Shown: in pieces, positions 1 through 64,000 of the stretch
Layout of the letters: each line of letters opens with the position of its first letter
Numbering within the stretch: position 1 is the stretch's first letter
Notes under the pieces: generated by a model
The model's input: only the letters and a program-made list of their open reading frames with translations
The model's database searches: none
What the model was told of the DNA's origin: nothing
Assembly: GCF_022376445.1 (NCBI RefSeq)
Contig: NW_025955028.1
Coordinates: 152,860-216,859 of the forward strand
Source of the DNA: Fomitopsis serialis
Lineage: Eukaryota; Basidiomycota; Agaricomycetes; Polyporales; Fomitopsidaceae
Direction: 5' to 3'
Length of the DNA stretch: 64,000 nucleotides
Program-made: the position numbers and the translations under genes

Positions 1-175
1 CTGAACACGCCTGATACGTCTGATATCAGTCACATCAGACTCTTCAGACTCTCAGACTCGCGAGTCTGAAAAGAGTAGATTCATTTCTGAGTTCAGACCG
101 AGAGTCTGAACTCAGTGTACCTTTCAGACCGACTCAGACCAGTCTTCAGACTCGTCAGAGGGCTTACCAGACCTG
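1..175. repeat. TCAGACT-rich degenerate repeat with palindromes
   Basis: The motif TCAGAC or its complement GTCTGA recurs about a dozen times. It includes an 18-bp perfect palindrome at 52-69 and a hairpin with 11-bp arms at 88-98 and 104-114 (5-nt loop). No open frame of interest crosses it. It could be the edge of a longer repeat that starts outside the window. Confidence 0.6.
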
Positions 176-2003
176 ACATACTCACACACATTGTCATTGA
201 AGATCATTACAGCTACCTTTGTATACATACAAAATTCGTATTGAATCCACAAAAACCAAACCTACCTTACGGCTCGGTACTTGATGCCGTTCAAAACGGA
301 CAACTCGTGTTTGAATGGCTGCGGCACACAGCTGGAACGCAGGAGGGATACCCGTGTCGTAACGTGTGATGTAAGCTGCAAGTGACTGTGAGAACACTGC
401 GTCGGAGATGGGGATCACCCTTGCTGTCTTTATCTCGCAGGGCAGCAACTGTTGAACGTTCGCGGGTGAGCTGATGTGTACACCAGAGGATGGGCATGGG
501 AGGAGGAGACGACACCGAGGGCAGAGAGGACAGCGGAAGTCCATGGGATGATGGGCGCAAGGGCAGGGCCAGCTATCAAGGATGAGAAGAAGGCGCGACC
601 ATCGGAGGATCCTGGTGTCGGCGCAGGCGAGAGGAGTGCATACAAACAATGCATCCACGAGAGTGTTTCGTCCTCCAAGAGAGCGCGTCGAGGCGCGACA
701 CGTCGGCGCAGAAAGGGACCGAAGCGCGTCGACGGAGGGCGAACGACGGGAAGACAGTCGAGGCACGGTCAACGGGCAGACACGAGTTGAGCAGCGGCGC
801 GCGATCGGACGCCTACGCAGCGCCCGATATATCTGTATTGAAGGCGGGCTCATCTTCGTGTGATGGCGCGCCGGACTTGACGTGGTGCGGTTGTTCGACC
901 TCGAACTCCGAGACGGTGAGGCTGGGAGGGTTACCGGGCGTGCGTAGTCTTGCTGCGCGTACGTACCAGCAACAGGCGCGTAGACGAGATCGGCGAGAGG
1001 CTCGGCGCCACCCTGCATGTCTGAGAGGCCCTCGCCGTCTGCACCCGCGAGCCAGAGGTGACTTGGTAGCTCCGCGCCCCAGTCTGACGGGCCTCGGGTG
1101 AATGCGACATTGGTTGCTGATGGAAAGGGATAGGCGAGAGACGTGAGCGCACTTCAGAGGAACGTCCACCAGAGCCGGACTGAGACAAGACGCACCTGTT
1201 TCCATGCCCAGGCATGCTGCCGATGCTCCCAACACGGCTGTGCCTCATGTCGAGGCTGCGACTATCAGGACCGGGGCTGAACGAGCGTTTCGTACCCGAT
1301 ATCAGAGGTGGCGCGCGAGATGACATTGGTGGCTCACAATCATTATGCATCGTCTTGGGCCAATGACCTAGCCCAGAATGTAGACCACCTGGTCCAATCG
1401 GCCCACCAGGACGAGGACCGAAGCTGCGCAGGTCAGCTGGTCCACGGTACAGCGCGCCCGAATTCGACGTGAGCCTCATGGGAGCCTTCGCAACGCCTTC
1501 GTTGAAGTCCCTGTCGACGGGCCTTGCAGGCGGTGGCGGCGCGCTGCCCGTCGGCGATGGCTGCACCAAGCGACTTGCGCTTCCCGAGCCTGTCGCGGGC
1601 TGCCCTTCAGCTGCCTGTTGTAAACTTGTAATCAGCGCCATACGCCGGTGTCTCCTGATTACTTACTTGGCTCCTTCTTCACGCGCTTTGCGGGTGCCCG
1701 TCGCATGCGCTCTTCCTTCGGTGCCTCGCTCGCCGCGGCGACACTCCTGTTCGAGCTCTCCGAGACCTTGTCCTTCGTGGTCCGGCGACGGCGGTCCTTT
1801 GCCTCGGCCCTCGGACATCCTAGGCATCGGCTGCTGCAGTATGCGCAGGCTCTCCGACGTACTTCTATAGCTGATTGACAGAGAATGGGACGCCGCACCG
1901 AACGACGGGGTTGGCAGGAAAGTCGCGAGTCGCAACCGTTGACATGGACGAGTGGGTGACGTGGCGCGCCTGTTTAGGGCAGGCGCCCGCGGTACTTCGT
2001 TCG

Positions 2004-2204
2004 TGTAACGGATATTCCCGTTACGGTATGTCTTACGTTATATGTTTGTCTTTGTTTGCTCGAGGACTCGTATGGCGCGCCAGTGCACCTACGAGTCCTC
2101 AGCCTTTACCTCGTCACCGCCTTTGTATGCAATCTGTAGACAGTATCTCTTGAATAGAGACTGGGTGCAGCGCATACGAGGCACGACGAGTAAGGCGTCT
2201 TACA
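2004..2204 (+). repeat. 5' LTR
   Basis: 201 bp, matching the 3' LTR. It starts with a small hairpin (GTAACGG / CCGTTAC arms at 2005-2011 and 2018-2024). It also contains an 11-bp inverted repeat (2062-2072 / 2090-2100) whose loop holds the palindrome TGGCGCGCCA. Confidence 0.93.
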
Positions 2205-2329
2205 CTTTTTTGCGCTCCAGAAAAAGCTTCTATCTCTGGGGACTATCTACTCTAGGCAACAAACTCTCGAACTCTCGAAATTCTATGCTCTATAACAACC
2301 TCTAGTCGACCCAGCAACACCTCAGCAAG

Positions 2330-5035
2330 ATGTCTGAGTCGACACCCAACCCCTCCGAAGCAACCCGGAGCAGTCGCGGATCCCGTAGCGGAACCCGCAG
2401 CAAGCTCAAGGTGTTGCGCGCGGAGATCAAGTCCAAGCTCGCCGCGAGCCAAGAGCAGCTCGAGCAAACACTCGCCGAAGCCGCGGCGAGTCAGCAGCGG
2501 ATTAATGCTGCGCTCGAGGAGTCCAAGCAGACCCGCAAGGATCTGATGGACGCCGTCGACGAGGCACTGTCGGCAGCGAGCAGCAGTCGCAGCCGCTCAT
2601 CGCGTGCGCAGACCGCTCGGACTGAGTCCCCCGACCAGGAGAACTCAGCCGGAGCACCCACAGAGCAGGCGCCGTCCGACCGTGAGGTCGAACCCGCACT
2701 GAGCACTGAACAGCCCGAGCCCACCAGTGGGCCTGCTCAGAGCCACCCGGAAACACTATCCCGGGCAGCTCCAGCCCAAGCAGCGAAGCCGGGCACCCTC
2801 CCGAAGGATGGTGCACGCGCCGAGTTCGACGACAGGCCTGTCGCCGAGCTCGAACCCGAACTGAGCGAGCGGTGCGTCGAGTCGACGCATCTCCAGGTTC
2901 GGGAGGGTATAGGCACACAGTACTACAGTAGTACTGTGTGCAGTGGGAACGAGCCCACGCGTGTAGATACGCTCGTCGCGTGTTCAGAGATGAGCTGCGA
3001 CACAAAAAATATATATTCGTTGTCGAATGACGTGCGCGCCATGTCGAGCAACTTGCTCGACGCGACGCGCGACGCGCTCGACCCTACGGGCGTCGAGCGT
3101 CACGGGTCCGTGGCGAGCGCCCTGAGTGCTAGCGCTCGCCGCACTGCACTCGACCGCCACCACCGACTCCACGTCCTCGACCACTCCCACTCTCTGGGCA
3201 GCCACCTCGAGCGCCCGTCCGGCGGACCAGACGCGCGCGCGGCCCCAACGCGAGTGCGAACTCGCGTTCGCGAATGGCTGGCTGACTTACCGCCAGTCCA
3301 GTCAGTGGCGACCGACGACCTGGTACCTCCCGGTACCAGATCGTCAATTCCTTCCCCCCCGGCTCCTCACCTCACCCCTCTCGGCTCGCGCATTGACTCT
3401 GGCGATCGATACCGCGGCTCTGGCGACACGCAACCCAGCCGCGCGACCCAGGGCTTGAACACCGCGCACTCAAGCCCAGCGCCGAGCTGCAAGACCGAGC
3501 GGACCACGAGGAACGCGGATCGTGGAGGCGGCGAGGAAATCCCGAAGAAACGAGAAGGGTGCGAGGAAGGCACGAAGGGAGAGAGGGAGGAAGGGTGCGG
3601 GGCGAGCAGGGAAAGCGAGCAGGAAGGCTCACAAGTCGAAGGTACGCCCATGCTGGACGTACCCTCCTCGCCTCCGCCTGTGCCAGTACCCCCGCCAGCG
3701 TGCGTATCGACGAACACGGAGTTCGTCGAGCGTACCGCTGGCCACGGAACCAGGTACGACTGCGAAGTCGTATCTTCCTCTCCGCAAAATAGCACGTCTG
3801 TGCTGCGGTACGACCTCCAGGTCGTACCTGGACCTTCCACATTGCAAAGCGACACGGCGGACGCGCAATACCGCACGTCCGACGTGTCCCATTGTTCCGC
3901 AACCGGATGTCGAGTAACGGGTACGCCCCAAATGGACGCACCCGCATCGATACCTCACTTCTCGCCCGTGTCCGCACCAGCAAGCATAGCGACGAACATG
4001 AAGTTCGCCGTATGCGTTGCTGGCCAGGAAGACGGCAGGCTCGCCCTGCAGGACGACCTAATGGTCGTCCCTTCCGCTCTGCAAGAGAGCACACCTGCGC
4101 TAGGGGACGACCTCGCGGTCATACCATCCATACCCCCTGTACCCGCGCCAGTAGGCGTATCGACGAACTCAAGACTTGTCGTGCGCACTACTGGCCATGA
4201 CTATGGCACTCCCGCCCTCAGGTACGACTGCGAAGTCGTACCGGATGTCCCACGGGCGCTGCGGTACGACCCTGAGGTCGTACCAGGACCCTTCACTCTG
4301 CAAGGCGATACGACGGACGCGCAACTTTGCACGTCCGACGTACCCCACCACACCACGATCGCGCTGCGCAACGACCTAATGGTCGTGCCTCCCACACTGC
4401 ACGGCGGCGCACTTGTGCTAGGGGATGACCTCGCGGTCGTACCCTTCAATTCGCAAAGTGGCACGATGGACACGCAGCAATGCTTGTCCAACGTGTCCCA
4501 CTCAACCTCGTCTGCATGTGGCGCGATGTATGCGCCTCAAGACGGCCTGCACGTCCTTGCGGAAGTGCAGACCTCCGACTGCCCCGGCACAGCGGAACCT
4601 CTTTTGGTTCAGCCAGCCAAGCCGTGGAACGTCCCGGACGATCTCTCCCGTGACGCGCTCGACTCCGCAAGGCTTTTGGAAAGCCGACCGACGCGTATGG
4701 CCTCTCTGCGAGAGGCTCGGACCGTCCCTTGGCGAGCACAAGCAGCTCAAGTCCGCGCAGCTGAACCGCTCGCGGTTCAACTGGCAGAACCTCCGTACGG
4801 CCTCGCCTTCGATTTGAACCTATCCAGCAGCCACCAACCGCGCGCGACCGTCTTTCAAGAGGAATTGCACTTCCCACAGGAAGTGCAAGCCCCCGGCTTC
4901 TCCAAGACAACTGAACCTTTCGCGGCTCAGCTAGGAAGCCCGCGATACGACCTCGACCGGCGCGACGACGCGGCGGACCTCGACCTCGACTTGTTAAGTG
5001 ACCACCACCCCTTCGCGACCCTGGCGCCCCGGTGA
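2330..5035 (+). CDS. LTR-element ORF1, 901 aa, Ser/Pro-rich with internal repeats
   Basis: A single uninterrupted frame starts at the first good ATG, about 126 nt after the 5' LTR. Residues about 25-85 (Lys/Glu/Gln/Ala-rich, heptad-like) look like a coiled coil. The rest is low-complexity Ser/Pro/Thr/Asp sequence. Residues about 445-720 hold degenerate repeats: a block with STN..F/LV..T.GH followed by octapeptides RYDxEVVP or DDLMVVP, then DTxDAQxxTSDVxH. Each octapeptide is encoded by a DNA hairpin in the same reading phase. There is no zinc knuckle, protease or polymerase motif. The position is that of a gag, but this is placement only, not homology. It ends in TGA at 5033-5035, overlapping ORF2. 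Confidence 0.75.
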   Translation: MSESTPNPSEATRSSRGSRSGTRSKLKVLRAEIKSKLAASQEQLEQTLAEAAASQQRINAALEESKQTRKDLMDAVDEALSAASSSRSRSSRAQTARTESPDQENSAGAPTEQAPSDREVEPALSTEQPEPTSGPAQSHPETLSRAAPAQAAKPGTLPKDGARAEFDDRPVAELEPELSERCVESTHLQVREGIGTQYYSSTVCSGNEPTRVDTLVACSEMSCDTKNIYSLSNDVRAMSSNLLDATRDALDPTGVERHGSVASALSASARRTALDRHHRLHVLDHSHSLGSHLERPSGGPDARAAPTRVRTRVREWLADLPPVQSVATDDLVPPGTRSSIPSPPAPHLTPLGSRIDSGDRYRGSGDTQPSRATQGLNTAHSSPAPSCKTERTTRNADRGGGEEIPKKREGCEEGTKGEREEGCGASRESEQEGSQVEGTPMLDVPSSPPPVPVPPPACVSTNTEFVERTAGHGTRYDCEVVSSSPQNSTSVLRYDLQVVPGPSTLQSDTADAQYRTSDVSHCSATGCRVTGTPQMDAPASIPHFSPVSAPASIATNMKFAVCVAGQEDGRLALQDDLMVVPSALQESTPALGDDLAVIPSIPPVPAPVGVSTNSRLVVRTTGHDYGTPALRYDCEVVPDVPRALRYDPEVVPGPFTLQGDTTDAQLCTSDVPHHTTIALRNDLMVVPPTLHGGALVLGDDLAVVPFNSQSGTMDTQQCLSNVSHSTSSACGAMYAPQDGLHVLAEVQTSDCPGTAEPLLVQPAKPWNVPDDLSRDALDSARLLESRPTRMASLREARTVPWRAQAAQVRAAEPLAVQLAEPPYGLAFDLNLSSSHQPRATVFQEELHFPQEVQAPGFSKTTEPFAAQLGSPRYDLDRRDDAADLDLDLLSDHHPFATLAPR

Positions 5036-7620
5036 GCGCGCAGATCGACGCTGGCGTAGTCCCAACGGACGCGCGAGCCCGAGATCGCGACCATATTGCT
5101 GCACTACCGACAGCGCAGCAGCCGGCGCTTACGGACTCCGACCGACCAGAACGGTCGCTCGACCGTCAAACCGGCGAGAACTTTACAGTTCTCGCCGATG
5201 GCTCAATCCTAGGGACCCCCAGCCAACATATTGTCGACCTCTCCGCGCGCCCCAACACCGCTGGAGCCTACGACGGGCACAACGAGCTCCAGGTCGAATA
5301 CGCACTCGGGAGGTCGCGCGAAGGGTGGAAGGACGGGCAAGGCAGGGACGGAGAAGACGTGGACGAGGGTGTGAAAGCAGGAGAGTCCGACGGGGATGGT
5401 CAGGCAGAAGGAGGAGAAGGGGAAGGGTGCGGTGTACGCGAAGGAGTCGAGCATTCAGGCTCGAAAGGCGCAGGTACGTCATTATTGGACGTACCCCTTT
5501 CATGGGTACCACCACTCCCTATCCCGAGGTCACCACCCGGGATGACTACGACAACCAGTGCGGTTGTCGTGGCCGTCACTGCGTACGGCAGTGGTACGGT
5601 CAGTCCACGAGGTGACCTACAGGTCGCGTCCAGCACGCATGTACAGCGCACGCACGACGCACAGAGGTCGAGCCCAATGCTCGAGGAACACACTACTGAG
5701 CGCACCGGCGACCCGAAGCGCGAGTACCAGGCGGTACTCGCTTCACGTCCATCGACACCCGTTTCCGTACCACTGCCCGTGCCGATCGCGACCACCTCAA
5801 AGGTCGTCGCAATCGACAGTGGTCCATCCACACCACAGAGCGACATCGTAGTCGTGTCAGTGGCCACGCACGGCGGCCTCCATGCCGGGGATCGCGTGCA
5901 ATCAACCAAGACGCCTACAGCTGCAGACGTACGACAGGTCGCACCCGAGACCGGATGGCGACCATCGGGACTATACATGCCGCCTGCACGACGCGTCCAC
6001 GGCCAACAAGACCGATGTGAGCCAGCTACGGTCGACGGCGATGTGAGCCAGGCCAAGTACCTCGCGGTACTTGACATCTCTAGCGAGCGAAGTCAGGATC
6101 CACCGCGGAGCACGTCCAAGATGGACGTGCTGCCGTCTTCCCCGGACCCAGCGCAGTCAAATGAAGGAACGGGGACTGACGAGGTCACGTCGGTGGTTCC
6201 AGGGCAAGGGAAACTTGGCGAGGACGACTCCTCGTCCTCGCGGGTACAATTACCTGGACCGTATAGTGTGGCAGGCACATCCAGCTTACCGGGTGATGCA
6301 CCCGCATCGAATGACGCGACGACCAGGGCGTCGTCGCGCGCCCATAAGAAGGAACATCCACCGCGAGGGCTGGATTCATCGGACTCAGGTGAACGGCGAC
6401 GTTCAACGACTACCGGTGGTATCGAGACCGAGCCGGCGCGAGCGCAGACCTCCTCTACGAGGGGGGGTACTCTCTTGAGAGGGGAAGGGAGCGGGGCCTC
6501 GAACGGCCGCCGCTCGTTCCACAACACAACCAGTACATCACACGAAGATGTACTGGCCTCGGACCCGGCAGCGACACGGACGCCAAGCCGTGAGATTGAC
6601 GTACGGGCCACCCACGGGAATTCGACGCGAATGCCAGCTACTCGCACATCGAGTAGTCAGCGCGATGTGCAGGATACGGCGCGAGTGGCCAGTACATCAT
6701 ACAATGGTGTATTGGGACCAGATGTAGTCTCGGGCCGTACGTCCAGCGTAGTGCTCGACGTACGAGCTTCACATCGGACATCAAGACGCGTACCACCGGT
6801 ACCACGCGCATCGAGTGATCGACTCGAAGTGCAGGATACGGGTGACCGTCGCAGCCACGACATCACTCGGGAAGCCAGTACCTCGCGCCGCGAAGTACTG
6901 GAACTGAACCGAGTGTCGACCGCACTGGATTTTTCAGTAACCGTTGATGTGAGTCGATGGCCGAGTGACAAGAGGTCGCGCGAGGAATGCTTCAGCCTCC
7001 TTGCAGACCAACTTGACCACGATTTCGACGAGGCCGATGTCGCGGCGAGTGACGGCGAGTGGGCCATTTGGGCTCACTGTAAGAGGTCTGCACTTAGCTG
7101 TGGGCAGGCCCTCGAGGAGATGTCCCCGCGACCGGGGACATACTCTCGTGCAGCTCGTCGAGCATGGGACCACTTCCAGAGGGAGTTGGAAGTGGTCCCT
7201 CTCGAGTTTGACCCCTTGCTCGTTGCGCCACTACCTAAGGAGGTAGTGCGTCGATGGGTCTACAACAAGCTGGGCTGGCTTGTGGTACCGCCTTGTCAAC
7301 CAGTGGATGACTCCGATTGGTACATCTCCTCCGATGAGGAGCTTCCTATCACAACTCGTGAGGAGTACCCTGACCATACTGAGTCAGAGTACTTCTCCGA
7401 GTCCGAGCACCATAGCTTGCGGGACTCACGAAGTCCAGAGTCTGAGGAGACAAACTCAGTAGTAGTCTCCGACTACTACGAGCAGTCTGAGATGGAGGAT
7501 ACCCAAACTTTTTCTGCACTATCTGCCGAAGATGAGGATAACTCTGAAGATGCTGACTACTACTCCGAGTCCGAGTAGTAGTCTACCTTCTGGCCTGCAT
7601 AACTCTGTCGAGTTATGTAC
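2913..7620 (+). repeat. Array of at least 27 short perfect hairpins inside ORF1/ORF2 and 3' leader
   Basis: Perfect stems of 8-13 bp with small loops lie at: 2913-2941, 3043-3061, 3112-3140, 3247-3268, 3320-3339, 3807-3828, 4051-4070, 4221-4242, 4263-4284, 4865-4888, 5172-5197, 5473-5495, 5548-5570, 5720-5741, 6054-6073, 6109-6131, 6218-6241, 6315-6338, 6530-6556, 6644-6670, 6736-6764, 7120-7141, 7166-7199 (13 bp), 7229-7248, 7459-7479, 7555-7583 and 7597-7620. Further stems with one mismatch or G-U pairs lie at 3753-3774, 4700-4716, 4762-4779, 5783-5815, 6489-6515, 6689-6716 and 6875-6901. Loops are often 4 nt (GCGA three times, TAAT, TCGC, TTAC, CTGA). Confidence 0.9.
5002..7578 (+). CDS. 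LTR-element ORF2, about 850 aa, -1 frame to ORF1
   Basis: This frame opens right after a TGA at 4999-5001 and overlaps ORF1 by about 31 nt, in the -1 frame. There is no ATG near its start (the first is at about 5677). Expression would need a frameshift, re-initiation or splicing, in the manner of gag-pol, but no canonical slippery heptamer is visible. The product is Ser/Thr/Arg/Asp-rich and largely low-complexity. Its most protein-like part is residues about 645-760 (Trp- and Leu-containing, probably helical). It ends in an acidic Ser/Glu/Tyr tail. No reverse transcriptase YxDD, integrase DDE or HHCC motif was found. The frame is saturated with short hairpins, including one across the stop codon. 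Confidence 0.65.
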   Translation, partial: PPPLRDPGAPVSAQIDAGVVPTDARARDRDHIAALPTAQQPALTDSDRPERSLDRQTGENFTVLADGSILGTPSQHIVDLSARPNTAGAYDGHNELQVEYALGRSREGWKDGQGRDGEDVDEGVKAGESDGDGQAEGGEGEGCGVREGVEHSGSKGAGTSLLDVPLSWVPPLPIPRSPPGMTTTTSAVVVAVTAYGSGTVSPRGDLQVASSTHVQRTHDAQRSSPMLEEHTTERTGDPKREYQAVLASRPSTPVSVPLPVPIATTSKVVAIDSGPSTPQSDIVVVSVATHGGLHAGDRVQSTKTPTAADVRQVAPETGWRPSGLYMPPARRVHGQQDRCEPATVDGDVSQAKYLAVLDISSERSQDPPRSTSKMDVLPSSPDPAQSNEGTGTDEVTSVVPGQGKLGEDDSSSSRVQLPGPYSVAGTSSLPGDAPASNDATTRASSRAHKKEHPPRGLDSSDSGERRRSTTTGGIETEPARAQTSSTRGGTLLRGEGSGASNGRRSFHNTTSTSHEDVLASDPAATRTPSREIDVRATHGNSTRMPATRTSSSQRDVQDTARVASTSYNGVLGPDVVSGRTSSVVLDVRASHRTSRRVPPVPRASSDRLEVQDTGDRRSHDITREASTSRREVLELNRVSTALDFSVTVDVSRWPSDKRSREECFSLLADQLDHDFDEADVAASDGEWAIWAHCKRSALSCGQALEEMSPRPGTYSRAARRAWDHFQRELEVVPLEFDPLLVAPLPKEVVRRWVYNKLGWLVVPPCQPVDDSDWYISSDEELPITTREEYPDHTESEYFSESEHHSLRDSRSPESEETNSVVVSDYYEQSEMEDTQTFSALSAEDEDNSEDADYYSESE

Positions 7621-7797
7621 GACAATGATGAATGGTTGTGTCTGCTCACTGACACGATCTAGCATGTTGTTGTCTACAGTTCAACATCATCCTTGTTTGC
7701 CAATTGCTACCACCGTTGGGTTGTTGCATATATTTCCTTTCTTTTTCCTTTTTCTATCTGTTTCTCTGGTTATCGCTGGGACCCGTGGTCGTGTCCA

Positions 7798-7808
7798 GTG
7801 GGGGAGGG
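7798..7808 (+). promoter_or_regulatory. Polypurine tract of the LTR element
   Basis: The purine run GTGGGGGAGGG (one T) directly precedes the TG of the 3' LTR. This is the expected place for plus-strand priming. Confidence 0.8.
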
Positions 7809-8009
7809 TGTAACGGATATTCCCGTTACGGTATGTCTTACGTTATATGTTTGTCTTTGTTTGCTCGAGGACTCGTATGGCGCGCCAGTGCACCTACGAG
7901 TCCTCAGCCTTTACCTCGTCACCGCCTTTGTATGCAATCTGTAGACAGTATCTCTTGAATAGAGACTGGGTGCAGCGCATACGAGGCACGACGAGTAAGG
8001 CGTCTTACA
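7809..8009 (+). repeat. 3' LTR
   Basis: 201 bp, reading the same as the 5' LTR, followed by the target duplication GTTCG at 8010-8014. Confidence 0.93.
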
Positions 8010-8014
8010 GTTCG

Positions 8015-10322
8015 TCACCGCAACCTCACCGAGTCCTTCCCTCCCGTCTGAGCGCTAGCGCTCAGCCCTACGCACAGTAAGTATCCCGAGTTGATACCAC
8101 AGTGCTCGTGTTATGTAGTATTCGTGTACCAAGGTTTATCAGGAAATAACGTAGACTACTTACTAGTAGTCAAAGCTTTGTTCAATCTATTTCGTCAGAG
8201 CCTGTGATACTAGCTTCAAGTTGTATGTACTACTAGTAGTGGTAGCTTCGAAACTACGGTCTGTCGCGACTGATACGACTGACGCGACTGAGGAGACTGA
8301 CGGGCTCTGATTGAGTGAGCCAAGAACGACCCGAGGCCGCGCGGAGCATAAGCGCCCAATCATGTCAGCCATGACAGCGATCTCAGACTCCGGATCAGGC
8401 CCTTCATTAGCCTCAGGCGCCGTCAGACAGTGCGCCGTTTTGCTGATGAATGTTTTAGCCGTTTTAAAATAGACTCTGCTCACGGAGAAGCACCCTCGCG
8501 AGAAAGAGGAAGGGCCCCGAGCCTCCAGCTAGCGCAGGATGAGGGGGTTGTGAGGGGCCCGGGGCGAGACTCGAGAGCAACTTGAAGCTGGTAAGAGTGT
8601 TGTCTCCCCGGCCTGGCTGACAGTAGAGGACTTGATTTCCGAGGTCAATGTCCCTTCAGCTCAACTCAGCGAGTCCGCCTGATATCAAAGTTGCATGATG
8701 GCGTAACAAGCAGGATTGGTTCGGGCCCGGGCAGTCGTAGACTTGTAGTGGTTGCGGTTGCAGCGCAGAATGGGCGAAAGAGATGAGAACGAGCACGGAA
8801 TGGGTTCATATACTGGTGTTGGAAAGGTGCACGAATAACTACTGTCACGGTAGTACTGTGAGTACAGGCTGGCGCGATGCGGTATCTACGTGCTGATGTA
8901 AGCATCGGACGACTTGGCCCCACAGCCCCGTCACTGTCAATAAGTAACTTACTTATACTTGTCCATGCAATCAGAGAACACCCTTACGTCTGCGAGGATG
9001 TCATGCTCTTTCAAGCTGCTAAGTGTCGTCCTTGCACAATTCCGGGTGACGGCGAGGGCATTCGAAGATGTTCCGCGCGCCCGATCAGCCGGCCGCCTAA
9101 ACCGGAACTCTCTCTGAACAAACCGCTAGACTCAATGTCATCCTCGCCAACATATCCACTGGCATCAACTCTCACTAGTGGAGAGCAAGACTCACTGACC
9201 TGGACTAGGTCAGTGAGATACACGGGCTTAGTGGTTGTGACTTTCTTACACTTGTTTACATGCAAAATCTGGCCTCGAGCGGACCCCATGTTAATAACAT
9301 GTTATTAACGTGTTATTAACACGACTTGTTTACAAAGTATATTAGTCGGGGCTTTCTTACAGAACCCTAACGTCCACCTCTTGTGTAACCTGACGCCGTA
9401 CGGTGGAACTTCCGAGTCCTGGCACTGGCGGTGCGGTGGAACAGAAGTTTGGCTTCGGAAGCATACGACGTAACGCGGTTACGGTATAGGTGTGTGATTA
9501 CTCGCACGCTGCTATGTAAATATGTGTATTTTCGAATTATGTATTTCACAAGGTCCAAATGCACCACGCCCGCCGCGGTGCCAGTGGGCTCAGGAGCGAC
9601 TCAATCTCTTAAGGCACATAGCTCTTCAGTTAATACCTTGAGCTTGTCGTCGGTGTGGCAAGTGGCCTCTGTCTACTTGCCAGAATCAGTCAATAGTAAT
9701 CAAAATTTGAACAGTCTTGTCGACGGTGCTTTACACCAGGCCGCTCGCCCTTGTATGTAATGCCCGGGGTAACTATTGCTGCTCAACGCTTGGATCACCC
9801 GGGTCTGCTCCGCTGATAGCGCTACAGTGGGCAGTAACAACAACTTTGCTGCGGCCTGTCCAGTGGAGCACACCATTAATTGCCTGCATACGCCGATCCC
9901 CGCAATGGCACAATAAGGATTAGTTGGCATTATTCGGCAAAGTTGTCTACGCTCACAATGTCTCAATTTCAGTGAATCAGGGGCATATGAGCCAATAGCG
10001 TGCATATACAGCGACACCCATTAGTTTGGCCACCATGGGGCGGTTTCCACAAGCAAGCTAGGTGAGCAATGTTGAGATGAGTGTCTAATTGGGATATAAC
10101 AGCTGAAAAATCAGCGCCGCCCTCGTGTAGACAATCGCATCTTCTCGTAGCGGACTCGGTCTCGAACTCCTGCGTTCTCCAGTCGCCGGCGCGCTGCCCA
10201 CTGTCATCTCTTTAATTCATGAAGACGGATCGTTTCTGGCTCATGGATAAATCACATCCACTGAGTGGTTGAGAGGTTCGCTTACCAGTCCGCTATGATG
10301 CTGTCCTCTCCGCTAAATCCCG
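8015..10322. other. Non-coding stretch with palindromes
   Basis: No convincing gene. Notable structures: an 18-bp palindrome at 8048-8065 (CTGAGCGCT and its mirror); a hairpin with 11-bp arms at 9191-9217 (5-nt loop); a 20-bp AT-rich palindrome at 9290-9309 followed by a 7-bp-arm inverted repeat at about 9309-9323; and one copy of a dispersed repeat (about 8710-8905). A coding-like scrap on either strand at 8190-8480 contains a GPDPES-like stretch that resembles one at 55,530. Confidence 0.5.
8710..8905. repeat. Dispersed repeat, copy 1
   Basis: Shares a diverged stretch with 39510-39668 in the same orientation. Common blocks are GGCTCGGGC-like, GTGTTGGAAAGG, ACAGGCTGGC.CGAT and ATCTACGTGCTGA..TAAGCAT. 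No coding content is evident. It may be a solo LTR or MITE end of an old family. Confidence 0.55.
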
Positions 10323-11169
10323 TTGTGGGTTACAGACGCGACATTGAAGCGAGGCTTGACCTTAATTTGCTGCGGACTGCTGCCTGATCCACCGGTCTAC
10401 TACTTTCTACAACATCGACGACTTGAAAGTGCTCTTCTTTTCTTCACAGATCCGGAGCACTCCGAGAAATGTCTCCCTGATGGTATTTCGCTGGACGCCA
10501 CGCGCATCGCTATATGGGTGCCTCTGTAGGTGGGCTCGCAGCCCGCACTGCGGCGAGCCACGCTCAGCCCAACTCCCGCTGCTCTTCGCAATGGTAGGCG
10601 AGTTGATGAGCGACCACTGGGTCACATTGGACTCGGTCTCCGCAGGTGTCCATTGCATTCCAACCGAGTTTGTCGCCCCCTCATTCGTTCGCCTGTCGCC
10701 TGCGTCTCCTGACGTCCCGCTAAGCCTCACCGTGAAATTTGCCCTGCGCTACTGGGAAGGTAGCATTTGCCTGTATTCTTACCTGCGCACGGGCGAGTTC
10801 CTCGGTAACTTGGTGCGCCCAGTGCATCCTCGACACTTCGTGCACTACCCGCCTCCGAGTCTGAGCGCCTCGCAGCCATCCCCCGACACCCGCGCCCCCG
10901 TCCTTGAGGCTCACATCGATGTGACCTTCCCGCCTACGTGTACCATGCTCGTGCATAGCGTAGCTGACCCAGTAGGTTTTCCTGAGGAGGAGGAGGCCCG
11001 GGAGGAGGAGGGGAGTCCATGGTCGCGGGCTACGTACGATCGGCTGCGTTCGGAGCTGGGTGTCAGGACAGAAGTAGATTACATTCCTGACGCCATACAT
11101 GGGCTCCTCCTCCTCGGGGTGGAGGTGCCAACTGTTGGAGGCTCAACCGGGAGCGGTAAATTCCGTTAA
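10323..11169 (+). CDS. Possible two-exon gene, function unknown
   Basis: Two coding-like blocks follow each other. The first (about 10323-10525) ends in a stretch reading SLDATRIAIWVPL. The second (about 10568-11169) contains MSDHWVTLDSV, a Trp/Tyr-rich middle and an acidic EEEEAREEE run. A short intron near 10526-10567 is plausible, but the frames do not join cleanly with the obvious splice sites, so the model is incomplete or the gene is damaged. No family recognised. Confidence 0.3.
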
Positions 11170-12370
11170 GGTAACACCGAGTACGGCATTTTCCGCCCTC
11201 TGCGCGTACATAGTGTTTGCCACCTCCTGGATAGAATATGTCAGACACCTAGATGCATCATCCAATAGAGAATGTGAGATGCATACTGCGGACCAATGCC
11301 CATGGCGTCAATGGCATGAAGGTTCAATGAAACGGATCAATACACCGGACCACGGGTATGACGACAGGATAATATATACAAGGACCACACAAACAGGCAT
11401 ACTTATCCCATCCGAAGTAGAGATAAATAGTGAACACATCTTCTAGCGCCGCAGACGGCAGGTATGCTGAGGCAAGTACATACGATGGAAAGAATATGAC
11501 ACACGATAAATATCACGGTAAATACTATGCAGAATCCCATCCGACAGATCGCTGACCGAAGAACAGTGCAAGTCGTTCAGGCTGGCACATGGACCGTATC
11601 AGCATCCGTGTCAAACATATAGAGAAGAAAAAGCTAGATACCAGGGCACCCAGGGCTCCCCATGTGGCGGTCGAGAATATCCTTCCTCATCAGGGAAAAC
11701 CGCCTATTTCCCAAAGCACTTTCATAGTTTTGACGAGCATAAAAAGTGTTTACAAGAGTCCCAATTGGCCTCGAGTGCGCGGAGCAAACTCAACCACTTT
11801 CCAACACAAGTTCGCTAATTGGGAGATTGATGCACGGGAAAGAAGCGCTTGAAATCACCAATGAGATAATGGAAGCACTTGTAAGAATTCCAATTAGACG
11901 CCCAGAAACCAAGGAGCTCGTCTTAGGAGCATTTGTGACTACTCTCTAGCCGTTGAGAGCGCTTTCAAATATCAACAACCGGTTACTAGTTCTCTCAGAT
12001 GCTTATTAATGCCTTCAGATGCACTCAGAGGGGATGACAGTGATCGTAAAAATCGTATTCGGCATTGTACAGTCATGATACAACAATAGAACACATCCAG
12101 CTGCTGAGCGTACAGAAGAGAGGTATTGTGGCTGGAGGGATGGCTGTCAACGATACAAATGGAGACGTGGGGGCGGCAACAAGGGCAAGGTATGAGACGA
12201 CCAGAATGGCCACGAAGATGAAATATTTACGGCCGACCAGCGAGGTCGGGACATCAGCGTAGTCTTACACCACCTGTTGATGATGCTGCCTTGAGCTGAG
12301 TCAATAGCAGACCAACCTAGTATCATGCGCACCTCTGAGTGTGCTGTCCATGCCTCCTCTTCCATCATCC
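11170..12370. other. Intergenic, no gene seen
   Basis: AT-richer sequence between the weak gene to the left and the 3' end of the 767-aa gene to the right. No long frame, tandem repeat or clear transposon terminus was seen. Confidence 0.5.
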
Positions 12371-15161
12371 TCATGCTGATGGCTGGCTCTGGGTGCTCGA
12401 CGACGGGCCGGCCTCTCCACCAGTGTTCTCAGACGACAGGCCCGCGGTTTTCATCCACCGAGAGGACAGACGATCCATGTCGAGGTTGAGGTTAATAGTG
12501 GCGCGCTGTCCTTCCGAGTCGGTCACCTCGAGTTCAGGCTCCGCGATCCTCGCAACAGTTCTGACCCACGGACCCCTTCAGTAGTTCAAGTATTTGGACG
12601 AACTTATTGAGCTTACCGTATGCAGTTGACCAGAGAGTTGTTCATGGATTTGACTAACTCGCTAATCCCCTTGTTGAAACTGGGATTCTTCGGATCAGCA
12701 AACCGGCGAAGCATGTCGATACCGGCTCTGAAGCGGTCGTGCCTGCAGATAAAATCATCAATATCAACTTTGGAAAATTGAAGCAACGCCAGGCCCAACA
12801 CACTCCGGCGTGTATGTCTTCTCGTCGAAGTTGATGGTGATGTTACCCTTGAGGGCCTCCTCCAGAGTCACCAGTATCTGACAACATATAGATCAGATAT
12901 TCACCGTGCATTCTGTAGAGCACTTGGTTACTCACCGCGCTGCACACAAGAGCAATCATGTTGCTCGACAGAGGAACCTTGTTGATATCGAATATTTCAC
13001 GGTGCTCAGGGCGCAACGCCTCGGGATTCTGTCCCAGCCACCAATGACGAGCCATCACTTCTGCAATGGCCTCGTTGTGGAACGGGGCGTCACGTTCGGC
13101 CACCCACAGCTGCTCCATGTGAGCTGTTAGTTCTGCCGTCATCTCAATTGAGGGGCTCACCGAGGGCTCAACGTCTGGATCGGGCATGGTGAGGTTCCCG
13201 TGGTGGAAGGTGTCCGAGTCCTTGAGCCACCTGATACGCGCCTCCAAAGCGTTCTGTAGCTTATCTGCGCGGGCCACAGCGTTCAGCCTTTCGCCGTTGG
13301 GTCCAAGGTCAGAGACCTTGATCGACAGGAACTCCTTTTCCACCACACGCTTGGCCTTCTGTTTCACCTCCTGGCGAAACTGCGCTGCCAGCCTGTAGAC
13401 CTGAAGCCGGGAAACTGTCACCGGGGACATCCAGAATAGCCATACCACTTACCTTGTGCCGCAGCACCTTTCTCGTGCTGAACTCAGCCATCATCTTGTC
13501 GTATCTCGCCTTGAACTTGGGTGCCCGATAGATCTTGTGCTTGGCTATGACCCTCTCATACATTGACAATGGAGCGTCCCACTTGCCGACGACCTTGTCG
13601 TTCTGACGGGGCCACGCGTTTTCGACACTGAGGTACGCCCTGAATTCTAGCTGGGCGAGTTGCACGAAAGTCCGGAACGGCTCCTGTTCGAGTTCAGCGA
13701 TCACTTCCTCGGAGACCTTCGACGCTTTCGGCTTGCCCTGGGCCTTGACCTTCGCAGTCTTCGACTTCAATTGCGGCTTCTCCTCCGACTTCACAATGAT
13801 CTTAAGACCTTGTTAGCGTTGTACTCCATCAACATTATCATTATCCACATACCTCGTCGCTCTCAGAGGCGTTCTCCCCGAGCTCGTCATCGTCGCTGTC
13901 TACCTTATTCTCCTCCTCCGATACGTGATAGGACTGGCTGTCGTCCCCAGAGGCAGCTTTAGATGCGTGCCGAGTGGTGCTAGTCTTGCTCTTAACCGCT
14001 CCTCGACCCGACGCTTGGGGGGCTCGCAATCCATCAGTATATTGGCTATGCATACCAGGGAAGTTGAACTCACTGTCGTCCTCAGAGTCCTCCATCTTCG
14101 AGCCTTCCTCTGACAATTGGTCCTTCTCGCTCTCTTCCTCACTCTGTACGCGTGCCGTCCCCTTCCCAGTCCGTGCTCCTGTCTCTCACATGGCCGTTAG
14201 TTTCCCTTCAGACTGGTAAAATCAATCCCACTTACGCAGACGCTGGAGCACCAGGTCCTCATCCTGGGTTAACGCAGGGATTGCGGGACGGCGTGACTCA
14301 ATGACTACCTCCGCCCTCTTCTTCCCAGGTGATGGGGCTACCAGTAGTGGGGCACATTAGAGGCACGCATGCAAATGCGGTAGTACGGGCAACTCACGCG
14401 ATGTAGGAGAGCTATGCGCCGCAGGCTGCGACGCCCTAGCCCCAACAGCTTTACCGGGGCTCTGCACCTTCGCCCTCTTCTTTTCAGGCCGCTCAGGGGC
14501 TCGCTGGACAAGATCTGTGTCGCTGCCTTCCTTGTCTGATACTTGCTCGGCCTTCCTCTTTCGCGGCCTCGGGCGGGGCTTTGGCTTCGGAGGCGAAATA
14601 ACTGTATTCTCTGAACATCGTTAGACTATCAGGCGAGCTTCTCTACCATCCACTTGCCTCTGGCGGTTGCCTTTCCCTTTCCCTTCGACATAGCGGGTGC
14701 ATCGCCATCGGAGGGCGAGAAAGATGGTTCCTCTTCCGCCTCCTCTCCACTGGTGTCTTGTTCGTCCCCAGCTACAACCTCAGGCTCTTCATCGTGGCCT
14801 TCAGCATCCTTGTCCAACATCGCCGCACTATTCGCTTGTATGGCTAGAAGGGAGTATAGTTAGCTGATTACGCTGTAGCCACTCGTAACTTACTTTCTTG
14901 ACGCTCCTTGTCTGAGGCGGGACTCTTTTTCATATCCGCGAGCAACTTTCGAGCCTTTGTCATGACCTCTTTCTCGGACGCGTCAGGGTTCGTCATCCTC
15001 ACGGCCTCCTTGACGCGCTGGAGAGCATCGCCTTGGTCCACTGTTGCAGAGATCGACGAGGCACCAGATTTCTTGGAGGTCGCCTTGGGCGGGGCGGGAG
15101 CCTTGGAGCTAGTCTTTTTCTTGTCCTTGGTGGCAGCTGATCGCGTTCGGCGAGTGGCCAT
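12371..15161 (-). CDS. Ten-exon gene, 767 aa, possible DUF6532-like protein
   Basis: Exons by my reading: 15161-14894, 14843-14658, 14601-14398, 14337-14236, 14178-13853, 13800-13453, 13400-12936, 12877-12804, 12742-12617, 12575-12371. They sum to 2304 nt with consistent phases. The first introns include a GC-AG intron (donor GCAAGT at 14657). The N-terminal half is basic/acidic low-complexity sequence (K/R, SDDDE runs), suggesting a nuclear protein. The C-terminal half (from about 13800) is a compact helical region with FRTFVQLAQLEFRAYLS, an N..IAEVM..HWW segment and NITINFDEKTY. That layout resembles the basidiomycete DUF6532 family, but this is from memory and not verified. It is the last of four minus-strand genes packed downstream of a divergent Plavaka transposase. 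Confidence 0.8.
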
Positions 15162-15469
15162 GGTTATAGCAAAGCGAGAGTACGGCGGAGAGAGTGTGTG
15201 TTGAGGTCAAGGAACTAACGTCGCCAACGCGTCTTGCAGAAGATTTCGGAGATGCGGAGCTGAGCCGAACTCCGGGGCACCATATTGGCCGCGAACATCT
15301 GTTCCCTAGCTCTTTCCAGCGCAGGGCAAAAAGGCAACCGTGGATATGGTATGAAGCTTTGGAATTGAGAGATACCGTACTTGTTACATGGTAGGGAGAA
15401 ATCGGCAGTCCACGTCAACTGATTCCAATACATGCAGATAGACGTAATGGGCGCTGCGCAGCGCTTGTG

Positions 15470-18449
15470 TCAATGAAAGTGTCGGTTCCCCTCCCAACCG
15501 TTTCGCCCTCCTTTCGTCCACTTTTCCATCTCCCTGTCGGTGTGGAATACTATGGAAGCACGTCGACCGACGAAGTTTAAATTGAAGTGTGTGATGCGGT
15601 GGGATGGAAAAGCAATGAAGTCGCCATTTTGCAGTGGCAAAACCAGCCCAGGCTCGTACATGCATAACTCTCCGCCCGTGTGATCTCCCACAACAAGCAC
15701 AACACAGAGGGTTTTGTCTTGCCGGTCCCTGTGAGCCAAAGTGGCAACGTTGATGTTAATAACAAGTGAGAGGAAGGGATGCACTATGGAGTGCTCGTTC
15801 CCTGGGAGGACTTCCGCATCCATGCTGAGGATTTCGTACTCTTCGAGCAACGATTCCTTGATCTGTTGCATTTTAGTGAGCCCATATCAGAGAATTCACC
15901 AGTAAATATCTTGCCTGCTCGGCCATGAACTCAAACACGTCTCCCAAAATCTCCTCCAGATTGTGATATATCTCCTCGAATTTGCTCATGTCTCGAGAGG
16001 GATAAGGGAGCATCTGTGCGTAGTTAGTGCGGGAGTGATCTTCCTTCTCCATGAGAATGGGATGCAGGTTCGAAGGGATTTTATGTCCCTGGCGATGCGC
16101 CCTCATCTGAGTATTGACTGTAGACATGAGTGAGATTACAAGACGTACCCTCATGCCGTGACGATTGTACCAAGAGAAATGTAGGGCTGGGAAGCGGTAG
16201 CTTCTGCCCTCGGACGCCGAGTCGGTCTCTTCAAGATTGGCCGACTGTGCATCCAAACATGCGATCATCTTCAACCCCAGTGTCTGTCGCATAGAGTCCG
16301 GCATGCTTGAGAAGATGCAGCCCACCAAAGACCCGTGCTCATCCTCGATCCTGAGCGGACCACTGCAACGGAATTAGCACGCGTAACAGCCTGAGTGAGT
16401 AGCAGCTAACTTGGGAATCACGTACTTGGCATCTGACAGCCCGATCCTGGCGTATTCCTGATAATCAACCCGACGGCCTTTGCTGTACATACTTGACAAC
16501 TGGGATGGGTCAGATAAGTCCCTGTAGGAGAACTCTACATGGATGGTACCTTCGCTCTTAACTCGGTAAGACTGTCATGTTTGCTCGCTGTCTCCGCAAG
16601 AGAACGCTGCTCTTCGGTCCATGAAAAGGCTTCGTCCTCGTCCTGTGGTACCGGGTACCGTTGATGCTGGTCCAGATCTAGCTGAAACCCCTGCAGCGTC
16701 ACAGTGGCACCATGTGAGCTAGACAGCGACGGCTCGGCAGTTAGGCATGCGCCGCTGCTCTCAACCTCCATCTCATTGTCACTGATATCCGTCAAAGGTG
16801 AGGGCGGATCAAAGCTTGCTGGATCCTCATATTGAAGGCGGAATATGCGATGGCTAACGGTCGTTAGGTGAATGTGCTGAGATTCTTCGAGTACCGAAGC
16901 GCATGGCGCCCAGACGGCAAGATTTCTAGGGATAGGTTTAAACGTACTGTGATGACGGATCAACGTTTAAAATAAGGCTGATTAGAATGCACCCTATGCG
17001 CACTTACTTGAGATCCAGCGAGTTCAGTGCGTCGTCCGATTGTACTAGATTCCAGCATGCGATCTTGTCTGTTGACATGCTGAGTTCAGCCAGGACTGTC
17101 CGTGGAAACAGAGTATCGAAAGTCAAAGGAAGCAATTGGCGTAGGCTGGCGACGGCTGGAATAATGTGCTGAATGATAGCCTGACCTGCCGGTGTAGCTA
17201 GTAACAATAATTAGACCGTATACCACGAATATCTTGGTGACGCACTAGGTTCAGGATCTCGAAGCAGGTTTGACAATTGCCATGCAAGATTACCGACGGA
17301 CTTCATCAAGGGCACCCGCAAATTCGCAAATGCAACAATGGCAAGAGTGTAAATCGAGCCTGAAGACGCATTAGTTCACTCCAATCTCCCAAAGCAATGA
17401 TCGTGGCGTATAGCACCTCCAAGGGCAACAGCGGCAAATTTGCTAGCCGCCGCAATCCAGTACATGAACGTTCGACGACGCGGTGCTCCATCAAGGCCTC
17501 GAATGTGGCGTCGGTAGACCTCCGAGATGCTCAGCGAGTCAGCGCGGCGAAGACTGAAACAATTCTTAGAGGACACATTGCGGTCATGCGGTTGCACACG
17601 ACGTACCTTGTGCATTTGCATAGCAATTGCAAATGGTGTATTATGATTAAAAACGCAACCGCCGCGCCATTGCGCTCAATTCGCTTGCATCGCTGCAGGA
17701 TGGATGGCAGGCTGTCATCTAAGAAGCCTTCTGCTCCGTCCCCGTGTCTCAGCAAGGTCTGCAAAGAACTTGCGTACTCGCCAAACGAGTCCTCGGTGAC
17801 AGCGCTGCCGAGGCGTACCGCAAATGCAGTTACTGACGGAGCCAGAGCCATTGCAGGCCTGCTACGCTCCACCCACTTGCGTAGGCTTGTTCCACCCGTC
17901 TTTTTGGGACAGGGGGCACCGAATGAGTAGTCGGCCCGCCGATGATGCTTCGATTTCTTGGGCTTTGGTTGAGAGCGAGCACGACTAGGTGTGATACCTG
18001 TGGAAACCAGTTGTCCGTTGTATGCTGTACTCGCGGAAGCATGGACGTATGGACTCACCACTAGACTGCGCAGTCTCCAGTGATTCCTCCTCCGTCTCCT
18101 CTGCTGCTATGCTCCCGTCCATAGAGCAACATGATAGACTTTCTTCATCTGAGGACGGCGACCTGTAACTCTTGGGAGAGGCCGACACATTCTCGGTTGC
18201 CTGCAGCCGGAATCCCTGCGCTTTTGCGGAGCCACGAAGACGGTGTAGAATGGACTGAAGAGGTTTGTGTGCGAGCGGACAGCGCTCGAGAAGCTGATCG
18301 AGTGCAATAGCCTCATCTAGAGACACCCAGAAATACCAACCGGTCGTGATATCGAACGAAGGTTCAGTTACCTGGTCTGACATGATTGGGATGTGAAGCG
18401 CTCGTCGTGCTATCTCTTTCCGAGTGTCACAAAGCTCTTTGATTGACAT
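15470..18449 (-). CDS. 2OG-Fe(II) dioxygenase, TET/JBP-like fungal class, 830 aa
   Basis: Ten exons (18449-18059, 17997-17607, 17553-17417, 17359-17246, 17197-17008, 16946-16550, 16499-16426, 16362-16149, 16106-15915, 15862-15470) sum to 2493 nt in phase; the last intron is probably GC-AG. The C-terminal about 110 residues carry a double-stranded beta-helix signature: iron-binding HRD (in ATLAHRD), then GGELCMYEPGL, the distal His in ITHFN, and the 2OG-binding Arg in RRASIVFHTD. Upstream is the FSWYNRHGM region and the YARIGL segment usual in this mushroom family. The roughly 450-aa N-terminus is helical with a Ser/Glu-rich patch (DEESLSC..., AAEETEEES) and a basic KPKKSKHHRR stretch. Known role of the wider TET/JBP class: oxidising modified pyrimidines in DNA; substrate here is unknown. 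It begins 53 bp after the preceding gene's stop. Confidence 0.85.
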
Positions 18450-18501
18450 ACATGTGATACAAAATGCTTACAAACATCGTTACAGGTCCCTACTCTATAC
18501 C

Positions 18502-19751
18502 TCATCGATTCTCGTTTGGCCCGCGAGCCCAGCCGCCAGCACCGTTCCTCTGTACCATCTCCCGGAACCTATCTCCTGCGTGCGTTGAGACCAAGTCTCG
18601 CAGGCGATTGAGCGCGACACGCAAGATAGCCGTGATGCTCTCTTCCGCACTCAACGTCACCAGCCGTGGGTCTTGCGTGGCTACAATGAAGAGCGGATCG
18701 TCCTCTTCGAGCGTGACAGCGTCGTGCGGATAGCCACGAAGGCGGTCCATGAGGAAATTGAGTATGACGCTGTTGCGCCCCGCGATGAGCATCTCCCACT
18801 GCCGCTCATCTGGAGTCGGCCCAATCGCTCTGAACATAATGAGCGATGTTTCTACCACCTTCTTTAACTCCCAAGAAATCTGAGAGACGGCTTGCGGGGA
18901 AGCGAGGCCGCTGACCCCGTCCTGACCGATGTCATGGCGAAGCTCCTGAATGGACATCCGGCTTGAGTCAGTGGTAAAACAAAAGAATCGATGGCTTACC
19001 ACGCAAGGTAACTCCTCGCACAGACGCGGTAGCGGCCACTTCTCGTCTGCAGCTTGGGAGATGACGGGGTAGTTGTTATGATTGGCGACGACGAAGTACG
19101 CTCGCTGCCCGCCATGGATCCTAGCCCCACCCACCCTGACCTCACCGATTGGCGGATCATTGCGCCGTCCTCGCGTGGTGCCCGGTCTGAAGCCGTAAGC
19201 GTTCCGGGTGGGCTGTTTGCGGAAGCCCCAGTCCGGGTTGACCAGAGGCTGCGCCTCAATAAGTCCCCGGCCCCATTTCTTGCCCATAGGTTTGGAGCAC
19301 TTGAGAAGCCTGAACATGGCGTTTGAGTGACGCCCCGGTGCCTCGTACCGTTGCCAGTGGTGGCTCATAGGCGTCTGGAGGGTATCGTGCGCCTGTTCTG
19401 GTATGAATACCAGGAATATGGCCACAGCGGGCTGGCATGCGGAGTCTATCGCTCTAGCCCACTACGGGGACCTTTAGTAATGCCAAAACCACGGATACAC
19501 AGCGCTGAGGGACTCACCTTCGCTGTTACATTTGGCGCGCTCTGAGTAGAACAAACGTCCAAACCGGCCACCAGGTGCAATGACCCGCCCAAATCCAACA
19601 GAAAGGACGCATCCGGTATGATCGCGTCGCCGACGGACGGCTTCAATTTAAACCGAGGCGACCACTCCATGTTGTGCGCCATCCTACCGCCTGTTTTTGA
19701 AAGCGGTGCCGAGAAAAGGTGAATCAGATTAGAGGCGAAATAGTACACCAT
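18502..19751 (-). CDS. Gene of unknown function, about 387 aa
   Basis: Model: exon 19751-19518 ending at a GTGAGT donor, intron, exon 19431-18502. It begins MVYYFASNLIHLF; two ATGs slightly upstream would overlap the end of the 551-aa gene. Visible features: a Gly/Arg-rich middle (TTRGRRNDPPIGEVRVGGARIHGG) and a C-terminal helical part (ITAILRVALNRLRDLV). A short GTAAGC...CAAG segment at about 18999 could be an intron but does not keep frame, so it was left in. No family recognised. It sits between the 551-aa gene (5 nt) and the dioxygenase gene (53 nt); such spacing is tight for a basidiomycete, and one longer transcript cannot be excluded. Confidence 0.6.
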
Positions 19752-19755
19752 CCCC

Positions 19756-21703
19756 TCATGCATACGGCTGGGCATGATAGAGGATGGAGAGAGCTTTGAC
19801 GGCTTCCTTTCTCACCGTCAGCGAGGTGTTCTGGTGATCGCTCCCGGAGAGCAGTTGCCGCTTTGGGCCAGTATGGAGCCCGTGCAATGAGTTGCACGGG
19901 CGTCTTCCTATGGTGACCCACCGAGGCACGCATGTATGAGAGCCACTTCGTAAAACATCGTTTTTTTAACCAGTAGTACACGTCGCATGAAGAAATTAAA
20001 ATACAGTAGAGTTTACGCATCGTACATGTCCGCTCTGAAAACACCGTCGAAGTAGTATGGCTCTCGCCCCTGCAACAGGCTGACGCGACCCCTTCCCGCC
20101 TTCATGGCACGAAGATCCAGTGCCAACCGATGGGCACAGGATTGCAGCTTGGCCAGCACGCGCCCAGGCGCGGAAAGGAGTGCCTCGGCTTCCACTTCAG
20201 GAGATCGGACTGCAAACGAATACGGCTGGAGCTCGTCGAGGTAGGAGCTGATGATAGAACGGATACAGTGGTCGAAGCGAGCGAGCCCTTCAGGTGGTGT
20301 CGTGGCGGGGCCACTGTCCATGTTGTCGGCTGGGCCATGCACTCGCTGAGTTTGAGTGTTGTCGGCTGGGCCATGCACTCGCTGAGTTTGAGAGTACATC
20401 AGGAGACGTACACAAAGTATGCGACTGACTTACCATAAATCCCGTATCAATCTCCCAGTCATGGAACTCTGCTGCACGAGCAGCGGATTCCACGAACGTT
20501 CCAAAGTCATCTCGCTGATAGGAGAGTACGCACAACTCGACTCCAGTGGCATGATCTTCTTTGGTACCCGGAATGCTATCTTCGTAGATAAGACTGTGGT
20601 CATCTTGCCAGTCGAGTTCGCCGAGAAGCGCAAGGACAAAGCCTTGAAGCTTTCCCAAAGACTGAGCCACGAAGGCCATCTAGTAGTGTGGAAAAGAGTG
20701 ATTAATAAGTGAATGTCTCCGTGCTGATTTGAGTGCGTACCTTCCTAGCTTGATACATAAACTCGTCTCGGGTCTGGGCCACCATACACATGAACACTTC
20801 CGTCCCTGGCTCCAGGCTTCGGAGTTTGTCTCGCAGAATCGCACCGAACTTCACGCCGAACTGCACGGCTGACGTTGTGATGAAGCACTTTGGTGCCAGA
20901 CACGGCCTCGTGACGGACCAAGTGTCAGCGCACTGTTTCATGGTCACCTCGAGGACCGCCACAAGAGGTGACGTGAAATCTTCATCGAACGTTGGTGCGA
21001 TGGCCACTGCTACGCCTTCCTCAGGCCAGAAATCGAGGCTGTGGCATGTGAACATCAGTATACAGGAGGCGAACGACGTATCTAGCTCACCGCATGCAAC
21101 GAAGGAATGATATCCAGTGCTTGAACTCTCCCTTGCGCAACTTCCACTTCCAGCTCCGCTCCAGCGTCTTCTGCATCAGCCAAAACTGTGCTTCGCTCAT
21201 CCCCTCGATGGACTGAATAAGATAATGGTCGATCAAAACTAGTATAGATGTCGCTGAATGTGAATTACCTTCGTCACGAACCCTTTACGACCAACAGCCA
21301 CCCACTCCATCTGCAGCTCCCATATAATCTTCACATACCCGCGGAGGCCATGGTATGTGTCGTGGTCAGGGCAGGCGTGCCTCAATAGCTCCCAGAACTT
21401 GTCCGGGATGACGACTTCGGTGAGAGTGTCGATAACGTAACGACCGGTGACGGCATCATCTCCGTACCCGAGGGACTTGACCAGTGGCAGTCGATCGCTG
21501 TCGTTCTCCGTAAAGGAGCGACCAGGTGAGTATATAGCCACCTGCCCTAGCTGCTGAGGATCCGGCGGTGTGCTGGGCTGGGTTTCCGCGTCCGAAGGTG
21601 GGTCAGACTGAAGACTGAGATTACTGTCGGCGATAGATTCGTGGTCTGAATCAGTATCAGAACGGGAGGCGCTGTGCATCGAGGAATCGCAGCTGGGAGA
21701 CAT
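19756..21703 (-). CDS. Six-exon gene of unknown function, 551 aa
   Basis: Exons 21703-21269, 21212-21091, 21038-20741, 20679-20434, 20381-20017 and 19945-19756 sum to 1656 nt with consistent phases. The N-terminus is acidic/Ser-rich (SDTDSDHESIADS). Next come a helical Trp-containing region (WELQMEWVAVGRKGF, then EAQFWLMQKTLERSWKWKL) and a hydrophobic beta-rich core (VAVLEVTMKQCADTW...). The C-terminus reads LTVRKEAVKALSILYH. No family recognised. A 36-bp tandem duplication lies at the start of exon 5 and duplicates its acceptor. A hairpin with 10-bp arms (19878-19901) lies in the last exon. The gene starts about 1 kb from the divergent Plavaka transposase. Confidence 0.65.
20321..20392 (-). 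repeat. 36-bp tandem duplication spanning a 3' splice site
   Basis: Two head-to-tail 36-bp copies containing CTCAAACTCAG|CGAGTGCAT (minus strand). Either acceptor gives an in-frame exon differing by 12 residues (RVHGPADNTQTQ). Confidence 0.85.
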
Positions 21704-22693
21704 ACTGAGTCCCGAGTGTCAAGAGACGAGTTCAACGTTCAATGCCGAATGTTCGTCAGCCACTCCTGGGTCATGGGAACAGCCGGGGTACAACTCCGAC
21801 ACAGAGCCTCCACTGCCCAATATGCTATAATAAACAGAACGTACGAGGCTCAGCAGACCCATGCGTGCAATCACACACATCTATGGCGACGATTGTTCCC
21901 GCGAGTTCATGCCAGGGATAGGGCTTCAAGCTTCAAGTTTCGAGGCGTGCAACCTGTGCACAAACCGTAAAAGGCAAGTCCTATAATGCACCTCAGGATG
22001 ACGGGTCACCGTCAGTAACTTGTGCGTATCAACAGATGTCATGACCACGCACCAGTCTCCAATACCAATGTAGTAACAGTGGTGTATCAGAAGGCTACAG
22101 TAGCCCAATTGTAATGTCCAAGGGCGGCTTCAGCCTCAAGGGATTAATGCCACAGTGAGCGTGCAACAGATTGCACAAGCCGTAAAAGGCAAGTCCCAAT
22201 ATCGCTCTTCAGAATGGACACCACTTCAGCGTCGAAAATATGAGATAGTCACTTATTCATTCAGCTGCGATGGAGTGAGTTCGTTGAATCCTCAGCGACT
22301 GACGCCGTGTATGGACCATAGACGGCAGTTGCAGGCCCACTGCCTGGCAACTACATCCATAGTGGGACCCACATTGACCAAGGACCACGGAGTTGGTAGC
22401 ACACCAAAACCCCGACAACTAGAGCGATGAAGTGCGTGATACTGAGGTGAGTGCTCGACAGAAAAAGCGGGGAGGAACGACCTGGGAAATGGCAGGTCAC
22501 TTTACCTCATAACTGGAATGAATGGGGATCAGACGCCGGCATAACCGACTTCAGGGCGCTCCGAGAGCGACGCGTTGACCTTGGGAGCGGTCTCTACTTC
22601 TTCACAACGCAGGTGAGTGAGCACATATCGCCCGTCTGGAGTGCTGATTGAAGCCATTTGTTTATTCTGGGCAGCTACGAAACACGACCGAGC
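21704..22693. other. Divergent intergenic region with a short direct repeat
   Basis: Lies between the 551-aa gene (minus) and the Plavaka transposase (plus), so it probably holds both promoters. A roughly 37-bp block containing CCGTAAAAGGCAAGTCC with an upstream GCGTGCAAC occurs at about 21945-21981 and again at about 22159-22196. No gene recognised. Confidence 0.5.
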
Positions 22694-25600
22694 ATGGCAA
22701 GAGGCAAAGCCAAATCGCTCCACACCAGGAACATTGCTCCTAGCAACGCAGAGGACACCATTTGCCCTGCTTGTGACAAGCCTCTCAAATCCGCTCAAGG
22801 CGTCATGGCCCACCTGTCAACGGCTCGGTCTTGCCTGTGGTACAGAAAAGGAAAAAACCCGGAGCCAAGGTGTGACATTCCAGAAGTGGTGGAAGAGGAG
22901 GGTGCTTCCGGCGTGGACATGGATGTCGACGTGGAAGATTTCCACGACGTGCTTGAAACTAGGGACCTGTTCCAGTTCGTACGCCCCACATCTGCACCTG
23001 ATTCATCCGTCTGGAATGAGGGCGAGGCTTCGACATCATCGTCTACAAGGCAGCCCGCTGCCCAACCTTTACCGATGCGCCAGGGCCAGCGTTAGATGAC
23101 GACGACGACACCAGAGTAGAGGAAGAAGACGAGCTTGTTGGCAGGGTGATACGGATGGAACCAACTATAGTGGAGACGTGGAGGGCTTATTTTGGAGAAG
23201 ATGAAGACGGGGATAATCCAGGTGAAGACGACCGAATGGATGTGGATGATGGTGAAGACGCGCCTCAACAGCAGCTAGACCCGAACAGCAAGTGGAAGCC
23301 CTTCGCGTCCGAGCTCGACTGGCGTGTAGCCATGTGGATAGTTCGAGAGGACGTCGGTCAGAAGTCGCTCAATCGATTTCTGAGCATACCGGGTGTACGT
23401 CTCTTTATTTCTATGCTGGACCAATCTCAACTCAGAGTGGACGCTTGTAGGTCGTTGACAAGCTGGGTCTAACGTTCAAGGATATACGGGAGCTCTTCAT
23501 GAAGATCGACGACATCCCAGACAGGGCAGCCTGGAAGACATCATCTCTGGCATTTCCCGACCGCCCGGATGAGAAGCATCTAGTTCGATATCGAGACATC
23601 CTTGAAGCAATCAAAGCGCTTCTGGGCAACCCTTCCTACGCAAAGTACATTGTGTATCGACCGAAGCGTGTCTTCACTGATCGGTCCAGGACGAAGCGTA
23701 TTTTCACCGAGATGTGGACGGGACTGTGGTGGAATGCGGTACAAGTGAGTGTCCATTCAATAATGTGGAATGCTACATAAGATTCTGAAGAGTGGGCAAT
23801 AGAAAATGATTCCTCGAGAGCACGCCATCGCCCCTGTCATTATTTCCACAGATAAAACGCAACTCACACAGTTCTCCGGTAACAAAGCGGCGTACCCGGT
23901 GTACCTCACCCTGGGCAACATACCTAGAGCGATCCGCCGCAAACCGACCGAACACGCCTGTATCCTCCTGGGATATCTGCCTGTCACCAAAATTGGCAAG
24001 GCGCAGCTCGGCAAGCGTGAACGGAAAGCGAGGGGCCAGAGACTCTTTCACGCGGCAATGCGTATCATTCTGCAACCTCTTGTGCAAGCCGGCTTGGACG
24101 GCATCGAGGTCACCGGCGGTGACGGCTCCGTCCGCCACGTTCACCCCATCCTCGCTTCGTACGTCGCAGACTACCCTGAGCAGTGTCTGGTAACCTGTTC
24201 GAAGTACGGTACGTGCCCGAAGTGCCTATGCCCTGCAGACAAGTTGCAAGACGATGTCGCCAAGGAACCACGAACCCCCGAGGAGACGGAACGCATCATC
24301 CGGGAGGCACGAGAAGGAAACACCGCCGCCGCCGCCGACGCCCTGTGTATGGAACAGGAGGTCTGCGGCGGTGTGAAGACGCCGTTCTGGATGGACCTGC
24401 CGTACACTGATATCCACATGTCCATCACCCCGGACGTGTTGCATCAGCTGTACCAGGGGGTGTTCAAGCACCTGGTCTCGTGGTGCCAGGACCTTCTCAG
24501 CCCTGAGGAACTAGACAACCGTCTCCGGTGTCTACCAGGCGCTTACGGCATCCGGCACTTCAAAAACGGGATCTCGTCGCTGGCCCAGGTGTCGGGCAAG
24601 GAAAGAAAAGAGATGGCCCGCGTACTCCTTGCTTGTCTTGTGGGAAAGATACCCAAGGGCGTCATGCTCACCTTCCGTTCCATCCTAGACTTCATCTATC
24701 TCGCGCAGTACCCGACTCACGACGACACCACTCTAGGGTATATGACCGACGCTCTGAAGACGTACCACAAGAATAAAGACGTCTTGATCAAGCTTGGAAT
24801 CCGCGACAACTTGAACATCCCGAAATTTCACTCACTCCTGCATTACGCCGACTCCATCCGTCAGTTCGGAACCACGGACAACTACAACACGGAGATGTTC
24901 GAACGTCTCCACATCGACTTCGCCAAAAAGGCATGGCGCGCCTCGAATCACCGGGACGAGTTCCCTCAAATGATGAAATGGATCACACGGCGAGAGAAGA
25001 TGGCGGCATACGAGGCCTTTCAAAAGGAGTGCCAGGCGGAGGAGGTAGCTGAGGACTTGGACGGTGAGCCTGAGGAAGCCGCCTGTCATCCAGAAGAGGT
25101 CGTCGACGTTGGGAACGCCATCAAGATAGCTAAGTATCCTCCAGCCCCTCAGCAAAATCTGGCTCGTATCCAGGAGCAGCACAAAGCTCCTGGATTCTCA
25201 AATGCCTTGGTCGCCTTCATCAACGACATACAGCCACCGGAACTTCGCCTGGGTCGAACAGATATCGCACTAACGTGGCTACCGTTCGACCGAGTGGACG
25301 TGTTCCATAAATTCCGCTTCAGTCCGTTCTCACTGTCGGACGGTAAGGTGGAGGAAGATGCTGTAAAGGCCATTCCGGGATCCGTTGTTAAAGGCCGGAA
25401 AGCACGCTATGACACCGTGATTGTCCTCGAGAATGGGGAGGCGGAGTCCACAGGTGTTAGAGGTAAGCTCATCAGTTCCGTCATCACGACCTGGCCTCTC
25501 ACAAAGAACTGTACAGGTACAAGAGCCGGGAGAGTAAAGGTTATATTCAAGCTGCCTGAGAAGCTCCCGGCTCGCCAAGGCGGCGGACCTTCACCCGCAT

Positions 25601-25899
25601 GGTGGCCCAAAGAACCACTTGCGTACGTCGAGTGGTACACAAGATTCGCAGGTGCCGCCGATCCCGTTCACCTCATGTACACGCTAAATCGACCACCGCT
25701 AAGATCTGACGGGCTCCCTCCGGGCAACATCATTCCCCTCTCACACATACGTCAGTCCTGTCAACTTGTACCAGGTTTCCCTGATGGGTCCTGCGGTGCT
25801 GTTCCCTTGGATTGGAACTCGGAGAACGCACTGGACAAAGCCAAGAGATTTCTATTGAATAATTGGGCTGGAATGTACTCATATCAGACGTTGTGGTAG
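22694..25899 (+). CDS. Plavaka-class transposase
   Basis: The start ATG (MARGKAKS) precedes a C2H2-like finger (CPACDKPL...VMAHLSTARSC.W) typical of Plavaka proteins. An acidic linker (DDDDDTRVEEED) follows, then introns at 23395-23450 and 23745-23802, and a long exon 23803-25899. The core has VIISTDKTQLTQFSG, YPVYLTLGNIP, DYPEQCLVTCSKYGTCPKC, PDVLHQLYQGVFKHLV and FERLHIDFAKKAWRASNHR, which are family hallmarks of this CMC/CACTA-like class. A frame change near 23090, between the zinc finger and the acidic linker, needs an unlocated intron or is a frameshift. Terminal inverted repeats were not found. It is transcribed away from the dioxygenase gene block. Confidence 0.9.
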
Positions 25900-26148
25900 T
25901 TCCCTATATCCATCTCTAATTCATTTACAATGCACACAAATCCGAGAGCTTCGCTTGTGAGCGCTTGTAGCGGACACTTCGCGGTTGCAACGCGAGACGC
26001 GCTGCTTCAGATTCCTCCGGCGACTTGTCACTCTAGCAGACGCCCCTCCTCTTGCTCCAACAGCAGACCACTTGCTTACTCAGTAGAACGCTACAGTGGA
26101 CCGCAGATCACTTGTCCGCACCATATACCGATTGCTTAACCCACAAGA

Positions 26149-27400
26149 ATGGGTCGTCCTGATCCTCGAGTGCTTCGGCTGCTCGCTCCAGCTCTTCCGA
26201 CCTATGCGATTGCTGCTCACTACTCGCGGTGCTGTCGAGTGGGACCGGAGATCAACCATGTCACAGTGGTTTGCTTGGAGAGAAGGTACTTCGGTGTTCT
26301 GTTTGAATACGTGAGTGCATATATTCTATTCCTCGGCATAGATTGACGTGCTGCGATTCTACTCTAGTGCATGATGTACGACTGCTCGGTCTGTCCAGCC
26401 ACGCGCAGCGTGGAGCAAGGGAATAAGAGGGCTCGGATGCAAGCTCTGGTAGCGGTGGACTCGCTGGATCCTCCAGCCACGCTGAGCGGATGGGTTCTCT
26501 TGGGGTCGATACTGGAGAGTCACGTCGGAGTTTTCATACCGAGGTGTTTGCAGGGGCCGTCCGTGAAAGTTGTTGTGGAAACTCTGGTGTTTGCTTTGGT
26601 GAGTTGTAGAGCCTCTAGAACGGTATTGTGACGTGCTCACGCTATGCCCTCTGGTTTAGGATGCATATCCTCCTTTGTCGCTCCCTCTAATATGGGAGAT
26701 ACACGGGGATGAAATAGAAATCTCGCTCAGTCAACCCGTCATGATACAGCTCTTCCGCGGGCTAAACGTGTGGAAGAGCCATCAGGGACCACTCGGAATG
26801 ACTTTCGATTTCTTCCACGTCCCCGCCAACAAGTTCATCCCTGCGTGTCTGCGTCCCCAAGTACCCTTTCGCCTCGCCTTCCCTCTCCAGTACACGCCTG
26901 TCTTCAAAGACTCAGCGGTATCTATCACCGTGCATGCCGACAAATACGCTGGTGGCCAGAGGCCTATGCCTCCCATGTGCTCCATGAAGGCCGAATTCTT
27001 GGACTTCGACTTTGTCTGTCCTGTGGACTTGCCGCAGCCCCGCAAATGTCTTAAGGCCAAGTGGAGAATCGAGCACCGTGGCAGCCCCCAAGGAACTGTT
27101 GCGGTGCGACCTCTCATGGGCGAAGACGGGTGTACAGTGGAGAACCTCGTGACGCTCGACCCAGACCCGGACTTGGACTCGGACTTGAATTCGGACAGAT
27201 CAGAGGCGGTAAATGGTGTGGTTGCAACGGCTGTTGCTTATGGCGTAGAGGAACTGGACGCAGTGGAGATCTGGGAGATTCTCCCAGGAGGCAAGGAGAT
27301 CCCATACGTCGAGGGCGAGAGGGCCGCTGAGGAGTTTCAGCGTTCGGAGGTGGAGGTCTGGGAGATCAGGCCCAACGGCTTTCTTGTTCCCTGTATTTAG
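26149..27400 (+). CDS. Three-exon gene, 377 aa, tandem paralogue 1, unknown function
   Basis: Exons 26149-26310, 26368-26598 and 26660-27400, all phase 0, with GTGAGT donors. No signal peptide or membrane segment is obvious. Conserved with the next gene: HVTVVCLER in exon 1; a GWVLLGSILE stretch and VVVETL at the end of exon 2; PLIWEI, FRGLNVWK, PFRLAFPLQYTPVFK, MCSMKAEFLDFDFV and the DGCTV segment in exon 3. The C-terminus adds two DAVEIWEI / EVEVWEIRPNG repeats absent from the paralogue. Family not recognised. Confidence 0.8.
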
Positions 27401-27769
27401 TGAGTGAGACATGTATCTGCGACGAATGAAACGTATATTTCTCTCCCATTTTGAGCGGCGGATCCATGAACAACAAGTGTTTTTCAGGTGCTCGAACTCT
27501 GTTGCATCCTCTTCACTGGGCGACCTCAGAATAACTTCAGCACTCGTCAACGTTCTAGCACACAGGGGTATTTATTTTGAGCAGCGTGAGTTCCAATCCT
27601 CAGAATAATATCTATACTTCCTCCGACCGTACGGTGTGGCCACGGGCGCTTCATTGCAACAAAGACGCGCTGAACCTTCCCACGAGCTCTCAGTCTCTTT
27701 CAACTGCTTGGGTTTGCTCAAATTCGCTTTTACCTGTGTTGCTCGCCACTTCCCCTCCCATTCTTCACT

Positions 27770-28982
27770 ATGGCTGGCATCTACATCGATCGGAGAGTCC
27801 TCCCCATCATTGCTACCCACAGAGCTCCTACCATCAGCTCCGTGGAGTACTTTGGAGCCACCCAGCTATGCCCCTTCAAGACCGGTCTAGCTCACATTAC
27901 CGTCATGTGCCTGGACAGGGCACACATAGGAGAATTATATGACTATGTACGTGCGATTCATTGACGAATATGGGCAGTTGTACTAACGGGTTAACTCACC
28001 AAGTGTTCGATGTACGGACCGGACGCTTGCACCATGCACCAGACCGATCATGTCATGCAGCCGACGGATGAGGAGCGGCGCCTCATTCTCGAGGACGTCG
28101 ACGCAACGAGGCAGACGGACGACCCGATTAGGCTGGGAGGGTGGGTGTTTCTGGGGGCGGTCGCGCAGTTCTACGCCGACCAGGTGCGAGTCCCCCCTCT
28201 GTTGCGGGTGCGTGAGGATGGACAGCTACCGAGGGTTGCGGTAGTGGAGACATTGTTCTTCATAAAGGTACATTCCACGAGTTCTGTAGCGACTTAGCTT
28301 AATACTGACTTCTGGATGGATACAGAACGCCTCTTCGCCCATCAGCATCCCACTCCTCTGCGAGATAGGCCCGTTCGGGCTGCAGATCGAAATACCCGGT
28401 CCAGCCCACCAACCGCTCATGCAGCAGGTGTTTCCGGGCCTAAATCCGTGGAAGGATTCGGAGGAACGCCGCAGCTCCTTGGGCGTGACCGGATTCGACC
28501 TCTACGATGTCGACCAGGAGACGTTCTACCCGACGATCTTGAGAGGGAACGTCCCCATACGCTTCAATTTGCCCCTCCAGCAGATGCCAATCTTCAAGCT
28601 CTCCCATGTGGGCACGACGCCCAAGGTTTACAGCTACGCCCACGGTATCTACCCTGACATCAAACCGCTGTGCTCCATGAAGCGTCAGTTCATGGACCTG
28701 GAGTACGTCTGGCCCCAGCTTCCCCTTCCACGCGCGTACATGGAGGCGCAATGGAGTGTCGTTAATGCCGGACCCCTCGGAATCGTGGCCCAGCGCCCTG
28801 CCTTGGACGAACCCGGCTGCACGGTCGTAGTACCTCAGAATTGGCCGGTGGCGGATGATCACGCTGACGAGAACAGCGGCAGCAATGATGCGGGGGAGGA
28901 AGCGATGGAGACGGACGATCCAATGGGATACTTTGACTGGAACGACGAGGGGTTCAAGTTCATTGGGCAAGAGGATTTCTAG
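27770..28982 (+). CDS. Three-exon gene, 365 aa, tandem paralogue 2, unknown function
   Basis: Exons 27770-27946, 28004-28267 and 28326-28982, phase 0, with intron positions and phases identical to the upstream paralogue. Shared segments: HITVMCLDR, GWVFLGAVAQ, VVETLFF, FPGLNPWKD, PIRFNLPLQQMPIFK, LCSMKRQFMDLEYVWP and EPGCTVV. The C-terminus is acidic (DDHADENSGSNDAGEE). A TACTAAC branch site is visible in intron 1. The pair is a tandem duplication with substantial divergence, so both copies have probably been kept under selection. Confidence 0.8.
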
Positions 28983-29268
28983 CGGCCAATCTCAATGTAA
29001 TACTAAGACACTGGTAGTGTAGTGAAACTTTCGTGCTGTATCTGTCAGATAAACGTTGTATCCAAACTGTAGAACAGTAGTCTCTAGGTACCAATATCAT
29101 ATTCAATGTATACGCAGGCTGATTGAGCATAGGCTATCTGGTAAACTTGCACAAGACGGCTTCATAGATGTCAAAGTCTACAGTGTGCTTTTACTAAAGA
29201 ACGAATGGGTCAAAGCTAGCCGAAGTGCTTTCAACCGCTCCAGATGAAACGAAATTGCTTGGAAGCGA

Positions 29269-29875
29269 TTAAAGTACCTTCAAAAGTGTTGGACTGTCTT
29301 GAGGGGGAAAGTGGTTTTTCCTGATGCTGTTGCACGACCAACCGCATTTCGGACAGACAAATTTACCCCCGGCTCCGCTCAATACGGTGTACTTCGCCGC
29401 GGGTACGGACATCGTGTACGGTGTCATGGCAGAGGTGGTCTCGTCTGTGCCTTCGGAAATCGACATAGATGATTTCCATGAGAAGCAACTTGGAGGTCAT
29501 CCGAGTCAGTACGGTGGGTCAGAGTATCGGTAAATGAGAACGTACTTTGCGGAAGTTTGAACCGGTTCTCGGGCGTATGCCGTGGTGCCTACGGGGGCGT
29601 CGAGGGCTGGCGTAGTCTGACGGTTGTAGTAAACCATTTCGGTGCTGGACTTGCGACGGTTGGTAGGACTTCTTGCTGGGGGAACTGTCACCTTCTCCTG
29701 TGGTTTTAAACCAACTGGGCACAGCGTAGTCGTGCATCATCAAGGCCACCGATGCATGGAGTCGAGTCCCTAGAGTTAGCAATGTTTCCGTCCTCCGCGA
29801 CACCCCGGTGCGCCCAGGACCGTTGTTGTTACCGATCCGAAGGACGGGATGCAGGAGGCTGAGGTCCCAGCAGAC
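29269..29875 (-). CDS. Possible small multi-exon gene with a Cys/His motif
   Basis: The last exon (about 29503-29269) reads FVCPKCGWSCNSIRKNH, a CxxC...H pattern like half a zinc finger. An upstream exon (about 29690-29545) has TVPPARSPTNRRKSS and ends near a GTACGT donor. The 5' part would be cut by the hAT insertion at 29876. The model is tentative and no family is recognised. Confidence 0.3.
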
Positions 29876-30779
29876 TAGTGCAGAGCACGGGTCCACCCGA
29901 GGGTGTCCCGAGGCTGACCCGCACCCTTACCCGTGAGGGTATAGACCCGCGAGAACGGGTACGGGTTTGTGCGCGGGTCGTGCGGGTCTGGGCGCGGGTC
30001 ATGCGGGTTCGAGCGGGTCGCGGGTCATAACATTATATTGCAGAGTGTATCGTAAGGCTCGAACTGTATCTAGTCAACGTCGATGACCGGCCGCTCGTAA
30101 TCCTCTGCACCAGTGTCAGGTTGCGAAGTAACTATGCTTACATCATCATCTTCGACATAACCCTTGAGACTCCAATCACCCAGACAAAGCAGCGCGCGGA
30201 TTGATTGCAACGCCAAGCCATTCCGCACATGTGGAAGGATGAGACGGCCGCGACTGAACATACGCTCGACGTCCGCAGAGGTAGCTATTGATAGAAAAGC
30301 CATGACATTAGTAACTTCCGACGCCCAACAAGAAGACGTACCGGGAATGGTTAGATAGCTCTTGGCCATCCGCGAGAGGTTGGGGAATTTGCGACGACGC
30401 TCATGCCACCATTTGAGAGGGTCATATACAGCCTCGACGTCAGCAGCGAGGTAGGTCTCGAGCTCGTCTGCAACCTTCGTCGGCTTGGGCAGTGCGAGAG
30501 CAGGTATGTTGTCGAACATATTCTTTGACTGTAAGGTGTGAGCAGCGGCCACGTACAAGAACGAAGACACATACCTTCTTCCTTGGAGGCGGTTGGAGCC
30601 CATTCAGCTGTCTCATGGATGACCATGGTACAGCCGACGTGCAGTCTCGTGGAATGGGATGGGATGGGCCGACCTCGGCCGACCGCAACTGTCTCATGGA
30701 AGGTGATTGAGTCGGCCGAGCACAAGGCGGGCAAGGCGGCACAAGGCGGGCAAGGCGGTGCGTGGGATGATTGGCTGAC

Positions 30780-31240
30780 CCAGACATTCTCGCCCAGCCG
30801 ACCATTCTGTCTCACCCAAGATGATGCGCTATCCGACTCTCGGCTGGAGAAAATCTGTAACTGATCACCGTCTTGATTCAGCCGACTGTCTTGTCTCGCC
30901 CAAGACGATGCACTATCCGACTCTCGGCTGGAAAAGCTTTGCAGCCGACCACCGTCTTGATCCAGCCGACCTTCTCGTCTCACCCAAGACGATGCACTAT
31001 CCGACTCTCGGCTGGAGAAAATCTGTAGCCGACCACCATCTTGATTCAGCCAACGGTCTTGTCTCACCGAAGACGATGCACTATCCGACCATCGGTTGGA
31101 GAAGGCTTGCAGCCGACCACTGTCTGGATTCAGCTGACCGTCTTGTCTCACCCAAGACAATGCATGAGCCGAGCATCAGCTGAGGTATCTTTCCTGGCCG
31201 ATATCCATCTTGACTCAGCCGACCGTCTTGGACCTTCTTG
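30780..31240. repeat. 84-bp minisatellite, about five copies
   Basis: The core ATGCACTATCCGACTCTCGG recurs at 30823, 30907, 30991, 31075 and (diverged) 31159, a strict 84-bp period. As 84 is 28 codons, open frames run through it on both strands. Confidence 0.92.
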
Positions 31241-31439
31241 ACCTTCTTGACCTTCTTGACCTTCTTACTCACTAAGACCTTCTTGACCCAAGGTAACGGT
31301 TGGCTCATCTTGGTCAATACCAACATGTTAATGAGGTATCTAGGTGGGCAAACACCAATGAGGTTTCAACATGGAAAGTGTCAAGGAGGATATCAAGATG
31401 GCGAGCATATTGAAGAAGCCTTCTTGGAGGTGTCAAGAC

Positions 31440-31650
31440 GGACAAGTGAAGACAGACAAATTAAAACGAACAAGTTAAGACGGACAAGTTAAGACGGACA
31501 AGTTAAGGCGGACAAGTTAAGGCGGACAAGTTAAGACGGACATTGTCAAGACGGACATTGTCAAGACGGACATTGTCAAGACGGACATCTCAAGACGGAC
31601 AAGTTGAGATGGACATCTCAAGACGGACATCTCAAGACGGAGAGCTCCTT
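31440..31650. repeat. 15-bp minisatellite (GACAAGTTAAGACG type)
   Basis: About 13 tandem units of GGACAAGTTAAGAC, grading into GGACATTGTCAAGAC and GGACATCTCAAGAC. A neighbouring run of CTTCTTGAC repeats lies at 31230-31280. Confidence 0.9.
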
Positions 31651-31699
31651 GGAGGTATCAAGGCGGACTGGTCAAGAAGCCTCCTTGACACTCACCGTC

Positions 31700-32850
31700 T
31701 TGAATCGTGAATCGTGATAACCTCCTTGACATTGACAAGGCAGCAAGTATGCATCTTGTTTCTTCACTCGACTTGAATGGTATGTACGTGCAAAACTGTA
31801 TGCTGTTTGCTCATTGGTTTGGGGCCAATGGTGTGGATGTATTATTGAACATGTCCAATATATGTTTGTACCGTGACTGTGTCTACTATAGACAGTCATT
31901 ACGGTGTTGAGGTGCAATACACCATGTAGTAACTGTATATCAGCAAATAGAGATACAATGGTAAGACACTGAGGTATTCCTTGTTCTGTTAGAGTGATTC
32001 CTGAATGGCTCACAGCAATTGACAATGATGATACTTCGCTGATCTACTGAATTTGCTGTAGAACTACATGTAGTAGATTAGGCAAGCCACTCACGTGGGC
32101 CATTAGCCTCATTGTTGTATATGTAAAGAGCACTTTGGCTTTGTGTAATCTCAGCTCATACAGGAAGAGGATCTCAGTATATGTCTCAAAAATGATATGT
32201 TGTTTGGAGATATTGAGAGGCATGTGGATTAAATCTCAGCTTCTGCAAGACAATTGTTTCAATCAAGTACATACAGAAGTTGTATTCATGCTGTGTCTAT
32301 GGTACATGTTGCTGCTGGCAATTCTCTGAAGCAATCTGGCAATGTCATAGCTTGAGATAGCTAAGAAGGTTATACATGGAGAGCATGTCTTAGACAAATG
32401 CATCCCACGGTTCAATTCTCACAGAATTGTATACAAGCCATGTACTGCATATATTCATGCTTGGTACAAAGTCTCATAGCATATGGCAGCACAGAGGTGA
32501 AGTTATAATGAGAACGAGACCATCCCGGGTGACTCGGGGACATGACCGAGGCAATGACCGAGGGCAAATCACCGGAGAGTTCCCACATTTAATGAGCACT
32601 CTCTCTGGCTGCATACTTGTTGTCCAATGTTCCTTCATACTTCTATACTACTGAATCACAACAAGGATTGTACTGAACATATGATTATGATATTTTGAAG
32701 TAGTATTAGCCTCACCCACGCTCCCTCTCGTCCAAGATATTGATTATTGTTACTAGTACTACTTTTATACCTAACTTCACAGACAATGCATCTCAGTCAT
32801 TTGCCTTCGCATTCATTTTCAAGAGACTGAGTTCTTCATACACTAGCGAA
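31700..32850. other. AT-rich block inside the nested element
   Basis: Base composition switches to AT-rich between two GC-rich repeat tracts. No long frames, no recognised gene. Confidence 0.5.
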
Positions 32851-32859
32851 CTTGAGAAA

Positions 32860-34300
32860 CAGGTCAGCGAGTGCGTGAGATGGTGGGCAAACAAGACAGC
32901 AGGCAATGAGAACGGCCAATGTACAAGACGGCGGGTGAGCAGAACAGCAAGTCGGGCCATGTGCAATATGGTGCGCGAGACAGTAGGATAGGAGAGACGA
33001 GTAGGACACTGGTTGTAATATGGTAGATAGGCGGGTAGATAGGCAACGCGGTGGACAAAACCGTGACAGGATTTGGGTGAGATGGTAAGTAGGCGAGATG
33101 GCGAGCAGGTAAGACGGTAGGCCAGCGAGATCGGCGACAGACAGGCGGAAACGGGCGGATGAGAGCCTCCCGGGGTAGCGAGAATGTTGAGCAAGGGTGT
33201 ATGCACGGAGTGGGGATGTAGAGAGGACGAGGCCGGGGGTGTGTCGCACGATTGTGTGAGGAAGGGTGGAGGGCGACAGGCAGGGGTATTCAAGTTTACC
33301 GTGGTCAGCCCTTCTCATTTCTCCTCTCTGTCGACCTCCCTGCTCCTCTCCTTGCGGTGACTCGTCCTTGCGTTAGTCGGGGCCTCCTTGGGGTGCCTTG
33401 AAGCACGCATTGACATGTCGTACGAGGCGCGGGCTCACGGACGAGCGAGCGATCATGTGGACGAGCGAGTGATCGTGTGGACGAGCGAGCGATCGTGTGG
33501 ACAATCGGGTTGATGAGTGGGCTGAGCAGAGGAGAGCGCGGGCGACAGTGGAGAGCGTGGGCGAGAGGGTGTAGGCGGGGCGTGGGCGAGAGGGCGCGAG
33601 CAAGAGCGCACGGGCGAGAGGAACGAGGAGCGCGTGGGCGAGATGGCACATGGGCAAAACGGCACCGCGGGTGAGACGACGGGCGGGTGAGACGACAGGC
33701 AGGTGAGACGACAGGCGGGTGAGACGACAGGCGGGTGAGACGATGGGCAAGATGACGGGCGAGATGCAGGCGAGCAAGACGGCCGGCAGGCAGCAGGAGT
33801 ACAATATCAAGAGCAAGCGAGACGGCGGGCGAGACACGGAGGTGGGACAGAGAGATGCCGAGCCTATGAATCGGTGGGCCTGCGAGACGGTGGGCCTGCG
33901 AGACGGTGGGCCTGCGAGACGGGTGGGCGAGACGGTGGGCGTGTGAGACGGGCGTGCGAGACGGTGGGCGTGCGAGACGGTGGGCGTGCGAGATGGTGGG
34001 CGTGCGAGACGGCGGGGGTGTGTGATGGGGATAGCGTGACGAGACGGAGGGCAAGGGCTTGTAAGACGGCAGGCTCGTAAGACGGCAGGCACGTAAGACG
34101 GCGGGCGTGCAAGACGGCGGGCGTGTAAGGCGGCAGGTAAGACGGTAGACAGGCAAGACGGCGTGCGAGCAGGACAGCAGGTGTGCAATTACACAGGGGA
34201 TGCAGGCAAGACGGTATGCGCGCAAGACGGCGGGTGACATGGTGGACAGGCAACCTGGTGAATGAGAGGGCAAGGTGGTGCGTACGCAGGCGAGTATGTA
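32860..34300. repeat. GC-rich degenerate array, mainly 16-bp period
   Basis: Units such as GCGGGTGAGACGACAG (33680-33740), GTGGGCCTGCGAGACG (33885-33925) and GTGGGCGTGCGAGACG (33950-34010) repeat every 16 bp. A 20-bp variant lies at 33440-33500. The purine-rich strand is plus. The same style of array occurs at 42.4-43.2, 46.4-46.7 and 47.5-47.8 kb. Confidence 0.8.
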
Positions 34301-34359
34301 GACGGCCCGGGGTGGCGGCGGCGGATAAGCAGACGACAGGGAGCTGGGCTGTCTGCAAG

Positions 34360-34647
34360 GCGAGCAGCACGCGCAATGTTCTTCGCATCCATCGCACAGG
34401 CTCTTGTGAGGCAGGTGTCAGCATAGATACATTGGATGGGAGCGTACCTGCATGTTCTGAGCTATATGATGCTCCCCCTCGGTACACCCTTTCTTCCTCT
34501 CCATTACAACACTCGTCTCACGTTCCGATGCTCGTTTCCGAGTTGGGCCTAGGTGATCTTGCCACAGGAGGGCTTGGTGAGGGTCGTATGGCCAGGCTGT
34601 GTGTCAAGAGGGTCGAGCGATTGGCAGTTTCAGCAGTGATGCAGTGA
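34360..34647 (+). other. Coding-like scrap in the nested element
   Basis: A short frame ending VSELGLGDLATGGLGEGRMA and then a stop near 34645 looks more protein-like than its surroundings. It may be a captured gene fragment. Product unknown. Confidence 0.2.
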
Positions 34648-34759
34648 GAATTGCCTCGTTGAAATGTTGAAGTTTCCGAGTAAGTAAACACGTCCGAACG
34701 CGCGCCTGATCGCAACGCGCTGCAGCGCGGCGCGTCACCGCGTCACCTCTCGTTACGCT

Positions 34760-35035
34760 TGGGCATTCACCAGCACAGACCGACACCTCAACTGCGTCAG
34801 CCGACGCTTTGAGTATACAAGCAGAGCCTAGCCGACCATTTCACCGTCACGATTGCGCATTCACCAGCAAGCCGTCGCCTTAACTGCGCCAGCCGACGCT
34901 TTGGGCAGTGCGGGCTGCCTATAAACTTAGCGCGACACCATGGACGTGTCACAGTCGGGCATTCACCCGCAAGACGACGCCTTGACTGCGCCAGCCGATG
35001 GCTTGAGCATGCAACAAGAGCCCAGCCGACCATTG
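34760..35035. repeat. Three-copy repeat of about 93-102 bp
   Basis: GCATTCACC followed by CGCC..AACTGCG.CAGCCGACGCTTTG recurs at about 34764, 34857 and 34959. It shares the GCCGAC motif with the element ends. Confidence 0.75.
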
Positions 35036-35100
35036 AACATTTGAACTATTGATTAGGGTACTGTATACATCCCGCCCAGGCAACTACATTATACGCCTCT

Positions 35101-35133
35101 GTCGGCTGTACGATCCTCATCGTACAATCCGAC
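35101..35133. repeat. Hairpin near the right end of the nested element
   Basis: Arms TGTACGAT / ATCGTACA (CCTC loop) extended by GTCGG / CCGAC after a small internal loop. Confidence 0.7.
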
Positions 35134-38088
35134 GCGTCGGCCGCCGTCGGCTCATTCGATGGTGTTCCGCGAGACTGCGCGTCGGCTGTAGGATGAGGAT
35201 CGGTGAGAAAGCGCTGCTTGGTGTGGCGGTTGCTCGTCCTCACTCTGCTCAGTCTCGCTGCCTGTCACCTCGCTATCCTTCTTGCCATGGCGTGACAGCC
35301 AGTCTGCGTATTCATCGCGAACAAGCTGTTCGGCTGTCTTGATCCAGCCACCCTCCCACCGCGCAGACTCGAAGTATTTCAACTTGTGACGCGGATGCAA
35401 GACTACGAGAAATTAGTATAATGAAGAGGCCGGCAGTGGCAGTGCGGCATGTACTGACCCATTGCAATACGGTACGCATTCGACTCGTCAGTCTTACTGT
35501 AGTAACGGTTCAACGTTTTCTTGGCGAGACCAACTGCGGCGCGGATTGACGGGAGCACAGTTGCTTTGAGCGAGTAGTCTGTAAGATGTTCATCAAGGAG
35601 GTCCATGGCCGGGATGACCATGGCGAGGTTGGGGCTGTCGCGTGAGAAGAACTCCGTCCCGTCGACGAATATCTGAGGTGCCGGCAGTTAGCGGAGACTC
35701 GTGTTGAGTGACAAAACGTGACGAACCTTGAGAACGTCACACAGTTGAGTCACGATCTCCCACTCGTCGTCGTTCAACTCCAACCGCCGCAGGTCCATCG
35801 TCCGGTCACTGGTAAGTCCGTTGACCGCATCACGGTACTCTAACGTGAATGCTAACATCCCATGGGTCGAGTTCCAGCGCGTGCGAACATCGCGTGGCAT
35901 ATTCTCTATCGCCAGCTCGAGCTCTTCAAGCATCGCGTGCCAGGCTGGAAGGAGCTTGGTCGTGGAGTTGATGATGGATTGCGAGAGCCGGCGAAGCTAT
36001 CCTAAGGTGAGTCGCTGATCTGATATCATTACAGCCAGTATTAACCAACTTTTGCGAGCACGAGCTTGACAGGGCGCGTCGTGGCATCTAGGGCCTTGAT
36101 CTCCTCCTCCGTCATGCCCTGCCGTTCATCCACCCATCCCTCGACATTGTCATCATCGTCATCGTCGAGTCCACTGACATCCCATTCCCCAACAACGTCG
36201 TCATCATCCTCTGGTCCTTCAAGATCATCTGCCAGCTCGCGCAAGACGGCCTCTGCTGCGTCGAGGGCTGCAGCCTCGGCACCCTTCTTGCTTCGCGTGG
36301 TGTCGAACTGCCGCAGCAACGTCTTCACCACAAGATTGAGGATGTGATCGAAGCAGCGAACGCGCGCCGCCTGGCCTCGAAACGACCCAACAAGCTGGCA
36401 GAGCTCGTCGATCATGGTATCGTTCGACGATGCATTGTCTGCAGTGACAGAGAGAATCTGTTTGGAGCCCTTGGTGAGTCCATGCTTGAGAGCTCGTGTT
36501 TTGCCTGTACCTTATTGCTAATACCGAAGTCTTCGAGCATGTCTGCAAACACGCCCGCGAGGTTCAAGCCTGAATGAGACTTCGCAAGCTCAATGAGATC
36601 GAGGTTCAGCCGAACGGGAACACCGTTGTGCTCGAAATGGACGGAGAAGGCTACCATAGCCTTGTGATTGGGTGAGGTCCAGCAATCGGTAGCGAAGTTC
36701 AGCTCGCCGTCGTAATCCTAAGGTATGTTATAAGATAGTTTTATGTATTGATTTCGCGTACTGACCTGAAGCATCTTCGCAATACGAGCACGCGTGCGGA
36801 TGAAGACACGCTGAACGTCGCGCGCGACCGTCCAGCGAGATGGAATATAGTATTCTGGCCTCCCTGTTTTCATGAGGCTCAGAAATGCGCGGTCCTCGAC
36901 GATCGTGAAGGGCCGCAGGCTTTCGGCAACCCAGCGCACGATCTCAGCACTGATAACTCGTGTAAGTAAGTACTTGTCTCCTATCCATCAATGTCAATGC
37001 TTACCGAGTCTCGTTCTTCGTATGCTGACGCACTGAGTAGGTTACCTTTCCCTTGCCTGTGCGAGTGAATGACACCGTGAGATCACCGGATCGTAGGTAA
37101 GTCTTCACGTCATCGCGGGCCTTCTTGATTGTCCCGATCGCATCCGCAGCATCCAGAGCTTCCTCGCTGAAGCATCTTTTGACGTGTCTGCGTAGATTGC
37201 TCGTGGACGAGCGGTCTTTCTTGTCAAGCCACCGTTTGATGGTGACATTGCAGCCATGGTTCATGCACTCGAAGACGTGCGCACGCTTGCCGTCGTCAGC
37301 GATGTGTATGGTAACTTCGCGCTTGTAAAAGGCATAGATGGGTGCAACCCAGTCTTTGCTAAGACACTCTGTGCAAGTGAGAGGTCATGGTGAGCACAGG
37401 TTCTTCGGACACAGCATACACTCACCGAGCTCCTCTTCAGGAGTTTCTTCCTTCGCGGGTGCCGTTTGCTTGCGGCGCCCAGAGCTATCAACCTCGACAA
37501 TATCGTCGTCATCATCGCTCGACTCAGTGTCATCTTCGTCGACGATGTCAGCGACTTGTGGACCAGGCTTGGCGGGCGCGGGTGCCATGCTCTTCACGGG
37601 CACTGGCTTGAGAACTTTCCTTGCCACTGCCAATTGCTTCTTCGATGTCGCCGGAGGCTCCTTCGGCGCCGCAGTGGTGAGTACCTTCTTCGATTTGGTC
37701 TTTTCTGCTGCTGCTGCTGCTAACACTGCGCCCTTCTCCGAAGGAATTCGAGCGCGCTTCCCCGATGATTCGGTGCTTCGAGAAGGCGGGGTAGAGGTGG
37801 ACTTAGGCATTGTGGCAGTGGAACCTTGTGTTTCAGCCTAAAGGTAGACCCGAGAGACCGCTCTGGCTTGCGAACTTGTGTATAGCAGTTCATTGATAAG
37901 GTTTCCAAGCCACTCGGTGTTCGCCGTCGAAAGTCTGAGTCGCCCAGCTGTCCAATGAAGGAACTTAGCCCACGGGTATGGCTGCGGGTGCGAGGGTTGG
38001 CCGAAGCTGACCCCCACCCTTACCCTTGGTGACCCTTACCCGTGACCCGCGCGGGTTCGGCGGACCCTTGCTCTGCACTACAGCAGAC

Positions 38089-39160
38089 CGTCAGCCTTTG
38101 TTCACAAGATAGAATTCAGACGGGGTGATGCCTGAGCAGAGAACAATATGAAGCCACCCAGTGAGCGAGATCAACGTTACATTCGCTGCTCTTTGGACAC
38201 AGGTAAGCCTATCAGCCGGAACGAGTGGCAGTCTGGTCGTCTCAGTACAGCCTAGTTGGCTAGAACAGATGGCGTACCTCCCGTAAGACTCGGACACTCA
38301 ACCTGCCATCAACCTGCCAGTGGTGATTGACGGTGGCTAGAATTGATGTTCATGTCAGAATCTACAGTTTGAAACACGTAAAAAGGATCTACCATTGTAT
38401 TGTCGATACTCGGAGTGACATTCCGTTGAACACGACGGGGTTTACGTGGTGGCTAATTGAACATGTAACGCTCGCTCCGCGAACAACACGAAGATTTCCG
38501 GGCAACTCGGCTGACAGCCACCTGAGGTGTCTGAGCGAAGTTTTGAAGCAGTGAAGGAATGAACATGTTCACGGGAGAACGGCAAAAGCGATCGAACTTC
38601 AGGCGGCCTCCAAGTGACATTGAACATAATGTCGTGAATCCCGAAGGGGAAATCGCAACAGTGCCTCGTCGTGTAGACACTCCTCCGAGTCCTCAACAAT
38701 CGATTGGAGCGTGAAATAGATTTTTGAAATATGGGCTGTTCGTGCGATGCTCACTACGACTGTCGTTGGCTGCCAGCGCGACGACCCGTGGGATCAACGT
38801 GATGTTCACGTACTATTATTATGGGCCTGCGTGAAGCACGGATTGTCCGAGTCCGGGGTGTGCAAGACGGCATCGGGACAAAATTGCGGTGCTATGTCTA
38901 TAGCCCGCACTGACTCTATCAATCTACTAGCTAACAACAAATCAGAACTCGGAACTGGAGACGAAGTGCTCTCACCTCGCGACATCTAGGTAGTAATCAA
39001 ATCAGTGAAACGCAAGCCGGTGACGTATGTACGGTGTAGAGACTCGACTCGAGGCTGTGTCACAGCTTGGTCATAGCGTGGTCACAGTTCTGTCACTATC
39101 CTTCCGTTATGGTGGCCGTTGGTGGCGGCAATGGTGGCGCCGCAGCCGCGGCTGGGCGGC
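38089..39160. other. Region right of the hAT element, no firm gene
   Basis: Coding-like scraps on minus (38091-38297 and 38442-38699) might belong to the small gene interrupted by the hAT insertion, but no consistent model emerged. Confidence 0.3.
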
Positions 39161-40167
39161 CAGTAGGGACGTTCAAAGTTGCTGGAGCTCTGGAGCTCCA
39201 GCTGGAGGACGCTGGAGCTTGGAGCTTGGAGGCGGCGGTTCTCGGGGTTTGCCGCTAGGCTTTTCCGAGGCGTGCGCGCTGGTCACTGTCACTCGCCGGT
39301 AGCATGTGTGACTTCCCTAATGCAGTATAAGTACCATACATGCTCGATGCTCACCACGCCTTGCATCTAGTCTCTTCAGAAACACTGAGGCAGCTCGTGA
39401 GCTCTTGTGTGCTGTCGTAGATAAAATAGGTGCACCACTGTGCGACACGAGAATTAGGTGGCCGCAGTATGCTGACTAAGCTGTCAGCCACCCACAAGTT
39501 AGTCCGATGTAATGGGCAAGGTCGGCTCGGGCGGTCGTAGTGGCTACGATCGCACGGGACGGCGGAATGAGCGAGAACGGTCACAGTACCGACCCAAATA
39601 CTAGTGTTGGAAAGGCGAGAAACTACGGTACAGGCTGGCACGATATATCTACGTGCTGACATAAGCATGTGGCGCGCCCGTTACATCCGAACAGCGCGAA
39701 CGAGTCTCTGTGTTTCCTAAATTACAGCCACGTACTGTAGTTTTAATATTGCTGTAATGATCAGATTGTATGCTGTGGGCGAGTGATGCTCCGATCCCCG
39801 CTGGTGTAGGCTGGTGTAGTCGGTGTTGGACGAGCTGTACTGCCTAATTGGGCAAGTGCATCGTCGAATCCCTAAACCGACATGCTCAGAGTGTCGTGCA
39901 GTGGCGGCAGAAAGGTGAAAGTGCCAGACCGTGAAAACACCTCCATTCAAGACTACTGCGAAGAATCCAAGCCTGAATACCCAGCCTAAATGTCCAATAG
40001 GCCTCGTAGTATTCGCGCCACACACTGTGACATGACATAAGCACACTGTGGCTGGAATTTCCGGCGAGACCACACCGGTCGCGCAGCTGACGGCATCCCC
40101 CGAGGGCGAGCTCCAGCCTCCAGCCTCCAGAGCTCCAGAGCTCCAGCAACTTTGAATGTCCCTACTG
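39161..40167. mobile_element. 1.0-kb inverted-repeat (MITE-like) element
   Basis: The first 37 bp (CAGTAGGGACGTTCAAAGTT...) match the complement of the last 37 bp at 36 positions. Both ends then run into GGAGCTCTGGAGCTC-type repeats. No coding sequence and no clear target duplication. It contains a copy of the dispersed repeat at 39510-39668. Confidence 0.7.
39510..39668. repeat. Dispersed repeat, copy 2
   Basis: Same orientation as 8710-8905; shares GTGTTGGAAAGG and ATCTACGTGCTGA blocks. Confidence 0.55.
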
Positions 40168-41094
40168 ACGCGGAACCGGTAATGCAAACGGGCACAGTAA
40201 TGCAAACAGCCGCATTTCTCCCCTCATACTGAGCCGTTTACCGGGCCAAAAATTCGTATACGACTGCTACATACTACCTTAATATCATATATGAAGCAGA
40301 AGTAGCTGGGTGTATTGTACGCCGCGGGAGAAAATCAAAGGTCTGTTTTCGGGTGGCTGAATACAGGTGTAACGAGAAGTTGCTGCACCGGGTACTACAA
40401 TCGTTCCTTCGGAACACAAATTTGAGACTTCAGGCACATAAAATACCTTCCAGATATGCTTCCTAAAATTTTCTGAGGTGTGTGTACGAGTGGAAGATGC
40501 TCGTTTGCACTGCACATTGCACTGGAGTTGGGAAGTGCAGTGTGACCGGCGGCGTCTCCCCATGCCGAAACAATCTCCGCTTGGGAAGCAGTGGCGGGTG
40601 GCAACTCCCTCACATGTTGAAGCCAGTGTCGGCCTTTCGTTAGCAGCCAATATCACACCGTAGTATCCGACTAATACTGTCTACTCGGTAGCTAATAGTC
40701 ACATTTATAGTATGTTGTATGCTCTTCTAGTTGCTATTGCACTGTACCGTAATACACACTTTGCACTCGCACTCGATGCAGCCGCCGGCGCCGGTTTGCA
40801 TTACTGGTTCAGCATCTGCAGTAGACGCGCATTCGGCATAACGGCAAGCAGGCGGACTCCTAATCTCGAGTGGGCGCCAAATGCTGCACCTCGATGCTTT
40901 GGCGGGCAAATGGGCCTCTCGTTTGCAGAACTGCCGAAAGCACTTTCCCCTACCGCGGAACGTCCATAAATATTCATGTGTGCTCTCAAGATGTATAAAT
41001 ATGATTCTATAACAAAAGATTGACATGATCATTCTGTTTGAGCAGTCGGGATAGTAATGCAAACGCGTTTGCATTACCGGTTCCGCGTCAGTAG
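40162..41094. mobile_element. Second inverted-repeat element sharing an end with the first
   Basis: A perfect 28-bp inverted repeat: 40162-40189 is the complement of 41067-41094 (GTTTGCATTACCGGTTCC...CAGTAG). A third diverged copy lies at 40794-40830. At 41054-41077 the inner ends form a 24-bp perfect palindrome (GTAATGCAAACG and its mirror). No gene recognised inside. Confidence 0.65.
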
Positions 41095-41467
41095 TCCTCC
41101 TAGGCTCCTCAAGCAGTACTACTAGGCCACCTCTTGACGAGTCTCGTTCTTTGACTGATATGGTCATTGTCTCCGTACGTTGCCTCCATGGTCTTCAAAT
41201 CTCAGATTTCTAATTCATGGAAGTTCATGTGTTAACCCGACGGCCGTTAGACAGGTCACACAGGTCAGAATGACTGCCAACTTACCGTGACGTCTGCCGT
41301 CCAAGTCGGACTTCCTGCCAGTAATCAGAACCTGGCTTTGTCGTGTGCGGTTTTCAGCACGCCACCAGGCGGGGTCATTTCTACATCGAATATACGCACA
41401 ACTTGATCAGGGCCTGTTGACTCGTGGGTGATGTCCTCTCGCTTTCCACTGGCCCATCTTGACACCG

Positions 41468-41896
41468 TCACAGTATGTACTCCATGAGGTTGAAACACCG
41501 TCCTCCACCATCGGCTGCGTGTATATATGGGGGCACGAATGCACTTATGAAGATACTCGTCATCACCGTGCTTCCTCCTCCATTCGCCCTTGCATAAACC
41601 GTGCTGTGTTCGAGGTCTTCGGGGGCAATAACGTCCGTCGTTCTGACGATGGACTCTGTTTCGCATCTCACGCACTGCCAATAGATGAGATAGGTGTCCC
41701 GCCAGTACGTGAATTGTTGCCGGCTCGTTACCAAATCACGCTGAACGAGTAACCTCACGTCGTACACAGTGAACGAAGCTGTACATTCACAAACCGAGGC
41801 CGGCACACCCAGGCCATATAGGCATACGTTTGTATAAGATCCTTGTAGTGAGCACGGAGTGATCATACATAAACTCCAGTACTTACCTGCAGCCAT
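41468..41896 (-). CDS. Possible gene fragment, unknown
   Basis: A minus-strand frame of about 142 codons with a protein-like stretch (FTVYDVRLLVQRDLVTSRQQFTYWRDTY). Its 5' end lies in a copy of the repeat also found just before the F-box gene (45164-45221), so it may be a duplicated 5' region. Confidence 0.3.
   Translation of the reverse strand: MAAGKYWSLCMITPCSLQGSYTNVCLYGLGVPASVCECTASFTVYDVRLLVQRDLVTSRQQFTYWRDTYLIYWQCVRCETESIVRTTDVIAPEDLEHSTVYARANGGGSTVMTSIFISAFVPPYIHAADGGGRCFNLMEYIL
41835..41890 (-). repeat. Inverted copy of the F-box upstream sequence
   Basis: The complement of this block resembles 45164-45221 (shared GGAGTTTATGTATGATC and GTGCTCA) at roughly 80 percent by eye. It may mark element ends or a duplicated promoter. 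Confidence 0.55.
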
Positions 41897-42399
41897 TCTT
41901 ATACATGAGCTACCACTCGCTCATGTATGAGCGAGGCGCCGTCATGTATGAACGAAGCGCCGTCGGTCGTTACCTGATATGGCAGCTACCCCGGGCGCCT
42001 GGCCCCTTCGTCCCCGGCGGGTCGGTACTGGCGCGCGATGCGAGGCTAATACCCAATATGGATGGACATCGGGGTCAGGGCATCTGAGATCAGGTACGAT
42101 CTCGGATCCCCTGCCGCCCTGCCCTGCCCGCTGCGTGGCGTCGGTTTCGGCCAAACCCGGGAGCTCGCAACGAGCCGAGCGAGCGGCGAGCGCTTCCGCC
42201 CGCCGTTTACGACCTCCACTAGCACCACCCCGCGTCGGTCACCGACGTCGTTGGAGCACAGCGGGCACGACAACAGCGAGCAGCCGACGCTGACATCGAG
42301 GTGAGCGCAGACGCACACGAGCGAGCGAGCTGACCGTAGCCACAGGACGCGGCGACGTGCGGTACAGCACACTCGTCGACCGCGAGCGCGTAGGGCTAA

Positions 42400-43180
42400 T
42401 GCCCCGCGTGAAAACGCAGCCGACGGAAGGACGACGGGCACGAGCGGGAGCGAACGAGCGGGCGAGCGGACTGGCGGACTGGCAGAAGGACGGGCAGGCG
42501 GACTGTCGGGCAGGAAGACGGACGGGCAGACCGGTAGGCAGGAAGACGGGCGGGTAGGAAGGCGGGCGGGTAGGAAGGCGGGCGGGTAGGAAAACGGGCG
42601 GGTAGGAAAACGGGTGGGTAGGAAGACGAACATCCGACAGACAAGCGGACGGGTTGGAGAGTGGCAAGTGACCAGACGACAGCACACGCCCACCGCGAGC
42701 GTGCCGGGCGAACGCCCGGCACGCAGACACGGCCGACGGATGCAGACGCAGACGGGTGAGCAGGCGGGCAGATCGGTGCGCAGTCAGGCGATCTTACGGA
42801 CGAGCGGGAGGGCAGGCGGGCGAGCGAGAGGGCAAGCAGACGAGCTGGTGGGTGGTCCAGAATGGGCGGACAAGCGGACAAGGAGGCGAGCAGGCAATGA
42901 GGTGAGCGGGTAGGCAAGGGGACCAGCAAGTGCGCAGGAAAGCGGGTGGATGGGCGAGCGAGAGGGCAGGCGGGCGAGAGGGAAAGCGAGCGAGAGGGAA
43001 AGCGAGCGAGAGGGAAAGCGAGCGGACCCAGAGTGCGGATGAGCACTACACACACGACGACCGCGAGCGTGCAGGGCGAATGTCCAGCACGCAAGCACGG
43101 CCAACGGACGAAGATGGGCGCATGAGCAAGGAGAGAGTGACCGTGACGGTGGGCAAGGTGGGCAGGCCGGGGCGCACGCA
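42400..43180. repeat. GC-rich degenerate array with 16-bp units
   Basis: Five exact-length 16-bp units CGGGCGGGTAGGAAGG lie at 42547-42626 and three CGAGAGGGAAAGCGAG at about 42975-43024, within looser GGGCGAG repeats. Purine-rich strand is plus. Confidence 0.8.
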
Positions 43181-43189
43181 CTTGGAATA

Positions 43190-45163
43190 GATCAGTCTGA
43201 ATTAGATTTGTTTAATCCGGAAAACACTGCGTGCGCGTGCAATGTATAACGTTCAACGAACTGGAATGGCATGTTGGTAAATGGCCATGATGATCAGAAT
43301 ATATTTTGTACATACAACGACTGTGTCATTATCGAGTCCAGTATGTATCGCGCCGCAGCACCCATTACGACTCGAGACTCGGCTGAGAACCAGTACAGTA
43401 CACAAGACATCCCTATTGTACACGAGAATGTTGTGCTACATCTCATCTGTTGTGATATATGCTACTGAACATGTATCTGATCCCTACTGCAGTATATAAT
43501 ACATGGACACAGAGTGCGGAAACGTCCCGAACGCGAATTATTGGTATGTTGCAGGCCTAAGTAGGACCTTTAAACGCGTTGTGATTGGCCAGGAACAGCC
43601 CGAGAACATCGGGTTTTCCAAATTCGGTGAGGCAACAAATAGAACCAAACGTTGGGTTTACGGGGGCGCCCGCAAGGCTCACTGCACTTGTGCGTGCTAC
43701 TGTAACTCTACCATCTAGCTCTAGGCCTATCTCTGCACGGAAGACTGCACGGTGGAGTCTCCAAGACACATTCGGTAGCGAGTTAACCCAGGTAAGCACA
43801 AATACGATGTGTGAGGCACACAGCCAGACTGACCCTCTTATGCCGTCACTCGCAGAGTCCTTTCCTCACTGAAGCACTCATCAACCAGTGGATTGAACTC
43901 GATGACCGTGTCGAATGGCACGTCGCCCAGGATAAACAGCACATCGGTGGGTACAAACGACGGCACGTAAGCGAGTGCAAACGGTGACATGTCGACCCCG
44001 CCGCCCGCGTCGACCAGCACAAACGGTACGTTAGTGGGGACAAATGGTGGCGAGCGGGGACAAATGACGGTGCGTCAACGAGTGTGAACCAGTTACCACA
44101 CTGACTGAACGAGGCGTTGACTGGCCATCGACAGGGGTTGCCTCTAGCGCAGGAGTTTACAATCTATCGTCCGCAACTCCGGACACTGGATCAGGATCGA
44201 ATGAAGGCCAGTACGTCGGCGTTGCGTCGAGATTGAAACCCGGCGAGATCTCCACATTGGTGGAGACAGGCCAGATCGAGGTGTACGTGCGTGCTTTGCC
44301 CATCATCCTGCAAAGTCAATGCCGCACCTATCATCTCCCCAGGCTTTTTTGCGATCCCCGTTCGCACGCGAAAGTCGCACAGAAGCTGCTGCGTGATCGG
44401 CCAGCTCGCTACATCCGTTAGCCGCGGGCTGATGAACACAGGTTGATCAGGGTGGGCGAAGGATGGGAGGCGGCGGGTGATAGGTGGGACGATGACTCGG
44501 AGATACGGGAGGACGAATTGTAGGGACCTGTGGGTAACGAGTGGGAACGCGATGGTGGGTCGGTGACGAGCAGGCGGGCAACAGACGGGAGGATGGCATA
44601 GTCGATGTTTACCGTAAGATAATCTTGCCCGCGCGTTTTAGAGCCAGTGTATTGTACATTGGCGACATCTTGCGTGAATACAGACTATCTACGGCTACAG
44701 CAAATGTCCGAGTGTGACGTCAGGGCTTCAACTACATAGTGTAGTATGTTATGAGGCACGACATATGTCCAATGTTGTGGACCGCGACATACAGGCTGTG
44801 CATTTTCGGACCTCGATACTTAAACCGTTCAGGTATAAACTGTCCAGGCAATATGCTACACGTGAAACGGATATATACGGCAATGTACCTAGCCCGAGAA
44901 GATATGTCATGCGGCCCGACATACGCATATCTGAATCTGTAGATCACATGAGATCTCGTTGATTACAAACCATGATCGCACTTGCCCGATGAGCCCCAAA
45001 GTGGAAGAGCGCGCGATGGGACCTATTATGGTAGTAGGGGCCGCCGCCGCAAGCTCACCTTGGCACCGGGTGACCTGGGCTATCCCTAAAGGGCAGCTGC
45101 CCAATCGGGTAGGGAGCGGGGCGTCCGCTGCAGTGATTACAGCGCCTTTATATATGAAGGCTT
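43190..45163. other. No gene recognised
   Basis: Mixed-composition sequence. A short GGGGACAAATG.TGGCGAGC repeat lies near 44035. Scattered short frames only. Confidence 0.45.
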
Positions 45164-46419
45164 GCTGTAAGCTCTGGAGTTTATGTATGATCCATTTGTG
45201 CTCAGCACAGGGATTCATACATGAGTCTGCCAGCATCTGGTGGCACACCTACCTTCATGTGCCACCGCCGGAACCAGGTCAACACGTACGGCGAGACAGC
45301 TCCGGGTCTCGTAGATCCCAGTGTGCTGGTCGACGTACCCTCCGATCAGGCAATTCTGCAGCGACCTCTCGGTAGCCATGTCGAATCCGTCTCGCCACTT
45401 CCCCGTAAAATATCAGACAGGGTGCCGGTGGAGCTCATCGAGCACTTCATTGATGACTTGCAAGGCGATATGGTCACCCTTGCTGCTTGCTCAGCTGTCT
45501 CTCATGCATGGTATCCTCATAGCCAGGCGGTCCTCTACGTCAAGATAACAATTGAAAGTGCTCGTGCCTGTTGCATCCTCGCCTCTCTGGCCCGTCATGA
45601 TTCGCATGTACAGGACGAGCTGTCTCGTACGCGCGAGTTGACAATCATTGGCAGTGACAACAAGGAGCGCTTTGCGCATACCGTGCCTCTTCTCTTTGGG
45701 AACCGCCTTCACAGTCTAGACGCCATCTGTTTCCAAAAATGTTTGCGTCCTCCGATCCATCCCAGTTTCCCAACGTTTCTGCGGCAATCGCGAACGGTCA
45801 CTCATGTGGAGTTGTCCGACTTCGAGCTATACAACCTACATGACCTGCTACGCCTTCTTTGTGCGTTTCCGAACCTGTCTCACCTAACGCTGATCCGCGG
45901 ACACTTGATCCATTCACCGCAGGTTTCCGGTCACCATTGGCCTGAACGTAATCATGGTTGTCCTCTACCGCATCTACGCGCACTGCATCTCGTCGGCTTA
46001 CAGAGCCAACTTCTGTTGGGCGTCCTAGAATGGTGTTCACGGTGCCACATCAGCAAATGTGCACGTTGCTTATTTGGGGCTTAAACACCTTAATAAGTCG
46101 ATCAAGGGCATTCAGTGAATAAGTGATCGCGCTTAATTAACGAGGTACCATTTCTTATTAAGGGGCGTGCTACTTGAACCGTCTTAATCAAGCTCGACTA
46201 AGTCGTGTACTAAGCTGACATTAAGACTTGTAATCGTGGATCAAGTGGCCTTCAAGAACATCGATCTATCCATTCAAATCGTTCCATGGGACGCGAATAT
46301 ATTCCGGAAATGTGCCAATTTATTCTACAGTGTACAGGTCTGTCGTATGGAATTACAATACACTACTGTACTCGCTGGCGTACACGAGCTGGGCATGGGC
46401 ACCATACACAAAGCCAGTT

Positions 46420-46710
46420 CCGCTGGCAAGTAGGTAGGTCCATGGGCAATCGCGTGGACAGTCGCGTGCGTAAGTGGGCGGCTGGCTGGCCGAACGGGTG
46501 CACGGGAGTGTGGGCGAGAGGCGGTGCATGCTAAGGGGGTTGTGGGCGAGAGTGAGTGCAAGTATGCGGACAGGAAAACGGACGAATGGGCGGGCAGAAA
46601 AGCGGGCAGGCTAGTAAGAGGGCGATGATGCGAGCATGAGGGAGAGCGGGCGAGAAGGCGATGGCAGCGGGCCATTGAGTGCGTGGGCGAACGAGCAGGC
46701 AGGCGAGCGA
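46420..46710. repeat. GC-rich degenerate array (GGGCGAG type)
   Basis: Loose GGGCGAG / GCGGGCAG repeats, purine-rich on plus, flanking the gene fragment to the right. Confidence 0.65.
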
Positions 46711-46711
46711 G

Positions 46712-47521
46712 CTAAGCCAACGAGAAAGCAAGGGTGAGTTGCCGCGCGGGCCCGGAGGGGTTGTCGTCGGGATTCGGGATCATCGTGAGCGTGTCGCTGG
46801 GCGGGAACGTCGCCGGCGCGCCCCCGGAGCGGGGAGCGCGGGGAAGGGTACGGCAGGCAGCTAGGGCGTCGGCGGCGGATAAGGGTAGTTGGGGTTCATA
46901 GGCGTAGCCACTCACCGGAGGCTGCAGCTCGGCGGGGATTGAGTACTGCGGCGCTCGGTCGGAGGAGGGTGCGGGCGGGAGTGCGGAGACGGGGCCTGGC
47001 CAGCCGACGGGCTGCTCGTATTGCGCGGCCTGCGGGTATTGCACGGACGGGTATGCTTGGGGTTGCGGGTATTGATGCAGCTGTTGCTGGTAGTGCTGCA
47101 GGTCGGGCGGGTATTCGTAGTCCGTGGACGTCGAGGGCCCGGGCTGTGGCTCGTGTTTGATCGCTTGGACGGGCGCTGGCGGAGGCGGCGGGAGCGCGCT
47201 TGTGGACGCCTGTGACTGGGAGCTGGTCGAGGGCTGGGGTATTTGCGAGCGCGAGGGGAAGGGCGCGTACTGCCGTTTCGTGCTGCTGGTCGTCCGCGAG
47301 GATTCGCCCTTCTTGCCGGCCTTGCTCGTCCGCGCAATCCTGAACATACCCTCCGGGACGACGAGGTCGCGCAGTTCTTCAATGTCGTCGATCATTTTCA
47401 GTTGGCCTTCCGTTAATTTTGTGAAGTACGCGTCTGGGCAAACGTGGGTTCGCTGGGGAAGACGTCTGATGAGCACACGACACACTGAGATGCCACTTCT
47501 TTGGATCGGGCGATAAAGCAA
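46712..47521 (-). pseudogene. Captured fragment of a Pro/Gln-rich regulatory-type protein
   Basis: A 269-codon open frame. The N-terminal part (CPDAYFTKLTEGQLKMIDDI, then EELRDLVVPEGMFRIAR) looks like a folded domain. It is followed by KAGKKGESSRTTSSTKR, a Ser/Gln stretch and a Tyr/Gln/Pro-rich tail (YPQPQAYPSVQYPQ). No start context or upstream exon exists: GC-rich arrays abut both sides. I read it as a fragment carried by the TTAA-flanked element. The family is not recognised. Confidence 0.5.
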
Positions 47522-47524
47522 GGA

Positions 47525-47770
47525 GGGCGAGGGCGGGTGGAGGGCAAGCGAGCGAGTGAGCTAGCAAATGAGCGAAGGTGGGCAGACAAGAGTAGGCGGG
47601 CGAGTGCGAGCTAGTGAGAGAGCAGCTGACGAGAAGGCGAGGGCAGAGAGCTGTCGAGAAGGCGAGGGCGGCGAGCTAGTGAGAAGGCGAGCGCGCGTAT
47701 AGGCAAGAATGGGCAGATGGATGAACAAGAGGGCGAACAAGAGGGCGAACGGGCAGGCAAGCACAGGGCC
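47525..47770. repeat. GC-rich degenerate array
   Basis: GAGAAGGCGAGGGC and CGAGCTAGTGAG repeats, purine-rich strand plus. Confidence 0.65.
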
Positions 47771-48939
47771 CAGGCTCCTCCGAGTCAGGCGTTGTGCGTG
47801 CGCGCAGTATCATCTCTGCTAGTGCTCGGTGTTCTCTAGCGACAAGCTCGGCAGGACACTTGAAGGACCATACTCACCTTCGTAAGCCGTGCAATGACTC
47901 GAGGCTGCGGCGCCGCTGCGCGCCATGCCGCTCCGTATCGGACGTGGGATGCATATGCCATGCACCAGAACGTTGGACGTTGCATTAATTGGACTTGCGC
48001 GTTGGACGGTCAAACGTTGGGTGGGTTGCAGGACGTTGAACGCTTGAGCATCGCGGGCGACGTGTCATGTCGGAGTCTGATTGGATTTCCGTTTAGGGCA
48101 GGCAGCTGTAGCACTTCCCGAAACGACTGTGCGCCATCTGTCCGTGTCATCCTGGTTCCTTCCGTCACTCAGTCTCATTCACGAAGTGTTCCGTAACATG
48201 ATCACGAGGGTTACTCCCTCCGTCTCAGACTCTCGAGCTTCCTAGTGGCCGTCTCGCTGCAACTTCTCACTTCTCGCGGCTCTGGCGACCCTCAACTTGG
48301 CCGCGCTAACTGGGACTCACCAAGCAACAGGGCTGACTAGAGCACAACACGAGCAGTATGTGGGGATGCGAGGAAAAAAATAGAAGATAAATGATAATGA
48401 AGGGTACAGCGAGCACGAAGGCTCGAGATATCAGGTACGTCCTTAACTGACATCTTGTTGTCTCTGCTTCCAGACCCGAGACTGCAGTACCCGAGCTGCC
48501 AGCGACGTAATGAATGAGAAGAACGCCATGCACGCTGCTGGCAGTGATCTTGGGACATCCGTTCCGCGGCTAAGACGATGCGTGCTGTGATTCAGACGTG
48601 TAGCTGCACGTCCGGCGTTCATCTACGGCCACTTGTGACTCAGCGTATCCGCTGCGTCGATTTCTTGGTGCACATGTTACTGATGAGTACGCCAATGGGT
48701 GCTCTTATGAGTGTACCCGGCGTGTCTAACATCCCCACAACTTGCGAATGATGAGACCACGGTGCGGCTTACGGGCACAAGGCAGCACAGCGAGCATCAC
48801 GCTCGTGCGCTCTTCGGGCAATTATGCCAGGGCATCGCGCCTAGGTCGCGGCCCATCTTATGTGCCTACGACTGCTACCCTGCGCGATAACACGCACGGA
48901 GCGCACCATGAATTCAATCAGATCAGTACTTGTTCGCCT

Positions 48940-49065
48940 GCTTGCTGTTTGCCTACACACTCACCCACCCACCCGCTTGCTCATTCGCGCACGATCGCCC
49001 GTGTACTTGCCCACACATTCACGAATCGCACGCTCGGCGGCTCGCCCATCAACTCGCTCAGCCTC
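48940..49065. repeat. GC-rich array in opposite orientation
   Basis: CTCACCCACCCACCCGCTTGC-type pyrimidine-rich repeats, the complement of the arrays at 46.4 and 47.5 kb. Confidence 0.6.
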
Positions 49066-49718
49066 GGGTGAAGATTACAACACTCGATACTGGAACAGAT
49101 GCACGTATGATCTCAAGGTGGGCTTTTCGTGTTATAGGACGAGCGGCAATGATAGCATATTAGCAGTAGAGAGTCGTCGGATGTAATGTACCTTGCTCGA
49201 GGACTCAGGAATCTACATACAATTTGCAGGGATTGCATTCGCCAGAAAGTACTTACATGCTTGATTGTACAATGTTCCTTACTCGCGCTTAGTATCTGCT
49301 TGATTCTATCGTTGCTATTTGGCGTTCATTCGATCAAGTACATAAGGAGGGTAAGTGATTGTTAAGCAAGAATCTAAGGCGTGAAAGCTCGTAAGGTCCG
49401 TCAAGACGGCTTAAGTAGTATGCAGTTTTGCTGATGCAGAGCATGCATCATCTCGCTCCACAGGAAGTGTCCATCGTGGACTGCAGCCAGTCCGAGATGC
49501 ACGTTTTGACTTCAGGTGCTACCTCCGCTCCTGCACTGGCAGAGGCATGCAAACACTCTCAAGATATACGCCTCATCCGCGTTCTGCGGATGCCCGGGCT
49601 CCGTGACAATCTCCTTGAGTTCATGGACGTAGGTGTGCATCACAATGCCAGGGAGATGTGGTCTGCCGTCGCTGAAACCCCTTGGGGCAGTTTGGATACC
49701 ATTTGCCAAGGAACATGA

Positions 49719-50360
49719 AAGCGTGAACCCACGGCGGTGGCGTCCCGTTGGGTCGACGCGGCGGACTCGCTCTCACAGGTCTCACCGGCAGACCTAGATG
49801 GATCTTGCGCCGCCTATATTGGGGCGAATTTCTACTAGACATTCGAGGCTACTGCAGCTTCGTAGTGTGTGGCGTTCATGGTTTGTTGGTTGAGAGAGTA
49901 TGGAGATCTAGTAGTTTTTGATCTACCATCCTGTGATTTGAACGGACGAACGTTCAAGTAACTCCCATATCAGATGGCCCTGTTAGACCATCCTCCGAAG
50001 CATTGAAGGTACCTCCATTGTTAGCTCAACTTTTACTCTAGTAGCTAGGTCATTAGGCGTGGACATGCACCAGTGAGCCCCGCCGAAGCCTGTCGCCAAT
50101 CGTGAGCTGAGCAGCAGCACTGGCATGGGCAGCCTGCACTCCGACAGCTGCAGTGCCTCAGAACAGTGCTCCAACCGCGCTCTTCTCCTTATAAGTATAG
50201 CTTACCAGTAACCGCACGCACCCATAGGATATGTTGGACGCAGGCAGTACATTCATTAATGCAGATTGACCGTACATGCAAAGCATTGTATGGAACCCAG
50301 TGTACAACCTGACGCAAATCCCGACCGCAGGTAGCACTCGTAGTAATGCGACAGGACTAC
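49719..50360. other. No gene recognised
   Basis: Short frames only; separates the F-box remnant from the zinc-finger cluster. Confidence 0.4.
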
Positions 50361-50362
50361 AA

Positions 50363-51530
50363 TTACAGAGATCGAGACAACCCACTCGTGTCAATTCCTG
50401 TTGCTGGATGACGCGCTACATCACCCCGCTCCTGTTCGACATAGGAAACCCGCTTCCTTGTCCGATAGCATCTGTAGCCGTAAGCTAGGCGCATAGAGCA
50501 CTGTGATCTCAGCTTAGCACCCGCTCGGCGCCCCTGGCGGTCTTTGTCTGCAGAGGAGGTCAGCAACGGCGATAGGTGGACGAAATGAAGTATGCTCACA
50601 ATCTTCCACCTCTTTGAACTTGATGCCAGCGGGTATATATTTGCAGTCTCGCCTGAATGGCGCAACATCGCGTCGCTGCGAGAGATCTTGTTGTGGCAGT
50701 AAGGGCAAGAACTTTCAGCACTGCGCAGATGGCGGGTGGCGACATGCTTGTACAAACCGTCCCGCGCAAGTGTTTGGGCGCATGGTTTCCCTTCTTCGTA
50801 CCAAGGACAGTCCACTACCTCCTTGCCTTCGTAGGTGTAGTACTCCAACTCGTGTTTGTGGAACAGGAGGAAATGTTCCTTCACGCCGCGAGTGCTGCAA
50901 TCATGTAGAGGTTTCCACATTTCTCCCCAAAATGACACGTTCCTCGAGAAGGTTTTGGCCGGACACCTCCCACAGAAGAGATAGGCAGCGAACGCGTGGC
51001 GTTAAACAGTGGATTTGCGCTTGCCGACTCGATTACGACGGGGGAAGAAGGCGCACCAACGTGTGGCAATGGCCTGCGGGACCGACGTGAACATCGAGAC
51101 GGCGATAGTCCAAGACTAAGACGCACCGGTCCCCGTAGCTGGATGAGCAGTTCGCCTGCTCCAAGCTAGCACCGCCGACCCTATCTTGCGCGATCAAAGC
51201 CGGATCAATACTAGAGGAAGTCAGTAGCCGACATATATAGCAGTATCAAGTTACACACCATCCCACATGACTGTCGACTTGCTGACCTACGTCTTGCTGG
51301 TCCGCGACGCTAGACATCATCGCCGGACTAGCTGCTGCTGACAGTGCGACCGGGTTCAAATCAGCTGCTGCCGCGCACCATTCCTCGTAATTCATCTGAG
51401 GAGAGGTCGCAGGGACCACCGGGTAGTAGTATGGAGGAGCGAGCTCATGCGCATTATCCGTATGCGTGACCCAGACGGAACCAGTGGCGCTGCGAACAGG
51501 CGTGACTATGCGACGCAGCCTAGTAGACAT
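50363..51530 (-). CDS. C2H2 zinc-finger protein, cluster member 1, possibly broken
   Basis: The likely first exon begins MSTRLRRIVTPV at 51530 and contains a Tyr/Pro-rich segment; one or more introns follow. The C-terminal part has three finger-like units. The first is CHFGEKC (frame A), then EHFLLFH (frame B, -1 relative). The second is CPWYEEGKPCAQ...YKHVATRH, and the third is CPYCHNKISRSDAMLRH. The spacing matches the intact paralogue at 56.9-58.5 kb. The Cys pair and His pair of finger 1 are in different frames, with only a 24-nt GT-AG stretch between them, so a frameshift is more likely than an intron. Probably DNA- or RNA-binding; target unknown. Confidence 0.55.
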
Positions 51531-51760
51531 GATCAGTTGCATATCCTTAAGTATTGTATAGACGAATTTACTGCGTTGGCATCGTACTTTGCCGAATTGG
51601 ATGAGTTGAAGAGTTCGAGAAGGCATAGTCTCTGAAATAGGATATCTTAGGACAAAGTGATGCTATTGGTTAACGGACTCACAATCCTCCCTCGCCTGTT
51701 CCAGCACTGGATGTATCCTGCAACTGATTACGGTTAGGTGTCATTGAGCTCGCGACGGTG

Positions 51761-52621
51761 TCAGCCGGAGCCTGATTCGACGAAGGAATGTCGAGACGTA
51801 GACTGAGAAATCACTTCAGCAAGACTGCTATCACAGACAATGTCGATGAAAACATACCCGCCACCCGACATGTCGTCCTTCCTGTGCCCAACATTTTTTT
51901 CAACAGCGATCCGCTCGGATGAGGAAGACATTAAAGTGCGCGATGGGTCCATCGGGTTGTTGTAACAGCTCGCACATTGAAATGGGTCGCCAGCCGTCTT
52001 GCCACAGTAATAGCATACCATCGTGGAGGTACGATCGGTAACCTGGAACTACTCCATTGATGCTTTATACATGCAGTTGAGGAAGATCCGCCATCCACCA
52101 GGCCATCATCCACCAGGTCAGGAAATGGTCAAGTTGCGAGGGTGAACGGGCTGGAGAAACGGATGGAAATATGGTGGCTCGCTGTCCACCATGTCTAGCG
52201 ATGGAAATGAGCGTTAATAAGGAATTGATGTGGAATGGGATGCAATCTCCCACCACAGCCCACCATCCGTATGCATGACAAGGGTTCACATAACCTGCGT
52301 CGTGGATAGTTCGCAGGTGAATCGTCAGACCTGTTAACACCAGCCATCAAGGGGTGTATGGAAAACCACCGGTGAATTGAAGTTGTGACTGAGTATGATA
52401 CACACCAAGAGAGCCGAACGTACACACCGTGCTAGTGAAACACCTTTTCCGGGACTTGGTGGTCGGTGTGCAGGGCTACGGCGTACACCGTCGTCGAGGG
52501 TCTCGATCGTGCCGCGTGGATCATAGTGGGTGGAAAGACCCGCGCTTGGGGAGGAGGGAGCGGCAGATACCTGCGGAAAGGACATGGGGGGTTGAACGTT
52601 AACGGACGGACGTGAACTTAA
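51761..52621 (-). CDS. Zinc-finger cluster member 2 or 5' part of member 1, tentative
   Basis: A start-like exon (MSFPQVSAAPSSPSAGLSTH, near 52,590) is Ser/Pro-rich. A later segment (52021-51765) has CYYCGKTAGDPFQCASC, a four-Cys motif. The two pieces cannot be joined with confidence, and the block may instead belong upstream of the 51530 start. Confidence 0.3.
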
Positions 52622-54336
52622 GAGCAAGACGAGTAAATTTGCAAATCCACTGATAAGCCCAGTACTTGACACCGCCGCGTACTTGCATACTAGGTGGAGC
52701 GCTTGCTGGTCTGTGCATCTGCTAGTCGCCACGCCGCGGACGGCGCACGATTGTGTACCGTACCAACTTCTCGTTCGCTGTCGCTCTGTAGGACTCGGCC
52801 AACAACAACAACAGCAATAGTATGCCAGGCGCTCTGACCTGCATCGCCAATCTGCAGAAATGATCGAGACCACAGCTGGAAATCACCACACCAAGCTCAG
52901 ACGCTGTGTCACGGGTCGATGAGAGTCACAACGTCGGGATGGAAAGCCAATCTAGGTGCTGTATAACGGTACACGTACCTCCGACTGCTCACGTGTACAA
53001 CTCTGCGTCTGATAGTGGAACTCATTGTAAGTGGCCCATTCCCTGACGCCGACGCTGTGGTAATGCTCACCGGTGAGGCTCGGAAGCAAGTCTTTGCCCT
53101 GACGATGGAAAGCCGCTGTTAGACCGGCTTCTGCCGCTCAACGGTCCTACAGAAATTATAAATAGGGGGACATTTCCTGGGACTGTTGGTCGACCACCGC
53201 TGCTGCATCCGCAGACATCCCGTACCTGACAGGTCTGCCCCTCCTGTTCAGACTGACCTTCCACGGCATTGACTGCTCAGGACATCTCGCTGAGCCAAGA
53301 CATCACAATCGTATGTCGTTCAACAGAGCGGAGGAAGAGTTGGACAACGGTAGTCTGCAATGAACCCCAGTGGCGACTCTGGTGAGTCACGGTCGAGTGC
53401 TCCGGTCCGGACTCGATCCAAGCTTGCCTCTTGCGATGGCGAGATGAGGATCGAGTGTCCCGCTCCTTCGTACTCATGACCACGTTGCTAGCTCTAATGC
53501 AAGGAAGGCGCTCGACCGCAGCACTTCCGTCTCTATGAAGTTAACGCGAGACCCCGAGTCAGTGAACAGCACTCTTGAGCTTAAATGTTCCACGGTGCGC
53601 AGATATCTCTTACCAGTGAGTGCATAGCATTGTCTCCGTTGTCCGTCCCGTAGTCATGAAGTTGCCGTATCAGACCGAGCACGACCATCAGCAGATTCTC
53701 GAGGAGCCGATGATGTAGTCGGTCAGTCCGGGTGGCAGGTCGCGGTCTGTCGCGGTGCAGTCACGGTGATGCACGTCAGCGAGGCATTAATACGCTTGCG
53801 GGTTTGCCAGCAGTGATCAGACGAATCATATTGATTCTGTAAATTCGCCCTAGCATTGATGTGATGATGCGTCCCGAGCCCAGTGAGGTAAGGAGGGACG
53901 CCGGCCGCCTGAGCCTCGACTGAAAGTTCGCATGATCGACGTCGACGACTTGGGATGTTCGAGCGCCTATAGGTGCCACGCCCCGCTAAGCCCCGCTCCA
54001 CTCAATTCCGACTGTCCTTACATAGTCTACTTATCAACAACAGATTCAAGTTTGACCAAAAGTTGGTGTCTGCTACTCAAGGTAAACTGATGGCACGATC
54101 CTCCTTATACTTCAGTCGCTGATTACAGTTCTGTAGATGACGTAACGTGCTAGGTCTAGAGCCGTTAACTGAGGAGACTGACCGACAACTAGAACATGTA
54201 CGCCGAAACTTTGAACCTGTGTTATCGCGAGGCTAACATCTTAACATGTAGTTACCAATGTCGAACGATCACTGCCTAACAAATGACTTCCCACTATGAA
54301 TAACTCAATATGAGCTGAAGATCTGGGGAGTCCGAG
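52622..54336. other. No gene recognised
   Basis: Only short frames; a Gly/Ser-rich scrap on minus at 53264-53067 is unconvincing. Confidence 0.35.
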
Positions 54337-55220
54337 TCATTCTTCGAGCTTCAAGCTTCGGACTTCAACTTGAAGTCCTGTAAGTTTCCAGTGAGCTGTA
54401 CTCGCAATCTGGCTCATTCCCGACTCCCAGGGTTGTCGTACGACTCGTATGTGTTCGTCAGGGACGATGAGGTGGCAGTACTGCTGTTCTTGCATAAACA
54501 CGCACAGGGCCGAGATTTCAACATTTAACAGTGGTTCAATTGACGATTTTGAAGGCATAGGTGTACATAAACCGATCGCAAACATCAATGACCAGAAGGT
54601 ATGCTGCAACAAATAACTGATATCGCTGAAGAAAGACATACGGAGAGCGGAAATAGAGCGGGGGTTATGTGTCGTCGATATGTATGGCAAGTCGTCGTAC
54701 TGGTGCATCTCGTCTTGCGACGTGTCGTGAAGCAGGACATCGAAGAATGTGTGGGCGGCCAAGATCCGCAGGCCCACAGCTGAGGAGTGAGGAAGCAGAT
54801 GGGGGAACGAACTCGTCGCGACCGTGACGCCAAGGTGCGCTGCCTTCTACGAGAACTCTTCCGTGTCCCTCGAATCAGTACTCACATCGTCGTCTTGATG
54901 CGTTCAGCAATCGGCCCCAGAATCCTTGTATGCACTGCGAGGGAGATCCGCCCTGTGGTATTCCAACAGATGTCGTTTGAGGCCTCGAGCGACCCATCGG
55001 TGATTGGTACGCCGCAGGGAGTCCCAAAACCGCACGCCTGGCTTATGTGCCGTTCTGCCGTACATTCTGTGCCGTGGAAGTCGGCGCACTCCCTGCCGTC
55101 GAACATCTCTGCCGCTGAATCGCCGTCAATGTCCCTGTTGTTCGATCTGTGAGCGTCATGGCCGATTTGAGAGCTATGATACTTACGACATATTGTCCCA
55201 AGGATAGTGTTCGGATCCAT
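54337..55220 (-). pseudogene. C2H2 zinc-finger cluster member 3, apparently frameshifted
   Basis: CGFGTPC in one frame is followed by KRHLLEYH in the -1 frame. This is the same C-x5-C ... H-x4-H layout and the same frame change as member 1. A downstream frame (54777-54337) with PDEHIRVVRQPWESGMSQIA may be its C-terminal exon. No good intron explains the frame change. Confidence 0.4.
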
Positions 55221-55921
55221 CGAGCATGGCGGTATCCGACGGCCTATCAGACCTGGTCAATCAGGGACAGGCAGGTCCGCTATGTAGTGGAGACATACCC
55301 CTCTGCGACGCCGTGGTGAGAATAGAATTCGGTTCCTGGTGGCGGGCGGTCCAAGACGATACACCTAGCATGGTAAGTTTGCGTTGAATCGGATAGTCTA
55401 ATGATTGGGATCCTATATTAAGCGCAAGGTCGGAATTGACGTGGACAAGCGACGATACCTATTGTGAAGGAAATGATGGAAGATTCGGCGACGAGGCCTG
55501 CGGCTGCGGTGATTGCTGCTGATTCCATAGACTCGGGATCAGACCCCTCGCCGTATGTGAGCTCGCGATTTTGCGGTCTGCGAAGACATGAACATGCGGC
55601 CAGCATGTAGTACTGTCTGCTTACCGAGACTGCTCCGTGTCAAACGTTATTTGAACTCGGACGAGCATGCCGTTTATTGACACGCATGGCATGTCTTGCC
55701 AGTTGTGCTCCGCTGTTGCCGAAGGCATGTCTGGTGGAATCGACGGCCCAACCGGGAGGAAGTGGTGACGGGTAACTGGGGACTCGGTCTTGGTGCGTTC
55801 TCACTTTATGTACCCTTCTTCAACATGCCACAGACATTCTTCCGTCGCTACAGCACAGCCATCATGGGACGACTGGCTCAAGTTCCATTTCGTTGCAACG
55901 ATGCGCCATTTCCCTTGACGG

Positions 55922-56155
55922 TCCACATTGTGGAGAACAGAACGAGGGTGCTTCCAAAACCACACAAGCACGTAGGCAGACGGTCCGTAATGCGTCCACC
56001 TTGTGGAACAATGGAGCGGACCTGAGGAACTTGAAGTGAATGGACCGTCCACATCTTGGTCCACATCGTGGAATCGATCAGCTGAGCGTATGCACCGGAC
56101 CCACGGATGGATTTGTTATGGATGCGAAGATGTCACCTTCGGTCCACATAGTGGA
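55922..56155. promoter_or_regulatory. Four TCCAC-N3-GTGGA palindromes
   Basis: TCCACATTGTGGA (55922-55934), TCCACCTTGTGGA (55995-56007), TCCACATCGTGGA (56060-56072) and TCCACATAGTGGA (56143-56155). They lie between zinc-finger genes and could be protein-binding sites or repeated coding for VHIVE on the plus strand. Confidence 0.5.
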
Positions 56156-56334
56156 CATTTACACAGGAACTCTGATAAGCACTGCAGCCTCCGTCGCTGC
56201 GGTGGCGGACGGAGGACTTATTGTAGTACCTAGTACTGATTTGCAGTGTCGCCCAACCACGATAGTCACATGCACAGCCTTGCGGCAATCTGCTGCGTCA
56301 CGGTATTGTGGGCATTGGGCAACACTAGCTAGCG

Positions 56335-56685
56335 CTATGATTGGGGTCCTATCGTTCGTTCCTGCATATTGCCTTTAGCATCGATGATACTAAGTCCGCC
56401 GAGCGCCATGAGCGTCCGAGTCTCAGCCTCTTGCGAGTAGCCTATATACTCCATTGAGATACCGTAGTGATTTATCCAATGTGAACTGATCATGTGTTGA
56501 CCCATAATTGACATCTTTCCGAGTGCATTACGTGCCTCTTCGGGGATCGGACGACACGGTGTAACATCATGAAACTTACAGCGGCGGCCTACACACGAAG
56601 ACATGCCAGGAACAACGCAACTTTGGCGATGAGCTTCGCTTGCCACAGTCGGTAGTTCGACCGTCATGCTATTTATGTCTGTCAC
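56335..56685 (-). CDS. C2H2 zinc-finger cluster member 4 (short)
   Basis: A 116-codon frame with CKFHDVTPC and GQHMISSHW, giving a C-x7-C ... H-x4-H finger in one frame. The rest (EAETRTLMALGGLSIID) is helical. It may be one exon of a larger gene. Relation to its neighbours rests on the finger layout. Confidence 0.4.
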   Translation of the reverse strand: MTDINSMTVELPTVASEAHRQSCVVPGMSSCVGRRCKFHDVTPCRPIPEEARNALGKMSIMGQHMISSHWINHYGISMEYIGYSQEAETRTLMALGGLSIIDAKGNMQERTIGPQS

Positions 56686-56935
56686 TTCGGCCTATGCTAG
56701 CGTCACAACCAAGGAACGAGATTGGAGCAGAGATATATGGTAGAAAGCGAAACAGCATATACATCAATTCATAGCAACCGGGAAGAGCGCTTCATCTTCC
56801 CACATACAAAGCATAAACACAACGGGATAGAAACAAAGCACGACCTATTCTAACTTACAACGCCGATCGTAACAATATACCTGCCGTCTGACGTAGGGAG
56901 ACGTCGCAGAGGATAGTATGGACGGCACCCTACAC

Positions 56936-58462
56936 CTAAGTAACCTGAAACATTGTGTTGTAAGTCTCGACGGCGCTGAATATCACGGACAGCTGATAAC
57001 GTACCGTGCTTCCATCGCCCGATGCTTCGGCTTCCTCAAATCGCAGACACTTCCGCATGTGGCGTGTGAGTGCGTCAGACCGCGAAAGTTGGCGGCCACA
57101 TCGAGAGCACTTGCAAGCCATGTCTTTCAGATGCACTTGTTTGAGATGCTTCAGGAGGGACCCGAAGCTCTTAAGCACTGTGCGGCAACGTGGGCTCGTG
57201 GGAGAGAACCGCCATTGACAGATCGAGACCTCGATGTTGCTGTGGAGCTCGCGGTAGTGCCGCTTGAAGTCCTCAACGGGGACATTGCATGCCGCGTCGA
57301 AAGGACAGACATGACCTGTACTCCTTGGCGACACGATGACTCCAGCGTTGTCATGCGCATCCGTCGTTTCCGTCGCCGTCAACGCCAACTGCTCTGACCT
57401 TCGAAGCAATTCATCCCGAACAAGATCGCGTTCCTCCCTATAAATTCAATGCTCAGTGCAAACAACACAAATGTTTTCCCAACATCACATACTCAAGCTC
57501 CCGTTGCCGCCTTGTGAGGCTAGACGTGGATTCCCGCCGCAGCTCATAGGGTGCCCACCGTCGCGTTCGAGCCGTGTGCTGCGACGGCCTTGGGTGCGCG
57601 TTAGTAGATCTAAGGAGTACAACATAGTCAGCCCCTTTCATTTCCGTGAGTCTCGGCATGTGTGCGAGACACTTACCTGGTATTATTAACCATAAAGAAA
57701 TCCCCACGTTCGTGCTGCTGCTTCCTGAAGCTCCGCCGGATGGAGAAGCGTTGCCCCAGCGGGCCAGACTTCGATACGCCGGTGAGATAAGTCTTCAGAT
57801 GATGTCTCGCAGAACTTACGGAGTAGGTCGAGGGATCAGTGGACCTGCCATCGTGTCTTGTCCCGCTTGGTGTGTTCCGTCGGCCATAGCAACCGCGACC
57901 TCATTCGCGGGAACCAGTGCCTCTCTGTCATTCAGTCAGCTCGATAGCGCTTGCTCATCGTCAATGACATACGTACTGTAGAGTGCCCGCCGTAGTCAGA
58001 TCATGCGGGAGATCCTGTGAGACTCCTCCTTGATCGTAATCTAGGCGCATATTGAATGCCGATCCATCATACATCACTGGACTCTCGAGACTGCGATTAC
58101 GTCAAGCAAGCGCAACGAGTGCAAAGAACGTTCGGTAACGTACAATCCTGGCGAATAGTACGCCGAGTTTCCCCATGGCATCTCCGTGACGATGTCTTGA
58201 CCGAAGTTGTTGTTGAGACCAATTTCGAATCCACCGTCCAGCTGATCGGCGGCAGCTCCACTAGATGTCGCAGCCAGACGAGTGATCAAGGCAAGTCCAC
58301 AGCGGCTTAAGAGTGCAGAGCCTACCTGACAGCAGATGGCTCTGCGACACCCGCGTCGAGATCTTCGGTGTCCTGTATGTTTGATTGGAGTTGCGCAGTC
58401 CATTCACCCGCAGGTGGGTCCCAGCCGAACATCTCTGGCAATGCAGCCAGGGGGCGCTGCAT
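56936..58462 (-). CDS. C2H2 zinc-finger protein, cluster member 5, appears intact
   Basis: Starts MQRPLAALPEMFGWDPPAGE at 58462; the first exon ends at a GTAGGC donor (58325). Later exons include ADQLDGGFEIGLNN (58250-58150), ALVPANEVAVAMADGTHQ (57940-57850), a Gly/Ser-rich piece, and a coiled-coil-like RRESTSSLTRRQRELE ... REERDLVRDELLRRSEQL. The last exon carries three fingers: CPFDAAC...KRHYRELH, CQWRFSPTSPRC...LKHLKQVH and CSRCGRQLSRSDALTRH. The arrangement suggests a nuclear DNA-binding regulator; targets unknown. Exon junctions were only partly checked. Confidence 0.65.
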
Positions 58463-58469
58463 GCTGAGT

Positions 58470-60108
58470 CGATACCCTATTGGTGCTGGGATGCCAGGAG
58501 GGAGTTACATGAAGTTCAAGAAATCACGTAAGAGAGGCTTTTATACCCAAGGATCAAACCCAAGGATACCACATTATGGACATATCCCACAGTGGACCGC
58601 CTCCCATATATCCAGGACGCCCCCAGATACGCCCCAGACAGATATGGGACTTACCAAAACATATCTGGCCGAGCGGCCTGCCAATCGGGCGTTCGCGCCG
58701 AAGAGCCAGCAAATGACAACATGACATACAGCACCGAGGATATCCCTTACTCAGTTAATTAACTCAAGTATCGTTCAAAAGACGCGGTTTGCGGACTGCG
58801 TCTGCAAAGACATGGATGAGGTTAACATCGAATGCGCCGCAGAGAATGAGGGTTCAAACGTGCACCTTGTGCTTCAAAGATCTTCCTGGGACATGGAAAG
58901 CCATGGCGGTACGAACTAGAGCGGCGAAGGTGTACACATTGTGGACGATCCATTCTAGAAGACCGCTCGGTGGTCAGGCGACTCTTATGACCTGATGTTC
59001 TGCGAGATCATTCGGTCAACCAATTGTGTATAGCGCAAGTGAATATCAAATCACCTGAAGAGGAACGAAGCGTGCAGACTTGTCATGGCGGGGTTAGTGC
59101 TTTCAGGTCCCAGCTATCGACGCAACTTACAGACAGAAATGCGCTATACCGGCGTAACATTGTAAGTCAAGTCATGGAAGTTTGAACTTCACTGAAGACT
59201 CATGAGGGTTGTTTACATCCTTGAAATCGTCACAATCCTGCCACAATCAACTGGTTGAGTATAAATTGTGAATTGTGCCAGGTTGCCTCCGTCGGCCGTC
59301 GGTATAAGAGGGTGGACAAGCATTTACGCACCGAGATAACAGGGGCTCACGCCAACCATTGGACGACACCCGACGTGTTATAGCTTCTTACATACGACGT
59401 ATCAACCCGTCGAGGGTGTTATGATTGGTACCTATCTCCCAATGAGTGGGCCTTCCTTGTGCGATGGCTGAGGATGGCCACAGCCACTCCTCCACCCGCC
59501 CTAGTGCATATTGCGTAAACTCCGATGCCTATATAGTGCGAGAATTACCTTCTACAGCATCGCATCCCGCCTCTACTTGTTAAGTATGGTCCTCGCAATG
59601 GACTCCCGTGGCCAGCAAGAACATCGCAGTGGCTGTTCAAAGCGAAAGCGGCGGCGCACTGCTTTGCTGGCTTGAAATCGGATCTCTCACGCTCCAGGCC
59701 ACACACGCTGCAGAGCGCTTGGTACAGACGTCTAGGCTCCTCCTGTGCCGTAAGTACGCGATGGTCTGTGCGGTCCATCGTTTCGAATCGCTTTGACCAC
59801 ATATTCATTCCTGTTCCACGGATAGTTAGGGCCTGCCAGTGGCTCCTCTCGGTCGGGCCGGAGATAAATGACCTATGATGCCTGAACAAGAGGGCAGTAC
59901 CAGGCCGTGACGTGGCCGCGATGTCTCCGACACGCCACTTACTCGGACGGTACGAGACACAAGTACTTACTGCGAGCAACAATCTACTGACCGTGAGTGC
60001 AGTGCATCTATAGGAACGACTTGTCGCACGGCCTGAGAACCTTGCTTATGTGTGCTCAGAGTTACTCAAATCCCCGTCCTCTGTGGTCTGGTGAACCGTA
60101 CAGTCACC
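58470..60108. other. Mostly non-coding; weak minus-strand frame
   Basis: A minus frame at 59982-59545 (145 codons, with CSVCGLERERSDF) is moderately protein-like but has no recognised family or clear introns. A TACACATTGTGGA near 58935 resembles the palindromes at 56 kb. Confidence 0.3.
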
Positions 60109-61396
60109 ATGCCTCATTGTGCCGTCGATGGCGACAGTACACTCTTGTACTACGAGGACAGCGGCGTACCCAGTGGATCCACGGATTATGTTACCGTATT
60201 TCTCGTCCACGGCACGATGTTCTCAAGCGGTATGTCACAGTACTGTCAACGCACTACGCAAGTGATCATAGTTCACTGACGGATTGAGTTCTTCCAGCCA
60301 TATTTCGACCAATGATGCCCTATGCCGCGCATCACAATCTTCGACTCGTGCTCATCAATTGCAGGGACTACCCAGGTTCAACGCTGTACTCGGAGAGCGA
60401 GCTTGGGTCACTATCGTCCACTGATCCCGCGATACAGTCATCAGCACTTCAAGCCCGCGGACTCGAATTCGCGGAGTTCATTCGACGGTTCATCGAGACG
60501 CAGCGCATCCCGCCGATCATTGCATCACGCAGCGGCGGCGGCGGCGGCCGGCGCAGTGGGGGATTTACATTGCTAGGATGGTCGTCGGGCAACTGCCAAA
60601 CCATCCCGCTCCTATCGTATGCGGATCTGGTACCGGAGGCCACGAGGAAGCTGTTGGATGCGTATTTTCGATCGTTCGTCATGTATGGTATGTGACAGTC
60701 TCCGCATCTAACCCGTCTGTGGCTTAGCGCGTCTCGCAGACATATCGTTGCCAGCCACCGGCGAGGCCCCTGTACCGGGCGTGTGGGTACCTTTCCGCGA
60801 CGACACGCTCAGTCCGGCGGAGAAGTTCAGCCAGTTTTCCGAGTGGGTGTCCTACTATTTCACACCCACTGGTTTCGACGCTTCTCAGGATATCGACTCT
60901 CCCGGTATAAAGGAGGCGCTGGGTGCGCGCATCGCCTTACACACAGACAAGAAATTGCGTAGCTCGCAGAGGACGCCGACTGTCCACCGGATAGGTCCTG
61001 AGAAGATCCGCGAAGTATGCCACGTTGAGGTCATGGCGCGAAGCCAGAAGTACTACCAGGTCATAGACCCGGCCGTGTACCGAGAGATTGTCCGCCGTGC
61101 GATCCTCCAGGGCAGTGCAGACGGAGGAATGATCTGGCCGAACCTCAAAGTGGCCCTCGTATGGTGCGACATGACGAATAGCGACGTCGTCAGTGCGGCC
61201 ATGAAGCTGAAGGCGCTCGTGAGGCAGAGCAGAGCGAAGGGCGAGGGCCGTGATGTAGCGTTCCACAAACTGGAAAGGGCCAACCACTTCGTGGGTGCAT
61301 TTTGCATATGGACGGACTTCGCAGATACTGACAACGCTCTAGGCGCATTGGGACGAGCCCGAGAGGTTCACCTCGCTCCTTGCAGAGGTCATCTGA
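60109..61396 (+). CDS. Alpha/beta-hydrolase, 371 aa
   Basis: Four exons: 60109-60229, 60298-60687, 60740-61290 and 61343-61396 (1116 nt, phases consistent, introns 52-68 nt with a CTAAC branch site). Features: FLVHGTMFSSG (oxyanion-hole region, HG motif); LVLINCRDYPGST; nucleophile elbow LLGWSSGNC (G-x-S-x-G, Ser at about residue 155); and, created by the last splice, NHFAHWDEPERF supplying the catalytic His. A poly-Gly/Arg insertion (RSGGGGGRRSGG) precedes the elbow. No signal peptide, so probably cytosolic. Substrate unknown: esterase, lipase-like or secondary-metabolite hydrolase. The acid residue was not pinned down. The gene looks intact. Confidence 0.92.
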
Positions 61397-62140
61397 CAGG
61401 CGACAAGGCAACGGGCGTTCTCCTATCGTATCGTTCGTTCCTGTCTGCGTTCCTATGAGACCACACAATGATATGACAGCTTTCGCACTGCACAGCTGCT
61501 CCTGATAGGATCATAGCTCTCTGCGAGCTCGTTAACTCGTCAACTGTACCACACATGACCGAGTCGTTGCGCCATGCGCTCGGGTCTAGAGTTTCACGAG
61601 AGCAGTCCACTGGCATTCCGCGATGAACATTCGCAGCTTATCTAGTGGGAGACTATCAGGGACGGTACATCCTCAGGGTACCATGGAACGTCGTCCAACG
61701 AGTAGCCACACACTATCTGCGGGGAATCCGACGCGAGGACCGGCCGCCAAGCGTGAACGTTGCGGCCCCCTTTCTCGGCGTTCTCATTGTACGCATGTGT
61801 CCAGGGAGGTCCAGAGTCGCTGAGATACACAATCTCGAGGGCATTCAGCGTAGGCGGTGGTTCTACAGTATCAAGTGACCGCCTCTAGCGTAGGTTGTAT
61901 GAAGAAAACGTGCCCGAGATGTTTCATCGTTGATCATATGCCTCACTTGAAGCTCGAGGTGCATGTTGATCCACGATTGGCGCATGGTCATCGGGGAAAC
62001 CTAGACAAGGTATTGGTTGGCGAACTGGATGGATCATCGGATGAACCAATGCACTAGCAGATCAATGATGTCACTGCGTTATTACCGTTCGGGTCCAAGC
62101 TCAACACACGGACCCACATCAATCCAGAAAGTACAGGTCA
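61397..62140. other. Intergenic, no gene recognised
   Basis: Convergent gap between the hydrolase (plus) and the flavoprotein (minus). Short frames on both strands, none convincing. Confidence 0.5.
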
Positions 62141-63753
62141 TCAAGCAGCCTGCGCCGCCAGCTTCGCAGCTTCCGCTCCTGCCTTTCTCCCAAACACCGC
62201 CCCGGCCGTCAACCCACTCCCGCCTGGATAGTTGCCATAGAAGAGCCCGCCGACGACCTCACCAGTGGCGAAGAGGCCGCGAATGTTCTCCCCCTTCTCG
62301 TTCAAGACGTTTGCTGTATTAGGGTTGATCGCAAGGCCGCCGAAGGTGAACGTGATCCCGCATGCAACCTTCACGGCAAGGAACGGCGGCTTCTCGAGGG
62401 GTAGAGCCCAGTTCGACTTCGGCGGGTCGACGCTGAGCTGTGGCTGGGAGGAAACTGTCGACAGCCCGTCCTTGACGGCGGGATCCCATGTTCTGGACGG
62501 GTTCTCGGTTTTGGATGCACGGACCGCTGCATTGTAGGCTTCGATGGTGTGCACGAACGCTGCCTTGTCCTCCAGACCCTTCTGCGAGAGTGCATCTGCG
62601 AGCTCTTCAACGCTCTGCGCCCAGACCTTCTCGACCACGCCATCGTCGTACTCCTCCTTCCGCAACCATTCCACCACCTCGCTGTCCCACACCTGGAACG
62701 CGCATCCGCCCGGTTGGTGCAAGATCGCACGCCCGAACTTCGCGTACGTGTAGTTCCGGAAGTCCTCGCCCTCATCGACGAAGCGCTGCCCGCGGGCGTT
62801 GACCATGATGCCGAGCGGGTAGCCGGACTTGGTGAACTGGTTGCTGAGCACGCGGTCGCCGCAGTCGGAAGGTGCGTTTGCGTCCCAGCACGTAGAGTGG
62901 CAGCCGGTGGCGGAGAAATCCCCGATGAGCGAGGCGTTCAAAGGCCGCGTAGAGTGAAGCCGTCGCCGGTGTTGTAGGGCGTTCCTCGGACTGCAGGGCG
63001 CCGGCGTGAGTAGCATGTTCGATAGTGTAGGTGTATGTGGTGAGGCACCTTTGCTTGGGTCCAGTTTGGACTCATGTACTTCCGCGAAGGTCGGCACTTG
63101 ATTCGAACCCGCCACAAGCAAGAACCACAGAGGGTGAGTTGAGGATGGCTCTCTGCCCACCACGTTCAACCACCAGCCCTGCAATAATCCCTTCGTCTGT
63201 GACGAGTTCGACGGCAGGTGTATCAAACCACGTCTCGACGCCGGCCTCCTCCAGCGCGCGTCTGTGAGCCGCTATCAGACCTTTACCTCCGTCCGCGACG
63301 CTGGTGCCATACCGCCCCAGAACTTCTGTCGGCCGTTGACAAGGTATGCCTGACGATTGAAGGAGGGGTGAATGGGACGCCGACCTTCTCCGCCAACCAT
63401 CCCACCGCATCCCGGGACCCATCTACGACGGCCTTTACCATCGCAGGATCGCTCCTCCCATCCGAGAGGCGCATGAGGTCGTCCGTGAACTGTTGAGGAG
63501 TGTACGGATCCATGTCGATCGTCGCTGCGGTCTCCGGGGCGACGTTGGTAACGATGGGCAAGAGGTCTTGCAGGCCGCCGTGAACGGTACGATGGGCACC
63601 TGCAGTGAAGTAGCCATTACCACCCACCCATTCAGCGGGACCCTTCTCGACGACGAGGACGCGTCTGCTGCCAGCTTCGATAGCGGAGAGAGCGGCGCTA
63701 CTGGCAGCGTGTCCGGAGCCCACTACGATGCAATCAAAAGTGTTCGGCGACAT
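62141..63753 (-). pseudogene. FAD-dependent oxidoreductase, fumarate reductase/tricarballylate dehydrogenase-like, frameshifted
   Basis: The N-terminus MSPNTFDCIVVGSGHAASSA is the dinucleotide-binding GxGxxA fold, with VLVVEKGP next. Then FNRQAYLVNGRQKFWGGMA, VADGGKGLIAAHRRALE, VVLACGGFE, RGTPYNTGDG-like GTPYNTGDG, CHSTCWDANAP, QRFVDEGEDFRNYTYAKFG, CGITFTFGGLAIN and GLFYGNYPGGSG follow in family order. The two ends (63753-63365 and 62940-62141) are clean, but the middle needs frame changes near 63360, 63303, 63085 and 62942. One good intron (63048-62991) is also present. This is likely a decaying gene of the FAD_binding_2 family; clustered sequencing indels are the alternative. Confidence 0.8.
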
Positions 63754-64000
63754 GTTACTGAGGCGACCGGGCTAGATACGGATGGTTTCCAATGCACAGG
63801 CCATAGGCAAAGTAGTCAAGGCAAGACCAGAGTTAGGATAGCTTGACTGGCCGCCGTCGGCCTGCTGGTGGTCATGCGGACTCGACAGACATTGCCTCGA
63901 GCGTGACTCGGGCTGATTACAGTTCTTGTTATCAGCGAGTTCGGATGTGATGGTTGACCGTAAATCTGGTTGCGCATGGCAATAAGCTCCAGATCGCCAT
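63754..64000. other. Upstream region of the flavoprotein gene
   Basis: No gene seen up to the window edge. Confidence 0.4.

Follow-up and report, generated by a model that had tools for sequence, protein, structure and literature searches.

Within the 64-kb window, the whole stretch of Fomitopsis serialis DNA that was analysed (part of contig C645, the genome being 66 Mb in size), a retroelement carries perfect hairpins throughout its coding region. The locus raises the question of whether these hairpins are a by-product of mutation or of protein sequence, or are kept for something that the nucleic acid itself does.

Identity and copies of the element

Window positions 2004–8009 are a non-autonomous LTR retroelement that belongs to a recently active family. 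The element has the hallmarks of an LTR retrotransposon, namely identical 201-bp LTRs with TG...CA ends, a GTTCG target-site duplication and a polypurine tract (Table 1), and these support its earlier designation as a retroelement; pol was not recognised. The two window frames and the intact frame of copy L014 matched no Pfam family at all, whether for reverse transcriptase (RT), RNase H, integrase, protease or Gag. Between window positions 1900 and 8100, neither a hammerhead ribozyme nor any other Rfam family was matched at the gathering score. For the C-terminal part, an AlphaFold model built on two sequences had a mean pLDDT of 41.9, which is too poor for use.

The copy set comprises the window element and 25 further copies (26 in all), plus one relic. 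What the preliminary description took for two long open frames proved to be one frame that is interrupted in the window copy. It is uninterrupted and stop-free in 8 of the 26 copies, in which it spans 1,686–1,865 codons, or 1,657–1,835 amino acids from the first ATG. By the boundaries set in the copy survey, 5-bp target duplications flank 15 of the 20 complete copies (the boundaries of L017, L019 and L022 were placed off the LTR end, and L009 and L011 lack a duplication). The polypurine tract before the 3′ LTR reads GGGGGAGGG or GGGGGAGAG in all 12 copies displayed. The two LTRs do not differ in 16 of the 20 complete copies, yet copies outside the near-identical groups are mostly ∼10–25% divergent from each other, which indicates that many divergent lineages moved recently.

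A tRNA-type primer site that begins with TGG is absent after the 5′ LTR of the window element, which reads CTTTTTTGCGCTCCAG instead; self-priming, or an internal part of a tRNA as primer, is possible. These 16 bases have 34 exact occurrences genome-wide. A search for an autonomous partner through a shared primer site was abandoned, as 33 of the 34 exact matches lie near known family matches (the check covered 33 of the 34, the last being at a contig end, and one of three one-mismatch matches).

Table 1. Features of the retroelement, in window coordinates
Feature	Position	Strand	Basis
Target-site duplication GTTCG, left copy	1999–2003	.	sequence, same as 8010–8014
5′ LTR, 201 bp, TGTAAC...CTTACA, same as 3′ LTR	2004–2204	+	sequence
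LTR hairpin, stem 11, loop 17	2062–2100 (3′ LTR counterpart 7867–7905)	+	hairpin listing
Primer-binding-like conserved sequence CTTTTTTGCGCTCCAG adjoining 5′ LTR	2205–2220	+	genome search
Leader hairpin CCAGA...TCTGG	2217–2239	+	both halves in 21/21 copies displayed
Long frame part 1, 901 aa as listed	2330–5035	+	ORF list
Hairpin, stem 8, loop 6	2470–2491	+	hairpin listing
Hairpin, stem 13, loop 3	2913–2941	+	hairpin listing, copy comparison
Hairpin, stem 8, loop 3	3043–3061	+	hairpin listing
Hairpin, stem 8, loop 9; other copies show a compensated pair	3075–3099	+	listing, copy comparison
Hairpin, stem 9, loop 11, plus-strand-context pair probability 0.01	3112–3140	+	listing, folding
Hairpin, stem 9, loop 4	3247–3268	+	hairpin listing
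Hairpin, stem 8, loop 4	3320–3339	+	listing, copy comparison
Hairpin, stem 8, loop 11, compensated pair	3451–3477	+	listing, copy comparison
Hairpin, stem 9, loop 5	3707–3729	+	hairpin listing
Hairpin, stem 9, loop 4	3807–3828	+	hairpin listing
Hairpin, stem 8, loop 4	4051–4070	+	hairpin listing
Hairpin, stem 9, loop 4	4221–4242	+	hairpin listing
Hairpin, stem 9, loop 4	4263–4284	+	hairpin listing
Hairpin, stem 10, loop 4	4865–4888	+	hairpin listing
Long frame part 2, 848 aa as listed; conserved C-terminal region and acidic tail	5032–7578	+	ORF list
Hairpin, stem 11, loop 4; none of 14 copies has more than one G-U or mismatched pair	5172–5197	+	listing, copy comparison
Hairpin, stem 8, loop 7	5473–5495	+	hairpin listing
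Hairpin, stem 9, loop 5	5548–5570	+	hairpin listing
Hairpin, stem 9, loop 4	5720–5741	+	hairpin listing
Hairpin, stem 8, loop 4, plus-strand-context pair probability 0.06	6054–6073	+	listing, folding
Hairpin, stem 10, loop 3, compensated changes at two pairs	6109–6131	+	listing, alignment A3
Hairpin, stem 10, loop 4, compensated changes at one pair	6218–6241	+	listing, alignment A3
Hairpin, stem 9, loop 6	6315–6338	+	hairpin listing
Hairpin, stem 10, loop 7	6530–6556	+	hairpin listing
Hairpin, stem 8, loop 11, plus-strand-context pair probability 0.28	6644–6670	+	listing, folding
Hairpin, stem 9, loop 4	7120–7141	+	hairpin listing
Hairpin, stem 13, loop 8	7166–7199	+	hairpin listing
Hairpin, stem 8, loop 4; perfect in window copy only, among 12 with letters there	7229–7248	+	listing, copy comparison
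Hairpin, stem 9, loop 3	7459–7479	+	hairpin listing
Hairpin, stem 11, loop 7, across stop codon	7555–7583	+	listing, alignment A2
Hairpin, stem 8, loop 4, beyond stop codon, compensated changes at two pairs	7598–7617	+	listing, alignment A2
Polypurine tract GGGGGAGGG	7800–7808	+	sequence
3′ LTR, 201 bp	7809–8009	+	sequence
Target-site duplication GTTCG, right copy	8010–8014	.	sequence

Hairpin number exceeds chance expectation

When loops of 3–20 nt are allowed, 31 perfect stems of at least 8 bp lie between 2913 and 7617; 29 of the 31 loops are 3–12 nt long, and the others measure 13 and 18 nt. With loops of 3–12 nt, the whole element contains 30 stems of at least 8 bp (5.0 per kb), compared with 23 (0.40 per kb) in the rest of the window. 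The preliminary description, which confined the hairpins to 2913–7620 and saw only a handful elsewhere, was right about the density within that interval and the far sparser remainder, but more hairpins lie outside it, in the frame (2470–2491) and in the LTRs, and the remainder itself exceeds what dinucleotide shuffling gives (in 8015–64000, 21 stems no shorter than 8 bp, against 7.7).

In 60 shuffles that preserved the protein, codons and dinucleotides (perfect stems of at least 8 bp, loops of 3–12 nt), the two window frames gave means of 1.77 and 1.35 stems, with maxima of 4 and 5, as opposed to 14 and 14 observed. The count of at least 27 perfect stems of 8–13 bp first given for 2913–7620 is thus borne out (28 lie wholly within the two frames, ∼nine-fold over shuffles), and the shuffled counts did not come near it; the accompanying estimate of under one by chance was somewhat low, as shuffles give about 3 for both frames, but its conclusion stands. 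Within 2205–7808, 30 stems were counted, and 40 shuffles of its dinucleotides gave 1.27. A further ten frames, taken from other copies, contain 12–31 stems against 1.8–3.2, with no shuffle reaching the observed count, so that the excess over codon- and dinucleotide-preserving shuffles was found in all 12 frames tested. Each of the 20 LTR-bounded complete copies has 21–33 hairpins. The two most decayed sequences are hairpin-poor (5 in 7.5 kb of L034, flanking DNA included, and 8 in 4.9 kb of L030). Copies whose frame was broken recently (e.g. L011, L017, L019, L022 and L023) still hold 26–30 hairpins, and hairpin number is therefore not tied to frame integrity in the short term.

Among 213 distinct hairpins from 14 copies, stems measure 8–13 bp and none is longer. 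Four-nucleotide loops account for 39% of hairpins (22% in shuffles), and 5′ arms end in ACC, ACT, TCC, ATC, AAC or ACA in 40% (13% in shuffles). No regular spacing was found in the 8 copies tested, and the codon register of the hairpins is much like that in shuffles. Repeated peptide modules combined with codon choice could in principle yield palindromes as a by-product of the protein; the frame does hold diverged repeats with hairpin-bearing units (families D2–D4), and similar arms recur at separate places. We regard this origin as very improbable, since about nine tenths of the window-frame hairpins vanish under shuffles that keep protein and codons, synonymous stem sites are constrained (see below), and compensated changes also occur in a hairpin situated beyond the stop codon.

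Stems appear to be under purifying selection

Plain pairwise comparison of copies carries a bias: to call a stem perfect in one copy is already to select it as undamaged in that copy. Our first pairwise figures, which required a perfect stem in one partner (L025–L010 pairs left out), were discarded for this reason and replaced by triples and pair-type figures. The triples test was chosen against this ascertainment bias: among seven distinct intact copies, sites were taken at which two copies agree, stems were those common to both agreeing copies, and the rate at which the third copy differs was determined. Copy L025, which is close to L010, was left out of the triples, pair-type, synonymous G-U and dN/dS analyses; L034 was left out of the alignments, and the 14-copy set omits near-identical and incomplete copies.

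The third copy differed at a rate of 0.049 in stem sites (bootstrap 0.032–0.075, 38 sites) and 0.136 in matched stretches of 18 identical bases outside stems, with rates of 0.143 in loops and 0.135 in 12-nt flanks. At four-fold synonymous sites, the corresponding rates were 0.030 in stems, 0.145 in matched stretches and 0.122 in flanks. The pair-type tally covered 14,322 cells, which are not independent events, and took its expected values from rates outside stems. Relative to the neutral expectation, G-U pairs (252 cells) stood at 0.31, A-C pairs (327 cells) at 0.32, transversion mismatches (226 cells) at 0.19, other doubles (44 cells) at 0.31, and compensated doubles (135 cells, or 1% of cells) at 1.18.

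Across the 14 copies, two or more Watson-Crick types occur in 92 of 752 column pairs. An independent pair counter was applied to two small alignments, A2 and A3, of which A2 takes in a hairpin past the stop codon. In A3, three pairs and 8 cells were compensated, with a covariation score reached by none of 500 shuffles; A2 was weaker (two pairs, 3 cells, score reached by 36 of 500 shuffles). The number of pairs changed on both sides, taken alone, was reached by 151 (A2) and 52 (A3) of 500 shuffles. Homologous copies thus carry the compensatory changes whose absence had been put forward at the outset as a sign against conserved structure. The stems appear, from these comparisons of genomic copies, to be under purifying selection for Watson-Crick complementarity. 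Since stems are slow and tolerate compensated changes while loops and neighboring sequence drift, it would be pairing, and not loop sequence, that is kept. The nucleic acid of the element seems to do a job beyond coding for protein.

Template switching has been proposed as a process that both makes hairpins and mends them (PMC8794818), and it could in a neutral manner create perfect hairpins here and use each arm to correct its partner, without any function being involved. The missing G-U preference agrees with this, as does Ty3/gypsy element L036 from the same genome, in which 22 stems of exactly 7 bp were found against 5.2, plus 4 longer ones; these are not conserved toward the relic (divergence 0.257 in stems and 0.267 outside; 0 of 12 perfect). 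However, arm-to-arm correction without selection should, we argue, keep the per-site rate, yet stems are ∼three-fold slower, and it should turn changes into compensated doubles, of which there are just 135 in 14,322 cells. Eight copy-specific hairpins were found, and two of these eight were changed in one arm only. Copia element L038, also of this genome, has no hairpin excess. Neutral template switching, which was among the causes first suggested, is therefore disfavored by stem constraint and the compensated-cell count and is improbable as the whole cause, although a share in the origin of the hairpins may stand. A weak excess was seen in L039, a copia, and in L040, an RVT_1 element (their frames are incomplete in the stretch analysed). 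As the excess in other elements is weak or unconserved, the trait is graded, and its strength and conservation are peculiar to the hairpin family among the five elements examined.

RNA or DNA level

In plus-strand RNA with ±120 nt of context, 27 of 30 stems had a predicted mean pair probability above 0.5. Folding of the minus strand was equally good (28 of 30 stems). Ordinary RNA helices tolerate G-U better than A-C. When only synonymous changes were considered, the G-U share was 0.61 (interval 0.31–0.85), with 0.48 expected. The comparison of G-U with A-C was dropped as a discriminator between RNA and DNA: the two are equal here, and a related test on imperfect hairpins misses the G-U preference in MS2 as well (small numbers).

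Cruciforms, or hairpins in single-stranded cDNA, could act at the DNA level, e.g. in reverse transcription, integration or recombination. G-U and A-C pairs are disfavored to the same degree, as expected if both strands count, minus-strand stems fold equally well, and copies recombine. The first of these points is blunted by the MS2 control, which makes the G-U comparison uninformative, and the sole resolved recombinant, L014, is a plain one (near L015/L016 up to ∼2,700 and near L018 beyond) with a breakpoint at about 2600–2850 that was not tied to a hairpin. We consider a DNA-level role unlikely.

Several observations run against a packaging reading: G-U is tolerated no better than A-C (a point made uninformative by the MS2 control), loops are unconstrained, spacing is irregular, the minus strand folds equally, recently broken frames keep their hairpins, and the hairpins of the suggested partner L036 are unconserved.

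A possible role in packing into gypsy particles

Selection on perfect one-turn duplexes regardless of loop or spacing would fit a physical or shape-read role in the transcript. Our preferred, still tentative reading (probability of roughly 0.38) is that this pol-less element uses its 20–30 short hairpins as RNA duplexes that aid packing or compaction in gypsy particles supplied in trans. The single long frame would double as a scaffold for these perfect hairpins, each working in the transcript as an RNA duplex roughly one helical turn long (8–13 bp), whatever its loop, and helping the pol-less RNA to get packed or compacted into particles. Their source would be a Ty3/gypsy from the L036 lineage, such a gypsy being joined to an old copy of the element, and the element protein, in which no domain was recognised, may take part. 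A more specific form of the idea, a "duplex code" in which about thirty one-turn helices spread over the coding region are read by shape, independently of loop sequence, and give the transcript priority in packaging or reverse transcription in the parasitised gypsy particles, seems doubtful; if true, an LTR retroelement would here have a packaging system of the dispersed type.

L036 is a Ty3/gypsy with matches to zinc knuckle, protease, RT, RNase H and integrase, the last being a Tf2-1-like domain. It resembles the hairpin element in the bases at its presumed LTR end and primer site (CTTACA|TCTTTTTGAGC in L036 and CTTACA|CTTTTTTGCGC in the element, a short match); no second LTR of L036 was found, and its 5′ LTR end is presumed. 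It differs from the element in its pol domains and zinc knuckle and in hairpins that are mostly 7 bp long and unconserved. A gypsy homologous to L036 is also joined to the element in a chimera. On contig C412, a decayed element, with homology up to element position 5100, passes within 1–2 nt into a gypsy gag-pol homologous to L036 4307–7883. Contigs C516 and C40 contain 99–100% copies of the gypsy part of C412, a likeness that points to one event and not three. Two RNAs packaged together would, through strand transfer, yield such a fusion inside both frames; a rearrangement of the genome could explain the chimera instead.

Dispersed short duplexes might alternatively shield the transcript by making it a poor target for host silencing or decay, like genome-scale ordered structure in some viruses. 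Pairing alone is held while loops and flanks are free, stems end at 13 bp and Dicer substrates are longer than that, and many divergent copies have unaltered LTR pairs, all of which would suit such a shield. Ordered structure in viruses is, however, usually not fixed at given sites, whereas the hairpins of the element are conserved one by one, and we judge this explanation to be rather unlikely.

Relation to known systems

TR-GAG and LARD types are non-autonomous LTR retrotransposons that keep a frame without pol. The element shares with them LTRs, a target duplication, a polypurine tract, the lack of pol and recent multi-copy activity, but it has no recognised Gag domain, and its coding region bears hairpins that appear to be selected. 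To our knowledge, selected coding-region hairpins are known for none of these types. Selected structure in retroelement coding regions is usually pictured as a small number of signals close to the 5′ end. A literature search covering titles and the beginnings of abstracts, with subscription papers mostly outside its reach, returned no report of such hairpins in an LTR element.

Dispersed RNA packaging signals are proposed to guide assembly in MS2, STNV and parechovirus (PMC6281560, PMC5431903), and the recognition motif of MS2 sits in a loop and a bulge (PMC6281560). Many short conserved stem-loops across coding RNA are common to these viruses and the element, where they are known from sequence alone. 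In contrast to the viral signals so described, the loops of the element diverge at the background rate (0.143 versus 0.136) and share no motif, and its stems are perfect. Positive-strand RNA viruses with genome-scale ordered structure likewise have coding RNA folded far beyond chance; the element differs in its discrete, individually conserved perfect stems and in being a retroelement. Retrozymes (PMC4918200) are also non-autonomous retrotransposons that rely on RNA structure, but they do so through hammerhead ribozymes, whereas the element has no Rfam match at the gathering score.

Nucleotide-level constraint on dozens of discrete duplexes is legible from genomic copies alone, and the many young, divergent copies make the role of dispersed hairpins in retroelement RNA testable. 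The family is in addition a natural data set on the origin and upkeep of perfect hairpins, a field in which template switching has been proposed (PMC8794818).

Constraint on the encoded protein

Peptide "hairpin capacity" was tried as a test in Rhodofomes and dropped, as z was about 3, yet one of two gypsy proteins gave 3.1 (the other 0.25); of 27 homologous sites, 7 have such capacity where slid sites give 0.5, a difference that mostly reflects conserved peptide. Outside stems, dN/dS is 0.27 for the first 100 residues, 0.65 for the middle, and 0.23 for the C-terminal region and acidic tail. Judged by these ratios, the protein is constrained too, with a conserved N-terminal stretch, C-terminal region and acidic tail and a relaxed middle. 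The F. serialis protein B0H18DRAFT_1211770 belongs to the same family, and the Rhodofomes roseus homologue C8Q71DRAFT_728497 has a like start and tail.

Divergence and recombination in the element family

The window LTR (2004–2204) is 88–98% alike to the LTRs of other copies of the pol-less retroelement, or 84% alike for four of these copies (L028, L029, L032 and L033), whereas the coding part (window 2330–7578) of intact copies differs by a mean of ∼20% outside the stems. Two element lineages were recently recombined in the copy L014 (G000:C28:66500–73200), with a breakpoint at element position ∼2600–2850. A further stretch (L034/L035, G000:C412:254500–268500) is a decayed chimera of the element and a gypsy gag-pol, in which the junction is placed to within 1–2 bases.

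Hairpins outside the element

In L036 (G000:C12:29000–38900), an autonomous Ty3/gypsy and the proposed particle-supplying partner of the element, perfect hairpins of exactly 7 bp numbered 22 within positions 1634–8986 (5.2 expected), and just four were longer; the 7-bp hairpins are not conserved towards a related relic. Long hairpins in the window background (8015–64000) also exceed the dinucleotide-shuffle level, with 21 observed at 8 bp or more (7.7 in the shuffles) and 11 at 9 bp or more (1.9 in the shuffles).

Tandem arrays in the window
Window positions	Feature	Unit	Composition
30794–31164	Tandem array	84/168 bp	
33439–34137	Short tandem array		G+A-rich, strong strand skew
42459–43024	Short tandem array		G+A-rich, strong strand skew
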